DNA of 64,000 nt, from contig JAFSVU010000054.1 of assembly GCA_017444825.1 (NCBI GenBank), positions 1-64,000 of the forward strand. The letters are read 5' to 3'. Source of the stretch: Clostridia bacterium. Lineage in GTDB: Bacteria > Bacillota > Clostridia > UBA1212. Made by a program: the position numbers and the translations under genes. Of the stretch, positions 1 through 64,000 are shown piece by piece (positions within the stretch are counted from its first letter, which is position 1; each line of letters opens with the position of its first letter). Below the pieces are notes generated by a model. It saw nothing but the letters and a program-made list of their open reading frames with translations. It did no database searches and was not told the origin of the DNA.

Positions 1-2
1 GT

Positions 3-164
3 GAAGAAGGCCGTGAAGAAGGCCTCGAAGAAGGCTTAACTAAAGGAGAAACAATTGGATTTAATAACGCTCTCGTTTCGCTTGTGAAAAACGGTACGAT
101 CACACTTTCTGCTGCCGCAGAGAATGCGAAAATGACGGAAGAGGAGTTCAGAAAGCTTCTGTGA
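3..164 (+). CDS. Rpn-family nuclease C-terminal tail, cut by window start
   Basis: The reading frame is open from the window edge to the TGA at 162-164, so the 5' end lies outside. What is visible is a run of E-E-G-R/L units, then a helical tail ending in TEEEFRKLL. The last ~28 residues closely match the end of the gene at 282, so the two are tandem paralogues. Charged EEG repeats followed by a short helical tail are characteristic of the C-termini of Rpn/PD-(D/E)XK 'transposase-like' nucleases; the nuclease domain itself is not in view. That family link is inferred from the tail alone. Confidence 0.6.
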   Translation, partial: EEGREEGLEEGLTKGETIGFNNALVSLVKNGTITLSAAAENAKMTEEEFRKLL

Positions 165-187
165 AGCAACAGGTGAGAGATATCAGG

Positions 188-212
188 TAGCAGGGACAGT
201 TGTCTCCTGCTA
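188..212. other. Hairpin between the two Rpn-tail genes
   Basis: TAGCAGG at 188-194 pairs with CCTGCTA at 206-212, with GACA/TGTC continuing the stem. No T-run follows, so it is not a convincing intrinsic terminator; it may be a processing or stability element. Confidence 0.4.
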
Positions 213-281
213 TCCGGTATTTGTTACCGCCACAGCCACCAATTCCAGCACACCCTTAACGCAAACACGGAGGAAGAACTG

Positions 282-641
282 ATGAACGTGAAGAACAATG
301 CAAATATCCCCGAGGTTAAGGATACGGCTGTGAAAATAACCTATTTCAGCGCCGATGAGATGCTCCGGTTTAAAATGATACAGAAAGAAATATGGGAATT
401 AGACCAAAAGTGCTTCATCGAGGATGCAAGGAAAGAAGGCCTGGCTCAAGGGCGTGAAGAAGGCTTTAAGGAAGGTTTCAAGGAAGGTTTCGAGGAAGGT
501 TTCAAGGAAGGTTTCAAGAAAGGTTTCAAGGAGGGCCGGCTCAAAGCACTTGTTTCGCTCGTCAAAGACGGTAAGATCACGGTCTCAAAAGCCTCAGAAA
601 ACGCAAAAATGACGGAAGAGGAGTTCAGAAAGCTTCTGTGA
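282..641 (+). CDS. Rpn-family-like truncated protein with G-F-K-E repeats
   Basis: A 119-residue protein with a GGAGGA ribosome site 8 nt before the ATG. Residues 21-50 (YFSADEM...FIEDARKEG) resemble the linker after the nuclease core of Rpn/PD-(D/E)XK family proteins. Residues 61-85 are a perfect-phase four-residue repeat G-F-(K/E)-(E/K), and 86-119 match the end of the upstream paralogue. The catalytic PD-(D/E)XK domain is absent, so this is either a decayed copy that kept a start codon or a stand-alone tail protein. Function unknown. luxS begins 18 nt after its stop, with its own ribosome site. Confidence 0.6.
   Translation: MNVKNNANIPEVKDTAVKITYFSADEMLRFKMIQKEIWELDQKCFIEDARKEGLAQGREEGFKEGFKEGFEEGFKEGFKKGFKEGRLKALVSLVKDGKITVSKASENAKMTEEEFRKLL
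462..536 (+). repeat. 12-nt in-frame tandem repeat (GGTTTCAAGGAA-like)
   Basis: About six copies of a 12-nt unit encode G-F-K-E. Units differ by single substitutions (GFEE, GFKK), consistent with slippage expansion inside the coding region. Confidence 0.85.
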
Positions 642-659
642 AGCAATAGGAGATACAAC

Positions 660-1184
660 ATGGAACTGATACAGAGTTTTTCGGTGGACCACACACGCAT
701 CGTGCCGGGCATTTTTACAAGCAGGGTCGATCACCTTGGCGAGTACTCGGTCACCACTTACGACATCAGGCTGAAGAGGCCTAACAGGGAGCCGGCCATT
801 GACGTTGCGGCCATGCACTCGCTGGAGCATATCATAGCCACATATCTCAGGAACGATCCGGCCCGGAAGGACGAGGTGGTTTACTGGGGGCCCATGGGGT
901 GCCTTACGGGCTTCTATCTGATCCTTAAGGGGAACCGTCCGCCGGAGGAACTGTATGAACTTATGCTGAGCGCATTCAGGGCCGTTGGCGATGCGGATGA
1001 GGTGCCGGGGACCGCTCCCGAGAACTGCGGGAATTACCTCATGCACAATCTTGAAATGGCCAAGTGGTATGCCCGGGAGTTTGTGTCATATCTTGAAGCC
1101 AATGCAGGAAACCGTGCCATATTTGAGTACCCGAAGGCTGAGCGGCTTGTGACGGATGGCGGGCTCCGGTTCTTCGATTCGTAA
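660..1184 (+). CDS. luxS: S-ribosylhomocysteine lyase (LuxS)
   Basis: Cleaves S-ribosylhomocysteine to homocysteine and DPD, the precursor of autoinducer-2, in the cytosolic activated-methyl cycle. At 174 residues it is slightly longer than usual. The HxxEH metal site is H53-S-L-E56-H57, the third metal ligand is C123 in the PENCGNY motif, and C81 in GCLTGFY is the catalytic cysteine. The start is set by AGGAGA upstream of the ATG. It is followed by a strong terminator, so it is the last gene of its unit. No Pfs homologue is adjacent; a nucleoside-phosphorylase-like gene lies far away at 51.7 kb. Confidence 0.96.
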   Translation: MELIQSFSVDHTRIVPGIFTSRVDHLGEYSVTTYDIRLKRPNREPAIDVAAMHSLEHIIATYLRNDPARKDEVVYWGPMGCLTGFYLILKGNRPPEELYELMLSAFRAVGDADEVPGTAPENCGNYLMHNLEMAKWYAREFVSYLEANAGNRAIFEYPKAERLVTDGGLRFFDS

Positions 1185-1213
1185 GCAAATCAGCGCTATA
1201 AATAGCGTAAAGG

Positions 1214-1236
1214 AAAAAGCGGGCGACCGCTTTTTT
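1214..1236 (+). terminator. Intrinsic terminator after luxS
   Basis: AAAAAGCGG / CCGCTTTTTT stem with a GCGA loop and a T6 run. Confidence 0.9.
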
Positions 1237-1294
1237 CGCTTTGCAAGGGCAGTTGTAAAATCAAGGCACGGCGCCAGCTGTTGCGTTTTGTCAC

Positions 1295-1322
1295 TTTACA
1301 GCCATCGCCGGATGGATATAAT
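1295..1322 (+). promoter_or_regulatory. Possible sigma-A promoter (distal)
   Basis: TTTACA (1295-1300), 16-nt spacer, TATAAT (1317-1322). It would start transcription near 1329 and read through 1330-1451 into the CBM9-like gene. Confidence 0.45.
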
Positions 1323-1385
1323 TTAAGCGTCGGGAGGCCTGATGAGCCTAAAGACGGATGCTACCCGCGATTACCGATGATTTGC

Positions 1386-1414
1386 TTGAAAAACGTTCCT
1401 GCCCTATGTATAAT
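1386..1414 (+). promoter_or_regulatory. Sigma-A promoter of the CBM9-like gene
   Basis: TTGAAA (1386-1391), 17-nt spacer, TATAAT (1409-1414), 37 nt before the start codon, with AAGGAG between them. Confidence 0.75.
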
Positions 1415-1451
1415 CAAGGCACATAACAAACCTGTAAGGAGTTGATTTTTT

Positions 1452-2528
1452 ATGAATAACGGCAGGAAAAACTATAATTATTTGAGATTTGCGATGGTGC
1501 TGATGATCTGCGTGATGCTGGCCGCAGCTTCCGGCGCGGTTTTGGTATCTGCTCATAAGGACGGGGGTAGCATTGGCGACGTGCCTCTTACAAAGACCGA
1601 CGTTACGGTCGACGGACAAAAGGACGCCGTATACGATTCCGGCCTTAAGGTGGATGTGAAATACTTCATGAAGGGTGACGATAAGCCTGTGGCGGCCACG
1701 GGAACCGTTTCGCTTCTCTATAGTGACGGATTCCTTTACGTGTTCTTCCGGGTAAACGACGAAAGTGTTTTCGATCCCGATGCGTCCCTTCAGACTTCGG
1801 GCCCTTGGAAGACCGAGTCCTGCGAGGTGTTTATAAACGAAAAGAACAGCGCCGCTGAAAACGACGTGGTCCAGTACAGGATCGACTGCACCGGATGGCC
1901 CTGCATCTACACGAAAACAGGCGTGGCAAAATACGGCCGGACAAACGTGGGCAATGCCTTCGGTTACGCCGCGGTGAAGGACGGCACCGGGTACTGCGCG
2001 GAGTTTAAGATCCCGCTTAAGACTGCAACAAAGGGCTCGGAGCTTGGAATAAGATTCCAGATCAATGACGTGGTGGATCCGGAGCCGAAGCTCAACTGGG
2101 CCACAAATTATTCCGCTCTTACAGGGACCGGCGTTGACAGCTGGGAAGTGGGCGGATATGCATACGTAACTCTCGGCGGATCGGAAGTGCCCACGGAAGC
2201 GCCGACTGAAGCTCCAACCGAAGCTCCCACAGAGGCTCCCACGGAAGTAGCCACGGATGTTCCCACTGAGGCCCCAACGGAAGAGCCCGGAGGAGAAGCG
2301 ACCGTTGAACCTGCCACCGAAGCTCCGGAGGATCCCACAGAAGAGCCGGTAGCCATAGGCACGGAGACTGAGGAGCCTTCTAAAGAAGAGGCCACTGAGA
2401 AGCCGGAAGAGCCGGCGGGAGAAGAAAAGAAAGATAAAGGCTGCGGAAACGTCATTGGCGGAAGCGTGGCTGTTATAGTTGCGGCTGCGGCATCGTTCGC
2501 TGCTCTCAAGGTCAGAAAGAAAGACTGA
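1452..2528 (+). CDS. Secreted CBM9-like carbohydrate-binding surface protein
   Basis: A 358-residue exported protein. Residues 1-34 form a signal peptide. Residues 42-240 look like a family 9 carbohydrate-binding module (VDGQKDAVYDSG, LYVFFRVND, W-K-T-E-SCEVFI, FKIPL), a domain that binds glycan ends. Residues ~247-310 are a Thr/Pro/Glu linker of PTEA repeats. The C-terminus (329-358) is K-G-C-G, a hydrophobic Ala/Val helix and a basic K-V-R-K-K-D end, so the protein is probably held at the membrane. The glycosidase gene at 12991 ends the same way. No enzymatic domain is visible; it likely presents glycans at the cell surface. Confidence 0.8.
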   Translation: MNNGRKNYNYLRFAMVLMICVMLAAASGAVLVSAHKDGGSIGDVPLTKTDVTVDGQKDAVYDSGLKVDVKYFMKGDDKPVAATGTVSLLYSDGFLYVFFRVNDESVFDPDASLQTSGPWKTESCEVFINEKNSAAENDVVQYRIDCTGWPCIYTKTGVAKYGRTNVGNAFGYAAVKDGTGYCAEFKIPLKTATKGSELGIRFQINDVVDPEPKLNWATNYSALTGTGVDSWEVGGYAYVTLGGSEVPTEAPTEAPTEAPTEAPTEVATDVPTEAPTEEPGGEATVEPATEAPEDPTEEPVAIGTETEEPSKEEATEKPEEPAGEEKKDKGCGNVIGGSVAVIVAAAASFAALKVRKKD

Positions 2529-2614
2529 AGGGGCAAACCGTGCGGCAAAGTGCCTGAAGATCAGAACGCGGGGAATAATCCGGGGCCGGTAGAAAACAAA
2601 AATGAGGCGATGAA

Positions 2615-3823
2615 ATGAAAAAACTTGTTTTAGCGATGTTAATAGGAATGATGATCCTTTCGGCGGCTGCCTGCTCGGGAAACGGCGCGGGAACCGTAGA
2701 GAGCTCTAAGCCCACTGCATCAACCTCCTCGACTCCCGCCCCCGGGACTGACTCCGGAGAGACTGTATTTATCACCGAAAAGACTTTGTGCCAATGGTCT
2801 TCGGACGGTGACACCACCGGCGCGAAGGAGTTTGCGAAGAAGCTTTCGGATGACGGGTACATTGGCGATGACGGAATTATAGACAAAAACTATAACGTAA
2901 AGGCTGACGGGTTCCGGAACATCACGCCGGAATACATGCGGGAGCACAGCCCGGAGCTGCAGCTCTTCGGTGACGGAAACGCCCGGTTCCTGATGAAGGG
3001 CAAAAACGTTTACCGGGTTCCCGAGCCCACGGCCCCCGGCGCCTGCATGACGGTCTGGGATTATGATCATGACGGCTCAAAAGACATAGTGTACTACTAC
3101 GTGAGCGGTTCGGGGATACTTACGCAGAATCTTGCGGTGATCGATCCGGATACCTTCGATACGAGATATTTATACGGACAGCAGTACGGCGATATCGGGT
3201 TTGATTTCGACGGTGAGAATATTTACCTGGGTAAAAAGAAGGTTGAGTGGAGATCCGGGTTCTTCTACTACGAGGGAGGCAACGAAATCCTCTCGGCCAT
3301 GCAGTTTGACAACGTGTGCGACGCGAAGGAAGGGTATGAGGCGATGAAATATTTCGACATGACCCTTTACGAAAACCAGCGTGTTGTTTCCGGTAAGAGC
3401 AAGTGGGAGACCTTCATGCAAAGAGTGGATGAGAACAGCCCTGCCACGATACTCCTGGGACACTACTACGATTTCGAGACGGAGAATATTGCCGAGGATG
3501 CGGCTGAGGAGGTCAAAGACCGGTATCCCGTCCTCTATCTGACGCTGCTGGTTCACGACGCCAATGGCTTCCACTATTACACGAGATCCAGTACGGAGGA
3601 AAAACTCGTCTCGGAGGGTAATTTCAAGTACCTGGTCCACTGCACGGGGACTATCACCACGCCGGGAAACAACGGTAAGACCTACGAGAAATATATTCTT
3701 TCCGACGACCCGGACATCACCTGGGATCTGATAGAAAAGGCCATGTACTCAAGCAGTTCCAAAGACCTTGATATCCTGGAACGGTACTACATCGTTCCCA
3801 TGTATATGGACTTAACAGACTGA
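2615..3823 (+). CDS. Lipoprotein of unknown function with a DxDxDG loop
   Basis: A 402-residue protein with a signal peptide and lipobox S-A-A-A-C20, so it should be anchored on the outer face of the membrane. A Ser/Thr/Pro stretch (26-50) leads to a globular domain. Residues 149-157 (D-Y-D-H-D-G-S-K-D) fit a calcium-binding DxDxDGxxD loop as in VCBS/FG-GAP or EF-hand-like modules, and the following YYYV...VIDPDTF region resembles a repeat-protein blade. No family was recognised. It lies 86 nt after the CBM9-like gene without an evident terminator, so it may be co-transcribed. Confidence 0.75.
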   Translation: MKKLVLAMLIGMMILSAAACSGNGAGTVESSKPTASTSSTPAPGTDSGETVFITEKTLCQWSSDGDTTGAKEFAKKLSDDGYIGDDGIIDKNYNVKADGFRNITPEYMREHSPELQLFGDGNARFLMKGKNVYRVPEPTAPGACMTVWDYDHDGSKDIVYYYVSGSGILTQNLAVIDPDTFDTRYLYGQQYGDIGFDFDGENIYLGKKKVEWRSGFFYYEGGNEILSAMQFDNVCDAKEGYEAMKYFDMTLYENQRVVSGKSKWETFMQRVDENSPATILLGHYYDFETENIAEDAAEEVKDRYPVLYLTLLVHDANGFHYYTRSSTEEKLVSEGNFKYLVHCTGTITTPGNNGKTYEKYILSDDPDITWDLIEKAMYSSSSKDLDILERYYIVPMYMDLTD

Positions 3824-3848
3824 ACGGAGTAAATAAAAGCTAAAACAG

Positions 3849-3912
3849 AGCGGTTTTTGAGGCCTGAAGCTCATTTTTTGAGAGTTTTGGGGCCCGAAAC
3901 CGCTTTTTTTTA
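3849..3912 (+). terminator. Intrinsic terminator with long loop
   Basis: AGCGGTTT pairs with AAACCGCT, followed by T8; a second inner G/C pairing (GGCC/GGCC) is possible. Confidence 0.75.
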
Positions 3913-3930
3913 TTTATTTTTATTCTTTAC

Positions 3931-3958
3931 TTGACAAAAGTGAAAATATCGGTATAAT
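3931..3958 (+). promoter_or_regulatory. Strong sigma-A promoter of the opp operon
   Basis: Consensus TTGACA (3931-3936), 16-nt spacer, TATAAT (3953-3958). Transcription would begin about 340 nt before oppB. Confidence 0.88.
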
Positions 3959-3964
3959 ACGCAT

Positions 3965-4307
3965 ATGCTGAATAATAGTCTGATAATTTAGGCATTATTT
4001 GACACTTCAATATATTTACTTTTGCCCGTTAAATCGGGCAATAAGACTGCGGCGGGCAGAAAAACGCCGGAGGGCGGGCTTCGCTGCGGAAAAGAGGTAA
4101 AAAAAATGAAGGACACAAAAGATGAAGACGGGCCGTAACATGTACCGTTTAGGTCAATGGTTTCATGTATTACAAGGGCATTTTTGATCAGGTTTTTATC
4201 GCTGTCGCGATATGATCAGCATTTTTCGAAATTCCGTCGAATCCGGCGATTTCGGGAAGACCCGAATCACCTTGGTGTTCTTTTTGTTTCTGAAAGGAAA
4301 GCGTAAT
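3965..4307 (+). other. Long structured 5' leader of the opp operon
   Basis: Roughly 340 nt lie between promoter and oppB. It holds a TGCCCG/CGGGCA hairpin (4022-4041), a GC-rich fold over 4050-4090, a short ORF at 4106, and a CCG/CGG-rich fold near 4235-4260. No known riboswitch was recognised. A frame from 4212 is open into oppB but lacks a ribosome site. Confidence 0.5.
4106..4138 (+). CDS. Possible 10-residue leader peptide
   Basis: AAGAGGT lies 7-8 nt before an ATG that opens a 10-codon frame rich in charged residues (M-K-D-T-K-D-E-D-G-P). It could be a translated leader of the opp mRNA, but such short frames also arise by chance. Confidence 0.3.
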   Translation: MKDTKDEDGP

Positions 4308-5237
4308 ATGAACGCAAAGACTTTAGGATATTTTCTGAAGCGTATAGGTCTGGCCATCCTCACTGTATGGGTGGTCATCACCGTAACTTTCTTTGTTATG
4401 CATGCCGTTCCCGGCGGACCGTTCCTGGCCGAGAAGGCGGTGTCGAAGGAAGTTCAGGCGACTCTTGAGGCGAAATACGGCCTCGATAAGCCGCTCATTG
4501 TCCAGTACGGCACTTATCTTAAGGATATCGTGACCAAGTTTGACTTTGGTTTTTCGCTGAAACAGAGGGGCCGGACTGTCACGGGCATCATTTCCGACGG
4601 CATGAAGACCTCGGCGGTGCTGGGTATAATCGCGGCGGTGATAGCGCTCATAAACGGTGTTGTGCTGGGTGCCATTGCATCCATCAACCGCAATAAGCTC
4701 ATCGACAGGGTCATCATGGTGTTTACCACGGCCTTTGTGTCCATGCCATCGTTTATCATGGGAACGCTGCTGCTGCTTGTCTTTTCCGAGAAGCTCAGGT
4801 GGTTCCCCGCCAACGGCGAGACCTGGGTGGGCTACATCCTTCCCGTGGTGACGCTTTCACTCTATCCAATGTCGTACATCACAAGGCTCATGAGATCCTC
4901 CATGCTGGACGTTCTGGGCCAGGACTACATCAGGACCGCCAAGGCGAAGGGCGTTTCCTATCCGAAGATCATCTTCGGCCATGCCCTCAAAAATTCCATG
5001 ATCCCGGTCATCACGTACTTCGGGCCAATGCTGGCCTACATCGTCACCGGATCCCTGGTGGTGGAGAAGATATTCAACATCCCGGGCATAGGACGTGCAT
5101 TCGTTAACAGTATCAGCGGCCGTGACTATCCCCTCATCATGGGAACCACGATCATACTTGCGGGATTGATCGTTATCATGAATCTCATTGGCGATATCAT
5201 GTATAAAGTGGTTGACCCGAGAGTATCGTTTGACTGA
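4308..5237 (+). CDS. oppB: Oligopeptide ABC transporter permease, OppB type
   Basis: First transmembrane subunit of a peptide importer. The start is placed at 4308 (MNAKTLGYFLKRIG), behind GAAAGGA, because the N-terminus then matches the family; this gives 309 residues. Six membrane segments are visible, with the conserved DYIRTAKAKG (EAA loop) that docks onto the ATPases near residue 205 and the GxxVVExIFxxPGIG segment near 250. Next gene starts 12 nt downstream. Confidence 0.93.
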   Translation: MNAKTLGYFLKRIGLAILTVWVVITVTFFVMHAVPGGPFLAEKAVSKEVQATLEAKYGLDKPLIVQYGTYLKDIVTKFDFGFSLKQRGRTVTGIISDGMKTSAVLGIIAAVIALINGVVLGAIASINRNKLIDRVIMVFTTAFVSMPSFIMGTLLLLVFSEKLRWFPANGETWVGYILPVVTLSLYPMSYITRLMRSSMLDVLGQDYIRTAKAKGVSYPKIIFGHALKNSMIPVITYFGPMLAYIVTGSLVVEKIFNIPGIGRAFVNSISGRDYPLIMGTTIILAGLIVIMNLIGDIMYKVVDPRVSFD

Positions 5238-5249
5238 GGAGGCGCGGAC

Positions 5250-6314
5250 ATGAAGATAAGTAAGAATCCTTTTTCAATGCACGTTGACGTGGACATGTTC
5301 CTGCCTGCCACCGATGAGGAGAAGGCCTACATGGTGCAGATGCGCCCGTCTTCCACGTTCTTCAAGGACGGTATCAAGCGCCTGGTCAAGAACCCCATCG
5401 CTACGGTAAGCTTCGTCATCATAGTGCTTATCACGCTCTCGTCGATAATCATCCCCGAGGTGTGGCCCTACAGCTACGATAACCAGATCGGCGTCTCCTT
5501 CGGAAAGACGGTGGACGCTTCCTACAACAATCTGAAACCAATGGAATACGGCGCCTCGGAAAAGAAGGCCATGGAGAGTGGAGAGTTCGTGTTCCCCCAC
5601 ATCTTCGGGACTGACGACGCCGGAAGAGACTACTTTGCCCGTGTAGTGTACGGCACCAGAATATCACTGGCCGTGGGCTTCTTTGCCAGCCTCATTGTGC
5701 TTGTTATAGGCATGATCGTGGGCTCTGTCTCGGGCTACGTGGGCGGCAAGGTCGACCTGGTCCTTATGAGGATAGTTGATATCATCTATTCTCTCCCGGA
5801 CATGCTCATGGTAATACTGCTGGCGGCGGTGCTTCGTCAGGTCCTCGGCGACAAGATCGAGGGCACGGTGCTGGAAAAGATCGGCAGCAACATCATAAGC
5901 CTTTTCATAGTGTTCGCGCTTCTTTACTGGGTGTCCATGGCGAGACTCATCCGCGGTCAGATCCTCTCCCTTCGTGAGCAGGAATACGTGCTGGCGGCAA
6001 GGGCGACGGGCGCGGGGGCCGGCTGGATCATCAAAAAGCACCTCATACCCAACTGCATAAGCGTCATATTCATATCCACGGCGCTTCAGATACCCAACGC
6101 AATATTCACTGAGAGCTACCTCTCATTCCTGGGTCTCGGCGTAAACGCGCCAATGCCGTCCCTCGGTTCATTGGCGAATGAAGCTCTGGACGGTATCAGT
6201 TCATACTCTTACAGGCTGATCATTCCTGCGATAGTTATTTCACTGATAGTTCTGTCCCTCAATCTGTTCGGCGACGGTCTCAGGGATGCCTTTGACCCGA
6301 AGCTGCAGCGCTGA
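5250..6314 (+). CDS. oppC: Oligopeptide ABC transporter permease, OppC type
   Basis: Second transmembrane subunit, 354 residues, slightly longer than usual because of a hydrophilic N-terminus (1-45). It shows the family hallmark FGTDDAGRD near residue 115, then membrane helices and the EAA loop EQEYVLAARATGAG, plus the AIFTESYLSFLGLG segment near the end. Ribosome site GAGGAGG. Pairs with OppB. Confidence 0.94.
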   Translation: MKISKNPFSMHVDVDMFLPATDEEKAYMVQMRPSSTFFKDGIKRLVKNPIATVSFVIIVLITLSSIIIPEVWPYSYDNQIGVSFGKTVDASYNNLKPMEYGASEKKAMESGEFVFPHIFGTDDAGRDYFARVVYGTRISLAVGFFASLIVLVIGMIVGSVSGYVGGKVDLVLMRIVDIIYSLPDMLMVILLAAVLRQVLGDKIEGTVLEKIGSNIISLFIVFALLYWVSMARLIRGQILSLREQEYVLAARATGAGAGWIIKKHLIPNCISVIFISTALQIPNAIFTESYLSFLGLGVNAPMPSLGSLANEALDGISSYSYRLIIPAIVISLIVLSLNLFGDGLRDAFDPKLQR

Positions 6315-6329
6315 CGAAAGGAGAATGGT

Positions 6330-7409
6330 ATGGCACTTTTAGAAGTAAAAGATCTTAGAACATCATTCTTCACTGACGCAGGCGTTGTGAATGCGGTCAA
6401 CGGAGTCACATTCCAGCTGGATTCGGGCAAGGTCCTCGGCATAGTGGGCGAGTCCGGGTCGGGCAAGTCCGTCACGGCGTACTCTATAATGCAGATACTC
6501 TCCGACAACGGTAAGATCGTCGGAGGTTCAATAAAATACGACGGCCAGGAGCTGGTGGGCGCGCCGGAATCCTTCATGAAGAAGATCAGGGGAAACAAGA
6601 TCTCCATCATCTTCCAGGACCCGATGACGTCCCTCAACCCCACGTATACCATTGGCCATCAGCTGGTGGAGGCGATACTGCTCCACACCAACAGAACCAA
6701 GGACGAGGCCCAGGAGAGGGCACTTGAGATGCTGAAGCTCGTTAACGTCAATGAGCCCGCAAAGCGTCTGAAGCAGTACCCCTTTGAGCTTTCCGGCGGT
6801 ATGAGACAGAGGGTCATGATCGCTATGGCGCTTGCCTGCGAGCCTGACATCCTTATCGCCGACGAGCCAACCACCGCCCTTGACGTGACCATCCAGGCCC
6901 AGATACTGGAGCTCATGACAGACCTTCAGAAGAAGCTGGGAATGGCGATCATAATGATCACCCATGACCTTGGCGTTATCGCCCAGATGTGCGACGAAGT
7001 TATAGTCATGTACGCAGGCTCCATCTGCGAGCAGGGCACGGCGGATGAGATATTCTACAATCCACGCCACGAGTACACCAAGGGGCTGATGCGCTCCATA
7101 CCCACCGCAAAAACAGTGGGCGAGAGACTGAGACCCATCACCGGTACGCCGATAGACCTTCTCAATATGCCGAAGGGCTGCGCCTTTGCCCCGAGATGCG
7201 ACTGCGCTCTCAAGGTCTGCACCATGGAGGCCCCGAAGCCTCTCAACATAAACAAGGACCACAGGGCCACCTGCTGGCTGAACGTGAAGAAGGCTTTCGA
7301 GGACGGCATACTGACCGAGTATTCCACGGAGATAAACTCACCGAGGATCGAGGACCAGATAGAGGCCGCCGGGAAGGGTGAACCTGAGAACGGAGGTGAG
7401 CAGGCATGA
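6330..7409 (+). CDS. oppD: Oligopeptide ABC transporter ATPase, OppD type
   Basis: ATP-hydrolysing subunit, 359 residues. Walker A is GESGSGKS, the signature is LSGGMRQR and Walker B is ILIADEP, followed by TTALDVTIQ. The C-terminal [14 protein letters not shown] cysteine motif is characteristic of peptide-transporter ATPases, where related cysteines can hold an iron-sulfur cluster. Its last four bases overlap the next gene (ATGA), indicating translational coupling. Confidence 0.95.
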
Positions 7410-8398
7410 CGGATAACGGGAACACAAGACCGCTGGTGGAAGTGCACAACCTCAAGGAGTATTTCGACATCAACATGGGTCTGTTCAAGACCAGGCCTCT
7501 CAAGGCAGTGGACGACGTATCCTTCTCCATCAAAAGGGGAGAGACCCTGGGACTCGTGGGAGAGTCGGGCTGCGGAAAGACGACCGTAGGAAGAACTCTG
7601 CTCCACCTTTACAAGCCCACAGGCGGCGAGATCTATTACGACGGCCAGATCATCAAGACCAAGCGGGACATAAAAATGCTTCGAGGAAAGACCGCAATGG
7701 TTTTCCAGGATCCCTACTCGTCCCTGAACCCCAGAATGACGGTTTCGGATATCATTGGCGAGCCTCTGGACGTGCACAAGCTTTGCAAAACCAAGGCCGA
7801 ACGCACCGAGAGGATCCTTGAGCTCATGGGCCACGTGGGCCTCAACAGCGAGCACGCGTCAAGGTACGCCCACGAGTTTTCCGGCGGACAGCGCCAAAGG
7901 ATCGGCATCGCAAGGGCACTTGCCGTTGCCCCTGAATTCATAGTCTGCGACGAGCCTGTTTCGGCTCTCGACGTATCCATCCAGGCTCAGGTCATCAACA
8001 TGTTCGACGAGCTGCAGGAGAAGCTGGGCCTCACGTATCTCTTTATCGCCCACGATCTTCTGGTGGTAAGGCATATAAGCGACAGGATCGCGGTCATGTA
8101 CCTGGGAAAGATGGTGGAGCTTGCGGACGCATCCGAGATCTACGATCATCCGTTGCATCCCTACTCCAAGGCCCTCATGTCGGCGGTGCCGCTGCCGGAT
8201 CCAAACGCTGCAAGGGCGAACAAGCGGATCCAGCTTACGGGCGATATACCGTCGCCTTTGAATGCTCCCTCGGGCTGCCCATTCAGGACCCGTTGCCCCT
8301 ACGCCACCAAGGCCTGCGAGGAGTCTATGCCGGAATTCAAAGAGGTGTCCGCGAACCACTTCGTGGCCTGCCACAGGGTGGAGGAGATCAATTCGTGA
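7406..8398 (+). CDS. oppF: Oligopeptide ABC transporter ATPase, OppF type
   Basis: Second ATPase, 330 residues. Walker A is GESGCGKTT, the signature is [16 protein letters not shown] and Walker B is FIVCDEP, followed by VSALDVSIQ. The C-terminal [14 protein letters not shown] motif matches the partner ATPase, so a heterodimer is expected. It overlaps oppD by 4 nt and is followed by a leaky-looking terminator before the binding-protein gene. Confidence 0.95.
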
Positions 8399-8417
8399 CA
8401 TTGGCGTGAGTGCTTGA

Positions 8418-8443
8418 AAAAGGCATTGGCGTGAGCGCCTTTT
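8418..8443 (+). terminator. Short terminator-like hairpin between oppF and the binding-protein gene
   Basis: AAAAGGC pairs with GCCTTTT. The loop contains one copy of a 12-nt direct repeat (8399-8410 and 8424-8435). A second hairpin CGGGAA/TTCCCG follows at 8466-8490. The pair may adjust expression of the binding protein relative to the transporter. Confidence 0.55.
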
Positions 8444-8550
8444 AAATCAGTTTTCATTGTGTTTTCGGGAAAGATGTGCAATGCTTCCCGGGGACATTAA
8501 TTGAAATAGATAAGAAATTAAAAATATAACGAAAGGAAAAGGAAGAAGTT

Positions 8551-10353
8551 ATGAAAAAAATCTTATCAATAATTCTTGCAATTGCATTACTTATTTCAGT
8601 TTGCGGCCTTGTTGCATGTCAGCCGACTCAGACAAAAAAAGAAATCAAGCCTCTTGACGGTCCGACTCTGGCTTACCTCTACAATACAAGTGACGCACAT
8701 AAGGCAATCGCTGAATACATCCAGAGTGCAGTTTCGCAGGTTGGTCTCAATATGACTCTTGAGAATCAGGACTGGGCAACGTTCCTCAACACACGTAAAG
8801 ACGGCAACTACAACGTCGCACGTAACGGTTGGGTAGCTGACTACACAGATCCGATCTGCTTCCTCGATATGTGGACAAGCAACTCCGGAAACAATGACGT
8901 TCAGTTCGGTAAAGGCGACCACGCCAGCCTCAAGATGTACAACCTGGACCTCACAGCTCAGGGCTACGACATCAAGGTTACCGACGGAACATGGGCAGAG
9001 ACCTACGACGTGCTGATCAGCACCATCAAGAGCTGCACCGACAACGTTAAGCGTTACGAGCTCATGCACATTGCCGAAGACATGATCATGGACACAGGCT
9101 GCATCACTCCTATTTACTACTACACCGATCTTTACATGATCAGCCCTGAGGTAAAAGGATTCTACTCCAGCCCGCTTGGATACAAGTACTTCATGAACAC
9201 CACTTTCGGTGACAAGAACTCCATCAACGTCTGCATCGCTTCCGAGCCTGACACCATTGACCCCGCACTCAACTCCGCAGTTGACGGCGCTACACTCTGC
9301 GCTCACCTCTTCTCCGGACTTGCAAAATGGGCAATGAAGGAAGACGGAAGCCTCTACATCGCTCCTGACTGCGCTGAAGAGCTGGTTAAGGGTGTTGTTG
9401 GCGACGACGGCAAGGTTACCTACACATACAAACTCAGAGACGGTCTGAAGTGGTCGGACGGCCAGGACGTCAAAGCATCCGACTTCGTATTCGCTTGGCA
9501 GAGAGCAGCTTCCAAAGAGCTGTCCGCTGACTACGGTTACATGTTCGAGGTCGTTGACGGCTACAATGACATCTGGGCAGAAGATGCTGCAGCAGACGCC
9601 AAGCTCAACGTCACCGCTATCGACGACAAGACCATCCAGGTAGTTCTTTCAAGCGCAATCAGCTACTGGGATGAGCTCCTCGCATTCCCGACATACTTCC
9701 CTGTTCGTGAAGACGTTGTTGCAGATGAGAAGTGGGCAACAGAACCCTCCACATACGTTTGCAACGGACCTTACACCATCACCGAGTGGGAACACAACGG
9801 CCACATCACTCTTACAAAGAACGAGAACTACATCGACGCTTCCAAAGTTTCTATGGGCGAGATCAAATTCTTCCTCTCCGATGATGCTCCGTCAATGCTC
9901 ACCAACTACAAGAACGGTGACTGGCAGATGATCGACGACGTTCCTACCAACGAGATCTCAGCCCTCAAGAAGGACTACAAGGACGAGTTCGTTGTCGCAG
10001 GTCAGATCGGTACATACTACGTCTGCTGGAACATCAACAAGAGCCTCCTTCCGAAAGACTCGACCCTCACCGGTGTTGAAGCTGAGAAGGCAAATCAGGA
10101 GATCCGCAAGGCTATAGGCCTCCTCATCGACCGTAACTACGTTTGCGAATCCGTTGCTCAGGGCGGACAGGTACCGGCATCCTCATTCGTTGCCATGGGT
10201 ATGGTCAACCCCGACAATACAGAGTTCTACAAGACAGCAGGACACAATGACGGCTACTACGGATACTACAACGTTTCCGCAGACGCTTTCGAGCAGAACT
10301 GCTACGATGCATACGACATCCTCGCTAAGTACTACCCTGTAAAAGCCAACTGA
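8551..10353 (+). CDS. Circularly permuted oligopeptide-binding lipoprotein (SBP family 5)
   Basis: Extracellular peptide-binding component of the preceding transporter, 600 residues. A signal peptide ends in lipobox L-V-A-C23. The domain order is inverted relative to OppA. Residues ~37-219 (TLAYLYNTSDAHKA..., LENQDWATFLNTRKDGNY, RNGWVADYTDPICFLDMW, YYYTDLYMISPEVKG) correspond to the C-terminal third of OppA. Residues ~222-600 (NVCIASEPDTIDPALNSAVDG, YKLRDGLKWSDGQ, NGPYTITEWEHNGH, LLIDRNY, GQVPASSFV) correspond to its N-terminal and middle parts. The protein ends where OppA would run into the YNTS segment. Both parts look intact and there is no internal signal peptide. Ribosome site GAAAGGAAAAGGAAG. 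Confidence 0.9.
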   Translation: MKKILSIILAIALLISVCGLVACQPTQTKKEIKPLDGPTLAYLYNTSDAHKAIAEYIQSAVSQVGLNMTLENQDWATFLNTRKDGNYNVARNGWVADYTDPICFLDMWTSNSGNNDVQFGKGDHASLKMYNLDLTAQGYDIKVTDGTWAETYDVLISTIKSCTDNVKRYELMHIAEDMIMDTGCITPIYYYTDLYMISPEVKGFYSSPLGYKYFMNTTFGDKNSINVCIASEPDTIDPALNSAVDGATLCAHLFSGLAKWAMKEDGSLYIAPDCAEELVKGVVGDDGKVTYTYKLRDGLKWSDGQDVKASDFVFAWQRAASKELSADYGYMFEVVDGYNDIWAEDAAADAKLNVTAIDDKTIQVVLSSAISYWDELLAFPTYFPVREDVVADEKWATEPSTYVCNGPYTITEWEHNGHITLTKNENYIDASKVSMGEIKFFLSDDAPSMLTNYKNGDWQMIDDVPTNEISALKKDYKDEFVVAGQIGTYYVCWNINKSLLPKDSTLTGVEAEKANQEIRKAIGLLIDRNYVCESVAQGGQVPASSFVAMGMVNPDNTEFYKTAGHNDGYYGYYNVSADAFEQNCYDAYDILAKYYPVKAN

Positions 10354-10411
10354 TCCGGCTTAGAATTAACCAATATCGTTGGAAGATAATTGATTGATTC
10401 ATTGCACAGTT

Positions 10412-10472
10412 AAACCAATGTCTTTCGACCCAAAAGGATATCGCGGATTAGAACGCTGAAAGGCATTGGTTT
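10412..10472 (+). repeat. Inverted repeat in the 3' UTR of the binding-protein gene
   Basis: AAACCAATGTCTTTC (10412-10426) faces GAAAGGCATTGGTTT (10458-10472): a 15-bp stem with one mismatch, separated by 31 nt. It precedes the terminator and may protect the transcript's 3' end. Confidence 0.7.
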
Positions 10473-10491
10473 GTGATATCAAAAACAAAAG

Positions 10492-10530
10492 CAGCTGTGA
10501 CCCCGCAAGGCCGCAGCTGTTTTTTTGCCT
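10492..10530. terminator. Probable bidirectional terminator
   Basis: CAGCTGTG/CGCAGCTG stem followed by T7 on the plus strand; the minus strand reads into CTTTTGTTTTT, so it can also end the pyruvate kinase transcript. Confidence 0.75.
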
Positions 10531-10583
10531 AATTTTACCTATTTTTTATCTATTACCTATTACTTTGTCAGGCACTGCTCTAA

Positions 10584-12005
10584 CTAAGGAATCATATGCA
10601 GCTTGATCATATTGGTATTCCTGGCCTCCCTGACCGGCACGCCCGCGGTCACAACTATAAGGTCGCCGCTCTTTGCGAAGCCGTTTTTCACGGAGCACTC
10701 GGCGGCCGCTTCAAACAGTGAGTCGGAGTGGCTCTGGACGTATTCCAGTACCGGGAAGACGCCCCAACTGAGTGCCAGCTGGTGGTAGGTCTTTACCTCC
10801 GGGGTGGGGGCGATGATGGGCTGCTTCGGGCGGAAGCTGGACACGCCGCGGGAGGTGCGTCCTGATATTGAGAAGGCCACGATGGCGGCGGCGCTGAGGT
10901 CATTGGCCATTGTCACTGCCGCGTCGCAGATGGCGAGCAGGGGCTTTTCGCGGGCCTCCCGGCTGGCAGTCTCAACGTAGGGATCCACGTATTCGGCGTC
11001 TTTTTCAGCCTGAACGGCAATGCTGGCCATGGTCTTTACCACGAGAGGCGGATGCTTGCCCATGGCGGTCTCACCTGAGAGCATTATGGCTGAGGTGCCG
11101 TCGAAGACTGCATTGGCCACGTCGGTGATCTCGGCTCTGGTGGGCGTTGTGTTATCGATCATTGACTCCAGCATCTGGGTAGCTGTTATGGACATCTTTC
11201 CGGAGCCGCATGTTTTGCGGATGAATGTCTTCTGAAGGCCGGGAATCAGGGCAAAGTCGATCTCGACTCCCATGTCGCCGCGGGCCACCATGATGCCGTC
11301 GGAGGCCTCGAGAATGTCGTCGAAGTTTTTAACACCTGCCGCGTTTTCGATCTTCGAGATGATGCGGATCTTTTCGCCGCCGTTTTCGGCAAGGAACTTA
11401 CGCATGGTGTCCACATCGTCCCTGTCGCTAACGAAGGATGCGGCTACGAAATCCACGTCCTCGCGGATGCCGAAGATCAGGTCGTTTTTGTCGGACTCGC
11501 TGAGGAAGGGCATATCGATCTTAATGTTGGGAACGTTGACGCCCTTGTGATTGCTTACGGTGCCTCCCGTGACTATGAGGCATTTTACGTCGGTGGCATT
11601 GGTTTCTTCCACCTTGAGAACGACCAGACCGTCGTCAATGAGTATCGTATCGCCGGGCTTTACGCAGGCCGGAAGGGTCTTGACAGTCACTGAAACGATA
11701 TTTTCGTCACCTTCAACGTCATTGGTGGTGATGGTGAAATGATCCCCGGTTTTTATCTCAACGGACGTATTTTTGAAGTTCCCGAGCCTTATTTCGGGGC
11801 CCTTCGTATCCAGCAGTATCGCAAGGGGAACACCCATTTCCCTGCGAAGCTTTTTGAGCTTTGCTATGAGCGAATGGAAATTATCGTAAGTGCCGTGGGA
11901 AAAGTTCAGCCTCGCCACGTTCATGCCGTTTGTGATCATCTCGCGCAGCACGTTTTCGTCGGAACTTGCAGGTCCTATAGTGCAGACAATTTTGGTTTTT
12001 CTCAT
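10584..12005 (-). CDS. pyk: Pyruvate kinase
   Basis: Converts phosphoenolpyruvate and ADP to pyruvate and ATP. The start is placed at 12005 (MRKTKIVCTIGPAS), with AAGGAGG upstream, giving 473 residues; upstream codons in the same frame do not match the family. Visible motifs: NFSHG near residue 35, LDTKGPEIR, DFVAASFVSD, SKIEN with the catalytic lysine, MVARGDMG and SGETAMG. It lacks the extra C-terminal PEP-utiliser domain of Bacillus pyruvate kinase. It is read as its own unit, because a terminator lies between it and the upstream XRE gene. Confidence 0.96.
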   Translation of the reverse strand: MRKTKIVCTIGPASSDENVLREMITNGMNVARLNFSHGTYDNFHSLIAKLKKLRREMGVPLAILLDTKGPEIRLGNFKNTSVEIKTGDHFTITTNDVEGDENIVSVTVKTLPACVKPGDTILIDDGLVVLKVEETNATDVKCLIVTGGTVSNHKGVNVPNIKIDMPFLSESDKNDLIFGIREDVDFVAASFVSDRDDVDTMRKFLAENGGEKIRIISKIENAAGVKNFDDILEASDGIMVARGDMGVEIDFALIPGLQKTFIRKTCGSGKMSITATQMLESMIDNTTPTRAEITDVANAVFDGTSAIMLSGETAMGKHPPLVVKTMASIAVQAEKDAEYVDPYVETASREAREKPLLAICDAAVTMANDLSAAAIVAFSISGRTSRGVSSFRPKQPIIAPTPEVKTYHQLALSWGVFPVLEYVQSHSDSLFEAAAECSVKNGFAKSGDLIVVTAGVPVREARNTNMIKLHMIP

Positions 12006-12082
12006 GTTTTTAGCCTCCTTCCGGAAAAAGCCCGTTTCAATAGAGTTTATCATAATAATGGTCCAACGGCAAGGATAATAAC

Positions 12083-12109
12083 AAAAAAAGGAGCTGCGAC
12101 GCTCCCTTT
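12083..12109 (-). terminator. Intrinsic terminator of the XRE gene
   Basis: On the minus strand AAAGGGAGC pairs with GCTCCTTT, followed by T7; it separates the regulator from pyk. Confidence 0.8.
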
Positions 12110-12152
12110 CCAAACTGCTTTACGGCACCGGCAGGCGGCCGCAAAGGATCAT

Positions 12153-12518
12153 TTATTTTGTGATGTTTTCCCAGAAGATCTCGTGGATCGAGCGGAAGAT
12201 GGCTGATTTTTCCTCCTTGGTCAGTTCGTCGGAAGAGAAAACTATCTTTGACAGAGAGAGAAGGTTATCGGATGCGGAGACGTCACCTGTAGGTGAGACT
12301 GACTCAAGGGCGTTGAGCTCGTTTTCATTTCTCAAATAGTTGGGGTCTGTCATGAGGATCTCGGCAAGGACAATATATATCTCACGGTTCTGTGGATAGG
12401 TGTGCCCTTTTTCGTAATTACTTATGGTGTTGATCCCCAGGCCCGCTCTTTGGGCAAGCTCAAGCTGGCTCATTTTCAATGCTTTACGACGCTTCCTGAG
12501 TTTTTCTCCGAATAACAT
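12153..12518 (-). CDS. XRE-family transcription regulator
   Basis: A 121-residue protein. Residues 5-60 form a Cro/C1-type helix-turn-helix (LRKRRKALKMSQLELAQRAGLGINTISNYEKG). The remaining ~60 residues are an uncharacterised helical tail, probably for dimerisation. Ribosome site GGAGATT. It is divergent from the secreted glycosidase-like gene at 12991, and the shared intergenic region carries five TTTGTGAA half-sites, so it is the natural candidate to bind them; this is inference from position. Confidence 0.88.
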   Translation of the reverse strand: MLFGEKLRKRRKALKMSQLELAQRAGLGINTISNYEKGHTYPQNREIYIVLAEILMTDPNYLRNENELNALESVSPTGDVSASDNLLSLSKIVFSSDELTKEEKSAIFRSIHEIFWENITK

Positions 12519-12573
12519 TTAATAATCTCCTCGTCACTATGTTAGAAACAGAACGCCTGTGCAGACGATTGGA

Positions 12574-12598
12574 AAACAAACCTTTTTATGGTTTGTTT
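12574..12598 (-). promoter_or_regulatory. Hairpin in the leader of the XRE mRNA
   Basis: AAACAAACC and GGTTTGTTT form a perfect 9-bp stem; on the minus strand it is followed by TTTT, so it may act as an attenuator within the regulator's leader. Confidence 0.5.
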
Positions 12599-12646
12599 GG
12601 GTGATACAAAACCGCTTGTATTAAGATCCAAAGACGGCCTCTTTTA

Positions 12647-12675
12647 ATCTTAACACTCATTATGATAGCTGTCAA
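12647..12675 (-). promoter_or_regulatory. Sigma-A promoter of the XRE gene
   Basis: On the minus strand TTGACA (12675-12670), 17-nt spacer, TAAGAT (12652-12647). Confidence 0.65.
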
Positions 12676-12788
12676 TAGTTATTACATTTGTTTTCCGCTT
12701 GTTTTAGTTGGATTTAATATTTTAATGTTGAGAAAATCGCAAATATAATGAATATTTGAATAATATGCGAAAATATAATCTAAAATGA

Positions 12789-12891
12789 TTTGTGAATTTA
12801 ACGCGCTGATTATTGCTAATTCACAAACTTATTGGGTACTATTTTGAGAATTTTGTGAATTACATGCATAAGTTCACAAACTGTTTGTGAA
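12789..12891. promoter_or_regulatory. Array of TTTGTGAA/TTCACAAA operator half-sites
   Basis: Half-sites lie at 12789-12796 (+), 12820-12827 (-), 12852-12859 (+), 12873-12880 (-) and 12884-12891 (+). The last two form a perfect 19-bp palindrome, TTCACAAACTGTTTGTGAA. Sites at 12789, 12820, 12852 and 12884 are 31-32 bp apart, close to three helical turns. The palindrome sits just upstream of the -35 box of the promoter at 12904. Confidence 0.75.
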
Positions 12892-12903
12892 TACGCTATT
12901 TTG

Positions 12904-12932
12904 TTGACTTGAGGGTGACAAACCAATATAAT
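12904..12932 (+). promoter_or_regulatory. Sigma-A promoter of the GH71/99-like gene
   Basis: TTGACT (12904-12909), 17-nt spacer, TATAAT (12927-12932), 59 nt before the start codon. Confidence 0.82.
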
Positions 12933-12990
12933 CAATCTGACCTTATAGCGCATTTTTGAGGCGCTGATCTTGATATTCCGGAGGCTTAAA

Positions 12991-15775
12991 ATGAGACTTA
13001 TACTGAAGAAATTCTGTATGTTGGTTATTGTTGCGGCGGTCATTGCCGCGTACGTGCCCATTGGTTATGTGGCGGCGGAGGGCGATGAGATCGTTTGCGG
13101 GACGACGATCCCCGAATTTTTGTATGATTTTACCGCGGGAGATTTTCAAAGCATCAGCTCTGTTACAAATCTGACTGCCGAGGAGACCGAAAACGGTGTG
13201 CTTCTTACTGCTCTTACGGATGACCCGGTGACGCAGCTTGACCTGCCGGAGGGGAAATGTAAGGACCTGGCGTATATGTCGGTGATGTTCAGATCGAATT
13301 TTAAGATCGAAAAGCGCTACGCGGAGATATACTACGCGACGGCCACCAGGAGCATCGAGGAGAAAACGAAGAACAACTGGATCTGGGAGAAGTCGTCGGG
13401 TGACTGGGTGACTCAGACGGTGAAGCTTTCGAAATGGCTTGATATAGACGAGGAGCTTACGACCTTCAGGTTTGACCCCATTGCTTCAAACTCACAGGTG
13501 GATGTGGAAGAGGGGGAGAGCATCGAGATCGGCTACATTGGTTTTTTCGCAAATCAGGCGGACGCGGATGCTTTTGACATAACCAAATACAGGGAATACA
13601 TCGAGGCTATGAACAATAAAGGAAAAGATGAGGGCTTTGGAAAGCCGGAGTATAAAGAGATCAAGGCCATTGCCGCTGACAATGCGGAGGGTACGCTGAA
13701 GATATCAGCTCCAAAGGATGGCAGCTACGAAATGTCCTACGTTCTCAACGGAAAAGAGGTCAAATATACTCTCCCCGACAGTAATTTCTACAGAAACGGG
13801 CCTCTTGCGGGAACAGACGACCTGGGGAGGACTTTGAATAACCAATACAGCGTGGTCAAGCCGGACTACACCTCCCACGACAGCGAAGGAAACCTGATCA
13901 GAAACGAGGTCAGCGAGAGAACTGTGGGAGTTTACGGCGAAAACGGTGAGCACTACGTGGGCATCTTCTATTTCCTGTGGCTCGGTCAGAACAGCATCAG
14001 AAAGTCGATGAATATCGAGGAGATCGTGGCCATGTACGGCGAGCAGGCGAAGGACGCGACCCTTAAGGAGTGGGGAAACGTATACGACGTGTTTTTCTTT
14101 GCGGAGCCTCTCTACGGGTACTACAGCTCGACCGACGAGTGGGTCGTGCGCAAACACATGGAGCTCCTGACCAATGCGGGCATCGACTTCCTTTACTTCG
14201 ACACCACCAACAACTATATCTACAGCGACGTAGTTAAGATCATCCAGAAGGTCTGCCACGAGATGAACGAGCAGGGCCTCAAGGCGCCGAAGATCGTTTT
14301 CTACACACACACCGACGCCAAGACCCGTGTAAAGCAGATCTACACTTCCATCTACAAAAAGGGCGAGTATACGGACACCTGGCTGTACCTTGACGGAAAG
14401 CCTCTTATAATCGCTCCACAGGACGCCAATGTTGACGGTTTCTTTACGATCAGGGAGCCCCAGTGGCCCAACGAGCCCAAGCAGGACAACACCTGGCCCT
14501 GGATAGATTGGCAATGGCCTCAGGAGCTTTACGGTCCCGCAGACGATCAGCTTGAGGCGATCAGCGTATCGGTGGCCCAGCATAGCGGCAACGGTGAGTT
14601 CTCCACATCCGGCCTCTATGGCTACACCGGCAACAGGGGCAGATCCTACGACGGAACCAATGCGAACCTCACGGCCGACTCCTACAAGCTTGGTCTCAAC
14701 ATCCAGCGCCAATTCAATTTCGCCTACAACGCAGGCAGCAAGTACGTTCTTGTGACGGGCTGGAACGAGTGGATCGCGTCGAGGCAGGAGACGGTCAACA
14801 AAAAGACCCCGGTCCGGTTCATAGACACGTTCAATTACGAATACAGCCGCGACATCGAGATGTCAAAGGGCGGTTATTTCGACAACTACTACATGCAGCT
14901 GGCCTCCAACACGGCCATGATAAAAGGCGCGGTCCCGGGAGTGCTGAGAGACGACAGGCACCTCATTAACGTTACCGGCGACTTTAACCAATGGGACGCG
15001 GTGCCCCACACCTACACAGACGTGGCAGGTGACGCCATAGAGAGAAACTTCCGGGGCTCCATGGTAGGCAAAAGATATACCGACAGTTCGGCCCGCAACG
15101 ACATCGTGGCCATCAAGGTCACTAACGATGCCACCAACATTCATTTTTACGTCGAATGCGCCGGAGATATAGTGCCCGGCGAGGCGGGTTCCTCCTGGCT
15201 CCAGATACTCGTTGACGTCGATTCCGACGGGACGACGGGGTGCCTTGGTTATGATTATATAATCAATAACCGCGTGATCGACGGCCTCACCACTACCGTG
15301 GCGGCATACGGCGGGGCCCGGGGCGGGACGGACTGGAATTTCAAGGAGAAGATCAGCGTTCCATACAGGGTCGAAGGCAAAAAGTTCATGGTCAGCGTGC
15401 CCATGGAGGCTCTCGGCATCGAATATATAAACAAGATCAACCTTCAGTTCAAGGTCTGCGACAGCAATACCCTCTACACCACTTGCGAGCAGTTCTACAC
15501 CGAGGGTGACTGCGCTCCTCTCGGAAGGCCGAACTTTGTGTACAGCACGTATTTCCCGGGCGTCTCGGAGATAGAGCTCATAAAGGTGGTAAAAGCAGAG
15601 GAGAGGGCTTCAAAGCTTGAGAATGACGACTCGCTGGACGTGGCGGGCGTCGAAAAGCCCGAGACTCCGGAGCCTGCGGGAACCAAGGGCTGCGGCGGAT
15701 GCGGAGGCGCAGGAGGCGGGATCGCAGTCGCGGCCGCGGCTGCTGTGGCGGCTCTGTTAATGAGTAAGCGGCGGG

Positions 15776-15789
<14 letters not shown>
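12991..15789 (+). CDS. Secreted GH71/GH99-like protein with a CBM9-like domain and Cys-Gly membrane anchor
   Basis: A 932-residue exported protein. The ATG at 12991 is chosen because CCGGAGG lies 6-7 nt upstream; an in-frame TTG at 12970 has no such site. Residues 1-29 form a signal peptide. Residues ~45-195 are an N-terminal beta-rich domain. Residues ~310-610 resemble GH71/99-like TIM-barrel proteins (GIFYFLWLGQ, AGIDFLYFDTTN, WLYLDGKPLIIAPQ, VTGWNEWIASR). Residues ~660-860 resemble a CBM9/DOMON module (LINVTGDFNQWD, WLQILVDVDSDG). The tail from ~898 is TKGCGGCGG, an Ala/Val helix and SKRREGNK, as in the protein at 1452. Probably a surface glycan hydrolase; substrate not predictable. Confidence 0.8.
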
Positions 15790-17287
<1,498 letters not shown>

Positions 17288-17324
17288 AACGGCCCATGGC
17301 ACGGGGTCAAAATATCTGTTTTGC

Positions 17325-17352
17325 TTGACAAATTGCGATTTTGTAGTAAAAT
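17325..17352 (+). promoter_or_regulatory. Sigma-A promoter of the AAA/DUF4143 gene
   Basis: TTGACA (17325-17330), 16-nt spacer, TAAAAT (17347-17352). The -35 and spacer overlap the first 17-bp repeat. Confidence 0.78.
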
Positions 17353-17377
17353 CGTGTAAAACAAATTGCGATTTTGT
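17328..17377 (+). repeat. Paired 17-bp direct repeats over the promoter
   Basis: ACAAATTGCGATTTTGT occurs exactly at 17328-17344 and 17361-17377, 33 bp apart; AAATTGCGA appears again at 17397-17404 in part. The unit has palindromic arms (ACAAA/TTTGT), as expected for an operator. Confidence 0.85.
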
Positions 17378-17418
17378 CGGTTTTTGGCAAAAATAAAATT
17401 GCGACCGGAGGTGGGAGC

Positions 17419-18747
17419 GTGTTCAAAAGAAAGATATACGATAAGCTGGTGGAATGGAAGAACGAGTCACGCGGTAAAACCGCACTTATGATCGAAGGTG
17501 CGAGGCGTATCGGAAAATCTACCGTTGCGGAAGAATTTGCAAAAAACGAATACGATAGTTATATACTCATCGATTTCTCTCTGGCGCCGCAGTCTGTCAA
17601 GGATCTTTTTGAAGACATGACCGATCTGAACTATTTCTTCCTTCAGCTCCAGCTGAGGTTCCATGTGGATCTTGTTCAGCGGAGATCTCTCATAATATTT
17701 GACGAAGTTCAGTTCTTTCCGAAGGCACGGCAGGCGATCAAGCACCTTGTTGCAGACCGCAGATACGACTATCTTGAGACCGGGTCGCTTATATCGATCA
17801 GAAAAAATGTCAAAGATATCCTGATCCCCAGCGAGGAACAGAAGATCAGCATGTATCCGATGGATTACGAGGAATTTCTCTGGGCAGTAGGCGACAGGAC
17901 AACGATCCCGTTGATACGCCAATGCTTTGAATCGAGAAAGCCCATTGGCGAGCAGCTTAACCGGCGGCTCATGCGTGATTTTAGGCTTTATATGCTTGTG
18001 GGCGGCATGCCCCAGGCAGTAAACGAATATATCGAAACCAATAATTTCCGCAAGGTCGATCTTGTAAAACGTACGATACTGTCGCTTTACGAAGAGGATT
18101 TCAGAAAGTTTGATCCGTCGGGCAGGGCATCCATGCTGTTCGATGCCATACCGGCTCAGCTGGCAAAAAATGCCTCAAGATATCAGCCTGGAAGCGTGCT
18201 GAAGAACAGCAGATCGGAAAAACTGCCCGAGATCATATCCGAAATGGAAAACTCCAAAACGGTTCTTATTGCTTATCGCGCCGATGATCCGAACGTTGGT
18301 CTTTCGGCCACGGAAGATCTATCCGCATTTAAAATGTTTGTGTGCGATACGGGCCTTTTTGTAACGTTGATGTTCAAAGACCGGGATTTCACCGAAAACG
18401 TCATTTACGAAAAACTACTGAATGATAAGCTAAGTGCAAACCTTGGGTATCTGTATGAGAACGCTGTGGCGCAAACGCTTGCTTCAGGCGGTGACAGACT
18501 GTTCTATTACACGTTCTTTAATGATTCCTCGCGGCATAATTACGAGATCGATTTTCTTCTGTCACGGAAGACAAAGATATGCCCTGTTGAGGTGAAGTCT
18601 TCAGGGTATAAGGCACACGTATCTCTGGATAAGTTTTTTGGAAAGTACCCGTCGCGGATCCTTCAGAAATATCTTGTTTACACCAAAGATCTCGCAACAG
18701 ATACGGATACGCTCTGTGTACCTGTTTACATGACGCAGTTTATTTGA
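17419..18747 (+). CDS. AAA ATPase with DUF4143 C-terminal domain
   Basis: A 442-residue protein. GTG at 17419 is chosen because GGAGGTG lies 5-6 nt upstream. The N-terminal AAA_14 domain has a degenerate Walker A GARRIGKS and Walker B LIIFDEVQ. The C-terminal DUF4143 part carries YEIDFLL...CPVEVKSS, the D-x-E-x-K arrangement of PD-(D/E)XK nuclease folds. Such proteins are widespread in anaerobes, often in several copies per genome, and their role is not established. It stands alone between a GH1 gene and a convergent tRNA, with its own promoter and repeats. Confidence 0.88.
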   Translation: MFKRKIYDKLVEWKNESRGKTALMIEGARRIGKSTVAEEFAKNEYDSYILIDFSLAPQSVKDLFEDMTDLNYFFLQLQLRFHVDLVQRRSLIIFDEVQFFPKARQAIKHLVADRRYDYLETGSLISIRKNVKDILIPSEEQKISMYPMDYEEFLWAVGDRTTIPLIRQCFESRKPIGEQLNRRLMRDFRLYMLVGGMPQAVNEYIETNNFRKVDLVKRTILSLYEEDFRKFDPSGRASMLFDAIPAQLAKNASRYQPGSVLKNSRSEKLPEIISEMENSKTVLIAYRADDPNVGLSATEDLSAFKMFVCDTGLFVTLMFKDRDFTENVIYEKLLNDKLSANLGYLYENAVAQTLASGGDRLFYYTFFNDSSRHNYEIDFLLSRKTKICPVEVKSSGYKAHVSLDKFFGKYPSRILQKYLVYTKDLATDTDTLCVPVYMTQFI

Positions 18748-18773
18748 GATGAATTCCGCAACGGCCGGACAAT

Positions 18774-18799
18774 AAAAAAAGGATCGAAAACGACCCTTG
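18774..18799 (-). terminator. Terminator of the tRNA-Val transcript
   Basis: On the minus strand AGGGTCG, TTTT loop, CGATCCT, then T6; one G-U pair. Confidence 0.8.
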
Positions 18800-18803
18800 A
18801 AAA

Positions 18804-18882
18804 TGGTGGGGACGATAGGACTTGAACCTACGACCTCCCGGATGTCAACCGGACGCTCTAACCAAAGCTGAGCTACGCCCCC
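18804..18882 (-). tRNA. tRNA-Val (anticodon GAC)
   Basis: A full cloverleaf of 79 nt. Acceptor stem GGGGGCG/CGTCCCC, D-arm GCTC...GAGC, anticodon stem TCCGG/CCGGG with loop TTGACAT, T-arm GTAGG-TTCAAGT-CCTAT, discriminator A and an encoded CCA. The anticodon GAC reads GUC and GUU valine codons. Confidence 0.95.
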
Positions 18883-18901
18883 GGATTTTTTAGCGAGTGT
18901 C

Positions 18902-18931
18902 ATTATACATTGGCGTGGGGCTTTCTGTCAA
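18902..18931 (-). promoter_or_regulatory. Consensus promoter of tRNA-Val
   Basis: On the minus strand TTGACA (18931-18926), 18-nt spacer, TATAAT (18907-18902). Confidence 0.85.
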
Positions 18932-18997
18932 GCACTATTTTCGGGCGGGTGGAGCATTGGCGTCTCAGTGACGGGGTCCGGACGCTGCGGAAACGTG

Positions 18998-19026
18998 TTG
19001 AAATGGGACCTTTAAAACTGTAAAAT
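18998..19026 (+). promoter_or_regulatory. Sigma-A promoter of the sugar-binding lipoprotein gene
   Basis: TTGAAA (18998-19003), 17-nt spacer, TAAAAT (19021-19026). Confidence 0.7.
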
Positions 19027-19107
19027 ATTTTTCGTATTAAAAAAGAACGGAGGCGCTACGGCCTTCTTAAAAGTGCCCCTGAGCACAGTGAAAAGGTGGT
19101 TGAACAG

Positions 19108-20544
19108 ATGAAGTCAGTTGTAACCAAAGTCAAATCTGCGGCGGTGATCCTTATGTGTATCGTGATGGCTGTATTGGTTTTGTCCTGCAGCAGCTTCGAT
19201 CCAAACGGAGGGGCTTTACCGGACGGGTACATTCCCGAGCCCAGCGGAAAGGTCAAGATCAATTACTACATTGCCAGCACGGAGCAGCTCACGAAGGCTA
19301 TAAACGACTACGTGAGGGCGTTCCAGGCGAAATACCCTGAGGTGCAGGTGCAGGCCATGATATCCTCGAGAAGCAAGCAGGATATTGCGGCGGATGTGGC
19401 GGCCAGGACCGTTGGCGACGTTTTCTTCCTTTTTGAGTCGGACGTTTACAATTACGCGGAGACCCAGAGGGCGCTGATGCCCCTTGACTATTACGTGGAG
19501 GCTTTCGGCATCGATCTGCAGAACGTTTTCGGGGCGATGGTGGACATGGGTACGGTGAGCGGAAAGCTCTACATGGCCACGGCGAACTACAACCACATCA
19601 TTTATTACTACAACAAGGACCTGATCAGGGCGGCGAACCTCATTGATCCGGCGGAGAGGCAGGAGCAGGGGACCTGGGACTGGGAGACGTTCAAGGACTA
19701 CTGTCAGCAGCTCACGTTTACGGACGATGCCACCGGGAAAAAGTACGTGGGATCGACACTGAGGCTCGGCTATTCCGCGGAGTACATTCCTTTCCTTGAG
19801 GGTTTCGGCGGAAAATGGTACGACACTGTGGAGAAGAAGGTCTCCTTTGTTTCGGATCTTAACGTGCTTGAAGGCGTGCGGGAGATGTGCGACTTTGTGA
19901 GGAGCAACTGCTGCAAATATGCGGCGGTCCAGCAGTCGACGGCTTCGGCCAAAGGAATAAAGAACACAGCATCCCAGATGAGCTTTTCCGACTACAACGA
20001 CCAGAACCAGGTCTGCTTCAGAGCGGGGGAACATGATAATATAGTGTCTATAGGACAGGCATATGAGGCTGCCGGCATCGATTGGGACGTGGTGGCGGTG
20101 CCTGCGCTTCCGGTTCACAAGGTGGGAACGGGCTGCAGCGGTTTTGCGGTGTACAACGGGACCAGGAACCCCGACGCGGCTGCCGCATTGGCGCTTATGA
20201 TACTCACCGAAGAGGGTCAGCTGGCCTACCACGGACAGGAGGGCGGCGCGGTGCCTAACATCAAGTCGCTGGCTTTCAATAACGATTATTGGCGTGTGCC
20301 TTTTACCGACAGGCACGAGGACCCGGAGAACGGTAAAAATTACGATGCGTTTATATCCTTCCCGGAGGCTGACACCTACGCTTTCGTGGAGTGCGTGATC
20401 CCGCCGGAGGTCGCAGAAATAGTCAGATTTTACATGCAGAACGTGGTGCCCGACGACGTAAACGGCGAACGGAGCCTTGAGAACACGTTGACGCTTCTTG
20501 AGACCGAAGCCAATGAAAAGTGGGAATCAATTTACAACGGTTGA
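19108..20544 (+). CDS. Sugar ABC transporter substrate-binding lipoprotein (family 1)
   Basis: A 478-residue exported protein. ATG at 19108 is preferred over GTG at 19096 because AAGGTGG lies ~9 nt before it. The signal peptide ends in V-L-S-C. The body follows the family 1 binding-protein pattern: INYYIAS...AFQAKYPEVQVQ, then GKLYMATANYNHIIYYYNKDL, then GTWDWETFKDYC, and a C-terminal lobe with DAAAALALMILTEEGQ. No permease or ATPase gene is adjacent, so it is an orphan that must use a distant transporter. An esterase lipoprotein follows 39 nt later and is probably co-transcribed. Confidence 0.87.
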   Translation: MKSVVTKVKSAAVILMCIVMAVLVLSCSSFDPNGGALPDGYIPEPSGKVKINYYIASTEQLTKAINDYVRAFQAKYPEVQVQAMISSRSKQDIAADVAARTVGDVFFLFESDVYNYAETQRALMPLDYYVEAFGIDLQNVFGAMVDMGTVSGKLYMATANYNHIIYYYNKDLIRAANLIDPAERQEQGTWDWETFKDYCQQLTFTDDATGKKYVGSTLRLGYSAEYIPFLEGFGGKWYDTVEKKVSFVSDLNVLEGVREMCDFVRSNCCKYAAVQQSTASAKGIKNTASQMSFSDYNDQNQVCFRAGEHDNIVSIGQAYEAAGIDWDVVAVPALPVHKVGTGCSGFAVYNGTRNPDAAAALALMILTEEGQLAYHGQEGGAVPNIKSLAFNNDYWRVPFTDRHEDPENGKNYDAFISFPEADTYAFVECVIPPEVAEIVRFYMQNVVPDDVNGERSLENTLTLLETEANEKWESIYNG

Positions 20545-20583
20545 TCACAGCAATTGATTAAAGCTGAGAGGAAAATGTTTGTT

Positions 20584-21600
20584 ATGAAAAAAAGAAGTTT
20601 GATAGCATTATTTGCAATGATGCTCGTTTTGATACTGGCTCTTTCGGCCTGCGCTACGGTGCCTTCGGACAATGCTCCAACGGCGGCGCCGGACGGCGAA
20701 ACCAATGCCACGGACGCACCTCCCGCGGACCCGACTAAGGATCCCTCCGAGACCCATCCACCCGCCAAAGAGAACGTGGCCAAGGTCATACTCATCCTGG
20801 GCCAGTCAAACGCGGTGGGCGCCTCCAGTTCCGTGTACCTGAAGAACAAGGTGGACGCGGACCGGTATGATCTCATGAGGCGCGACGGTTACGAAAACGT
20901 GCGGATCGTGTACCACGCAGGCGAGGATGCCGCCACAAATTACAGGTCGAAGAAGATCGACACCATATCGTCCGCCAAGCTTTTTGACAAGGTGAAATTC
21001 GGGCAGTCTCTCACCACGCCTTACTTCGGCCTTGAGATAGGCATTGCGGAGTATCTCAGCACAGCCCATCCCGACGAGACTTATTACCTGATAAAGGTTG
21101 CGAGGGGCGGCGAGAGCCTCAGCCCCAAATTCCTGGAGGGCGGCGAGCTTTTCGAGAGGGCGATGACCATCACCGAAGGTTCCCTGTCCGTTCTGAAAAG
21201 GGAGGGCATGACTCCTGAGATCATTGCCATCTGCTGGATGCAGGGCGAAAATGAGGGCAGCGTCAAGTCTCTGGCCGAGAGCTACGACAAGAGCCTGGAA
21301 AAGCTGGTGGAGGCCTTGAGAAGGCGGCTTGCGGAATATGCTCCCTGGAAAGGGATCCCCTTCATCGACGGAGGTATATCCACCTACTGGCCTTACTACA
21401 AGGAACTCAACCGGAGCAAGATCAACTTTGCGGAGAGATCCGGCAACAACTACTTCATAGACGCGATAGGTCTCGGGATAACGACCGATCAGGAGCCCCC
21501 CGGACAGCCGGACCTTGCCCACCTGGACGCCGAGAGCATGCTGAAGCTGGGCATGGAATTCGGAAAATACGTGGACATGGCCTATGAGAAGGTCAAATAG
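20584..21600 (+). CDS. SASA/GQSN-type carbohydrate esterase lipoprotein
   Basis: A 338-residue lipoprotein (lipobox L-S-A-C), followed by a Thr/Pro/Asp linker. Catalytic features of sialate-O-acetylesterase-like (CE6/SASA) SGNH enzymes are present: serine in GQSNAVG, WMQGENE, and the Asp-His pair in DLAHLDAE near the end. It probably removes acetyl groups from extracellular glycans at the cell surface. Start is uncertain: GAGAGG lies 12 nt before ATG 20584 and only 3 nt before an in-frame ATG at 20575. Same operon as the orphan sugar-binding protein. Confidence 0.82.
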   Translation: MKKRSLIALFAMMLVLILALSACATVPSDNAPTAAPDGETNATDAPPADPTKDPSETHPPAKENVAKVILILGQSNAVGASSSVYLKNKVDADRYDLMRRDGYENVRIVYHAGEDAATNYRSKKIDTISSAKLFDKVKFGQSLTTPYFGLEIGIAEYLSTAHPDETYYLIKVARGGESLSPKFLEGGELFERAMTITEGSLSVLKREGMTPEIIAICWMQGENEGSVKSLAESYDKSLEKLVEALRRRLAEYAPWKGIPFIDGGISTYWPYYKELNRSKINFAERSGNNYFIDAIGLGITTDQEPPGQPDLAHLDAESMLKLGMEFGKYVDMAYEKVK

Positions 21601-21643
21601 AACGGTAAATTTTATGAAATAACCAATGCAATAACCAATGTCA

Positions 21644-21668
21644 GGCGGGCTCCGGCCCGCCTTTTTAT
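21644..21668 (+). terminator. Intrinsic terminator after the esterase gene
   Basis: GGCGGGC, TCCG loop, GCCCGCC, T5. It is preceded by two copies of ATAACCAATG at 21619-21640. Confidence 0.9.
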
Positions 21669-21754
21669 TGGTGCAAACGCGACTTCAAAGTGGTATAATC
21701 AAAACGTATGCTTTCATTGAGCATTATCATTCGTATCAGAAAGGCGGTGTCCCA

Positions 21755-23995
21755 GTGATCACACTTATCGAAAACGGCGTCTACTACGTGGACGGGACAA
21801 TACAGGAAAAAGGGCTTCCGGGGGAAAGTGCCCGCGAAGCGTCAAAGAAGACCATAGCTGCAGGCATATTGAAGGCCCATGACGAGGGCGACGGCGAGGG
21901 TCTGTTAAAGCTCAAATTCGACGCTCTTGCGTCTCACGATATAACTTACGTCGGTATCATCCAGACGGCCAGAGCCAGCGGGCTGGAAAAATTCCCGGTA
22001 CCTTACGTGCTTACCAACTGCCACAACAGCCTCTGCGCCGTGGGCGGTACAATAAATGAGGACGACCACGTTTTCGGTCTCTCCGCTGCGGTGAAGTACG
22101 GCGGCATATTCGTTCCTCCTCACCAGGCGGTCATCCACCAGTACATGCGGGAGATGATGAGCGGCTGCGGAAAGATGATCATCGGCTCTGACAGCCACAC
22201 AAGATACGGAGCTCTCGGAACAATGGCCGTGGGCGAGGGAGGCCCGGAGCTTGTAAAGCAGCTCCTGGGAAGGAAATATGAGATCAAAAAGCCGGACGTG
22301 GTATTGGTTTATCTCAAGGGAAAACCGGGCCGCGGAGCAGGTCCCCAGGATATAGCCCTTGCCATCATCGGAAAAGTGTTCAAGGCGGGTTTTGTGAAGA
22401 ACTGCGTCATGGAGTTTGCGGGCCCCGGGATCGCAAATCTTTCGGTGGATTACAGAAACGGTATCGACGTTATGACCACGGAGACCGCCTGCCTCAGCTC
22501 CATCTGGATGACGGACGAGAAGGTGAAGGATTACTACCGGATCCACGGCAGGGAGCAGGACTATAAAAAGCTGGAGCCCGGAAACGGCGCTTACTACGAC
22601 AAGGCCATAGTGGTGGATCTTGACAAGGCGGAGCCAATGATCGCGCTTCCTTTCCACCCGGGCAATGCCTACACGCTTAAGGATTTCATCGCGAGTGCCG
22701 CGGACCTTCTCAGAGAGACCGAAAAACGGGCGTATGACGTGGTGGGCGAGAAGGCAAAGCTGTTCCCTCTTACATCCAAGGTCAGAAACGGCAAGGTCAT
22801 GGTGGACCAGGGCGTCATCGCAGGCTGCTCGGGCGGCACCTACGAGAACATAACAAAGGCGTCTCACATCTTAAAAGGCGGTTCCACCGGCTCCGGAAGC
22901 TACACGTTAAACGTATACCCCGCCAGCCAGCCCGTGAACCTGGCCCTCATGAAGAACGGGGCCATCGCGGATCTTATGAGCGCAGGCGCAGCGGTGAAGA
23001 CCGCTTTCTGCGGACCCTGCTTCGGCGCAGGCGACGTTCCTTCGAACAACGCCTTCTCCATAAGGCACACCACCAGAAACTTCCCCAACAGAGAGGGCTC
23101 GAGACCTCAGGACGGACAGCTTTCCTGGGTGGCGCTTATGGATGCGATGTCAATTGCCGCGACCTCTGCGGCGGGCGGTGTGCTCACATCTGCTGCTGAC
23201 GTTGATTTTGACGACAGTGTTCCCGCTTATCAGTTCGATGACTCAAGCTACAGGGCAAGGGTGTTTAACGGTTTCGGCAAAGCCGAGAAAAAAGCCGATC
23301 TGGTATTCGGCCCCAATATCACCGACTGGCCCAAGATCCCCGCTCTTGAGGAAAACCTGCTGCTTTCGGTGGCATCCGTTATCTCCGACGAGGTGACCAC
23401 CACCGACGAGCTCATCCCCAGCGGAGAGACCTCGTCCTACAGATCGAATCCTCTGAGACTGGCGGAGTTTGCCCTCTCAAGAAAGGACCCCGCATACGTG
23501 GCGGAGGCAAAGAGGGTGGCAAAAGCAAACGAACTGAAGCTGGAGGGCGCCTCCCCGGATATGTTTGACGGTATCGAAGGCGCAGACCCGTCGGATACGG
23601 CTGTTGCCAGCGTTGTCGTGGCCAAGAGACCCGGCGACGGCTCCGCAAGAGAACAGGCCGCTTCCTGCCAGAGAGTTCTCGGCGGCGGGGCGAACATTGC
23701 CCTTGCATACGCCACAAAGCGCTACAGAAGCAATCTCCTCAACTGGGGCATGCTCCCCTTCATCACCGACGACGAGTCGCTGTTTGAGGGCGGTCTCGAC
23801 AGGGGCGACCGCATATTCATAAAGGGAATAAAGGCCTGGGTAGAAAGCGGACAGGATGGAATAAAGGCCGAAATATACGGTAAAGAAGGCAAAAAGAAGA
23901 CTGTGACGCTGACCCTCGGGGACATCACCTCAAGCGAGCGGGAGGTGCTTCTCAAGGGCTGCCTCATGAACTACTACAAGAGTCAGAACAAATGA
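21755..23995 (+). CDS. Aconitase-superfamily hydratase (YbhJ-like)
   Basis: A 746-residue protein. GTG at 21755 with AAAGGCGG upstream fits the conserved N-terminus (VITLIENGVYYVDG). Aconitase features: IGSDSHTRYGALGTMAVGEGG, cluster cysteines in AGCSGGTYEN and CGPCFGAG, and a C-terminal swivel domain with SSYRSNPLRLAEFALSR and CQRVLGGGANIAL...RYRSNLLNWGMLPF. It is closer to the poorly characterised YbhJ hydratase branch than to the TCA aconitase AcnA, so the substrate is uncertain. A TATAAT at 21694-21699 may be its -10 box, with a poor -35. Confidence 0.82.
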   Translation: MITLIENGVYYVDGTIQEKGLPGESAREASKKTIAAGILKAHDEGDGEGLLKLKFDALASHDITYVGIIQTARASGLEKFPVPYVLTNCHNSLCAVGGTINEDDHVFGLSAAVKYGGIFVPPHQAVIHQYMREMMSGCGKMIIGSDSHTRYGALGTMAVGEGGPELVKQLLGRKYEIKKPDVVLVYLKGKPGRGAGPQDIALAIIGKVFKAGFVKNCVMEFAGPGIANLSVDYRNGIDVMTTETACLSSIWMTDEKVKDYYRIHGREQDYKKLEPGNGAYYDKAIVVDLDKAEPMIALPFHPGNAYTLKDFIASAADLLRETEKRAYDVVGEKAKLFPLTSKVRNGKVMVDQGVIAGCSGGTYENITKASHILKGGSTGSGSYTLNVYPASQPVNLALMKNGAIADLMSAGAAVKTAFCGPCFGAGDVPSNNAFSIRHTTRNFPNREGSRPQDGQLSWVALMDAMSIAATSAAGGVLTSAADVDFDDSVPAYQFDDSSYRARVFNGFGKAEKKADLVFGPNITDWPKIPALEENLLLSVASVISDEVTTTDELIPSGETSSYRSNPLRLAEFALSRKDPAYVAEAKRVAKANELKLEGASPDMFDGIEGADPSDTAVASVVVAKRPGDGSAREQAASCQRVLGGGANIALAYATKRYRSNLLNWGMLPFITDDESLFEGGLDRGDRIFIKGIKAWVESGQDGIKAEIYGKEGKKKTVTLTLGDITSSEREVLLKGCLMNYYKSQNK

Positions 23996-24033
23996 CCGGG
24001 ACCGGTCCAACAAGATATAAAGGAGATAACGAC

Positions 24034-24684
24034 ATGAAAAAAATTGCAAAAGCGGCGTCAATGATCCTTGCGGCGGTATTGGTTATTCTGTGCCTCGCCG
24101 GATGCGCCGGAAGCGGAGATGAATACAAAAACGCGCCGCTCCCGATAGTTACCATCGTGGTCAAGGATTACGGAACCTTGACGGCGGAGCTTTACCCTGC
24201 CATCGCTCCGGAGACTGTCAAGAACTTTATCAGCTTGGCAAACAGCGGCTTCTACAACGGTCTCACCTTCCACCGCGTGATAAGCGGCTTCATGATCCAG
24301 GGCGGCGATCCCAAGGGCAACGGTGGTGGCGGTCCCGGCTACTGCATAAAGGGAGAGTACGAAGCAAACGGCTTTAAGAACGAGCTAAAGCACACAAAAG
24401 GTGTCCTTTCCATGGCCAGAAAATCAAATCCTTACGTAAAACCCGACCCCTACATGGACAGTGCGGGCTCCCAGTTCTTTATCATGCAGGCGACGGCGAC
24501 CCACCTCGACGGAAGCTATGCGGCCTTCGGGAAGGTCATTGACGGACTTGAAATAATCGACACCATCGCGGGACTCCCCACCGATTCGAACGACAAACCG
24601 AGGGTGACCGTTACCATCGAATCCATAACCGTTGACACAAAGGGAATCACGTACGGCGAGCCCAAAAAGCTTCCCGAAATCTGA
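24034..24684 (+). CDS. Exported cyclophilin-type peptidyl-prolyl isomerase (lipoprotein)
   Basis: A 216-residue PPIase. ATG 24034 is set by AAGGAGA. The signal peptide ends in L-A-G-C, so it should fold proteins outside the membrane. Cyclophilin core: TVKNFISLA, FHRVISGFMIQGGDPKGNGGGGPGY, AGSQFFIM and YAAFGKVI. Compared with its neighbour it has an insert, NPYVKPDPYMDS, before the AGSQFF motif. Terminal GEPKKLPEI. The second PPIase starts 19 nt after it. Confidence 0.92.
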   Translation: MKKIAKAASMILAAVLVILCLAGCAGSGDEYKNAPLPIVTIVVKDYGTLTAELYPAIAPETVKNFISLANSGFYNGLTFHRVISGFMIQGGDPKGNGGGGPGYCIKGEYEANGFKNELKHTKGVLSMARKSNPYVKPDPYMDSAGSQFFIMQATATHLDGSYAAFGKVIDGLEIIDTIAGLPTDSNDKPRVTVTIESITVDTKGITYGEPKKLPEI

Positions 24685-24703
24685 TATCAAAAAGGAGAAA
24701 CCA

Positions 24704-25219
24704 ATGAACCCGACAGTAACACTTGCAATAAAAGACCTGGGAACCGTCAAGATAGAGCTTATGCCCGACATCGCCCCGAATACAGTGAAGAATTTCATCT
24801 CCCTTGTTAACAAGGGCTTCTACGACGGCCTCAGATTCCACCGCGTGATCAGCGGCTTCATGATACAGGGCGGCGACCCCAAGGGCAACGGCACAGGCGG
24901 CCCGGGCTATTCCATCAAGGGCGAGTTCTCCTCCAACGGCTTCGCGAACAGCCTCAAGCACGAGCGCGGCGTCATCTCGATGGCGAGGGCCATGAACCCC
25001 AATTCCGCAGGCTCCCAGTTCTTCATCATGCACAAGGACTCACCCCATCTTGACAGGCAGTACGCGGCTTTCGGCAAGGTCACAGAGGGCATCGAAGTGG
25101 TGGACAAGATCGCTGCGACGCCAACAGACTACTACGACGCGCCTCTTAAGCCTGTGATAATCGAAAAAGCCGTATGCGATACCTTCGGCGTGGAATACGG
25201 CGAGCCGGAGAAGGTCTGA
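24704..25219 (+). CDS. Cytosolic cyclophilin-type peptidyl-prolyl isomerase
   Basis: A 171-residue PPIase without a signal peptide; ATG 24704 follows AAAGGAGA. The core is nearly the same as that of the preceding lipoprotein (FHRVISGFMIQGGDPKGNG, AGSQFFIM, YAAFGKV), and both end in YGEP-K/E, so the pair arose by tandem duplication with gain or loss of the export signal. Confidence 0.93.
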   Translation: MNPTVTLAIKDLGTVKIELMPDIAPNTVKNFISLVNKGFYDGLRFHRVISGFMIQGGDPKGNGTGGPGYSIKGEFSSNGFANSLKHERGVISMARAMNPNSAGSQFFIMHKDSPHLDRQYAAFGKVTEGIEVVDKIAATPTDYYDAPLKPVIIEKAVCDTFGVEYGEPEKV

Positions 25220-25291
25220 ACCTCCCGTTTTTTACGGTAAAAACCAATGTGACCGCCCCCGATGGGCGAAAAAATAGCAAAAAAATAGTGC

Positions 25292-25320
25292 TTGATTTGA
25301 CGGGACGTGTTTGATATAAT
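25292..25320 (+). promoter_or_regulatory. Promoter of the rpsF-ssb-rpsR operon
   Basis: TTGATT (25292-25297), 17-nt spacer, TATAAT (25315-25320). Confidence 0.75.
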
Positions 25321-25331
25321 ACGTCCCGTTC

Positions 25332-25362
25332 CTTGCCCTCGAGTTGGTTTGAGGGCCGAAAG
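25332..25362 (+). ncRNA. Candidate S6:S18 ribosomal leader
   Basis: CCCTC (25336-25340) pairs with GAGGG (25351-25355); the loop contains GG, and CCG follows directly on the 3' side (25356-25358), inside a weak outer CTT/AAG pairing. A hairpin with loop GG and a 3' CCG bulge is the described binding site of the S6-S18 complex in rpsF leaders. Proposed from shape only. Confidence 0.45.
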
Positions 25363-25381
25363 TCCAGAAGGAGGTGAAATC

Positions 25382-25672
25382 ATGGTTAAATACGAGACAA
25401 TGTTTATCGTTAACCCTGAAATCGGTGAAGAAGCGGTGGCCGCTGTAGCCGAGAAATATCAGGGTCTGATCGCAGAGAACGGCGAGATCGAGAGCTTTGG
25501 CGAGTGGGGCGGAAAGAGAACCCTCAGATACCCCATCAACGATATCAAAGAAGGTTGCTATTATCTCTGTGTCTTCAAGGCTGAGCCCACATTCCCGGCT
25601 GAGCTGGAGAGACTTTACAGGATCAACGACTCCATTCTCAGATTCCTTATCATTAACAAGGACGCTGAGTGA
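25382..25672 (+). CDS. rpsF: Ribosomal protein bS6
   Basis: A 96-residue small-subunit protein that binds 16S rRNA together with bS18. Opening YETMFIVNPEIGEEA, RTLRYPINDIKEGCYYL and INDSILRFLIINKD are family signatures. ATG 25382 follows a full AGAAGGAGGTG ribosome site. First gene of rpsF-ssb-rpsR. Confidence 0.97.
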   Translation: MVKYETMFIVNPEIGEEAVAAVAEKYQGLIAENGEIESFGEWGGKRTLRYPINDIKEGCYYLCVFKAEPTFPAELERLYRINDSILRFLIINKDAE

Positions 25673-25766
25673 TCGGAACCCGGCGTGTATGTTTACACGT
25701 AAAAGTAGTATTGGTTAATCAGGCAGTTTAAGAATCAGATAGACAGTTTAGAAGAGGAGAGAAATT

Positions 25767-26216
25767 ATGAACAGAGTTATTCTTATGGGACGTCTCGCAA
25801 GAGATCCTGAACTTAGGTACACACAGTCTAACAACATTGCCCAGTGCAGCTTTACCGTTGCGGTAGACAGAATGGGCGGAAAACAGGCCGACGGCACTAC
25901 AAAAGCAGATTTCATCAACTGCGTCGCATGGCGCCAGACGGGTGAATTCATCAACAGGTATTTTACAAAAGGAAACAGGATACTTGTGATTGGTTCGCTC
26001 CAGATTCGTGATTATACGGACAGAGACGGAAAGAAAGTCTATGTTACAGAAGTTATAGTGGATAACGCGGAGTTTTGCGAGAGCAAGGCTCAATCTTCAT
26101 CCTCCTCATCCTTCGGGACAGCCGCTACACCGGCTGATTTCGGCGGTGCGACGGATCCCGCCGGTGGCGATGCGGGCTACTTCCCGCTGCCCAAGGACGA
26201 CTTTGTGCCATTCTGA
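25767..26216 (+). CDS. ssb: Single-stranded DNA-binding protein
   Basis: A 149-residue OB-fold protein that coats single-stranded DNA. MNRVILMGRLARDPELRYTQ and FINCVAWRQTGEFI are family motifs; a Ser/Gly-rich linker (110-135) leads to the acidic DDFVPF tip that recruits partner proteins. Ribosome site GAGGAGAG. The position between rpsF and rpsR is the classical Bacillota arrangement. Confidence 0.97.
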   Translation: MNRVILMGRLARDPELRYTQSNNIAQCSFTVAVDRMGGKQADGTTKADFINCVAWRQTGEFINRYFTKGNRILVIGSLQIRDYTDRDGKKVYVTEVIVDNAEFCESKAQSSSSSSFGTAATPADFGGATDPAGGDAGYFPLPKDDFVPF

Positions 26217-26267
26217 TAGATTGCCGGGTATGCCCGCAAGGGCTTGATTAATTTAGGAGGAACTGTT

Positions 26268-26543
26268 ATGCCTTACGCAAAAAAAGAAGGTAAAGGTGCC
26301 GATAAATACGAGGGTAAGGGCCAGATGAGCAAGAAACCCAGAAAAAAGGTTTGCCGTTTCTGCGCCGATAAGACCGAGCATATCGATTACAAGGAATTCC
26401 AGAAACTCAGGAACTTTGTTACTGAGAGAGGTAAGATCCTTCCGAGAAGAATGACCGGAACCTGCGCTAAGCACCAGAGAGAGCTGACAACAGCTGTCAA
26501 GAGAGCCAGACACGTTGCGTTGCTGCCGTTTACAGCAGAGTGA
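26268..26543 (+). CDS. rpsR: Ribosomal protein bS18
   Basis: A 91-residue protein; ATG 26268 follows AGGAGG. The VCRFCADK...[19 protein letters not shown] core and [12 protein letters not shown] are diagnostic. Three cysteines (C-x2-C plus TGTC) suggest the zinc-binding form. Last gene of the operon. Confidence 0.97.
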
Positions 26544-26567
26544 TGTAAAGCTCATGTAACAATAGCT

Positions 26568-26606
26568 AAAAGAGAGATCACAGTGATTTATGGTCTCTCT
26601 TTTTTA
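26568..26606 (+). terminator. Intrinsic terminator of rpsF-ssb-rpsR
   Basis: AAAGAGAGATCA pairs with TGGTCTCTCTTT, followed by a T6 run. Confidence 0.88.
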
Positions 26607-26693
26607 TGCTACTGCGATGGGCTACTATTGCTACATAAATCAATAACACTTTGAAACTTTCACGTCCAAAACAAAAAGCTCAGCTAAGGGCCC

Positions 26694-27704
26694 CTAAACT
26701 TTTTTTTCGCGGGTTTCAGCGATTTCTGAGGGCGCCATGTTTTCCTTCTTCTTTTTCTTTATCACCGTCAGGACCACAACGACCGCCGCGGCTGTGAACA
26801 GGAATATACCCCCGCTCAGATAATACGGCCAAATCACAGGTTTGACGAACGCGTCCGGGAAATGTGTTTTAAAATCATCAATATTTACGCCGAAATAAAG
26901 CTCGATATTTGAATAATCTCCGGTCGCGGGGTGAAATTCAGTTGCGACAGTCTCTGTCATTTCGGATGATATTCCGCCGTCTCCATCATTTTCAATAAAC
27001 TCTTTGATCATGTCAACTGCGCGTTCAAGCTCTTCCCCGACCCGGATTATTCTTTTGCCGTTTGTAACATTTACATCCCAGATAGTATTCATAATCAAAT
27101 AAAAGAATTCGTCATAATCATCTTTCACATAAAAACAGGTTCCAACATAAGATACATTGACAAGCCTAACAAAACGTGGATCTATGATTTCGCTTCTTCC
27201 GCTTTTTATCCTTATATCTTCCGCAAAATCAGCATAATTCAATGACATGAGCTCATCCGGATATTCTTCGTTGATTGTGTCTATTCCCTCCATTCCTTGC
27301 CTGATTGCTTTTCCGTTCTTTAACTCAACAACAAGAACCGCACTGTAGAAAGGTTGTGATCTTCCCATATATTGCAGATTTCGCAGGCTGACCGCATACG
27401 AATGTTCTCCGCCAGTTGTCACAGGAGAAAGAGCTATTGCGTCCCCGCATTTATATCCTTTCGCGGTTTCTTTGTCATACAAAATATAATAGTAAAACGG
27501 AGTAACAGAACCGGGAACAACACACTCTCTTTCAACATGCGGAAGTATATCAAGCACCGCTTCCTGCTCTTGTTTTGAAGCATAAACTGTCAGTGTCTTT
27601 TCACATTCCCCGTTCACACCAAAGGCAATAGTTGCTGATATTGAAACCACAACCAAAGCCAAACATAGCGAAGAAAAAAACAGTATTATCTTTTTCATAG
27701 CCAT
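26694..27704 (-). CDS. Membrane-anchored protein of unknown function, module copy 2
   Basis: A 336-residue protein with an N-terminal signal or anchor helix (1-28), an extracytoplasmic domain starting KTLTVYASKQEQEAVLDIL, and a C-terminal helix (~290-315) followed by K-K-K-K-K and a short cytosolic tail. It is a paralogue of the gene at 28058: the last ~85 residues are nearly identical, the rest clearly diverged. No family recognised. It lies 13 nt downstream of the peptidase remnant, as the intact copy does relative to its peptidase. Ribosome site GGAGAGG. Confidence 0.75.
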   Translation of the reverse strand: MAMKKIILFFSSLCLALVVVSISATIAFGVNGECEKTLTVYASKQEQEAVLDILPHVERECVVPGSVTPFYYYILYDKETAKGYKCGDAIALSPVTTGGEHSYAVSLRNLQYMGRSQPFYSAVLVVELKNGKAIRQGMEGIDTINEEYPDELMSLNYADFAEDIRIKSGRSEIIDPRFVRLVNVSYVGTCFYVKDDYDEFFYLIMNTIWDVNVTNGKRIIRVGEELERAVDMIKEFIENDGDGGISSEMTETVATEFHPATGDYSNIELYFGVNIDDFKTHFPDAFVKPVIWPYYLSGGIFLFTAAAVVVVLTVIKKKKKENMAPSEIAETREKKV

Positions 27705-27717
27705 ATCAATCCTCTCC

Positions 27718-28058
27718 CTAATTACAGATATAAAATTCGTTCATCTTAAACTCGAATCCCCGCAGGTTAACAAAACCGGACGAAAACAGTTGTTCTTCGG
27801 TTAACGCATATGGTTTACCGTTTGCAGGATTCCACAGAGTATAAAATGTTGTTCCTTCATCATAAGATTTGCCGGTCGCTACCATAGCATGGCCATACGA
27901 TTCATTGTTAATCTTTATCATCGCAGAAACATAGACATATCTTCCGTTGTCAAGTTCATTATTGAATGTGTTTATTAACGAAGGTGTCCAGCCCAGAAGA
28001 AAAACTTTTTGCCTGCCGGCATACTGCCCGTGATCAAAACAGACTGCCTGGAAACTGT
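27718..28058 (-). pseudogene. Remnant of the papain-like peptidase (C-terminal part only)
   Basis: The frame encodes VFLLGWTPSLINTFNNELDNGRYVYV, then the His region (YGHAMVATGK) and LWNPANG to a final FYICN, all matching the peptidase gene at 29063. The N-terminal half with the catalytic cysteine is gone; upstream the frame runs without a start codon into the end of the gene at 28058. A stretch of ~80 nt (27929-28009) matches 29273-29352 almost exactly. An internal ATG at 27921 could give a 67-residue product but is probably not used. Confidence 0.8.
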
Positions 28059-29047
28059 TACCTTCCTTCGATTTCAGCGATTTCTGAGGGCGCCATGTTT
28101 TTCTTCTTTTTCTTTATCACCGTCAGAACCACAACGACCGCCGCGGCTGAGAACAGGATTATACCCCCGCTCAGAAAATACGGCCAAATCACAGGTTTGA
28201 CGAACGCGTCCGGGAAATGAGTTTTAAAATCATCGATATTTACGCCAAAATAAAGCTCAATATTTGAATAATCTCCGGTCGCGGGGTGAAATTCAGCTGC
28301 GACAGTCTCTGTCATACCGGATGATGTTCCGCCGACTCCACTTCTGATGGATATTAATCTTTCTTTCTCAATAAACTCTTTGATCGTATCAACTGCGCGT
28401 TCGAGCTCTTCCCCGACCCGGATTATTCTTTTGCCGTTTGTTATATCCGTTTCTCCTATATCCCAGAAGAATTGGTAAAAGAATTCATCCTCACCGTCAT
28501 TTATGTAAAAGCACAGGCCTGCAGAAGGTATGTGAACAAGACGGACAAATTGCGGATCAATTAACTCAGTTTTACCGCTCTTGATTCTTATGTCCTCGGC
28601 CATAACAGAGTAGTTAACCCCTATGTTAACCTCCGGATGACACTGGAGTACATGTTCCTTTACAAGTCCGTTCTTAACACTGATATCCATAAGTCCGCTT
28701 TTATAATGCTCTCCGTAATATGTGAATTCTTTCAGAGTAACAAGGTACATATGTTCGCCGTTTATTACCGAGCTTTTTAACTCAATTTTATCTCCGGCTT
28801 TATAACCAACGTCCTTTGCACTGTTATATATGCTGAAAGTGTAGACGGGAGTGATTTCTTCTTGAATAACGTAATCCCTTAATGCCGACGGGATTGCCTC
28901 CATTATCGCTTCCTGCTCTTCTTTCGATGCATAAACTGTTAGGATCTTTTCACCATTTTCGGCAAAACTGATCAGAAAACAGCCTGATATAACTATGATC
29001 ATGATTACTAAGAAAGATAAAAAAAATGAACATTTATTTTTACGCAT
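28058..29047 (-). CDS. Membrane-anchored protein of unknown function, module copy 1
   Basis: A 329-residue paralogue of the gene at 26694. N-terminal hydrophobic segment with I-S-G-C22, which could be a lipobox or an uncleaved anchor; domain KILTVYASKEEQEAIMEAIP; conserved block DIRIKSGKTELIDPQFVRLVHI; C-terminal membrane helix and K-K-K-K-K tail. Starts 15 nt after the peptidase gene, so the two are likely one operon. The pairing of a secreted peptidase with a membrane protein could mean substrate, inhibitor or immunity partner; nothing in the sequence decides this. Confidence 0.75.
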   Translation of the reverse strand: MRKNKCSFFLSFLVIMIIVISGCFLISFAENGEKILTVYASKEEQEAIMEAIPSALRDYVIQEEITPVYTFSIYNSAKDVGYKAGDKIELKSSVINGEHMYLVTLKEFTYYGEHYKSGLMDISVKNGLVKEHVLQCHPEVNIGVNYSVMAEDIRIKSGKTELIDPQFVRLVHIPSAGLCFYINDGEDEFFYQFFWDIGETDITNGKRIIRVGEELERAVDTIKEFIEKERLISIRSGVGGTSSGMTETVAAEFHPATGDYSNIELYFGVNIDDFKTHFPDAFVKPVIWPYFLSGGIILFSAAAVVVVLTVIKKKKKNMAPSEIAEIEGR

Positions 29048-29062
29048 TTAACCTACTCTCTT

Positions 29063-29905
29063 TCAATTGCAAATATAAAAAACTTTTAATAACAGACTCA
29101 TCTCATTAAAAGGTATTCCATTGGATGAAAACAACTCACTTTGTGTAACATATACAGTTCTGCCGGATGCCGGGTTCCACAGGGCGTATTTTGTTGTCCC
29201 ATCCTCGTTTTTTTTGTCTGTTATCACCATTGCGTGGTAGTATGTGTCGCTGTTGCTTATCACTTCCATTGAGACATAGACATATCTTCCGTTGTCAAGT
29301 TCATTATTGAACGTGTTTATTAACGAAGGTGTCCAGCCCAGGAGAAAAACTTTTTCTTTCTTTTCTATGTTCATCGTGTTGTATGATGCTAACTGGAGCG
29401 CGGCAACCGTATCAGAAGAACTGCCCGACAAGTCCTCGTCAGTTCCTTTTATCAGATAAACAATGTAATGCTGTCCTGCGTCGGCGGTTTTTAAGGTGTT
29501 ATATTGTTCGCCGTAACACTTTATTGTTGCCCCTCCACCGACTGGCGTGTATTCGTGTAATCCGTCGTAATACCCCAGAATCATTACCCCTTCCGGCAAT
29601 GGGTTGTTTGATGCTGTATTTCCACCGTTATGTACCCCAACACGTTTGGCGGCTGCAGCCCAGCACCAGTGATCTTTGTTCTGTAGATCTGGATTTGGCA
29701 GACGCTCAACACGGGCGGTGAATTTGCTGTAATCAGAAGCTGTCGAGTTGAAGAACGCACGCATTTCGGATGTTCCTGCCTCTCTCGCAAACAGGCTTCC
29801 TGCGTTGTTTATTGTTGCGATATCGGTATTCGTTGAAATCCATGACGCGTTATGAACATTGCTTACGGTAAGTGTTTCAGAATACCTGCATGAAACTATT
29901 CCCAA
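29063..29905 (-). CDS. Papain-like (C39-type) cysteine peptidase, 5'-truncated
   Basis: About 280 codons. Residues ~8-65 resemble a bacterial Ig-like (Big2) domain; then comes a papain-fold peptidase with Q75...HWC81WAAA, H224 in YYHAMVI and N244 in LWNPAS, so Gln, Cys, His and Asn are all in place. There is no ATG: the frame opens after a TAA near 29943 and the first usable start is a TTG at 29905 without a good ribosome site. No signal peptide is present although the Ig-like domain implies export. The 5' end was probably lost, next to the end of the HD-GYP gene. Confidence 0.65.
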   Translation of the reverse strand: MGIVSCRYSETLTVSNVHNASWISTNTDIATINNAGSLFAREAGTSEMRAFFNSTASDYSKFTARVERLPNPDLQNKDHWCWAAAAKRVGVHNGGNTASNNPLPEGVMILGYYDGLHEYTPVGGGATIKCYGEQYNTLKTADAGQHYIVYLIKGTDEDLSGSSSDTVAALQLASYNTMNIEKKEKVFLLGWTPSLINTFNNELDNGRYVYVSMEVISNSDTYYHAMVITDKKNEDGTTKYALWNPASGRTVYVTQSELFSSNGIPFNEMSLLLKVFYICN

Positions 29906-29969
29906 ATCCGAAAGAAAAAAGAGGGCTCCGCGCTTTGCGTGTTATTGCCGGTAAAACTTATAAAAGCGT

Positions 29970-32900
29970 TCAGTCGTAGGCTTTCAGCTTGCCTTCCTCG
30001 ATCAGCTTGATCACCACGTCGGCGATCTCCGGGTCAAACTGGATGCCCTTGCATCTCTCGAATTCGGCCACGATCTTCTCCTTCGGGTAGGGCTCTTTGT
30101 AGACACGCTTTGTCGCCATGGCGTCGAAACAGTCTGCGCAGCAGATGATGCGGGCAATAAGCGGGATGTCCTCGCCTTTCAGTCCTTCGGGGTAGCCACC
30201 TCCGCCGTATTTCTCGTGGTGATACTTGGCGCCTTCCACAATGTTGGGGATAGTGGAGATGTCCTTCAGGATCTTTGAGCCCTTTGTGGTGTGGCTCTTC
30301 ATGATGTCAAACTCTTCGTCAGTGAGCCTGCCGGGCTTGTTGAGGATTGCGTCGGGGATGCCGATCTTTCCGATGTCGTGGAGAAGGGCGGTGTAGTAGA
30401 GGTTCTCGAGACTGTCGCCTTCCATGCCCATGGCTTCCGCGATGATCCTGGAGTAGCGTCCGACGCGTATGGAGTGGCCGTTGGTGTATGCGTCCTTGGC
30501 GTCAATGGTGCGGGCAATGGCCTCGATGGATTCAATGGTGATGCCCTTGAGCTCCGCCTCTCTTGCCTTGGCGTTTTTGGCCTTCTTGTGGATGATCAGG
30601 AAGTTGATGAGGAAGATGAGTAGAATGGCGACCAAACCCGTCACGATCCAGAACCAGGTCTGCTCGTAGATCTGCTTATCCTTGATGAGGACAATGTCGA
30701 TCTCGTTGCTGACAAGGCCGTTTGAGTCGATCACGTAAACGTGGAACGTGTGCCTGCCTCCGGAGATGTTCGTGTATGAGATGGTAAGATCGTCTGCGAT
30801 TTGAATGTAATCGCTGTCGACACCGTCAAGCTTGTAGCAAACCGTGTGGCCCTTGTTGGGCTTGAACTCGAGGATCGAAAGGTTGAATTCGATACGGGAG
30901 GCGTTCTTCTTAAGCTTGATCTCGTTCCCGTACATCTGGACGCTGTCAACGTTGACGCAGTTGACGGCGATCTTCGCGGGGATGTCCCGGTCCGTTGAAC
31001 CTGCGAAATCGTAGGCAAAAATACCGTCTGTAGTCTGAAAATAGTACCTGCAGGTCTCCTCGTCGTAATAACCCGATGTGTTGGCCTGAATGGGCCTGAG
31101 GCCGTTGGTGGCGTCGTAGAGATCGTAATTCACAAGCCTGCCGCTCGAGTCAAGATTTGAGGGGTCGAGAGAGTCGGTGATGTAGGCCTGGGTCTGGCTG
31201 GCTATAACGTACTTGTAGGACGTGTTCCCGCTGCCGTCCTTTACCTTAACTTTTGATATCTCCACGATGGAGCCCTTGACGTAGGGGATGGTGATCTCTC
31301 TGTTCACAGCCTCGCCGTCGATCACTTCTCTGCAGAAGAACCGCCCGTTCAGGTTGTAGTATACCTTGTCGCCGTCAATGAGGAACTTCAGCCTGTTGCC
31401 GCTCACCTGCTTCTCCGTGGAGATCTCTTCGGTGACCGTGAAGTCGTCGTTGATGGTAAATATTCCGGCGGTGTGGTTGAAGGCGACCTTTCCGTCTCCG
31501 GTCCTGCTTATGTAGATGGTGCTCTTGTCGGTGTGGTAGACCGAAATCTTGCTTCCGTCGAATCTGTAGACTCCGCCCGACTGGTAGCCCACGGCAAGGA
31601 ACCCGTCAAAAGCTCTCAAACATCTGACGTTGGTAAGGTCACCGCTTTGGTAGGTGTTCTCCTTGTCCTCTTTGAAACTGACGATATTCGCTTCATCGCC
31701 AAGGAAATCATTGTCGTATATCACCACGTCCCCGGTGCCCGGATCGTACTCCACAATGCCGAGGCCGTAGTCCGCAAAGTACAGTTTGCCGTTAAAGTAT
31801 TCCACGTCCCTGAAGTCGTAGGGCACGCTTCCGGGTTCAACACCTTTTTCGGCAAAATAGGACTGAATGCCCAGCATCACCGGGTTGTCGGTGCCGTCCG
31901 CCGGAACGATAGAGCCGCTTCTTATGTCAAACAGAACGAGGCCCGTCTTTCCGAGGCAGATGTAAAGGGTGTCGCCGCAGCGCTCGAGGGCGTAGACCGT
32001 TTTGCTCTTGCCCGCATATTTTTCGGAAGCCCACAGGACGTCGTCAAAGAGAAGGTCCATGAGGGCGTTCTTGGTTATGAGGGAGACGCCGGATGAGGAA
32101 ACGTTGTGGCTTGCGATCCAGAGGTTTCCTTCGTAGTCTACCATAAGGTCGACGATCTGGGTCTTGTTTTCCAGATTGTCCATCGTCGAGTATTCGCCGT
32201 TCTCGTATATGCAGTAAACGCCTTCCTTTTCGCACCCGACGAAAAGCAGTTTGTCGTTTTCCGAATACATGGCGCAGTTGACCTGGTCCGTGATCATCGG
32301 ATACTGAACGGAGGAAAGGGCATTGGCGTTAAGATCGTATCCCGTGATGCCGGATGTCGTGCAGATGAAAAGAGTATCGCCGAAGATATAGAGCTCCAGA
32401 ATGAACGGGTTGTCGAAGATCTTTACGTGTTTATCGCTGTAGACGCCGTCGCCGAGCTGGTACAGGAATCTGTTTCTTGAGGGATCTGCAACTGCTCTGT
32501 TTACGGTCAGGCCTTTGGTCTCCTCCACGAGCTCTGCGGAGCCGGTTTTAACGTCATATGTGAACAGACCGATATTGGTGCAGGTGTAGATGATGTCGTT
32601 GACCTTATCGTATTCAAGGTCGTAGCACTCGACGGTGACATTGTCCTTTTCGAGAGACTGCCTGACGGATTCAAACCCGAGGTCGATCACGGAAAATACG
32701 TTGTTTTGATACCGGAAAAGGTTGTTGTACGTCATGATGTAGAGGATGTTGTCCTTCTGAACAAGTCTCCTGACGTTTATGATATCGTATTCAACACCGT
32801 TTTCAACAAAGCTTTTGTATGAGACGAACTCATTTGCGTCGTATCTGGTCAGACCCGAGTACTGGGCGACCCACACAAAACCGTCGTCGGTCTGGCACAG

Positions 32901-33053
32901 GGCCTCGGCACCGGCAACGTCAATATCCACGACCTCTTCGGCTTTATCGATAAGGAATGAGGAGGCCGACACGCCAATGGAAGAAAACAGTGTACAGACT
33001 GCCAAAATCAAAGAGAAAAGCAGAGGAACTATTTTTTTCATTTTGTACTTCAT
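29970..33053 (-). CDS. Extracytoplasmic beta-propeller sensor with HD-GYP output
   Basis: A 1027-residue signalling protein. Residues 1-30 form a signal peptide; ~40-690 contain repeated propeller blades (e.g. TDDGFVWVAQYSGLTRYDAN, YNNLFRYQNN), as in two-component regulator propellers; ~700-785 resemble a Y_Y_Y domain (EFKPNKGHTVCYKLDG); one membrane helix lies at ~800-822; the C-terminal HD-GYP domain has H892-D893-IGKIGIPD, HHEKYGGGGYP (GYP at 953-955) and conserved metal ligands. HD-GYP enzymes hydrolyse c-di-GMP, so an external ligand likely controls c-di-GMP turnover. The usual histidine kinase output of this sensor type is replaced. Confidence 0.9.
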   Translation of the reverse strand: MKYKMKKIVPLLFSLILAVCTLFSSIGVSASSFLIDKAEEVVDIDVAGAEALCQTDDGFVWVAQYSGLTRYDANEFVSYKSFVENGVEYDIINVRRLVQKDNILYIMTYNNLFRYQNNVFSVIDLGFESVRQSLEKDNVTVECYDLEYDKVNDIIYTCTNIGLFTYDVKTGSAELVEETKGLTVNRAVADPSRNRFLYQLGDGVYSDKHVKIFDNPFILELYIFGDTLFICTTSGITGYDLNANALSSVQYPMITDQVNCAMYSENDKLLFVGCEKEGVYCIYENGEYSTMDNLENKTQIVDLMVDYEGNLWIASHNVSSSGVSLITKNALMDLLFDDVLWASEKYAGKSKTVYALERCGDTLYICLGKTGLVLFDIRSGSIVPADGTDNPVMLGIQSYFAEKGVEPGSVPYDFRDVEYFNGKLYFADYGLGIVEYDPGTGDVVIYDNDFLGDEANIVSFKEDKENTYQSGDLTNVRCLRAFDGFLAVGYQSGGVYRFDGSKISVYHTDKSTIYISRTGDGKVAFNHTAGIFTINDDFTVTEEISTEKQVSGNRLKFLIDGDKVYYNLNGRFFCREVIDGEAVNREITIPYVKGSIVEISKVKVKDGSGNTSYKYVIASQTQAYITDSLDPSNLDSSGRLVNYDLYDATNGLRPIQANTSGYYDEETCRYYFQTTDGIFAYDFAGSTDRDIPAKIAVNCVNVDSVQMYGNEIKLKKNASRIEFNLSILEFKPNKGHTVCYKLDGVDSDYIQIADDLTISYTNISGGRHTFHVYVIDSNGLVSNEIDIVLIKDKQIYEQTWFWIVTGLVAILLIFLINFLIIHKKAKNAKAREAELKGITIESIEAIARTIDAKDAYTNGHSIRVGRYSRIIAEAMGMEGDSLENLYYTALLHDIGKIGIPDAILNKPGRLTDEEFDIMKSHTTKGSKILKDISTIPNIVEGAKYHHEKYGGGGYPEGLKGEDIPLIARIICCADCFDAMATKRVYKEPYPKEKIVAEFERCKGIQFDPEIADVVIKLIEEGKLKAYD

Positions 33054-33082
33054 AAACCGTACTCCATAAAAAATTTTTCCAT

Positions 33083-33110
33083 ATTATAGCATAAAAAAAA
33101 ATATATACAA
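33083..33110 (-). promoter_or_regulatory. Promoter of the propeller HD-GYP gene
   Basis: On the minus strand TTGTAT (33110-33105), 16-nt A/T spacer, TATAAT (33088-33083). Confidence 0.7.
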
Positions 33111-33222
33111 CATCGGACTTGGCTGACGACCCTCCTTTGCAGGCGCTTTTCTCTTGTAATCTCCCGCGGTTTTTATTATCATTCATCTTACCCGGACTAA
33201 TTGTTTTAAGAAGGAGAATGAT

Positions 33223-35799
33223 ATGAACAAGCGAATTGATGACGTTCGAAACGGACGTGAGGACAATTACCTGCTTCCATTTTACTGGCAGCACGGCGGC
33301 AATCAGTTTGAAAAGATACCGGAGCACATCGAGCGCATTTATCAGAGCGGCTGCAGGGCTTTCTGCGTTGAGTCAAGGACCCACAGTGATTTCTGCAAGG
33401 ACGACTGGTGGCACGATATGGAGATCATCATCAATGAAGCCAAAAAGCGGGGGATGAAGGTCTGGATATTCGACGACGACCACTATCCCACAGGACATGC
33501 GGCGGGGGCGGTGAAAGCTCACCCCGAGCTTAGACAGATCTTTCTTGCAGAGAAGCACGTGGACGTCATCGGGCCAGGGAAAAACATGCTCCTTTCCATC
33601 GAGCTTGAAAACGGTGAGAAGCTTCTCGGCGCATATGCATTTAAGAGGACGGGAAACGACGAGGAGTGCATTGGCGAGCCTCTTGATCTGAATTCCGGTG
33701 TCAGGGGAAAGTTCCTCAAATTTGACCTTCCCGAGGGCTGCTGGAGGGTGTTTTTCTACTATGAGACGACCCGTGCCTGCGTCAGGCCGGACTACATAGA
33801 TATGCTGAGAGAGGAGTCGGTGAAGCTCCTGGTGGACACGGTGTACGAACCTCACTATGCTCATTTTTCCGATGAATTCGGGAAAACCATTGCGGGCTTC
33901 TTCTCCGATGAGCCCTGTTTCGGGAACAACTGGATCGGACCCCACCACATCGATCTCGGGTATTACAACAGGCGTGTGGGCATGCCGGGACTGGGCCTTC
34001 CCTGGAGGGACGATATCCCTGAGATCATGGGCAGGGACATTGGCGTGGACGTGCTGCCGCTTCTTTCGGGCCTTTGGTATGACATCGGAGAAAAAACGCC
34101 AATGCTCCGCCACGCGTATATGGACACGGTCACGAAGCTTTACAGGGACTGCTTCACAAGGCAACTGGGCGACTGGTGCGAGGCCCACGGTGTACAGTAC
34201 ATCGGCCACATCATCGAGGATATGAACGCCCACGGAAGGCTGGTGGCCAGCGGAGGACACTATTTCAGGTCCCTTGACGGCCAGCATATGAGCGGCATCG
34301 ACATAGTGCTCCACCAGATCATCCCGGGTATGTACGACTACATCCACACCGGATGGGCCTTCGGAAGCTACCTTGACCCCGCATTCTTCGACGTGTCATT
34401 GGCGAAGCTGGGGGCGTCCCTTGCCCATGTGGGGACCCAGATGGAGGGCAGGGCCATGTGCGAGGTGTTCGGTGCATACGGCTGGGCCGAGGGAACGCCG
34501 ACCATGAAGTGGCTCATTGACTATCTGCTGGTCCGGGGGATCAACAGGTTTATTCCCCACGCTTTTTCACCGGATTTTCCCGACCCCGACTGCCCGCCTC
34601 ATTTCGGCGTGAACGGTCTGGATCCCCAGTTCGAGGGTTTTACAAAGATAATGAACTACACCAACAAGGCCGCTCATCTTTTCGAGGGTCTCACCCACAG
34701 GGCGGACGCAGCTGTCCTTTACCACGGGGACGCGGAGTGGATGAACTACGACGGCGGCGCTATGCTGACCGACGTGCCGGCAAAGATACTGTTTGACGAG
34801 CATATCGATTTTGACATAGTACCTGCGGACTGCTTCATTGACGGTACAGGAAGCCGTGTGTTCAAGGCATGCGCGAAGGACGGAAAGCTTGTCATAGGCC
34901 GTGAAACCTATTCGGTGCTGGTGATCCCGGCGGCGGTGCTTTTGCCGGAAAAACTCGAGAAAGCTCTTAAAGATCTCGAGAAAGAGGGCGTTCCTGTCAT
35001 CAGAATGGCCTTTGATACGAAACCGGAGGAACTTGTTTCGATGGTCGACAGGCACGTAAACCGCGACGTTGTCCTTAGGGACAGGCTTCCCAAGCTCCGG
35101 GCCATCCACTTTTACGGCGATTCTGAGGACGTTTATATGTTCGCCAATGAGTCTGTGACGGAGACCATTGATACTTTGGCGAGTCTGGCGTCGGTGAAGG
35201 AGAACACGGAGTGCGTGATCTTTGATATGCTGAACGACGAGACTGTAAGGCTGCCTGTAAGAAACGGTGAACTTCCGGTTAAACTGGAGCCCTATCAGTC
35301 GTTTATCGCGGTATTTGACAAAAAGGGTATCCCGGAGGACCTGCCGGAGTTTAAGGCATTTAATAAGTGCGGCGACGCCAATATAGTGTTTGACGTCGAA
35401 AAGGCGCCATACACGGATATGACCGCCTTCGAGCCCCTTGCAAAGGGTGTTCCTCCGGAAAAGCTTCAGGATGTGACCGCTTCCGACGACCTCATCGAGT
35501 TCTCGGGGAGATACAGGTACACGGGAAAATTCGTTTCCGATGAGACGGGCGGTGCGACCGGCATCGACCTTGGCGAGGCGGGCGTCACGACACATATGTG
35601 GCTTAACGGCGTCGACCTCGGTGTCAGGGTATGCAGACCCTACCGCTACGACATTTCTTCGGCACTTCGTGACGGAACCAACGAGCTGACCATTGAGGTC
35701 TCCAACACACTGGCCAATGCAGTCCGCGACCGCTTCTCCCAATACCTGGCGATCCCCGCCAGCGGCCTCATCGGGCCTCTTACCTGGTTTAAAAGATAA
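33223..35799 (+). CDS. GH106-like glycoside hydrolase (putative alpha-L-rhamnosidase family)
   Basis: An 858-residue cytosolic protein without signal peptide; ribosome site AAGGAG. The N-terminal barrel has features seen in large GH106-type proteins: VWIFDDDHYPTGHAAG, FFSDEP near residue 226, and HIIEDMNAHGR with a long region on to the MEG...FGAYGWAEG segment. The last ~100 residues form a GH2-like sugar-binding jelly roll (GIDLGEAGVTTHMWLNGVDLG, LTIEVSNTLANAVRD). Assignment rests on this architecture; the substrate is not established. The lipoprotein gene at 35838 follows after 38 nt. Confidence 0.75.
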   Translation: MNKRIDDVRNGREDNYLLPFYWQHGGNQFEKIPEHIERIYQSGCRAFCVESRTHSDFCKDDWWHDMEIIINEAKKRGMKVWIFDDDHYPTGHAAGAVKAHPELRQIFLAEKHVDVIGPGKNMLLSIELENGEKLLGAYAFKRTGNDEECIGEPLDLNSGVRGKFLKFDLPEGCWRVFFYYETTRACVRPDYIDMLREESVKLLVDTVYEPHYAHFSDEFGKTIAGFFSDEPCFGNNWIGPHHIDLGYYNRRVGMPGLGLPWRDDIPEIMGRDIGVDVLPLLSGLWYDIGEKTPMLRHAYMDTVTKLYRDCFTRQLGDWCEAHGVQYIGHIIEDMNAHGRLVASGGHYFRSLDGQHMSGIDIVLHQIIPGMYDYIHTGWAFGSYLDPAFFDVSLAKLGASLAHVGTQMEGRAMCEVFGAYGWAEGTPTMKWLIDYLLVRGINRFIPHAFSPDFPDPDCPPHFGVNGLDPQFEGFTKIMNYTNKAAHLFEGLTHRADAAVLYHGDAEWMNYDGGAMLTDVPAKILFDEHIDFDIVPADCFIDGTGSRVFKACAKDGKLVIGRETYSVLVIPAAVLLPEKLEKALKDLEKEGVPVIRMAFDTKPEELVSMVDRHVNRDVVLRDRLPKLRAIHFYGDSEDVYMFANESVTETIDTLASLASVKENTECVIFDMLNDETVRLPVRNGELPVKLEPYQSFIAVFDKKGIPEDLPEFKAFNKCGDANIVFDVEKAPYTDMTAFEPLAKGVPPEKLQDVTASDDLIEFSGRYRYTGKFVSDETGGATGIDLGEAGVTTHMWLNGVDLGVRVCRPYRYDISSALRDGTNELTIEVSNTLANAVRDRFSQYLAIPASGLIGPLTWFKR

Positions 35800-35837
35800 C
35801 GCTGCCGGGCTCCCGCGGGGCGAAGGATTTTGATATC

Positions 35838-37883
35838 ATGGAAAGCGTAAAAAGAGCTATAATAAGGGCTTTTTCGGTCCTCCTTGCAGCGATTGTGCTC
35901 GCAGGGTGCTCTTTCTTTGCGCCTTCGACGCCGGATGCAGGAAAGACCGGAAACGGGAAGGTCAGGGTCATGCTGGAAAAAACGGAGGGCCTGGTCATAC
36001 TGTCGGGCTTTTATGCGGATGCGGATCCGGGCGGGGACGTGACCTTTGAGGTCAGGGCAGAAGAGGGCTATGAGATCTTAAGCGCAGAAGGTGGCGAGTA
36101 CGACCCCGCTTTAGGTACCGTCATGGTGAAGAACGTCAGGTACCCTTTGACAGTCACCGTAAAGACCGTAAAAAACGGACCGGCTCCGACAGATGTTCCC
36201 GTGGAAACGCCGTATGTCACGCCGGAACCCACGGCCACGGCTACGCCCGCACCGTCAACGCCCACTCCTGTGCCGACACCGGAGCCTACGGAGATGCCCA
36301 CCCCCAAGGAGGAGACCACCCCCGAGGCACCAGGCATAACTCTCAAGGACCCCGTTCTTAACGAAAAACTTTACCCAGCATCCGGGGAGTCTTCCGACTC
36401 GAATCTTGAAACGAATTACAAAATAACGTATTACGCCAATGGCGGCACCGTGAACGGGTACACGACCGATGCGGTGTATATGTATTTCCCGAGGGACAAT
36501 TACCTCATGCCGAACGCTCTCCCGGATACCGGCTACTTCAAAAAAGAAGGGCATATCCTGGCGGGCTACACCGAAAACGGAGACGGCTCAGGTGCATACT
36601 ACGCCCCCGGGTGGAACGTGCCGGTCGATGAAAACGGTGAGGCAAAGCTTTACTGCCTCTGGGAGCCCGCAGAGCCCGAGGACATGTTCGATTGCGAGCT
36701 TACGGACTACTGCGCAGTCATAAGGTCGTACAATGGCAACGCCTCAAAAGTCGTTATTCCCGAAAAAATAGCGGGGAAAAAGGTGGTCAAGATCGCGGGC
36801 GGGGCATTCTCCGGAAAGGGCATAAGCACCGTTTACATTCCGAAATACGTGGAGACCATAGAGTGGGGCGCCTTCGCAAACTGCCCGTCTCTCACCTCGG
36901 CTCACATTCCCGACAGCGTGGTCGAGATGAGCGACGGGGCCTTTTCGGGATCGCCGATGAAGACCGCTTATATAAACGCGGTGAGGAACCCGTCCTATAT
37001 GTATTCGCTTATGGGCAACGGCACCGTAAAATACGAGCGTCTTGAGACTGCGAAGGGCAAAAAGATAATCATCATATCAGGCTCCGGCTGTCTTTACGGC
37101 ATAGACTCAAAGCTTATGGAGGAGGAGCTCCCCGGTTACACCGTGGTGAACCTGGGGCTTCTGGTGAACATATCCGCGGTGTTCAACGCGGAGCTTGTCG
37201 CAAGCTTCACATCAGAAGGTGACTACGTGATATTCTCCCCCGAAATGAATGAACTTCAGTACGGACTTGACCCGTTTTCCACCACTATGTGGAAAAGCTT
37301 TGAGGCGGCCTACGAGGTATTGGCGAGGGTGGATATAAGAAACTATCCGGAGGTGTGGACCTCATTTGGCGCCTTCAATGCCGCGAAGAGGGATATGGCA
37401 GAGGGCAGGTACTCCCAGACCAGCAGCGATTTTTCATTAAACAAATACGGCGACCTTTCATCTTATTTTACGGAGACACAGCCGTCCTACGGGGACCGGC
37501 AGTCGTATTATCTTTCAAACGGCGGCAGCCTGGGGCTCGACTACCCCACGTCAATGGTGAAGAACTATTCAAAGAGATTCAATGAGGCGATGGACAGGGT
37601 CAACGCCACCGGGGCAAAATGTCTTTTCGCGTTTTGCCTGATGGACAGGGCCTGCCTGGTGGCAAGCGCTCTTGTGCCGGGCGGAGAGGCCCAGAAGGCT
37701 TACGAGAATGCGGTGGACAGCATACTCCATGCCGACCGGATATCGACGGTGAACGAGTATATTTACGAGCCGGAGCTTTTCTACAATTCGGAGTGGCACG
37801 TGACCGGTGAAGGAAGGACAAGAAGGTCAAAACAGCTGGCCGGTAATATAAAACAATACGTTGAGAACGGGCCCATTGGTTAA
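35838..37883 (+). CDS. Modular lipoprotein: Pro/Thr linker, leucine-rich repeats, SGNH-like domain
   Basis: A 681-residue lipoprotein (lipobox L-A-G-C). Residues ~40-110 form a small beta domain; ~112-165 are a Pro/Thr/Glu stalk; ~190-275 resemble an InlB-type repeat (YYANGGTVNGYTT, GYTENGDGSGAYY); ~290-375 are BspA-type leucine-rich repeats (VVIPEKIAGKKVVKIAGGAFSG, YIPKYVETIEWGAFANC). From ~400 it resembles an SGNH-fold domain (IIIISGSGCLYGIDSKLMEEEL), close to acyl-transferring proteins of the DUF1574 type. A surface adhesin combined with an acyl-ester enzyme is the likely reading; the catalytic assignment is uncertain. Confidence 0.75.
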   Translation: MESVKRAIIRAFSVLLAAIVLAGCSFFAPSTPDAGKTGNGKVRVMLEKTEGLVILSGFYADADPGGDVTFEVRAEEGYEILSAEGGEYDPALGTVMVKNVRYPLTVTVKTVKNGPAPTDVPVETPYVTPEPTATATPAPSTPTPVPTPEPTEMPTPKEETTPEAPGITLKDPVLNEKLYPASGESSDSNLETNYKITYYANGGTVNGYTTDAVYMYFPRDNYLMPNALPDTGYFKKEGHILAGYTENGDGSGAYYAPGWNVPVDENGEAKLYCLWEPAEPEDMFDCELTDYCAVIRSYNGNASKVVIPEKIAGKKVVKIAGGAFSGKGISTVYIPKYVETIEWGAFANCPSLTSAHIPDSVVEMSDGAFSGSPMKTAYINAVRNPSYMYSLMGNGTVKYERLETAKGKKIIIISGSGCLYGIDSKLMEEELPGYTVVNLGLLVNISAVFNAELVASFTSEGDYVIFSPEMNELQYGLDPFSTTMWKSFEAAYEVLARVDIRNYPEVWTSFGAFNAAKRDMAEGRYSQTSSDFSLNKYGDLSSYFTETQPSYGDRQSYYLSNGGSLGLDYPTSMVKNYSKRFNEAMDRVNATGAKCLFAFCLMDRACLVASALVPGGEAQKAYENAVDSILHADRISTVNEYIYEPELFYNSEWHVTGEGRTRRSKQLAGNIKQYVENGPIG

Positions 37884-37892
37884 GAAAAACAG

Positions 37893-37921
37893 TTGATTAT
37901 TGCGGAAAAATTGGCTAAAAT
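37893..37921 (+). promoter_or_regulatory. Promoter of the membrane HD-GYP gene
   Basis: TTGATT (37893-37898), 17-nt spacer, TAAAAT (37916-37921). Confidence 0.6.
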
Positions 37922-37965
37922 GAAAGGTATGCAAAGAACTTGCGCTGCGGAGGAAAAGCGTAGCA

Positions 37966-39270
37966 ATGCCCGACCTTACCGATTTTTATCCATATGTGAT
38001 CATATTGACGGAGCTGATGATGGTCGCGATGGTCGTCCACGTCATCAATTACACGGGATTCAAGAAGAACCAGAAGATCTGGTACCTTCTTACTTTTGTT
38101 ACGATCATGTTTTGCGCCGCCGCAGAGTTTATGGTCCACGGCGGTCTCTATAAGCCGTCTTTCAGAATATTGTTTACGGTCATCACGGTGCTGCAGTTTT
38201 CGGCGGCTCCGCTGCTTGGCGTGCTGTTCGTGGGTGCCCTTGGTTTTGATAAACACTTAAACGTTGTGCTCACGGTGTTTGCCGCCCACTTCCTGGTGGA
38301 GATAGTTTCCGCACCCTTCGGGTGGGTGTTCCGCTTTGACGAGAACGGCTATTCCAGGGGAGATCTGTTTTTCATATACGAAGTTTTCTACGCACTGAGC
38401 CTGATATATCTGATCATAGGTATGATCCTCTGCGGAAAGCAGTTCCGGCACAGGGACGGTATGACGATAGCCATGATATTGGTTATACTTATCGCAGGCA
38501 TCGTGCCAATGATGGTCTTCAAGGTCAACATCACGTACATAGCCATCGCCATCAGCGCCAGCATCTGCTACATTTACTACAATGACCTGGTCCAGCAGGA
38601 TATAAAAGCGGAGCTTGTGGCCAATCAGGGAAAAATGACCGAGATGCAGGAGCACGTGATCTTCGGATTGGCGAGTCTTATCGAAAACCGGGATCTGGAG
38701 ACGGGAGGCCATATCGTCCGCACCAGCGCGTACGTTAAGCTGATAGCTGAAAATGCGAGAAAAGACGGGTATTATACCGATATCCTTGACGACGAATTTA
38801 TTTCGCTGCTTAAGACTCTTGCACCGATGCATGACATCGGAAAGATCGCTATTCCGGACAGCATACTGCAAAAACCGGGCAAGCTGACAACGGAAGAATT
38901 TGAACAGATGAAAAAGCACGCCGAGAAGGGCGGAGAAGTCATAAAACAGGCTCTCAGCGGCATTGGCGATGAGAAATACCTCGACTTTGCTGTGGACATT
39001 GCCACATACCACCATGAGAGATGGGACGGCACCGGGTATCCCGGGGGACTCAAGGGCGAGGAGATACCTCTTTCAGCCAGGATAATGGCGGTGGCGGACG
39101 TGTTCGACGCGCTCATATCCGAGAGGTGCTATAAAAAACCAATACCGAAGGAAGAGGCCTTTGACATCATTGAGAATGAAGCCGGTTCCCACTTCGATCC
39201 GGTATTGGTTAAGGTCTTTCTTGATCATAAGGACGAGATCTTCAGCGAGGAAGAGGTCCCAGTCAAATAA
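37966..39270 (+). CDS. Membrane HD-GYP phosphodiesterase
   Basis: A 434-residue protein. About seven hydrophobic helices fill residues 8-205, resembling a 7TM-type sensor; a short linker leads to an HD-GYP domain with H289-D290-IGKIAIPD, HHERWDGTGYP (GYP 357-359) and FDPVLVKVF near the end. All expected metal and GYP residues are present, so c-di-GMP hydrolysis is likely. GGAGGA lies ~11-12 nt upstream of the ATG. Unlike the propeller protein, its sensing part is within the membrane. Confidence 0.9.
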   Translation: MPDLTDFYPYVIILTELMMVAMVVHVINYTGFKKNQKIWYLLTFVTIMFCAAAEFMVHGGLYKPSFRILFTVITVLQFSAAPLLGVLFVGALGFDKHLNVVLTVFAAHFLVEIVSAPFGWVFRFDENGYSRGDLFFIYEVFYALSLIYLIIGMILCGKQFRHRDGMTIAMILVILIAGIVPMMVFKVNITYIAIAISASICYIYYNDLVQQDIKAELVANQGKMTEMQEHVIFGLASLIENRDLETGGHIVRTSAYVKLIAENARKDGYYTDILDDEFISLLKTLAPMHDIGKIAIPDSILQKPGKLTTEEFEQMKKHAEKGGEVIKQALSGIGDEKYLDFAVDIATYHHERWDGTGYPGGLKGEEIPLSARIMAVADVFDALISERCYKKPIPKEEAFDIIENEAGSHFDPVLVKVFLDHKDEIFSEEEVPVK

Positions 39271-39307
39271 GCGGGCTGACGGATGACTCCGCCGGTGCCG
39301 CTTTTTA
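39270..39307. terminator. Terminator between convergent genes
   Basis: AGCGG and CCGCT bracket an inner ACGGA/TCCGC pairing; T6 on the plus strand. It overlaps the stop of the convergent ABC permease gene. Confidence 0.6.
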
Positions 39308-40111
39308 TTTAATGTCGCTCTTTTTGAAAACTATCAGCCCCGCCAGCGTTAAAACCAATATGCAGACCGCGTAGGAGACGACCCCCAGCAAAAATGACGT
39401 CAGGTCGAAGGTGCCCTTTGCCAGGAACGAGGTGTTTGTGTAGGTGGGTATCAGGCAGAGCAGCCTGTTCTCGTCAAGGGGATCCACCGCATGGATGCCG
39501 TTCCCGATGAGGCTGAGGCCCATAAGCACCACCGCGGAGATTATTACCGCCGGCGCGGTGTTCTTGATCGAAAGGGTCACCATGGTCGAGACCGAGGCTC
39601 CGAAGAATATCGTGATGCCGCCGGTGGCGTAAAAATAGACAAGCTTTAATACTTCAGCCTTATCGATGTCGACGCCGTAGCCGAAAACGGGTATCACTGC
39701 CGCCAGGAAAATGAGGTTGCTGACCACCATGAGAAAGGCGCCTGTAAGCCCCGAGGTGATGAGGTGGGAAAAATAGATGGCCGTTCTGCTCCTTCCCGCG
39801 ATTATCTTGTTCCTGAGAGTACCGTTTGAGATATCCCCCGCCACAAAGAGGGTTATGAATATGGGCAATATCAGCCCCATGTTGCTTGAAAGCACGAACT
39901 GCTCGCTGAGAAGCTGCTGCCCGGTCATGTTAAGCCCCGTCATATTCATGTTCATCATGCTCTGAAGCTCAGAGGTTGCGGCTATCAGTTTATCGAGACC
40001 AAAGTAAAGAAGTACCGTCAGCACGGGAAAAACCAATGCCAGCAGCGCCGCGATCAAAAACAGTTTACTTTTAAAAATACGGTAAAGATCCGCTTTAAGC
40101 AGCTTTCCCAT
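39305..40111 (-). CDS. ABC-2 type permease
   Basis: A 268-residue membrane protein with six hydrophobic segments, starting MGKLLKADLYRIFKSK and containing FVAGDISNGTLRNKIIAGRSR, the conserved cytosolic loop of ABC-2 permeases that touches the ATPase. A Met-rich extracellular stretch lies at residues 50-65. It is one base downstream of the ATPase gene stop. With the ATPase it forms an exporter of the bacitracin/lantibiotic-resistance type; the substrate is not predictable. Confidence 0.88.
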   Translation of the reverse strand: MGKLLKADLYRIFKSKLFLIAALLALVFPVLTVLLYFGLDKLIAATSELQSMMNMNMTGLNMTGQQLLSEQFVLSSNMGLILPIFITLFVAGDISNGTLRNKIIAGRSRTAIYFSHLITSGLTGAFLMVVSNLIFLAAVIPVFGYGVDIDKAEVLKLVYFYATGGITIFFGASVSTMVTLSIKNTAPAVIISAVVLMGLSLIGNGIHAVDPLDENRLLCLIPTYTNTSFLAKGTFDLTSFLLGVVSYAVCILVLTLAGLIVFKKSDIK

Positions 40112-40112
40112 G

Positions 40113-41045
40113 TCATCCCCTCACTTTCCCGAGGTAATAGTCCTCCACGGACTGCTCGCGCATATTTATCGAAGTGATCCTGATCCTGTTTGCCACAAGT
40201 ATCTCCATCACGGTGTTTACGTCAACGTCGCCGAAGATCCTGACCACCCCGTTTTCCGCACTGACCGCTCTGAAGATCCGCACCCCTGCAAGCACGGCCT
40301 GGGCGGCCTTTGCCTCCTCCTGACTCTGAAAGCCCAGCTCAACCTTGGCGGAGGCGGCCCTGTGAAGGTCGCTTACCAGTATCTCCTCCGTGAGTTGCCC
40401 CTTTGAAATGAAGCCTATCTTATTGCAGACCTTGTCCAGTTCAGAGAGTATATGGCTTGAGATAAGGAAGGTGATGCCCCTTGCGTTGAGCCTTTTTATG
40501 GTCTCCCTCATGTCGATGAATCCCTGTGGGTCGAGGCCGTTCATGGGCTCGTCAAGCAGCACGAATTCCGGGTCCTGAAGTATGACCGTGGCAATGCCGA
40601 GACGCTGCCTCATACCGAGAGAAAAGTGCCTGACTTTTTTAGAACCAATGTCATCCACGTCAAGGCCCACCTCCCGCAGAACCTCCCGCAGCTCTTCGTC
40701 GGACTTGGTTATGCCGCAAATGAAGCACTGATATTTGAGGTTCTCAACGGCGGTCATCGATTTGTTCAGCGAAACGCTTTCCACTATCCCCGCTACCCGC
40801 CTTCTTCCGAGAGCCTTGTCCTTTTCCTCGCCAAAGAGATAGAAAGTGCCCTCGGTAGGGGCGGCAAGACCTGTGACCAGTCTTATGACCGTTGTCTTTC
40901 CCGCTCCGTTTTCTCCCACAAAACCGTAAATGTCTCCTTTTTCGATGTGCATATTCACGTCCTTAACGGCGTATTTCTTCTTGTACACCTTGGAGAGGTT
41001 TACGGTCCGGAGCACGTAATTGTCGTTAACCAATGAATTTTCCAT
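40113..41045 (-). CDS. ABC exporter ATPase (BcrA-like)
   Basis: A 310-residue ATPase: Walker A GENGAGKTT, signature FSLGMRQR, Walker B FVLLDEP followed by MNGLDPQG, and H-loop SSH. The C-terminal ~80 residues are a regulatory extension typical of drug or lantibiotic exporters. Ribosome site AAAGGAA. It is translationally coupled to the permease. Confidence 0.93.
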   Translation of the reverse strand: MENSLVNDNYVLRTVNLSKVYKKKYAVKDVNMHIEKGDIYGFVGENGAGKTTVIRLVTGLAAPTEGTFYLFGEEKDKALGRRRVAGIVESVSLNKSMTAVENLKYQCFICGITKSDEELREVLREVGLDVDDIGSKKVRHFSLGMRQRLGIATVILQDPEFVLLDEPMNGLDPQGFIDMRETIKRLNARGITFLISSHILSELDKVCNKIGFISKGQLTEEILVSDLHRAASAKVELGFQSQEEAKAAQAVLAGVRIFRAVSAENGVVRIFGDVDVNTVMEILVANRIRITSINMREQSVEDYYLGKVRG

Positions 41046-41237
41046 AACAGTTCCTTTCGGGACCTCTTCACGATCCTGCTGGGATTATACCAGAAATCAG
41101 GGCCTGTTTAAAGCCGGATTCTTTTAATGCGCGTGCGTGTGCACGTTATAGATGGGCGAAAAAATCCGCTTTCAGAAACGGCCGATATGTGATAAAATCA
41201 CTATGATTATCCGTATGCGGAGGGTGAAGTAAAAATC

Positions 41238-43379
41238 ATGAGGAAAAAAACTTCTCTTGTTTACAAATTCCTTTACAGGATGAATCTGATATGGATCAAT
41301 GTCATGATGTCAGTGCTGGTGTCGGTGCTGGCTGCGTATTCGTTTATCAGGGGCGGCCAGACAGCGCTCTTTGTGATACTGCTCATATTGGTTATTTCGA
41401 TGGTGGGCATCGACGTTACACTCACTCTGGTGAGGCGCCAGAGGGCCATCAAAGAGGCTGAAAATCTCGGCATCTCGGACGAAAAGGGCACCGTGTGCAC
41501 CGGACTCCTTGACGCCATGCAGCTCCCCACGTTCATTGTGTCGACGGAGGGAAAGATACTCTGGGCGAACATGGACTTTAAGGACATGTGCGACATCTTA
41601 AAGATGAAGCCTTCCCACGTGGTGGACAAGGTCTTCTCCGAAAAGGTCTACAGGAAGCTGACGCCGGACATTGACGCGCTGAACGGATCCATTGAGATCG
41701 GAAACAGAACTTACAGATATTTTGCGTCCCACGTCGCGGCGGGAGAGAGCCTTTCCCAGTCGGGCGTCTGCTGCGCAGTCTACTTCTTTGATATCACCGC
41801 CGTTGCAAGACTTAAAGAGCTGTACAAGACAAACAAGGTGGTCCTTGGCGAAATACTCATAGACAACTACGAGGAGATCTACCAGGCCAACGGCGAGACC
41901 GTGGCGAACCAGGTGCTCATCGCGGTGAACGATATATTCGCGAAGTGGATCGAAGGAAAGAACGCGATAATCAAGGGCCTCGCCAGGGAGAGATACATCA
42001 TCGTCGTTACCGAGGAGAGTCTGAAGCGCCTGGAGGAGGAGCAGTTCATAGTCCTTGAGAGCGTTAAGAAGATATCTGTGGGAAATTCGATACAGGTCAC
42101 TCTCTCCATCGGTCTGTCGTCCAACAGGCTGGAGCTCACCGACGCGGCTTTCGACGCCCTGATGAAGGATAAGACGGAGGACGATAACTACAAAAAAGCC
42201 TTCAAAGACACTCTGCCGGAGCACTTTACGACGGTGGACGAGCTCCTGAACCTCAGTCTTTCGAGAGGCGGAGACCAGGCGATAGTTAAGATCGGTAACG
42301 ATAAGAGAAACAACCTTTTCTTCGGCGGCAGTGAGATAGATACCGACCGTGAGGATATGGTGGCCGTGAGAGTTCTCGCGGGGCAGCTGAAGGACGCCAT
42401 CCTGGCCTCCGGCAAGGTGCTCGTGATGGGCCACGCTTCAGCGGACCTTGACGCTCTCGGCTCAGCTCTGGCTGTGTACAGAATAGCTGTTTCACTGGGA
42501 AAGACTGCCTACGTAGTTCTCAACGGACCTAACTCCCAGATCGCTGTCATGTATTCTGCGATCATGGCTACCGGTGAATATGCGGACGTTTTCATTTCGG
42601 AGAGCGAGGCTCTCAATATACTTGACGAGAGCACGCTTACGATAGTTGTGGACACGTTCTCCGCGAGACAGTGCGAATCGCCGGAGGTGGTGAAGAACTC
42701 CGAGAGGCTGGCGGTCATTGACCATCACAGAAGAGGCGTTGACGCCATCGAGCATGCGGTCATAAACTACACCGACACCAGAGCTTCGTCTGCCAGCGAG
42801 CTCATAGTGGAGCTTTTGAGATATATTTTCCCCACCGAGAAGATACTGAGGAAGATAGAGGCGGAGACTCTTTACGGAGGCATCCTCGTCGATACGAAGA
42901 ACATGTTCTTTAAGACCGGAAGAAGAACCTTTGACGTGTGCTCATATCTGAGACAGCTTGGCGTCATTCCGGTGGCGGTGAGAAAATACATCCAGCCCGG
43001 CTACGAGGACTATAAAAAGATCAATGCCATCGTCGGCGGCATGAAATTCATGATAATAAACGGAAAGGGCGTCGCCATAACCCAGTGCGAGCTTCCGAAG
43101 AACGAGGCAAACACCCTCGCTCCCATCGCGGCGGACAAGATGCTGGAGATAGCGGGCGTGGACTGCTCCTTTGTGCTGATCAGGATCGAGAACGACATGG
43201 CTATAAAGGCGAGATCCCTTGGCGAGGTAAACGTACAGCTTATCCTTGAAAATCAGGCGATCAACGGCGGAGGTCATTTCACAGCCGCTGCGGGACTTCT
43301 CAAAAACACTTCACCTGAAAAGGCGGAGTCGCTTCTGGTCAGCATACTTAAGAACGAAGGCATAAAGAACGGCGATTGA
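41238..43379 (+). CDS. gdpP: c-di-AMP phosphodiesterase GdpP
   Basis: A 713-residue membrane enzyme that hydrolyses c-di-AMP. Two N-terminal helices (residues 15-60), a PAS-like part (90-200), a degenerate GGDEF domain (205-365) containing an extra ~30 residues before LSRGGDQAIVK, then the DHH/DHHA1 catalytic part with GHASADLDALG, VDTFS, VIDHHRR and the closing GGGHFTAAAG. The order gdpP-rplI-dnaB is a strong Bacillota synteny. TTCAGA/TAAAAT at 41171-41198 is a weak promoter candidate. Confidence 0.94.
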   Translation: MRKKTSLVYKFLYRMNLIWINVMMSVLVSVLAAYSFIRGGQTALFVILLILVISMVGIDVTLTLVRRQRAIKEAENLGISDEKGTVCTGLLDAMQLPTFIVSTEGKILWANMDFKDMCDILKMKPSHVVDKVFSEKVYRKLTPDIDALNGSIEIGNRTYRYFASHVAAGESLSQSGVCCAVYFFDITAVARLKELYKTNKVVLGEILIDNYEEIYQANGETVANQVLIAVNDIFAKWIEGKNAIIKGLARERYIIVVTEESLKRLEEEQFIVLESVKKISVGNSIQVTLSIGLSSNRLELTDAAFDALMKDKTEDDNYKKAFKDTLPEHFTTVDELLNLSLSRGGDQAIVKIGNDKRNNLFFGGSEIDTDREDMVAVRVLAGQLKDAILASGKVLVMGHASADLDALGSALAVYRIAVSLGKTAYVVLNGPNSQIAVMYSAIMATGEYADVFISESEALNILDESTLTIVVDTFSARQCESPEVVKNSERLAVIDHHRRGVDAIEHAVINYTDTRASSASELIVELLRYIFPTEKILRKIEAETLYGGILVDTKNMFFKTGRRTFDVCSYLRQLGVIPVAVRKYIQPGYEDYKKINAIVGGMKFMIINGKGVAITQCELPKNEANTLAPIAADKMLEIAGVDCSFVLIRIENDMAIKARSLGEVNVQLILENQAINGGGHFTAAAGLLKNTSPEKAESLLVSILKNEGIKNGD

Positions 43380-43399
43380 GCCGGAAACGGAGGGTTAAA

Positions 43400-43846
43400 A
43401 TGAAACTCATACTCAAAGCAGACGTTAAAGGTTTGGGAAAGAAAGATGAAATGGTGGAGGCATCCGACGGATACGCCAGAAACTATCTGATACCGAGAGG
43501 GCTTGGCGTTGAGGCCAGCACCGCCAATATCAACCAGATGCGCGACAAGCAGAAGGCCGCAGCGAACAAGCAGCAGCGGGAGGTCGATTACGCAAACACG
43601 TTTAAGGAGAAGCTGGACGGAAAGACCGTTGAGGTGAAAGCCAAAGCGGGGGAGAACGGAAAGCTTTTCGGAGCCATTGGCGCCAAGGACATCGCAGATG
43701 CCATCGAGGCTCAGTTCGGCCTTGAGATCGATAAGAAAAAGATAGTGCTTGACGAGCCCATCAAGGCTACCGGTGCGAAAGAGGTCACCATAAAGCTTTT
43801 CCAGGGCATCAATGCGAAGGTGAGTGTTGACGTAAAAGGAAACTGA
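43400..43846 (+). CDS. rplI: Ribosomal protein bL9
   Basis: A 148-residue large-subunit protein. ATG 43400 follows GGAGGG. The N-terminal domain KLILKADVKGLGKKDEMVEASDGYARNYLIPRGLG is diagnostic, followed by the connecting helix and C-terminal domain. Starts 20 nt after gdpP. Confidence 0.96.
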   Translation: MKLILKADVKGLGKKDEMVEASDGYARNYLIPRGLGVEASTANINQMRDKQKAAANKQQREVDYANTFKEKLDGKTVEVKAKAGENGKLFGAIGAKDIADAIEAQFGLEIDKKKIVLDEPIKATGAKEVTIKLFQGINAKVSVDVKGN

Positions 43847-43918
43847 AGGGTTTCGGAGCAGGCCCCGGAAGGCGCGGGCCGGATAAAGGTTTTTTCATGA
43901 GAAGGCGAGGGTAATCGA

Positions 43919-45250
43919 ATGCCTGATAACGGAAATATGACAATACCTCAGGCCATAGAGTCGGAGAACGCTTTGCTGGGAGCCATGCTCACGGAGAGCG
44001 GCGTCGTAATGGACATTATCGACGAGGTCAAAGCGGATGATTTTTACAACGACAGTAACAGGACCGTGTTTGAGGCGTGTCTTAAGCTTTTCAACGAGGG
44101 CGTAAAAGTCGATCTGCTGACCGTCATGGAAAAACTCGACAAGGCAGGCGTCCTGGACAAGATAGGCGGCATGGGATATCTCACGTCTCTTGCGGGGGGC
44201 TCTTTCCTTGTGGCCAATGCCGTCACGTATGCACAGATGATCGCCGAAAAGGCCACCATGAGGCGCCTGATCACAGCGGGAAGAAGCATTGTCGATGCGG
44301 CATACAAGGGAGACAAGGGTCTCGAGGGCACTGTTGAATTTGCCGAAAACACCATATTGAAGGTGACCCAGAGCACCAACACCAAGGGGTATGCGATACT
44401 GGCGGACGTGAACCAGGACGTGTTCATGGAGCTTGAACAGAACGTGGGAAAGAGCGGAATGACGGGCATCCCCACAGGCTTTTACGACCTTGACCGGGCA
44501 CTTGCCGGTATGAAGAAGGCGGATATGATCGTGGTCGGTGCGAGACCGGGTATGGGAAAGACTGCTTTCATGCTCGACATCGCAAGATACGTCGGTTTTA
44601 AGAAAAAGCTGCCGGTGGCCATATTCAACCTGGAAATGACCAAGGAACAGCTGGCGCTCCGTATGCTTAGCGCCCAGGCGGACGTGGAGAGCGAAAAGCT
44701 CAAGAAAGCGACTCTCAGCCCCAACGACTGGAATGCCCTTGCTGAGGCTGTAGCGGAGTCAAGAGACGTGCCGATATACATCGACGACACCACGGATGCA
44801 AGCATCCAGAGCATCAGGGCAAAGTGCCGTAAGATGAAGCTGGAAAACGATATAAAGCTTATCATCATCGACTACATGCAGCTCATGACTTCCGCCGGAA
44901 GGCGTGGCGACAGCAACCGTGTGGTGGAGGTCTCGGACATCTCCAGGCAGATAAAGATGATGGCCCGCGAGCTGGAGGTACCAATCATAGTGGGCTCGCA
45001 GCTCAACCGTGAAGTCGACAAGAGGGACGACAACAGGCCCAAGATGAGCGATCTCAGAGAGTCCGGCGGTATCGAGCAGGACGCCGATGTGGTGCTTTTC
45101 CTCTACAGGGAGGAGGTCTACAACAAAGAGACCAAGCAGCAGCACATAGCTGAGGTCATTATAGGTAAGCAGAGAAACGGTATGACCACCACCTGCAGAC
45201 TGTATTTCGACCAGGACCACGTGACTTTCAAAAATCTGTCGAAAAAATAG
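43919..45250 (+). CDS. dnaB: Replicative DNA helicase DnaB/DnaC
   Basis: A 443-residue hexameric helicase. The N-terminal DnaG-binding domain opens with IPQAIESENALLGAML; the RecA-like core has Walker A GARPGMGKTA, LEMTKEQLALRML, Walker B LIIIDYMQLM, SQLNREVDKR and SDLRESGGIEQDADVV. Ribosome site GAGGGT. It ends 42 nt before tilS. Confidence 0.97.
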   Translation: MPDNGNMTIPQAIESENALLGAMLTESGVVMDIIDEVKADDFYNDSNRTVFEACLKLFNEGVKVDLLTVMEKLDKAGVLDKIGGMGYLTSLAGGSFLVANAVTYAQMIAEKATMRRLITAGRSIVDAAYKGDKGLEGTVEFAENTILKVTQSTNTKGYAILADVNQDVFMELEQNVGKSGMTGIPTGFYDLDRALAGMKKADMIVVGARPGMGKTAFMLDIARYVGFKKKLPVAIFNLEMTKEQLALRMLSAQADVESEKLKKATLSPNDWNALAEAVAESRDVPIYIDDTTDASIQSIRAKCRKMKLENDIKLIIIDYMQLMTSAGRRGDSNRVVEVSDISRQIKMMARELEVPIIVGSQLNREVDKRDDNRPKMSDLRESGGIEQDADVVLFLYREEVYNKETKQQHIAEVIIGKQRNGMTTTCRLYFDQDHVTFKNLSKK

Positions 45251-45292
45251 GTGGATGGCATTGGTTTCATCAAGAGCTGCCGGAAGGGTGTT

Positions 45293-46777
45293 ATGTCTGA
45301 TCTTCTGAAAATTTACGACAAATTCAAAGAAATTACAGAGAAAAGGGAACTGATCTTGGAAGGCGATGCGGTGCTTGCGGCCGTTTCCGGAGGCAGAGAT
45401 TCGACGGCCCTTCTTTTGCTTCTTTCACGCCTTGTGTCCGAAAAAACCAATGTGACCCTCGCGATGTTCCACTACAACCACTGTCTCAGGGGGGCGGAGT
45501 CTGACGGGGACGCGAGATTTGCCGAAGAACTGGCCCGAAAGCTCGGTATAGAGTGCTTCTCGGAAAGAGGGGACGTGGCCGGGTACGCCGCAAAGAACAG
45601 GCTGTCCATAGAGACCGCCGCCCGCGACATGAGATACGGGGCCCTGAGAAAATGTGCGGAGAGGATCAAAAAGGATACCGGGCGGAACGTCAAAATAGCC
45701 GTTGCCCACACCGCCGAGGACAGGGCGGAGACGGTATTCCTCAACATCGCAAGAGGCACCTCCGTCGACGGTCTTGAGGGAATAAAATACATAAGCGGCG
45801 ATATAATAAGGCCCCTTCTTGACTTCACAAAGGAAGACGTGGAGACCGTGTGCCGGGAGCTTGGCACCGGGTACAGGACCGACTCCACCAATTTTGAGAG
45901 GATCGGAAAGCGAAACATGGTCAGGCTGGACGTTTTTCCGATGATCAACGAAAAAATGGGCTGTGACATCACGGAGAGGCTCCTTTCGCTCTCAAAGCTT
46001 GCGGCGGAGGACGGGGATTATCTTTCCGGGGCCGCAGACGAGGCGTTTAAAGAATGCGCGACTCTTTCCGGAAACGGGGACGTGGTTCTGAGACCTGAAA
46101 GCATTGAAAAGCTTCATCCCGCTCTAAGGTCCAGGGTCGTGAGAAAAGCGATATCATTGGCGTCGGATGAAAAGGGCTTCAGACCCTACAAGGACTGTGT
46201 GTCGCTCGGAAGCGACACCGTGGCCAGAACATTGAACTTTATAAAAGGCGGCAGGGGGAGTCTGGAGCTGGGAAAAAACGTCTACTGCACAGGCTCTGCC
46301 GGGAAATACAGGATAACCGCCGGAGTTAAAGACCGCGGGACGGGGGAACCAATTGTCATCGACGGGCGCCTTCTGACCGGGGGCGGCACGGCCCGGGGCA
46401 GCGGAACGCTCAAGATCGTGATCGATACCCTGACCGGTGATGATATCGGAAAAGCCGTCAAAGAGGCGGCGGACTCCGGGGAAAAACAGACGGTATTTGA
46501 CCTTGACAGGCTCCTCGGACTGATCACTGACGGGGAGAGCCTTGTCGTAAGAGCTCCCGCAGAGGGGGACAGAATAAGACCTTTCGGTGCAGGCGGGGGA
46601 AAACCCCTGGGAAAATTTCTCACTGACAGAAAAATTCAAGCTGCGGAGAGGTATAATATCAAAGTGCTGGCGCTGGGAAAGAATGCGCTTCATGTTTTCG
46701 GCGTGAGGAGATCCGATGCGGCGCCTGTTACCGGAAGCACGGAGAGATGCGTGCGGATGAAACTCATAGAAGAATAG
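45293..46777 (+). CDS. tilS: tRNA(Ile)-lysidine synthetase
   Basis: Attaches lysine to C34 of tRNA-Ile(CAU). ATG 45293 with GGAAGGG upstream gives 494 residues. PP-loop SGGRDSTALL near residue 35, HYNHCLRGAESDGD, IAVAHTAEDRAETVF and LARGTS-like NIARGTSVDGLEGI are family hallmarks; the C-terminal domain includes GDRIRPFGAGGGKPLGKFLTDRKI. It precedes hpt and ftsH, as in Bacillus. Confidence 0.95.
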   Translation: MSDLLKIYDKFKEITEKRELILEGDAVLAAVSGGRDSTALLLLLSRLVSEKTNVTLAMFHYNHCLRGAESDGDARFAEELARKLGIECFSERGDVAGYAAKNRLSIETAARDMRYGALRKCAERIKKDTGRNVKIAVAHTAEDRAETVFLNIARGTSVDGLEGIKYISGDIIRPLLDFTKEDVETVCRELGTGYRTDSTNFERIGKRNMVRLDVFPMINEKMGCDITERLLSLSKLAAEDGDYLSGAADEAFKECATLSGNGDVVLRPESIEKLHPALRSRVVRKAISLASDEKGFRPYKDCVSLGSDTVARTLNFIKGGRGSLELGKNVYCTGSAGKYRITAGVKDRGTGEPIVIDGRLLTGGGTARGSGTLKIVIDTLTGDDIGKAVKEAADSGEKQTVFDLDRLLGLITDGESLVVRAPAEGDRIRPFGAGGGKPLGKFLTDRKIQAAERYNIKVLALGKNALHVFGVRRSDAAPVTGSTERCVRMKLIEE

Positions 46778-46787
46778 GAGCATGGAA

Positions 46788-47312
46788 ATGTACGAAAAAT
46801 GCGAAGAAGTCCTTATAAGCAGAGAGAGTCTTAACGAGAGAGTCGCTCAGCTCGGCGAACAGATCACAAAGGATTACGAGGGAAAAGAACTGATAGTCAT
46901 TGGCGTTCTCAGGGGATCGTTTATATTTCTGGCGGATCTGGTCAGGGCCATCAAGATGCCTCTCAGCCTCGACTTTATGATCGCGAAAAGCTACGTTGGC
47001 ACGGAGACGACGGGCGAGGTCAGGATCCTTAAGGACGTGGATGTAAAGATTGCCGGAAAGCACGTGCTCATAGTAGAGGACATCGTTGATTCCGGATTCA
47101 CGCTTTCCAAGCTTGTGGGCCACTTCGAGGGCAGAAATGCGGCCAGCGTAAAGATATGCACCGCTCTCAACAAGCCTTCCAGAAGGGTCGTAAAGGATCT
47201 GAAGGTGGATTACGTTGGTTTTGACGTTCCGGACGCCTTTGTGGTAGGCTACGGTCTGGACTTCAACGACATGATGAGAAATTTCCCGGAGATCAGGATA
47301 TACAAGCCCTGA
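46788..47312 (+). CDS. hpt: Hypoxanthine phosphoribosyltransferase
   Basis: Purine salvage enzyme making IMP or GMP from the base and PRPP; 174 residues. ATG 46788 is chosen over ATG 46782 because AGGAG is only 1 nt before the latter. Motifs: LRGSFIFLADL, the flexible-loop SYVGTETTGEV, the PRPP site VLIVEDIVDSGFTL and VDYVGFDVPDAFVVGYGLDF. Confidence 0.96.
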   Translation: MYEKCEEVLISRESLNERVAQLGEQITKDYEGKELIVIGVLRGSFIFLADLVRAIKMPLSLDFMIAKSYVGTETTGEVRILKDVDVKIAGKHVLIVEDIVDSGFTLSKLVGHFEGRNAASVKICTALNKPSRRVVKDLKVDYVGFDVPDAFVVGYGLDFNDMMRNFPEIRIYKP

Positions 47313-47388
47313 TGCCATTGGTTAATATATAAATTCCCGGGGGCTGCGGTCAAAAAGGCACCTGCCGGAGATCTGGAGGACAAACAGA

Positions 47389-49368
47389 TTGAAAAACGCG
47401 ACTAAAAGTGTTTCATTTTACATAATTCTGATAGCCGTGATCGTACTTCTTGTTATGGCGATAAGCAGCTTTATTCCGCTGCCGAGAATGCAGTACGGCG
47501 AGTTTATCGCACAGCTCAAGGCCGGTAAGATAGATACGGCGACACTCAAGGAGAACGAATGCGTCGTTACGCTCACCGAGGACGTGGACGTGCAAAGGGC
47601 CGGAAAAACGGTCACCCTGAAGAAGGGTACGAAGTACGGTGTGGACGTGGTTGCGCCGGGAGATTTCCAGCGTTTTATGACGGAGGCACTGGAAAATCCG
47701 GAGGAATATCCTGCGGGGTTCAAGTTTGACGAGACCCTGAGCCATATACCTGCCTGGGTGGAATACGTGCCGATGATAGCCATGATCGCCGTGATGTGCA
47801 TATTCATGTTCATCATTATCGGCCAGAACAACGGAAATTCCAAGATAATGACCTTTGCAAGGAGCAGGGCGAGACTCTACACCGACAGTAAGATCAAATT
47901 CGAGGACGTTGCCGGTGCTGAGGAGGAGAGGGAAGAGCTCGAGGAGATCGTGGACTTTCTCAAATACCCCAAGAAATATTTCGCTCTCGGAGCCAGAATA
48001 CCGAAGGGCGTTCTCATGGTGGGCCCCCCCGGAACGGGTAAGACGTATCTTGCCAAGGCCGTGGCAGGAGAGGCCAAGGTGCCTTTCTTCTCCATCAGCG
48101 GTTCGGACTTCGTTGAAATGTACGTGGGTGTCGGTGCCGCGAGAGTGAGAGACATGTTCGAGCAGGCGAAGAAAAACTCTCCCTGCATCATTTTCATTGA
48201 TGAGATAGATGCCGTGGGACGTCACAGAGGCGCGGGCCTTGGCGGCGGACACGACGAGAGAGAACAGACGCTGAACCAGATACTTGTGGAGATGGACGGC
48301 TTTGAAATGAATACGGGCATCGTGATACTTGCGGCCACCAACAGACCCGACATACTCGACCCCGCTCTCACAAGACCGGGCCGTTTCGACAGGAAGATCG
48401 TGGTGAACTACCCTGATATCTCCGCCAGAGAAAAGATCCTGGCCATCCACTCGAAGAACAAGAAGGTGGATCCGGAGGTCAGCTTTAAGGATGCCGCAAG
48501 AAACACAGCGGGATTTACCGCCGCAGATCTTGAGAACCTTATGAACGAGGCGGCGCTGCTGGCCGCAAGAAGAGGCGCTCCCGCGATCACGACGGAGCAC
48601 ATGAAGGAGGCCATCTTCAGAGTCTTAGTGGGCCCCGAAAAGCGCAGCCACGTGATGACAGACAACGAAAAGAAGCTCACCGCTTATCACGAAGCCGGAC
48701 ACGCCATCGTGATAAAGAGACTTTCCACCACCAGCAAGGTGGACCGGGTCTCCATCATTCCCGCCGGCTCCGCAGGCGGATACACTGCCCACAGACCTGA
48801 CGAGGACATCTCGTATTACACGTCGAAGCAGCTCTTCGAGACCATCGTGGTGGCTCTTGGCGGAAAGGCAGCTGAGGAGATCATTTTCGGCGACGTCAGC
48901 ACAGGTGCGTCTTCAGACCTTCAGAGCGCAAATTCCACTGCCATGAAGATGGTGACCAAGTACGGTATGAGCGAAGCTCTCGGCAATATGATCATGGACA
49001 CCGGCAGGGAGGAAGTATTCCTGGGAAGAGACTACGGCCACACAAGAACAGCCAGCGAGGAGCTCTCGTCGACTGTGGACAGAGAAGTAAAGAAGATCAT
49101 CGACAAGGCCTACGAGACCGCCAAGAAGATTCTCACCGATAATATGGACAAGCTGGAGCTTCTCGCCAAGACGCTTCTGGAAAAAGAGCGCATCGAAAAG
49201 GAAGAGTTTGACATGCTGATGGACGGCGCAGCTCCGGAGAATACTGAAGAGACAGTGTCCGGCGAAACCGCGGAAGAGACCGCCACCGTTGAAACGACCG
49301 AAGAGACCGCTGCAGGCGAAAAGTCCGAAGAGGCCGCTCCCGTTGAAACGACAGACGAAAATTCGTAA
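47389..49368 (+). CDS. ftsH: ATP-dependent zinc metalloprotease FtsH
   Basis: A membrane-anchored AAA protease of 659 residues that degrades unfolded and short-lived proteins. It starts with TTG at 47389, supported by GGAGGA 8 nt upstream. Helices at ~10-30 and ~125-145 flank an external domain; AAA core Walker A GPPGTGKT, Walker [32 protein letters not shown]; zinc site HEAGH. The tail from ~620 is a low-complexity Glu/Thr repeat. Confidence 0.97.
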
Positions 49369-49393
49369 TGAAACGATAATGACTTAAAAAGTG

Positions 49394-49437
49394 ATGCGGA
49401 TCAAAGCGCTGCCTAAAGACAGGTCTTGGATCCGCAT
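49394..49437 (+). other. Long-arm hairpin upstream of recD2
   Basis: ATGCGGATC (49394-49402) and GATCCGCAT (49429-49437) form a perfect 9-bp stem, 20 nt before the recD2 start codon. No T-run follows, so it may affect recD2 translation or protect the ftsH mRNA end. Confidence 0.55.
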
Positions 49438-49456
49438 TGCTTGTAATTCTGATCTC

Positions 49457-51709
49457 ATGGATACACTAAACGGAATCGTAGAAGGAATAATATACGAGAA
49501 CGAGCAGAACGGCTACCGCATCATCGAGATCGAGTCGAGAGACGGGACTCTTGAGACTGTCACAGGCATAATGCCCCCTATTTTCAGGGGAGAGATCATC
49601 GAGGCGGAGGGCACGTGGGTCGAGCATTCCACCTACGGGAAGCAGTTTAAGGCCACGTCCGTGATGCTCCATCTCCCGTCCTCTGTGGACGGGATAAGAT
49701 CCTTCCTGGCCTCGGGACTCATTCCGGGCGTGGGGCCCGCATTGGCGTCAAAGATCGTAAAAGAGTTCGGCGACGAAACGTTTAACGTTATAGCCGAAGA
49801 TTACGAGAAAATTGCCAGGGTGCCCGGCGTCACCATGCGTAAGGCGGTCAAGATCAAGGAGGCCTTCGAAAAGCACCGGGAAAGCAGCGGAACTGTGATG
49901 TTTTTCGCCGGATTTGGCGTCAAGACAGGTGTGGCCATGGAGGCTTACCGCCGTTTCGGAGAGGGCGCAAAGGACATAGTCAGAGAGAACCCCTATTCGA
50001 TCATTGGAAAGGTAAACGGCTACGGATTTGCCACAGCCGACAGGATAGCGATGCAGCTGGGCTTCAGCTCGGACGACCCCGAGAGGGTAAAAGCATATAT
50101 TCTCCACATTCTCAGTCTTTCCTACGGAGAGGGCCACGTGTTCCTTTTCGCGGAGGACATAAGGAATGAGATCGCGGAGCACGTCGACATAAGCGGAGAG
50201 GAGTTTGAGGAGGCTCTCGGGGACCTTGCCGAGAACAAATATATCGAAAGGCAGAAGGTGACCCGGGCGGGGACCGAATGCGAGGCGGTATACCTAAGGA
50301 AGCTTTACGACGCAGAGCGTGGCATTGAGATAAAGCTCAAACAGTTGAAGGCGGTATCCCACGACGACGGGCTGAAAAGAGCCGAAAAGATGATCGGCTT
50401 CTTTGAAAAAGAAAACGATATAAAGCTCGACGACGAGCAGAAAAAAGCGGTGCTGACCGCCGCAAAGAACGGTGTTACGGTGATAACGGGAGGTCCGGGC
50501 ACGGGAAAGACGACCATCATCAAGGCGCTCCTCCGGATACTTTTGGACAAGGGCGTGAAAACGGTCCTCTGCGCGCCTACGGGAAGAGCCGCAAAAAGGA
50601 TGACCCTCGCCTGCGGTGAAGAGGCCAAAACGATACACAGGCTGCTGGAACCGGATTTCAGGAGCGCGGCTCTCGAGGGTGGAGCGGAGATCGACGACAG
50701 CACCATAGAGTTCAAACGGAACGAGGGAAACCCTCTGGACGCGGACTGCGTGATAGTCGACGAGATGTCCATGGTGGATACTCTCCTCATGAACAGCTTG
50801 CTTTGCGCAGTCAAACGCGGCGCTATGGTGGTTCTGGTGGGAGACAATAACCAGCTTCCGTCGGTGGGACCGGGAAGAGTTCTCAGGGACATAATCAGGT
50901 CAGAGCTTTTTGAAACTATAAAGCTTGAAAATATTTACCGCCAGGATCCGGACAGCCTCATATCCTACAACGCATACCTGGTGAACAACGGCAAAATGCC
51001 GGAAATGAACAAGGAGCGGGGCGACTTCTTCAGGATCAACGTCAGGACTCCGAGGGAGTGCATAGACACGCTGAGATCATTGGTGTCAAGAAGGCTTCCC
51101 GACACTTACGGCATAGATCCCTTCGAGGATATACAGGTGATCACACCCAACAGGAAGGGCCAGTGCGGCAGCACCGCATTCAGCTCTGAACTCCAGAAGG
51201 AGCTGAATCCTCCGCCGGAGAAGGGCAAAAACTACGAGATCAAGGGCATTGGCGAGACCTTTAGAGTGGGGGACTGCGTCATGCACACAAAAAACGACTA
51301 TGAGCTCGAGTGGACGGACTACGACGATCCGGCATTCGGGGGAGAGGGTGTGTTCAACGGCGAAATGGGGCGCGTTGAGGCCATCGATACAACGGCTCAG
51401 CTTGTCTACGTGCTGTTCGGCGACAACCACCTGGTCTGCTACGACAGGGACACCATCGGCGAGCTGGAGCTCAGCTACTCCATAACCGTCCATAAGAGCC
51501 AGGGCAGCGAGTTTGACTACTGCATAATACCCATCTGCAACGTCTCCCCGGCCCTCATGACCAGAAACCTGCTCTACACCGCCATTACAAGGGCTAAAAA
51601 GATGGTGGTGATCCTCGGAACCGACGAGGACATACGCCTGATGATCGAAAACAACCGGGAGGTGCGCCGCAACACCACGCTTTTCCGGAATTTTACGCTG
51701 GAACGGTGA
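49457..51709 (+). CDS. recD2: RecD2-type DNA helicase
   Basis: A 5'-3' helicase of 750 residues. The start is placed at 49457 because MDTLNGIVEGIIYENEQNGYRI matches family N-termini; no clear ribosome site precedes it, and a longer frame from 49391 has none either. Helix-hairpin-helix part (~95-190), Walker A GGPGTGKTT near residue 355, CAPTGRAAKRM, VDEMSMVD, GDNNQLPSVGPG, IYRQ and a C-terminal VHKSQGSEF...TAITRAKK. Lacks a RecB-binding context, as usual for RecD2 of Bacillota. Confidence 0.94.
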   Translation: MDTLNGIVEGIIYENEQNGYRIIEIESRDGTLETVTGIMPPIFRGEIIEAEGTWVEHSTYGKQFKATSVMLHLPSSVDGIRSFLASGLIPGVGPALASKIVKEFGDETFNVIAEDYEKIARVPGVTMRKAVKIKEAFEKHRESSGTVMFFAGFGVKTGVAMEAYRRFGEGAKDIVRENPYSIIGKVNGYGFATADRIAMQLGFSSDDPERVKAYILHILSLSYGEGHVFLFAEDIRNEIAEHVDISGEEFEEALGDLAENKYIERQKVTRAGTECEAVYLRKLYDAERGIEIKLKQLKAVSHDDGLKRAEKMIGFFEKENDIKLDDEQKKAVLTAAKNGVTVITGGPGTGKTTIIKALLRILLDKGVKTVLCAPTGRAAKRMTLACGEEAKTIHRLLEPDFRSAALEGGAEIDDSTIEFKRNEGNPLDADCVIVDEMSMVDTLLMNSLLCAVKRGAMVVLVGDNNQLPSVGPGRVLRDIIRSELFETIKLENIYRQDPDSLISYNAYLVNNGKMPEMNKERGDFFRINVRTPRECIDTLRSLVSRRLPDTYGIDPFEDIQVITPNRKGQCGSTAFSSELQKELNPPPEKGKNYEIKGIGETFRVGDCVMHTKNDYELEWTDYDDPAFGGEGVFNGEMGRVEAIDTTAQLVYVLFGDNHLVCYDRDTIGELELSYSITVHKSQGSEFDYCIIPICNVSPALMTRNLLYTAITRAKKMVVILGTDEDIRLMIENNREVRRNTTLFRNFTLER

Positions 51710-51712
51710 CAC

Positions 51713-52633
51713 ATGATCATTATTCATACCGCGCTCTATTTTGAGGCCGAAAAGGCAATCAAACATTACGGACTGAGGGAGATAAAGGACGTCGCTCTTC
51801 CTGTGAGACTTTTTAAAAACGGGGAGGGGAGCGTGGCGCTTCTTGTCTCCGGCACGGGAATGACCAATGCCATCATCTGCGTGTCCTCAGCCCTTACATA
51901 TCTTCGGGCAGGAAGAGGCGATCTGTTCATAAATTTCGGTATCGCAGGGGCGGCCCACGGCTCTGAAGGCATTTTGAAAACGGGAGAGATCGTGAGGGCG
52001 ATAAAGTGCTCTTCCCGGAACGGGCGGCCTTTTTATCCTGACGTGATATACAAAAGCTCCTTTAAGCTTGCGGAGGTTGTGACCGTCTTGGGACCTCTTG
52101 ACGAAATTTCGCATAAATACGGTGAAAACGGCCTTCCCGCAGTTTTAGATATGGAGCTTCACGGGGCCTTCACCGCGGCGAATATGTTTCTCGGGCCGGA
52201 GGCGCTCATTGGTTATAAGGTGGTATCCGATATGGCGGAAGAGACCCGTTCAAAGGGCGGGCTGATCGACCGGAACGATGCGGAAACCGTAGTTTCTTTG
52301 GCCTGGGACGGCCTTTTTGAGGAAATAGATCGCATCGGGAAAGAGGCGGCGGAGAGGCTTTCGGAAGAGGAGAGCGCGAAGACCATACCGGACGGCGCGG
52401 AGGAGGCATTCGGAGAGCTTTGCGAAAGGCTCAGGCTGACCTTTGCGGACCGGGAGATACTTAAAAACAGGATAAGAAGGGACGCTCTTTTAGGGATCCC
52501 TGCCGGTGAGAACGTGGAGAGGCTTCTTAAACTTCTGAAAGAACATGCACCAAAGACCCGTGAGGAGCGGGAACTGTTTTTCAAAAACGAGGTCATGAAG
52601 GACCCCTTCGAAGGCGGTGATCCCGTTGATTGA
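51713..52633 (+). CDS. Nucleoside phosphorylase-like protein
   Basis: A 306-residue protein of the PNP/UDP phosphorylase fold: VSGTGMTNAIICVSSALTYL (phosphate-site glycine motif), FINFGIAGAAHGS, and VLDMELHGAFTAANMF (MExxA-type nucleoside-binding acid). Residues 210-306 are a charged helical extension not typical of the enzymes. It overlaps the SPL gene and directly follows recD2 (3-nt gap). Its association with a radical-SAM SPL gene may mean it handles a by-product of radical chemistry such as 5'-deoxyadenosine or methylthioadenosine; this is inference. Confidence 0.75.
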   Translation: MIIIHTALYFEAEKAIKHYGLREIKDVALPVRLFKNGEGSVALLVSGTGMTNAIICVSSALTYLRAGRGDLFINFGIAGAAHGSEGILKTGEIVRAIKCSSRNGRPFYPDVIYKSSFKLAEVVTVLGPLDEISHKYGENGLPAVLDMELHGAFTAANMFLGPEALIGYKVVSDMAEETRSKGGLIDRNDAETVVSLAWDGLFEEIDRIGKEAAERLSEEESAKTIPDGAEEAFGELCERLRLTFADREILKNRIRRDALLGIPAGENVERLLKLLKEHAPKTREERELFFKNEVMKDPFEGGDPVD

Positions 52634-53657
52634 CGTTATCTATGCCGAAAGAGAAGTTCTCGGCTTGCCTTTTGCGGAAAAAGTGATATCAAGGATACCC
52701 GGCGCGGCGGTGGTGACGATCGACCGCTGGGAGGATCTCTTTTACAGAAAAAAGCAGAACTACGCTCTTCAAAAGAAGGAGAGAAAGCTGATCATAGGGC
52801 GGAACCGGGGAAGCTTCGTCATGGAGGGCTCGGGCAACTGCCAGAGCGGTGGCGCGGAGGTGTTCAAATACTGCTCCTTCGCCAAAAACTGCATTGGCGG
52901 CTGCGACTACTGCTACCTTCAGGGCATGATGCGGAGCGGGAATCTATTGGCGTTTGCCAATATGGAGGACTGCTTTAGTGAGGTGGAAGCCGTCATCGAA
53001 AAGGAGCAGGTGTCGGAAGACAAAAGGATGCTTCTCGCAGTGTCCTACGATAATGACGTCTACGCGCTGGAGGGACTCTTTGGCTACGTTAAGATGTGGT
53101 CGGATTTTGTGAATTCCAAAAAGCGGCCGGGCTTTACGGTGGAGGTGCGTACAAAGTGCGGCACAAAAAGCTTTATCGACCGGGCCGATCCCTCCTCCGG
53201 CAGTCTGGTTTTTACGTGGTCCGTATCGACCGGTGAGAACATCAGGCGTTTCGAACGGGTGACGTCAACTCTTGAGGCGAGGCTTGCGGCGGCGTCTTAT
53301 GCTCTGGACAGGGGCTTCAGAGTGCGGCTGGCTCTCGACCCGGTCATTGCGGCGGGAAGGGACTGGAAAGAGGGATACCGTGACCTTTGCGAGAGGATAA
53401 GCCTTCTCGGTATGGGCGAAAGGCTGGACGCGGTACTAACTGGCGGGTTCAGAATTCCTGCAGATTACCTTAAAATAATGCGGAGGAACGCTCCATGCTC
53501 CCCCGTTGCTTTTGATACGTATGAGGTCAGAAACGGCACCGCGGGCTACCCCGCCGAAAAGGAGAGGGCCATCTCGGAATACATCACGAAAGCGCTCACA
53601 AAGATCGCGGGCGTGCCGGAAGCAAGGATATTTAGCTACGACAAGGACGGAACTTAA
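52626..53657 (+). CDS. splB: Spore photoproduct lyase-family radical SAM protein
   Basis: A 343-residue radical SAM protein. The start is uncertain: TTG 52626 has AAGGCGG 8 nt upstream and is preferred over GTG 52617. The 4Fe-4S motif is C-I-G-G-C-D-Y-C (CxxxCxxC spacing as expected); the SPL pattern VIYAEREVLGLPFAEKVI at the start and SVSTGENIRRFERVTSTLEARLAAA in the middle support the family. SPL repairs the spore-specific thymine dimer; whether this copy does so or is a divergent relative cannot be decided here. Coupled to both neighbours. Confidence 0.82.
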   Translation: MIDVIYAEREVLGLPFAEKVISRIPGAAVVTIDRWEDLFYRKKQNYALQKKERKLIIGRNRGSFVMEGSGNCQSGGAEVFKYCSFAKNCIGGCDYCYLQGMMRSGNLLAFANMEDCFSEVEAVIEKEQVSEDKRMLLAVSYDNDVYALEGLFGYVKMWSDFVNSKKRPGFTVEVRTKCGTKSFIDRADPSSGSLVFTWSVSTGENIRRFERVTSTLEARLAAASYALDRGFRVRLALDPVIAAGRDWKEGYRDLCERISLLGMGERLDAVLTGGFRIPADYLKIMRRNAPCSPVAFDTYEVRNGTAGYPAEKERAISEYITKALTKIAGVPEARIFSYDKDGT

Positions 53658-53658
53658 T

Positions 53659-54354
53659 ATGAAGGTGTGTGTTGTTACAGGCGCAGACTCCGGTATCGGA
53701 AAGGCAGTCGCCTCAAAGCTTCTTGAAAAAGGGAACAAGGTATATTGCGCAGGCGGGCCGTCAGGATCCCCTTTTGAAAACAAAAATGGCGAGGCTGTGT
53801 GGCTTACTCTTGATTTCAGAATTGACGCTGACATAAAAAAGGTGGCTGAGGCGGTGAAGGAGCAGGCGGTGGACGTTCTCGTGAATGCGGCGGGCATCGC
53901 TTTTTACGGCCTTGCGGAGACCGTAAAACCGGACGATATTTCGGCAATGGCGGACGTCAACGTTAAAGCCCCTATCATGATCACTTCAATGCTGATGCCG
54001 AAGCTTAAAAGGGCGAAGGGCGCAGTCATAAATATATCCTCGGTCACGGCCCTGTCCTCCGCAAGTCCCCACGGGGCGGCATACGGCGCCACAAAAGCCG
54101 CTCTCACCTCATTCGGACGGAGCCTCTTTGAGGAGACGAGAAAGCACGGCGTAAGGGTAACCAATATCCATCCCGATCTCACCGACACGAACCTCTACAG
54201 AAACGCGGACTTTACGGTCACGGGCGACCCGGAGTCGACACTTTTTTCGGATGATATCGCAAAATACTGCGAAATCGTTCTCGGGGAGCGGGAGGGAATG
54301 TGCGTTGAAGAGCTCACCCTGAGGCCTCAGAAAAATATGATCGTAAAGAAATAA
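53659..54354 (+). CDS. Short-chain dehydrogenase/reductase
   Basis: A 231-residue SDR with N-terminal TGADSGIGKA (dinucleotide-binding glycines), NAAG, catalytic serine in NISSV and the YxxxK pair in AAYGATKAALT. Typical classical SDR length; substrate unknown. ATG lies one base after the SPL stop, with AAGGACGG upstream, and the trio ends in a terminator. Confidence 0.9.
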   Translation: MKVCVVTGADSGIGKAVASKLLEKGNKVYCAGGPSGSPFENKNGEAVWLTLDFRIDADIKKVAEAVKEQAVDVLVNAAGIAFYGLAETVKPDDISAMADVNVKAPIMITSMLMPKLKRAKGAVINISSVTALSSASPHGAAYGATKAALTSFGRSLFEETRKHGVRVTNIHPDLTDTNLYRNADFTVTGDPESTLFSDDIAKYCEIVLGEREGMCVEELTLRPQKNMIVKK

Positions 54355-54362
54355 AAAATTTG

Positions 54363-54388
54363 AAAGCCCCCGGTGAAGGAGGCTTTTC
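54363..54388 (+). terminator. Intrinsic terminator after the SDR gene
   Basis: AAAGCC pairs with GGCTTTT around a C/G-rich loop; T4CTT follows. Confidence 0.65.
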
Positions 54389-54432
54389 TTGTATCATAAA
54401 GACATTTAAGCTATATTGGCGTTTAGGTTTAT

Positions 54433-55140
54433 TCAGTTATATTCTCTCGCGAAAAGAAGCTTCACGTGCTCGTCGGTTATGAGAAGCTCCCCGGGGCTGT
54501 AAAGCGCCTTTGCCGCCGCGACAGCCTCAGGATTCTTGGACATTACGGATCTCATGAGCACAGGCCTTTCGCAATATTCCGAGAACTCGTCGACCTTGCG
54601 GCCTCCGCCTGCGATGCACGAGGCGTCGGTGTATTCCAAAAGATTTGAATTGTCCACCAGCGCGTCTATTTTGAGAAGGGTGGCTTCCTCTATTTCTCCG
54701 AAAATTTTGGCGGTGTCGGGGACAGCCTTCGTGAAGGGCCTGTAGGGGTTAAGCACGAAGAAAATGGTGTGATCCCGGGATGCGATATCGGATGCGTAAT
54801 AGCCGCAGGCTTTGGCTCCCAGATCGTCGCCTCCCACGTCGAGAATGACGTAAGTATCCCTGTCGGTGATGACGGGGCCCATCCTGCCGGTGAGGGCGGG
54901 AACGTCCACATTGGTGTTTGCGTAGAGCATGGTCTCAACGCTGATGCCAAGCTTCCTCAGGTCCTCCGCAGCGTCGGCGCTCCTGAAAAACGGGTTAATT
55001 ATATCCATGTCGATGAGGGCGACATTGGCATCGGGCTTCTGACGCTTGAGATCGATGGCAAAGTTGACGGCGACCTCGGTCTTACCGCTGCCGAAGTGGC
55101 CTGTGAAAATATATAAATGGGGTTTGTCGGAATAGATCAT
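54433..55140 (-). CDS. MinD/ParA-type (SIMIBI) P-loop ATPase
   Basis: A 235-residue protein with Walker A TGHFGSGKTEVAVNFA, switch region ALIDMDIINPFFRS, and VILDVGGDDLGAKA as Walker B. It resembles orphan MinD-like ATPases of Clostridia; partner and cargo are unknown. It lies 22 nt downstream of prmA on the same strand, with GGAGGC as ribosome site. Confidence 0.82.
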   Translation of the reverse strand: MIYSDKPHLYIFTGHFGSGKTEVAVNFAIDLKRQKPDANVALIDMDIINPFFRSADAAEDLRKLGISVETMLYANTNVDVPALTGRMGPVITDRDTYVILDVGGDDLGAKACGYYASDIASRDHTIFFVLNPYRPFTKAVPDTAKIFGEIEEATLLKIDALVDNSNLLEYTDASCIAGGGRKVDEFSEYCERPVLMRSVMSKNPEAVAAAKALYSPGELLITDEHVKLLFAREYN

Positions 55141-55162
55141 TTCAGCCTCCGGAACATTACTT

Positions 55163-56110
55163 TTACCTGGTGAGGACAGCGGCGCACCAGCCTCTGTCGG
55201 TGAGAAACCTTGCCACGCGAAGTCCGCAGCGGGCGCATTCGGCCTCGACGTCAGGCAGTCTCTGATCGATTATGCCGGACACGATGATGACTCCGCCGGG
55301 CGCAAGAAGACGCCCTGTGTCGGGAAGGAGCCTTATGATGATGTCTGCAACGATATTTGCGCAGATCACCGAAAAAGTACCGTTAACATCCGTGGCAAGA
55401 TCCCCGTGGACAAGGGTGAATTTTTCTCTGACGCCGTTCAGCTCTGCGTTTTCGCCGGCAACCTTGACGGAAAGCTCGTCTATGTCGACTCCGGTTACCG
55501 AACCCGCGCCGAGGAGAAGTCCCGCAATGCCGAGGATACCGCTTCCTGTGCCCACGTCCAGCATGGCGGTGTCATTGGTTATATAATCCTCCAGAAGCTC
55601 CATGCAAAGTTTTGTGGTCTCGTGCTGACCGGAACCGAAGGCCATGCCGGGATCGATGAGAAGCCTTTTTCTGCCTTCGCTGTCCGCCGCCGCTCCCTCC
55701 TGAGTGCCTTTGTCGCGCTCCGCCTCCCAGGTGGGCACGAGCCTGATTTTTTTCCCTATATTTGCGGGCTTGAAATACTGCTTCCAGTTATTTGCCCAGT
55801 CCTCTTCGCTCACTCCGCCGGAGTCGAATTCAAAAGGGATCCCCTCCGCCTTCATCCTCTCTGCAATAAACGTCTGAAACTCCGCCGGGTTTTCCTCGGG
55901 GCTCACGTAGACGTGGATCCTTGCCCTGGTCCTGTCCTTCTTCAGCAGTTCCTCGTCAATGACCTCCACCGGCCCGAAAAGCTTCAGATCCTCTTCCAAC
56001 GTGGAATAGTCCTCAATATAAAGACCGCGGGAAATGCACATTCCCGCAATTGCCTCCGCCGCAGGTACGTCAGCGGTAGATACCGTAATTATCAAATCAG
56101 TCCAATCCAT
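55163..56110 (-). CDS. prmA: Ribosomal protein L11 methyltransferase
   Basis: Trimethylates ribosomal protein uL11 using SAM. 315 residues: N-terminal recognition domain (1-110) with WANNWKQYFKP, then the Rossmann domain with DPGMAFGSGQHETTKLCMELLE, LDVGTGSGILGIAGLLLGA, and NIVADIIIRLLP as the NxxA-type motif IV. Overall a standard length. It lies between ispE and the MinD-type gene on the minus strand. Confidence 0.92.
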   Translation of the reverse strand: MDWTDLIITVSTADVPAAEAIAGMCISRGLYIEDYSTLEEDLKLFGPVEVIDEELLKKDRTRARIHVYVSPEENPAEFQTFIAERMKAEGIPFEFDSGGVSEEDWANNWKQYFKPANIGKKIRLVPTWEAERDKGTQEGAAADSEGRKRLLIDPGMAFGSGQHETTKLCMELLEDYITNDTAMLDVGTGSGILGIAGLLLGAGSVTGVDIDELSVKVAGENAELNGVREKFTLVHGDLATDVNGTFSVICANIVADIIIRLLPDTGRLLAPGGVIIVSGIIDQRLPDVEAECARCGLRVARFLTDRGWCAAVLTR

Positions 56111-56134
56111 ATTAACCTAACCAATACTCCTCCC

Positions 56135-57136
56135 TCACTCGGCAAAAAACTTCGGAACCGTGTGAAGATCGGTGATAACCGTAAACATCTGAGGGTTCTT
56201 AAACTGCCTGTAGGCCTTCTGAACTTCCTCTCTCGAATCGTAGATTGCAAATATCGTGGAGCCGCTGCCGGACATCATGGCGCCAAGGGGCTCAGTAGCC
56301 AATATCTTCTTCTTCAGCACCATGAGCTGGGGCTCGATCTCAAAGGCGGGCTTTTCCAGCACGTTCTTCATGTTCGGGGCAAACTCCGCCACGTCGTTGT
56401 TTTCAATGGCCGCAAGAAGCGCCTCCGTGTCGGGATGGCTCTCGGGGCTGAGCTTCATATGGTCCAGCTTTTCGTAAACCTTTTCCGTGGATATAAAAAT
56501 GCCGGGGTTTACTACGAGAAGGTAGCCGTTTGTCAGTGACGGGATGGGTCTCAGGTCCGTGCCGGTGCCCGTCGCCAATGCCGTACCGCCCATGATCAGG
56601 AAGGGAATGTCGGAGCCGAGGGGCTTTCCGATGTCCATCAGCTGCTCAGTCGTGAGTTCAAGGCCGAAAAGTCTGTTAAGACCCACGAGGGTGGCCGCTG
56701 CGTCCGCACTTCCGCCTCCCATTCCGCCGCCCACGGGGATGTTCTTTTTGATATGCACGCCCAGCTTTCCGGGGTACCCCGCCATTTTCTTCATGATGAG
56801 GGCCGCCTGGTAGGCAAGATTCTTGGAATCCGCAGGAAGCCTGGGGTTCGTGCAGGTAAATATTATATTGTCGGAGGGATCTGAAGGTCTTATCGGCACT
56901 CCTCTTGCAATCAGCGCGGCGATCCTCTCATCATACCGTCTTTTGCACTTTGCGATCTCCGCAATGAGATCCTCCCTCAGATTATCGATGGCATCGGGTG
57001 TATAGAGAATGACCCTGTCGTAGACGTTTATCGTCTGCATTATCATGTCGACAAGGTGGTAGCCGTTCTCGGCAAATCCTTTCACATCAATAGAAAAATT
57101 GACCTTGGCGTTTGCGTTAATTGAAACTAAACCCAT
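56135..57136 (-). CDS. ispE: 4-diphosphocytidyl-2-C-methyl-D-erythritol kinase
   Basis: GHMP kinase of the MEP isoprenoid pathway, 333 residues. The start is placed at 57136 (MGLVSINANAKVNFSIDV), behind GGAGG. Motifs: ANAKVNFSIDV, PVGGGMGGGSADAAATL (ATP loop), LGSDIPF and MSGSGSTIFAIY. Compared with the family there is an extra hydrophilic ~35-residue helix-like segment at ~52-90 (REDLIAEIAKCKRRYDERI), between DRV and the IIFTCTNP strand. First gene of the ispE-prmA-ATPase minus-strand group. Confidence 0.93.
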   Translation of the reverse strand: MGLVSINANAKVNFSIDVKGFAENGYHLVDMIMQTINVYDRVILYTPDAIDNLREDLIAEIAKCKRRYDERIAALIARGVPIRPSDPSDNIIFTCTNPRLPADSKNLAYQAALIMKKMAGYPGKLGVHIKKNIPVGGGMGGGSADAAATLVGLNRLFGLELTTEQLMDIGKPLGSDIPFLIMGGTALATGTGTDLRPIPSLTNGYLLVVNPGIFISTEKVYEKLDHMKLSPESHPDTEALLAAIENNDVAEFAPNMKNVLEKPAFEIEPQLMVLKKKILATEPLGAMMSGSGSTIFAIYDSREEVQKAYRQFKNPQMFTVITDLHTVPKFFAE

Positions 57137-57191
57137 GTGATGGCCCTCCGGAAATACCGTAATTATTGCTTTTTGAGCTGTACGTCCTAGA

Positions 57192-57220
57192 ATTCTAACA
57201 CAATAACCAAGGCAAGGCAA
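57192..57220 (-). promoter_or_regulatory. Promoter of the ispE group
   Basis: On the minus strand TTGCCT (57220-57215), 17-nt spacer, TAGAAT (57197-57192). Confidence 0.55.
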
Positions 57221-57243
57221 GTGGGATGTGCGTCAAAATATTA

Positions 57244-57273
57244 TTGACAATAAGCCTTATTTTTTTATATACT
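57244..57273 (+). promoter_or_regulatory. Promoter of the EF-G-like gene
   Basis: TTGACA (57244-57249), 18-nt spacer, TATACT (57268-57273). The ~115-nt leader that follows has GC-rich segments (57289-57307, 57341-57352) and a T7 run. Confidence 0.75.
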
Positions 57274-57393
57274 AACCACAAGTGTGTTGCGGTGAAGAGC
57301 AGGCCGCGTAGAGCCTTTTTTTATGAAGGTTGGTTCACGAATCTGCGGCCGCATTCGCCATTATTTTTAAATCAGTTTGGAGGAATTTGTATT

Positions 57394-59454
57394 ATGCAAA
57401 GCGCAGATCTACGCAATGTTATACTTTTGGGTCACGGCGGCGTCGGTAAGACGTCTGTTGCCGAAGCGATGCTTTTCAACAGTAAAGCGATCAGCCGTCT
57501 CGGAAAGATTATGGACGGAAATACTACGCTTGATTATGACCCTGAGGAGATCAAGAGACAGTACTCCATTTATCTTTCAATGGCTCAGGTAGAGTGGAAC
57601 AAGAAGAACATTAACCTGCTGGATGCTCCGGGCGCCCGTGATTTCATTGGCGAGATGCTGGAAGGCATGGCAGTCGCGGATGCGGCCGTTATCGTTGTGG
57701 CAGGCGGCGTTGCAGTCGGAACAGAGAAGGCCTGGGAACTGGCTAACGAGAGAAACATCCCCAGAGCGATCTTTGTAAACAAAATGAATGATGAGACGTC
57801 AGAATTCGAAAAGATCTACGCCGATATTAAGGAAAAGCTCGGAAACTCCTGCGTTCCCATCCAGCTCCCGATCATAGAGAACAGAAAATTTGTCGGCTTC
57901 GTCGACACTCTCCATATGAAGGCCAAAAAGTTCACCGCAAACGGCGACACCCAGGATATAGCTATCCCGGCAGCTGTTCAGGGCCTTGCGGAAGAGATCC
58001 ACAGCGCCATCGCCGAGATCGTTGCCGAGACTGACGATGAGCTCATGATGAAGTTCTTCGACGGCGAAGAGTTCACTGAGCAGGAGATCATTGCGGGCTT
58101 TACAAAAGCTGTCAAGTCCTGCGGATGCGCTCCGATACTTTTCGGCGCTGCAAGTGACAATAACGGTGTCAAAGAGCTGGCAAACTTCGTTTGCGAATAC
58201 TTCCCGTCTCCTGTTGAGGCAGCGGAGGCAGACGCTTTCGATGCAGACGGAAAAGAGATCAAGGTCGCTCTCCACGCAGACGAGGCACCTGTGCTCTTCG
58301 TTTTCAAGACAGTCGTTGATGCATCCGGAAGGATTTCGATATTTAAGGTGATCACCGGAACCGTTAAGAACGGCGACACTCTGAGAAACGTTGAAAAGGG
58401 CTCCGACGAGCGTATCGGCCAGCTCTATGTTCTGAGAGGCAAGACCCAGATACCCGTTCAGCAGCTTTCCGCAGGCGACATTGGCGCTATCGCGAAGCTC
58501 TCGAATACGTCCACCAGCGACACCCTGTCCGGCAAGGGCGCTTCCATCGTGATGCCTGCCATCAAGTTCCCGGAGGCTCAGTTCAGCCAGTCCATCAAGT
58601 GCCTTAAGAAGGGCGACGACGATAAACTCAGCCAGAGCCTTGCAAAACTCAGGGACGAGGACAAGATCCTCACATTCGGTAACAACATCGAGACAGGCGA
58701 ACTCGTTATCAATGCCACCGGTGAGAAGCATCTGGATATCGTTGTCAGCAAGCTGAAGAGTAGATACAACGTGGAAGTTAAGCTCGCTACCCCGAAGGTT
58801 GCGTACAGAGAGACTATCCGTAAGAAGGTCACTGAGGAGTACACCCACAAGAAACAGTCCGGCGGCGCAGGCCAGTACGGTAAAGTCGTCATCGAGTTCG
58901 AACCCGGTGAACAGGACGAACTGGAATTCGGCGAGAGAGTCGTGGGCGGCAGCGTTCCGAAGCAGTTCTTCCCCTCCGTTGAGAAGGGTCTCGCGGAATC
59001 GGTCAAGCGCGGTGTTCTTGCAGGCTACCCCGTTGTAAAACTTAAAGCTACTCTCATCGACGGTAAGTACCACCCGGTGGACTCCAAGGAAGTCGCATTC
59101 GTTACAGCGGCCAGCATGGCTTACAAGAACGGTCTCCCGAAGGCTTCTCCGGTCCTCCTTGAGCCTATCCTCAACGTAAAGGTCAACGTTCCTGACAAGT
59201 ACATGGGCGACGTTATCGGCGACCTTAACAAGCGCAGAGGCAGAGTGCTCGGTATGAACCCCGTGGGCGGCGGCAGACAGGAAGTGGAAGCTGAAGTTCC
59301 GGCAGCGGAAATGTGGACATATGCTACAGACCTCACGTCCATTGCCCAGGGCAGAGCGTCCTACACGTCAGAGTTCGTAAGATACGAAGATGTGCCCTCC
59401 AACGTCGCTGATTCGATCATCGAGGCTGCAAAGAAGGCCGAAGAGGAGGAATAA
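57394..59454 (+). CDS. Elongation factor G-like GTPase (EF-G paralogue)
   Basis: A 686-residue translational GTPase with all EF-G domains. ATG 57394 follows TTGGAGGA. G1 is GHGGVGKTS (13-21), G3 is D77-A-P-G-A-R-D, and G4 is NKMND. In canonical EF-G the G3 motif is DxPGH with a catalytic histidine; here the position is A81. Domain IV shows YTHKKQSGGAGQYGKV, and domain V ends PAAEMWTYATDLTSIAQGRA. It belongs to the EF-G-2/FusA2-type branch, not the main factor; cellular role unclear. It stands alone between divergent ispE and aldolase. Confidence 0.88.
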   Translation: MQSADLRNVILLGHGGVGKTSVAEAMLFNSKAISRLGKIMDGNTTLDYDPEEIKRQYSIYLSMAQVEWNKKNINLLDAPGARDFIGEMLEGMAVADAAVIVVAGGVAVGTEKAWELANERNIPRAIFVNKMNDETSEFEKIYADIKEKLGNSCVPIQLPIIENRKFVGFVDTLHMKAKKFTANGDTQDIAIPAAVQGLAEEIHSAIAEIVAETDDELMMKFFDGEEFTEQEIIAGFTKAVKSCGCAPILFGAASDNNGVKELANFVCEYFPSPVEAAEADAFDADGKEIKVALHADEAPVLFVFKTVVDASGRISIFKVITGTVKNGDTLRNVEKGSDERIGQLYVLRGKTQIPVQQLSAGDIGAIAKLSNTSTSDTLSGKGASIVMPAIKFPEAQFSQSIKCLKKGDDDKLSQSLAKLRDEDKILTFGNNIETGELVINATGEKHLDIVVSKLKSRYNVEVKLATPKVAYRETIRKKVTEEYTHKKQSGGAGQYGKVVIEFEPGEQDELEFGERVVGGSVPKQFFPSVEKGLAESVKRGVLAGYPVVKLKATLIDGKYHPVDSKEVAFVTAASMAYKNGLPKASPVLLEPILNVKVNVPDKYMGDVIGDLNKRRGRVLGMNPVGGGRQEVEAEVPAAEMWTYATDLTSIAQGRASYTSEFVRYEDVPSNVADSIIEAAKKAEEEE

Positions 59455-59488
59455 TCCCCCGGTTAACGGGATCGGTTACAAAACATAC

Positions 59489-59534
59489 GGGGGAGCTAAG
59501 GAAAAGCCTCAGGGCGCCGGCGCTCTCCCTTTTT
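59489..59534 (+). terminator. Probable terminator after the EF-G-like gene
   Basis: GGGAGC pairs with GCTCTCCC (one bulge), enclosing a GCGCC/GGCGC segment; T5 follows. Confidence 0.5.
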
Positions 59535-59590
59535 AAGCTGCGGACACTTTCACCGGCAGCCGTAAAATATAGTAGACAGGAGATAATATT

Positions 59591-60526
59591 ATGCCGTTAG
59601 TTACATCAAAGGAAATGTTTGAAAAGGCGTACAAGGGTGGCTATGCCATCGGCGCATTTAATGTTAACAACATGGAGATCATCCAGGGTATCACCGAGGC
59701 GGCCAAGGAACTTCAGGCACCTCTCATCCTCCAGGTTTCATCCGGCGCGAGGAAATATGCGAACCACACTTATCTGATCAAGCTCGTTGAGGCTGCGATC
59801 ATCGAGACAGGCCTTCCGATCTGTCTCCACCTTGACCACGGCGACACCTTCGAGCTTTGCAAATCCTGCATCGACGGCGGTTTCACATCCGTTATGATCG
59901 ACGGCTCTCACCACAGCTTTGAGGACAACATTGCCCTCACAAGACAGGTGGTGGACTATGCTCATGCTCACGGCGTTGTCGTCGAAGGCGAGCTGGGCAG
60001 ACTTGCGGGCATCGAGGACGCGGTAAACGTTTCCGCAGAGGACGCTTCCTACACCAATCCTGCTCAGGTCCAGGAATTCGTGGAGCGCACAGGCGTTGAC
60101 TCCCTGGCTATCGCCATCGGAACCAGCCACGGCGCATACAAGTTCAAACCCGGCCAGAAGCCCCAGCTCAGATTCGACATCCTTGCAGAGGTCGAGAAGA
60201 GACTCCCCGGCTTCCCCATCGTTCTCCACGGCGCAAGCTCCGTTATTCCGGAGTTCGTTGAGACCATCAACAAGTACGGCGGCAACATGCCCGATGCTAT
60301 AGGCATCCCCGAGGATATGCTGAGGAAGGCAGCCTCGATGGCAGTGTGCAAGATCAACATCGACTCCGACCTGAGGCTCGCCATGACCGCGGCCATCAGA
60401 CAGTATTTCGCCGAGAACCCCGCTCACTTCGATCCGAGACAGTATCTGAAACCGGCGAGAGAGAACATTAAGAGGTTGGTTGCCCATAAGATTACTGACG
60501 TCCTCGGCTGTGACGGCAAAGCCTGA
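59591..60526 (+). CDS. fba: Class II fructose-bisphosphate aldolase
   Basis: A zinc-dependent glycolytic aldolase, 311 residues. LHLDHGDTFELC carries the catalytic Asp and zinc His, with MIDGSHHSFEDNI, EGELGRLAGIED, GTSHGAYK (second zinc His) and VLHGASSV (third), plus CKINIDSDLR. Ribosome site CAGGAGATA. Its stop codon lies inside the left arm of a long inverted repeat. Confidence 0.96.
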   Translation: MPLVTSKEMFEKAYKGGYAIGAFNVNNMEIIQGITEAAKELQAPLILQVSSGARKYANHTYLIKLVEAAIIETGLPICLHLDHGDTFELCKSCIDGGFTSVMIDGSHHSFEDNIALTRQVVDYAHAHGVVVEGELGRLAGIEDAVNVSAEDASYTNPAQVQEFVERTGVDSLAIAIGTSHGAYKFKPGQKPQLRFDILAEVEKRLPGFPIVLHGASSVIPEFVETINKYGGNMPDAIGIPEDMLRKAASMAVCKINIDSDLRLAMTAAIRQYFAENPAHFDPRQYLKPARENIKRLVAHKITDVLGCDGKA

Positions 60527-60685
60527 TCGCTTTGTTCAGGCTCTTTGCGCAACCCTCAAGAGATTTGCTTTGCGAGAGCGCCCCGCTCGCAGTACCCTTG
60601 TACAGCTTCGGGAGCGCGCTCGCAAAAATAGCTCTGAACAAAGCGATCAGGGCCAAAGGCTCAGTCAGGCTCTTTGCGCAACCCT
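60523..60685 (+). repeat. Inverted and direct repeat element after fba
   Basis: CTGATCGCTTTGTTCAG (60523-60539) and its exact reverse complement (60634-60650) bracket 94 nt that contain further GAGCG/CGCTC pairings. A 21-nt direct repeat lies at 60536-60556 and 60665-60685. No coding frame is visible; could be a MITE-like insertion or a large transcript-end hairpin. Confidence 0.85.
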
Positions 60686-60718
60686 TAGGAGAGTAGAGAG
60701 ACTTAAAAAGAGGTAATT

Positions 60719-61099
60719 ATGGATTATATTGAAGCTGCGGCAGCTTTGGGCCAGGCCCTGGTTGACAGCGCAGAATTTAAAAAAATGAATGCGGCGGAGG
60801 CGGAGACCTTCGCAAATACCGAGGCCACGGAGGTCCTTGTCGCGTACAGAAAGGCACAGCAGGAGATGGCTGCCGCTGCGGGCGGAGACGTTTCCAAGGA
60901 GGAGCTTGAAGAGATCAGAACGAGGCTTTTGGAAAAACAGAAGGAACTCAATGCGAACGCGGTAATCAAGAACTACCTGGATTCGAAAAAGGCCTTCGAT
61001 CAGATGATGCAGGAAGTAAACAGTGTGCTTCAGCATTATCTGGAAGGCGGAGCTGCAAACTGCAGCGGAAGCTGCGAGACCTGCGGAGGCTGCAATTAA
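60719..61099 (+). CDS. YlbF/YmcA-family protein with C-terminal cysteine cluster
   Basis: A 126-residue helical protein of the Com_YlbF family (DYIEAAAALGQALVDSAEFK; helix to MQEVNSVLQHYLEG). The tail reads C-S-G-S-C-E-T-C-G-G-C-N. In Bacillus, YlbF, YmcA and YaaT form a complex that carries iron-sulfur clusters and affects RNase Y-dependent RNA processing; ymcA lies near mutS, as here. The four clustered cysteines fit a metal or cluster site. AAGAGG precedes the ATG. Confidence 0.87.
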   Translation: MDYIEAAAALGQALVDSAEFKKMNAAEAETFANTEATEVLVAYRKAQQEMAAAAGGDVSKEELEEIRTRLLEKQKELNANAVIKNYLDSKKAFDQMMQEVNSVLQHYLEGGAANCSGSCETCGGCN

Positions 61100-61118
61100 T
61101 CTAAGCGGCCGTGAAAGT

Positions 61119-61144
61119 ATAGCGGATATTTCCGCTATCTTTTA
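61119..61144 (+). terminator. Hairpin between the YlbF-family gene and mutS
   Basis: ATAGCGGA, TATT loop, TCCGCTAT, then CTTTTAT: a weak intrinsic terminator or intercistronic hairpin 14 nt before mutS. Confidence 0.6.
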
Positions 61145-61157
61145 TATTAAAGACGAT

Positions 61158-63863
61158 ATGACAAAACCAATGACAACTGAAGAGCTCATGGGGCGCGTAA
61201 CGCCAATGATGCGGCAATATCTCGAAACAAAACAAAAGGCCGGCGACTGCCTGCTTTTTTTCAGGCTTGGCGACTTTTATGAGTTGTTTTTTGAGGATGC
61301 TGAGATCGCCTCGAGAGAGTTGGAACTGGTGCTGACGGGGAAGGATTGCGGCCTGGAGGAGAGGGCGCCCATGTGCGGCATCCCCTACCATGCGGCGACT
61401 TCATACATCGGAAGACTTGTGTCGAGGGGATACAAGGTGGCGGTGTGCGAGCAGATGGAGAACCCGGCATTGGCGAAGGGAATCGTTAAACGGGAAATAA
61501 TCAAGGTCTACACGCCTGGAACAGTCACCGACGAGGCGATGCTTGATCAGAAGTCGAATAACTTTATCGCTGCGGTGTTCGGCATTGGTTCGTTCTACGG
61601 ACTTGCCTGCTGTGATATAACCACCGGTGAATTCAGGGTGACCTCGTTTACCGTTGGCGCGTCCCTGACCCATCTGAAGGACGAGATCGCAAGACTTACG
61701 CCCAAGGAGCTGGTGGTGAACAGCGACTGCCCTGAGGCGGATGAGATCATTGCGGCTGCGGAGACGTATTCGGGAGCTTTTGCGGGCAAGATCGGTCCGG
61801 AGATGTTCGATCAGGCCGAGGCTGAAGAGGCTTTAAACAGGATCATAAGCGCGAAGAAGAAAATAAGGAGCAGCTTTGAAAGCGACAGCCGTATCTCAAA
61901 AGAAACCAATGAGACAGGCTCCTTTACAGGTGCGGACAACTGGGCCGTGAAGGCGGCGGGCTGCCTCATAAAAGTGCTGGAGGACACCCAAAAGATAGCC
62001 CTCGAGGGAATCATAAGGCCGGTGCTTTACAAGACTACCGAGTTTTTAACGGTGGACGCCCAGTCAAGGAGAAACCTTGAGATAAGCGAGTCCATGAGGG
62101 ACCGGAGAAAATACGGCTCCCTGCTGTGGGTGCTTGACCGCACGGAGACGGCAATGGGCGGAAGAAAGCTGAGAAGCTGGCTGGAGACGCCCCTTATAGA
62201 CAAGGAAGAGATAAACAAAAGACAGGACGCGGTGGCGGAGCTTTTCGACAAGTTTATGCTGAGGAGCGAGATGATCGAGCACTTAAAAGGCGTATATGAC
62301 ATCGAAAGACTGGCGGGAAGAGTCACCATGGGCAGCGGCAACGCAAGAGAAATGCTGTCACTGAAGCAGTCGCTGATGAAGCTTCCGGCATTGAAGGACC
62401 TTCTCCGCGGTGCGGGCTCGGAGCTCCTTCGGGAGATCTACGACAGCATAGACACGCTGGACAGCCTTGCGGAGCTGCTGGAGAGGGCGATTGCCGACGA
62501 TCCGCCTGTTACCATAACCGACGGCGACATAATCAAGAAGGGCTTTGACGAGACCATTGACCATTACAGAGCCGCCAATGTGGACGGAAAGCGCTGGCTT
62601 TCGGAGCTTGAGGCCAGAGAGCGGGAGAAGACCGGCATAAAGAAGCTGAAGGTGGGGTATAACACTGTTTTTGGCTATTATATCGAAATATCTAACTCCT
62701 TTAAGGATCTGGTGCCCCCGGATTACGTGAGAAAACAGACATTGACCAATGCGGAAAGATACATCACAGACGAACTGAAAAAGCTTGAGACGGAGCTTCT
62801 GGACGCCGAAAGAAATCTCAAGGCTCTTGAAGAGCAGAGATTCAAAGAAGTCAGGGACGTGGCCGCAAGCTACTCTCAGGAGCTTCACAGAAATGCGGAC
62901 GCGGTGGCGGTGCTTGACGTTCTCTGCTCATTTGCAACTGTTGCGGAGCGGGAAAACTACGTGCGCCCCGAGATAAAGGACGAGACCGTCATTGAACTTA
63001 AAAACGCCAGGCACCCGGTGGTGGAAAAGATGCCGGGGTGCGACGTGTTCGTTCCCAACGACGCAAGACTTGACTGCAATGAAAATATGCTCCTCGTTAT
63101 CACGGGACCTAACATGGCAGGTAAATCCACTTATATGAGGATGGTGGCGCTGATAGTGCTCATGGCCCAGACCGGGTCCTTCGTGCCGGCAGATGAGGCC
63201 GTGGTGGGCATTGCGGACAGGCTGTTTACAAGGGTAGGCGCCAGCGACGACCTTGCCCAGGGACGGTCGACCTTCATGGTGGAGATGTGCGAGGTGGCCA
63301 ACATTGTCGAAAATGCCACAGCGCGGAGCCTCCTGATACTGGATGAGATCGGACGGGGCACCAGCACCTTCGACGGTCTTTCGATCGCCTGGTCCGTGCT
63401 TGAATTTATCGTGGAAAATCTTAAGTGCAGGACTCTCTTTGCGACCCATTACCACGAGCTGACGGAGCTGGAGGACAAGCTTCCGGGCGTCAAGAATTAC
63501 TGCGTCGACGTCAGAAAGAAGGGCGACGAGATCACGTTCCTGAGGAAGATCAAAAGAGGCGGTGCCGACGGAAGCTACGGTATATCCGTTGCCATGCTGG
63601 CGGGACTTCCCAAGGCGATCACCATAAGGGCGAAGGAGATATTGGCGTCTCTCGAAGAGGCAGACCTGGGAAAGAAGGAGATGAAGAACGTGGGACGGCG
63701 TAAGGAAAATTCGGACCTTGACCTGTTCTCCTTTGCAACCGCCGCCGCGATGCAGGACGATATCATCACAGAGCTCAGAGAGATGGACGTGACCAAGATG
63801 ACTCCGATGGAGTGCATGAACACTCTTTACAATCTGGCGAAACGCGCCAATGACAGAAAGTGA
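61158..63863 (+). CDS. mutS: DNA mismatch repair protein MutS
   Basis: A 901-residue mismatch sensor. ATG 61158 (MTKPMTTEELMGRVTPMMRQYLETK) is chosen as the best match; its ribosome site is weak. The mismatch-binding motif FFRLGDFYELF near residue 35 has the family Phe-x-Glu; the C-terminal ATPase has GPNMAGKSTYMRM, LAQGRSTFMVEM, LILDEIGRGTSTFDGLSIAW and FATHYHEL. Ends with a helical tail. A MutL gene would be expected next, outside the window. Confidence 0.96.
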   Translation: MTKPMTTEELMGRVTPMMRQYLETKQKAGDCLLFFRLGDFYELFFEDAEIASRELELVLTGKDCGLEERAPMCGIPYHAATSYIGRLVSRGYKVAVCEQMENPALAKGIVKREIIKVYTPGTVTDEAMLDQKSNNFIAAVFGIGSFYGLACCDITTGEFRVTSFTVGASLTHLKDEIARLTPKELVVNSDCPEADEIIAAAETYSGAFAGKIGPEMFDQAEAEEALNRIISAKKKIRSSFESDSRISKETNETGSFTGADNWAVKAAGCLIKVLEDTQKIALEGIIRPVLYKTTEFLTVDAQSRRNLEISESMRDRRKYGSLLWVLDRTETAMGGRKLRSWLETPLIDKEEINKRQDAVAELFDKFMLRSEMIEHLKGVYDIERLAGRVTMGSGNAREMLSLKQSLMKLPALKDLLRGAGSELLREIYDSIDTLDSLAELLERAIADDPPVTITDGDIIKKGFDETIDHYRAANVDGKRWLSELEAREREKTGIKKLKVGYNTVFGYYIEISNSFKDLVPPDYVRKQTLTNAERYITDELKKLETELLDAERNLKALEEQRFKEVRDVAASYSQELHRNADAVAVLDVLCSFATVAERENYVRPEIKDETVIELKNARHPVVEKMPGCDVFVPNDARLDCNENMLLVITGPNMAGKSTYMRMVALIVLMAQTGSFVPADEAVVGIADRLFTRVGASDDLAQGRSTFMVEMCEVANIVENATARSLLILDEIGRGTSTFDGLSIAWSVLEFIVENLKCRTLFATHYHELTELEDKLPGVKNYCVDVRKKGDEITFLRKIKRGGADGSYGISVAMLAGLPKAITIRAKEILASLEEADLGKKEMKNVGRRKENSDLDLFSFATAAAMQDDIITELREMDVTKMTPMECMNTLYNLAKRANDRK

Positions 63864-63939
63864 CACCATTTGTCACTACCTCCATGTCTACGTTTATGTT
63901 AGAATTTCATCTGTAAATTACAGGTTTTTGGGAATTATT

Positions 63940-64000
63940 ATGAGATCAAATCCGCTGAAAAAACTTAAATACATGGTCCCCGAGGCTGTCATTTCTCTGA
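63940..64000 (+). CDS. Start of an unidentified gene, cut by window end
   Basis: ATG at 63940 opens a frame (MRSNPLKKLKYMVPEAVISL) that runs off the window. It is preceded by a GGGA-like weak ribosome site. Too short to identify. Confidence 0.4.
   Translation, partial: MRSNPLKKLKYMVPEAVISL

Follow-up and report, generated by a model that had tools for sequence, protein, structure and literature searches.

A gene cluster of a Clostridia bacterium, located in a 64,000-nucleotide stretch of DNA (here the window), may represent a decaying conflict locus, laterally acquired and restricted to one genus, in which a papain-like cysteine peptidase would have been paired with a cognate membrane-anchored immunity protein or inhibitor, and the enzyme would have been lost repeatedly. 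From sequence comparisons, the probability of this reading is put at about 0.42. The cluster consists of two broken peptidase genes, pep1 and pep2, and two full-length membrane protein genes, mem1 and mem2. All four elements are found at 26694-29905, on the minus strand and in the order pep1, mem1, pep2, mem2, as a preliminary description had placed them. They are codirectional, with gaps of 15 bp between pep1 and mem1 and 13 bp between pep2 and mem2, and are flanked by an HD-domain gene (29970-33053) and rpsR (26253-26543). The features are:

29063-29905, minus strand: pep1, papain-like cysteine peptidase, 5'-truncated; Gln75, Cys81, His224 and Asn244 present (assigned by motif and by Pfam matches below cut-off)
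29741-29881, minus strand: remainder of a Big_2 (bacterial Ig-like) domain at the pep1 N-terminus (Pfam E 0.0032, profile positions 23-71 of 79)
28058-29047, minus strand: mem1, with hydrophobic N-terminus, ectodomain of ~250 aa, C-terminal transmembrane (TM) segment and KKKKK tail
27718-28056, minus strand: pep2 remnant, the C-lobe of a second peptidase, with His and Asn kept and the Cys half gone
26694-27704, minus strand: mem2, laid out as mem1; ectodomain 43% and C-terminal part 81% identical to mem1
29271-29355, minus strand: 85-bp recombination-type patch in pep1, KVFLLGWTPSLINTFNNELDNGRYVYVS (repeat family D2, 96% identical to 27926-28010)
27926-28010, minus strand: 85-bp D2 patch in the pep2 remnant, near its 5' end
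28101-28446, minus strand: homogenised C-terminal tract of mem1 (repeat families D1, 95%, and D3, 92%)
26746-27070, minus strand: homogenised C-terminal tract of mem2 (repeat families D1 and D3)
26560-29960, unstranded: approximate insert between rpsR and the HD-domain gene

The pep1 product carries the Cys in the motif HWCWAA, the His in YHAMV and the Asn in LWNPA, with the papain-like Gln-to-Cys spacing of 6, and its catalytic half looks complete. The Pfam matches of pep1 to Big_2, CEP76-peptidase and C70 are all under the curated cut-offs (Peptidase_C70 scores 12.8 bits, cut-off 19), and pep2 is likewise below with Peptidase_C39_2 (13.7 bits, cut-off 24); the designation papain-like thus rests on the residues and on several concordant weak matches. 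The preliminary description had pep1 lacking its 5' end and pep2 its Cys half, and both losses are borne out. No hydrophobic signal segment was found in pep1, its Big_2 match begins only at profile position 23, and the in-frame starts are limited to a TTG that lacks a ribosome-binding site and to one ATG within the Big_2 part. The pep2 remnant aligns only to pep1 residues ~169-280, with 51% identity (residues 180-280 alone give E 3.9e-33). Starting right at the mem1 stop codon (28058), the homologous frame stays free of stops for 113 codons and is longer than the 67-aa open reading frame listed for pep2. A single-chain structure model of the peptidase is poor (pLDDT 34.7) and unusable.

Do relatives carry further enzymes of this kind? 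Among 391 genomes of the class, a pep1-type peptidase is found only in the window genome. A search of the genus for the WCWAA pattern yielded nine matches, none of them a further papain-like peptidase: one is pep1, two are in long frames that do not resemble such an enzyme, and in six the WCWAA does not fall in a long frame.

The mem1 and mem2 genes are complete, as was also claimed for them at the outset; each has a start, an RBS-like sequence and a full frame. The mem proteins have 329-336 aa, and their hydrophobic N-terminus and C-terminal TM segment, followed by the lysine tail, predict an ectodomain outside the membrane, within reach of a secreted enzyme. The family finds no match in Pfam, NCBIfam or PADLOC, nor in any known inhibitor or immunity family; pep1 and four mem proteins are without a match to the anti-phage defence models of PADLOC, and neither Pfam nor NCBIfam yielded a named Tox domain or an immunity (Imm) family. 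The single-chain model of mem is weak (pLDDT 54.6), and a PDB fold search with it gave no match at E 0.001.

How did the cluster come to lie between the HD-domain gene and rpsR? In two congeners, G008 and G004, these genes are ~100 bp apart, the HD protein being 91% (G008) and 80% (G004) identical to the window copy, and the window genome therefore carries an insert of ~3.4 kb. Its approximate edges are placed where homology to these empty sites stops. The GC content of the insert is ~0.41, compared with 0.52 in the window as a whole, and it showed neither mobility genes nor inverted repeats. A phage or plasmid origin was rejected, as searches of viral contigs, phages and plasmids found no relatives. 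Promoter and terminator counts are within ~1 standard deviation of those in shuffled sequences, and hence uninformative.

Other features of the window include the HD protein itself (minus strand), which joins a Reg_prop/Y_Y_Y sensor part to a C-terminal HD_5 domain and shows no kinase match in Pfam, the layout of a hybrid sensor with an HD (c-di-GMP phosphodiesterase-like) output. By inspection, the tandem overlapping plus-strand genes at 23992-24684 and 24632-25219 encode cyclophilin-type peptidyl-prolyl isomerases, and the leader of the first resembles that of a lipoprotein. A second low-GC stretch (about 0.39-0.41) is present at 12001-13500. An 858-aa protein (33223-35799, plus strand), with no Pfam match at E 0.001, is 40% identical over ~600 aa to a GH106-like protein whose gene precedes the mem genes of another congener, G005.

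The preliminary description saw a duplicated module. The two units are indeed a homologous pair, but not a recent copy. Between mem1 and mem2, the ectodomains share 43% identity and the silent sites there are saturated, whereas the C-terminal third is 81% identical in protein, and 92-97% in DNA over most of codons ~201-327. Similarly, the 85-bp peptidase patch is ~96% identical in DNA between pep1 and pep2, and the sequence is diverged on both sides of it. A recent tandem duplication is rejected, as the ectodomains are saturated and that of mem2 is nearer to the G005 copy (52%) than to mem1 (support in the ectodomain tree is low to moderate, at 49 and 77). Divergent ectodomains together with near-identical edges show instead that the two units are an old pair of separate lineages whose edges have undergone recombination or conversion. 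The divergent segment takes in both the C-lobe of the peptidase and the ectodomain of mem, and C-lobes and ectodomains are still homologous between the copies, at about 43-55%. That the two diverge as one segment suggests a functional pair.

The mem family is present in four of the six genomes of the genus, i.e. the window's own genome (G000) and the congeners G004, G005 and G008. It is found in none of the 25 other genomes of the order and in none outside the genus among the 391 class genomes sampled, and a scan of GTDB species genomes shows it in two records only, with loci already within the genus set. A candidate on contig C10 of G004 matches only through a generic C-terminal TM anchor. 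The six copies comprise four complete genes (G000 mem1 and mem2, G005 mem1 and the G004 gene), G005 mem2, which is open up to the contig end, and the G008 gene, which is broken. The preliminary description looked to such homologues for a peptidase directly upstream; this is found at three of the six copies (pep1-mem1, pep2-mem2 and a relic before G005 mem2), but none of the three peptidase traces keeps a 5' end and none is intact. The G004 and G008 genes and G005 mem1 are without an adjacent or detectable peptidase. The G005 relic consists of the last 24 peptidase codons, ending in FYLCN, and the stop codon, and lies 17 bp before mem2 (L012:9182-9256); its score was reached by 0 of 300 shuffles. 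The order of mem, broken peptidase and mem is therefore present in two genomes, G000 and G005, which argues against the pep2 remnant being an assembly artefact, a point on which the preliminary description would have turned.

Genomic sites differ. The G005 mem genes sit behind the GH106-like gene, at a site other than that between the HD-domain gene and rpsR, and the G004 and G008 genes have a phosphoribosyltransferase gene on one side and, on the other, a gene that by inspection is glycyl-radical-enzyme-like. Another G005 contig starts with the end of a mem-like gene and leads into the S10 ribosomal operon. Contig C36 of G005 ends inside mem2, near the position where the tract starts in G000, and C39 opens with the last mem-like codons; a collapse of identical mem C-terminal tracts in this assembly is suggestive only, as the C36 end is not an exact mem1 repeat. 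A terminator-like stem-loop sequence of ~60 bp is present at L012:7854-7913 and L058:97-156 (88% identical), one copy behind the GH106-like gene and one behind the mem-like end on another G005 contig.

A tract of ~1.4 kb (L013:6012-7391 and its counterpart in L014), covering mem and the upstream region, is 98% identical overall between G004 and G008 (95-100%, apart from a deletion), and both flanks are ~82% identical. The dS between the two genomes is 0.02 for mem and 0.94 and 0.48 for the neighbours. Such a tract within flanks of this divergence indicates recent recombination between species, which carried mem without any peptidase. In the G008 copy, 505 bp are deleted between short direct repeats, GCATTGGCGA, which shifts the frame.

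Several known systems invite comparison. Bacterial papain-like peptidases commonly have an inhibitor gene next to their own, and in Bacteroides thetaiotaomicron the BtpZ peptidase has lost its Cys while the neighbouring inhibitor BtiZ remained (PMC3462683). The staphopain-staphostatin (C47), SpeB-Spi and Bacteroides Bfp/Btp-Bfi/Bti (C10) pairs consist of a Cys peptidase and an adjacent second gene, as do the putative papain-like peptidase and mem here. Paralogous pairs can cluster in such operons (PMC3462683), also as here, and the present loci share the codirectional adjacent partner, with gaps of 15, 13 and, in G005, 17 bp. However, the Bti inhibitors are small (116-138 aa) and predicted to be mostly beta, whereas mem has ~330 aa and a C-terminal TM segment and shows no sequence match to them; it is also much larger than staphostatins and does not qualify as a small inhibitor of the staphostatin or Spi type. 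The orphan modules of CDI/Rhs loci (PMC3150448) are a second parallel: there, as with pep2-mem2, a start-less 3' fragment of an effector gene lies with its partner gene downstream of a longer copy, and the fragments begin near a conserved patch and then diverge, as pep2 does at its D2 patch. In CDI/Rhs, however, the upstream effector is full length with a CdiA/Rhs scaffold, whereas pep1 is truncated and has only Big_2 and peptidase parts; no CdiA/Rhs or other delivery scaffold is present between the flanking genes. The sequences behind the CDI/Rhs patch are unrelated, whereas the C-lobes and ectodomains here are homologous, and CDI/Rhs orphans are toxin/immunity modules, whereas the peptidase here is at most a putative toxin. 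Papain-like domains of polymorphic toxins (Tox-PL1, Tox-PLC39 and others; PMC3482391) resemble the locus in that the catalytic domain forms the C-terminal part of a protein predicted to be exported and is followed by a partner gene, but pep1 and mem match no named family of those systems. On these comparisons the locus fits neither the peptidase/inhibitor operons nor the CDI/Rhs orphans, as mem is large, membrane-anchored and unlike known inhibitors, and there are no CDI/Rhs scaffold and no unrelated toxin ends.

What might the ancestral locus have been? In the favoured reading, the gene of a secreted Big_2/papain-like cysteine peptidase would have lain ~15 bp upstream of that for a membrane-anchored surface protein, most likely the enzyme's cognate immunity protein or inhibitor. 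Secretion of the ancestral enzyme we infer, because an intact peptidase is found nowhere. On the outer face of the cytoplasmic membrane, mem would neutralise the peptidase made by the cell itself as well as by its neighbours. Different cassettes of peptidase C-lobe and mem ectodomain may then have met at one locus and had their edges homogenised by recombination, after which each copy of the peptidase, presumably costly to keep, was truncated at its 5' end and the mem genes remained. The sequences themselves establish the arrangement of the genes, their insertion, the mosaic, the repeated truncation of peptidases at the 5' end and the recent recombination between species that carried mem. That mem acts in inhibition or immunity, and that selection is the cause of its retention, we infer from the pattern of decay: the enzyme decays copy by copy, and its partner is usually kept, moves alone and has a divergent ectodomain facing outward. 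The preliminary description likewise had mem retained while the peptidases decay, and took this as what toxin-immunity or protease-inhibitor pairs would lead one to expect. The G005 relic and the absence of a peptidase at the G004/G008 site agree with such retention, but the peptidase-less G008 gene, broken by its deletion, indicates that mem is not always kept. The pattern accords with an immunity role and is not proof of it. The sample is small (six mem copies in four genomes), and three copies have no peptidase trace. Orphan surface genes can also persist beside decaying genes by chance.

The main rival, which is possible though on balance unlikely, is that mem is a variable surface protein in its own right, resembling an adhesin or antigen, and the peptidase an operon neighbour that degenerated by chance; mosaic and transfer would then reflect surface diversification rather than immunity. 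The solitary mem genes (those at the site common to G004 and G008, and the upstream one of G005), the divergent ectodomain with a homogenised anchor, the recent between-species tract and the absence of the family from most relatives are all in keeping with this, but it leaves aside that all three peptidase traces are directly upstream of mem, at 13-17 bp, and that C-lobe and ectodomain diverge together as a functional pair might. Could mem instead be a positive partner of the enzyme, i.e. a membrane anchor, an activator or a substrate such as a processed surface precursor? Adjacency, the co-varying segments and the predicted location of both proteins outside the cytoplasmic membrane would accord with it. 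This is nevertheless quite improbable, as a substrate or activator has no evident use after enzyme loss, yet mem was kept and transferred. The preliminary description held a substrate pair to be equally possible; the decay fits immunity or inhibition better.

A very unlikely alternative makes pep2 an orphan cassette as in CDI/Rhs, with the conserved patch letting C-lobe and mem recombine into the upstream gene. The 96% patch near the 5' end of the remnant with sharp divergence behind it, the 113 stop-free codons and the homogenised tract closing the other end have this appearance, and orphan cdiA-CT modules are also start-less and begin near a conserved motif (PMC3150448). However, with the upstream peptidase truncated, a swap yields no secreted enzyme. 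The cassettes are also homologous rather than unrelated, there is only one orphan, and ordinary gene conversion between paralogues accounts for the same tracts. A broader extension of the immunity reading is likewise doubtful: that the genes belong to an undescribed system of interbacterial antagonism in Gram-positive bacteria (Clostridia), where the C-lobe of a secreted Big_2/papain-like peptidase and the ectodomain of mem would be exchanged as a cassette and the immunity gene would also spread alone against the enzymes of neighbours.

If mem is an immunity protein or inhibitor, it would represent a membrane-anchored type of inhibitor for papain-like peptidases with no recognised relatives, and the DNA would document both how the effector disappeared and how the protective gene passed from species to species. 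Even without an immunity role, the locus documents within a short stretch how a surface-protein family specific to the genus has recombined and decayed.
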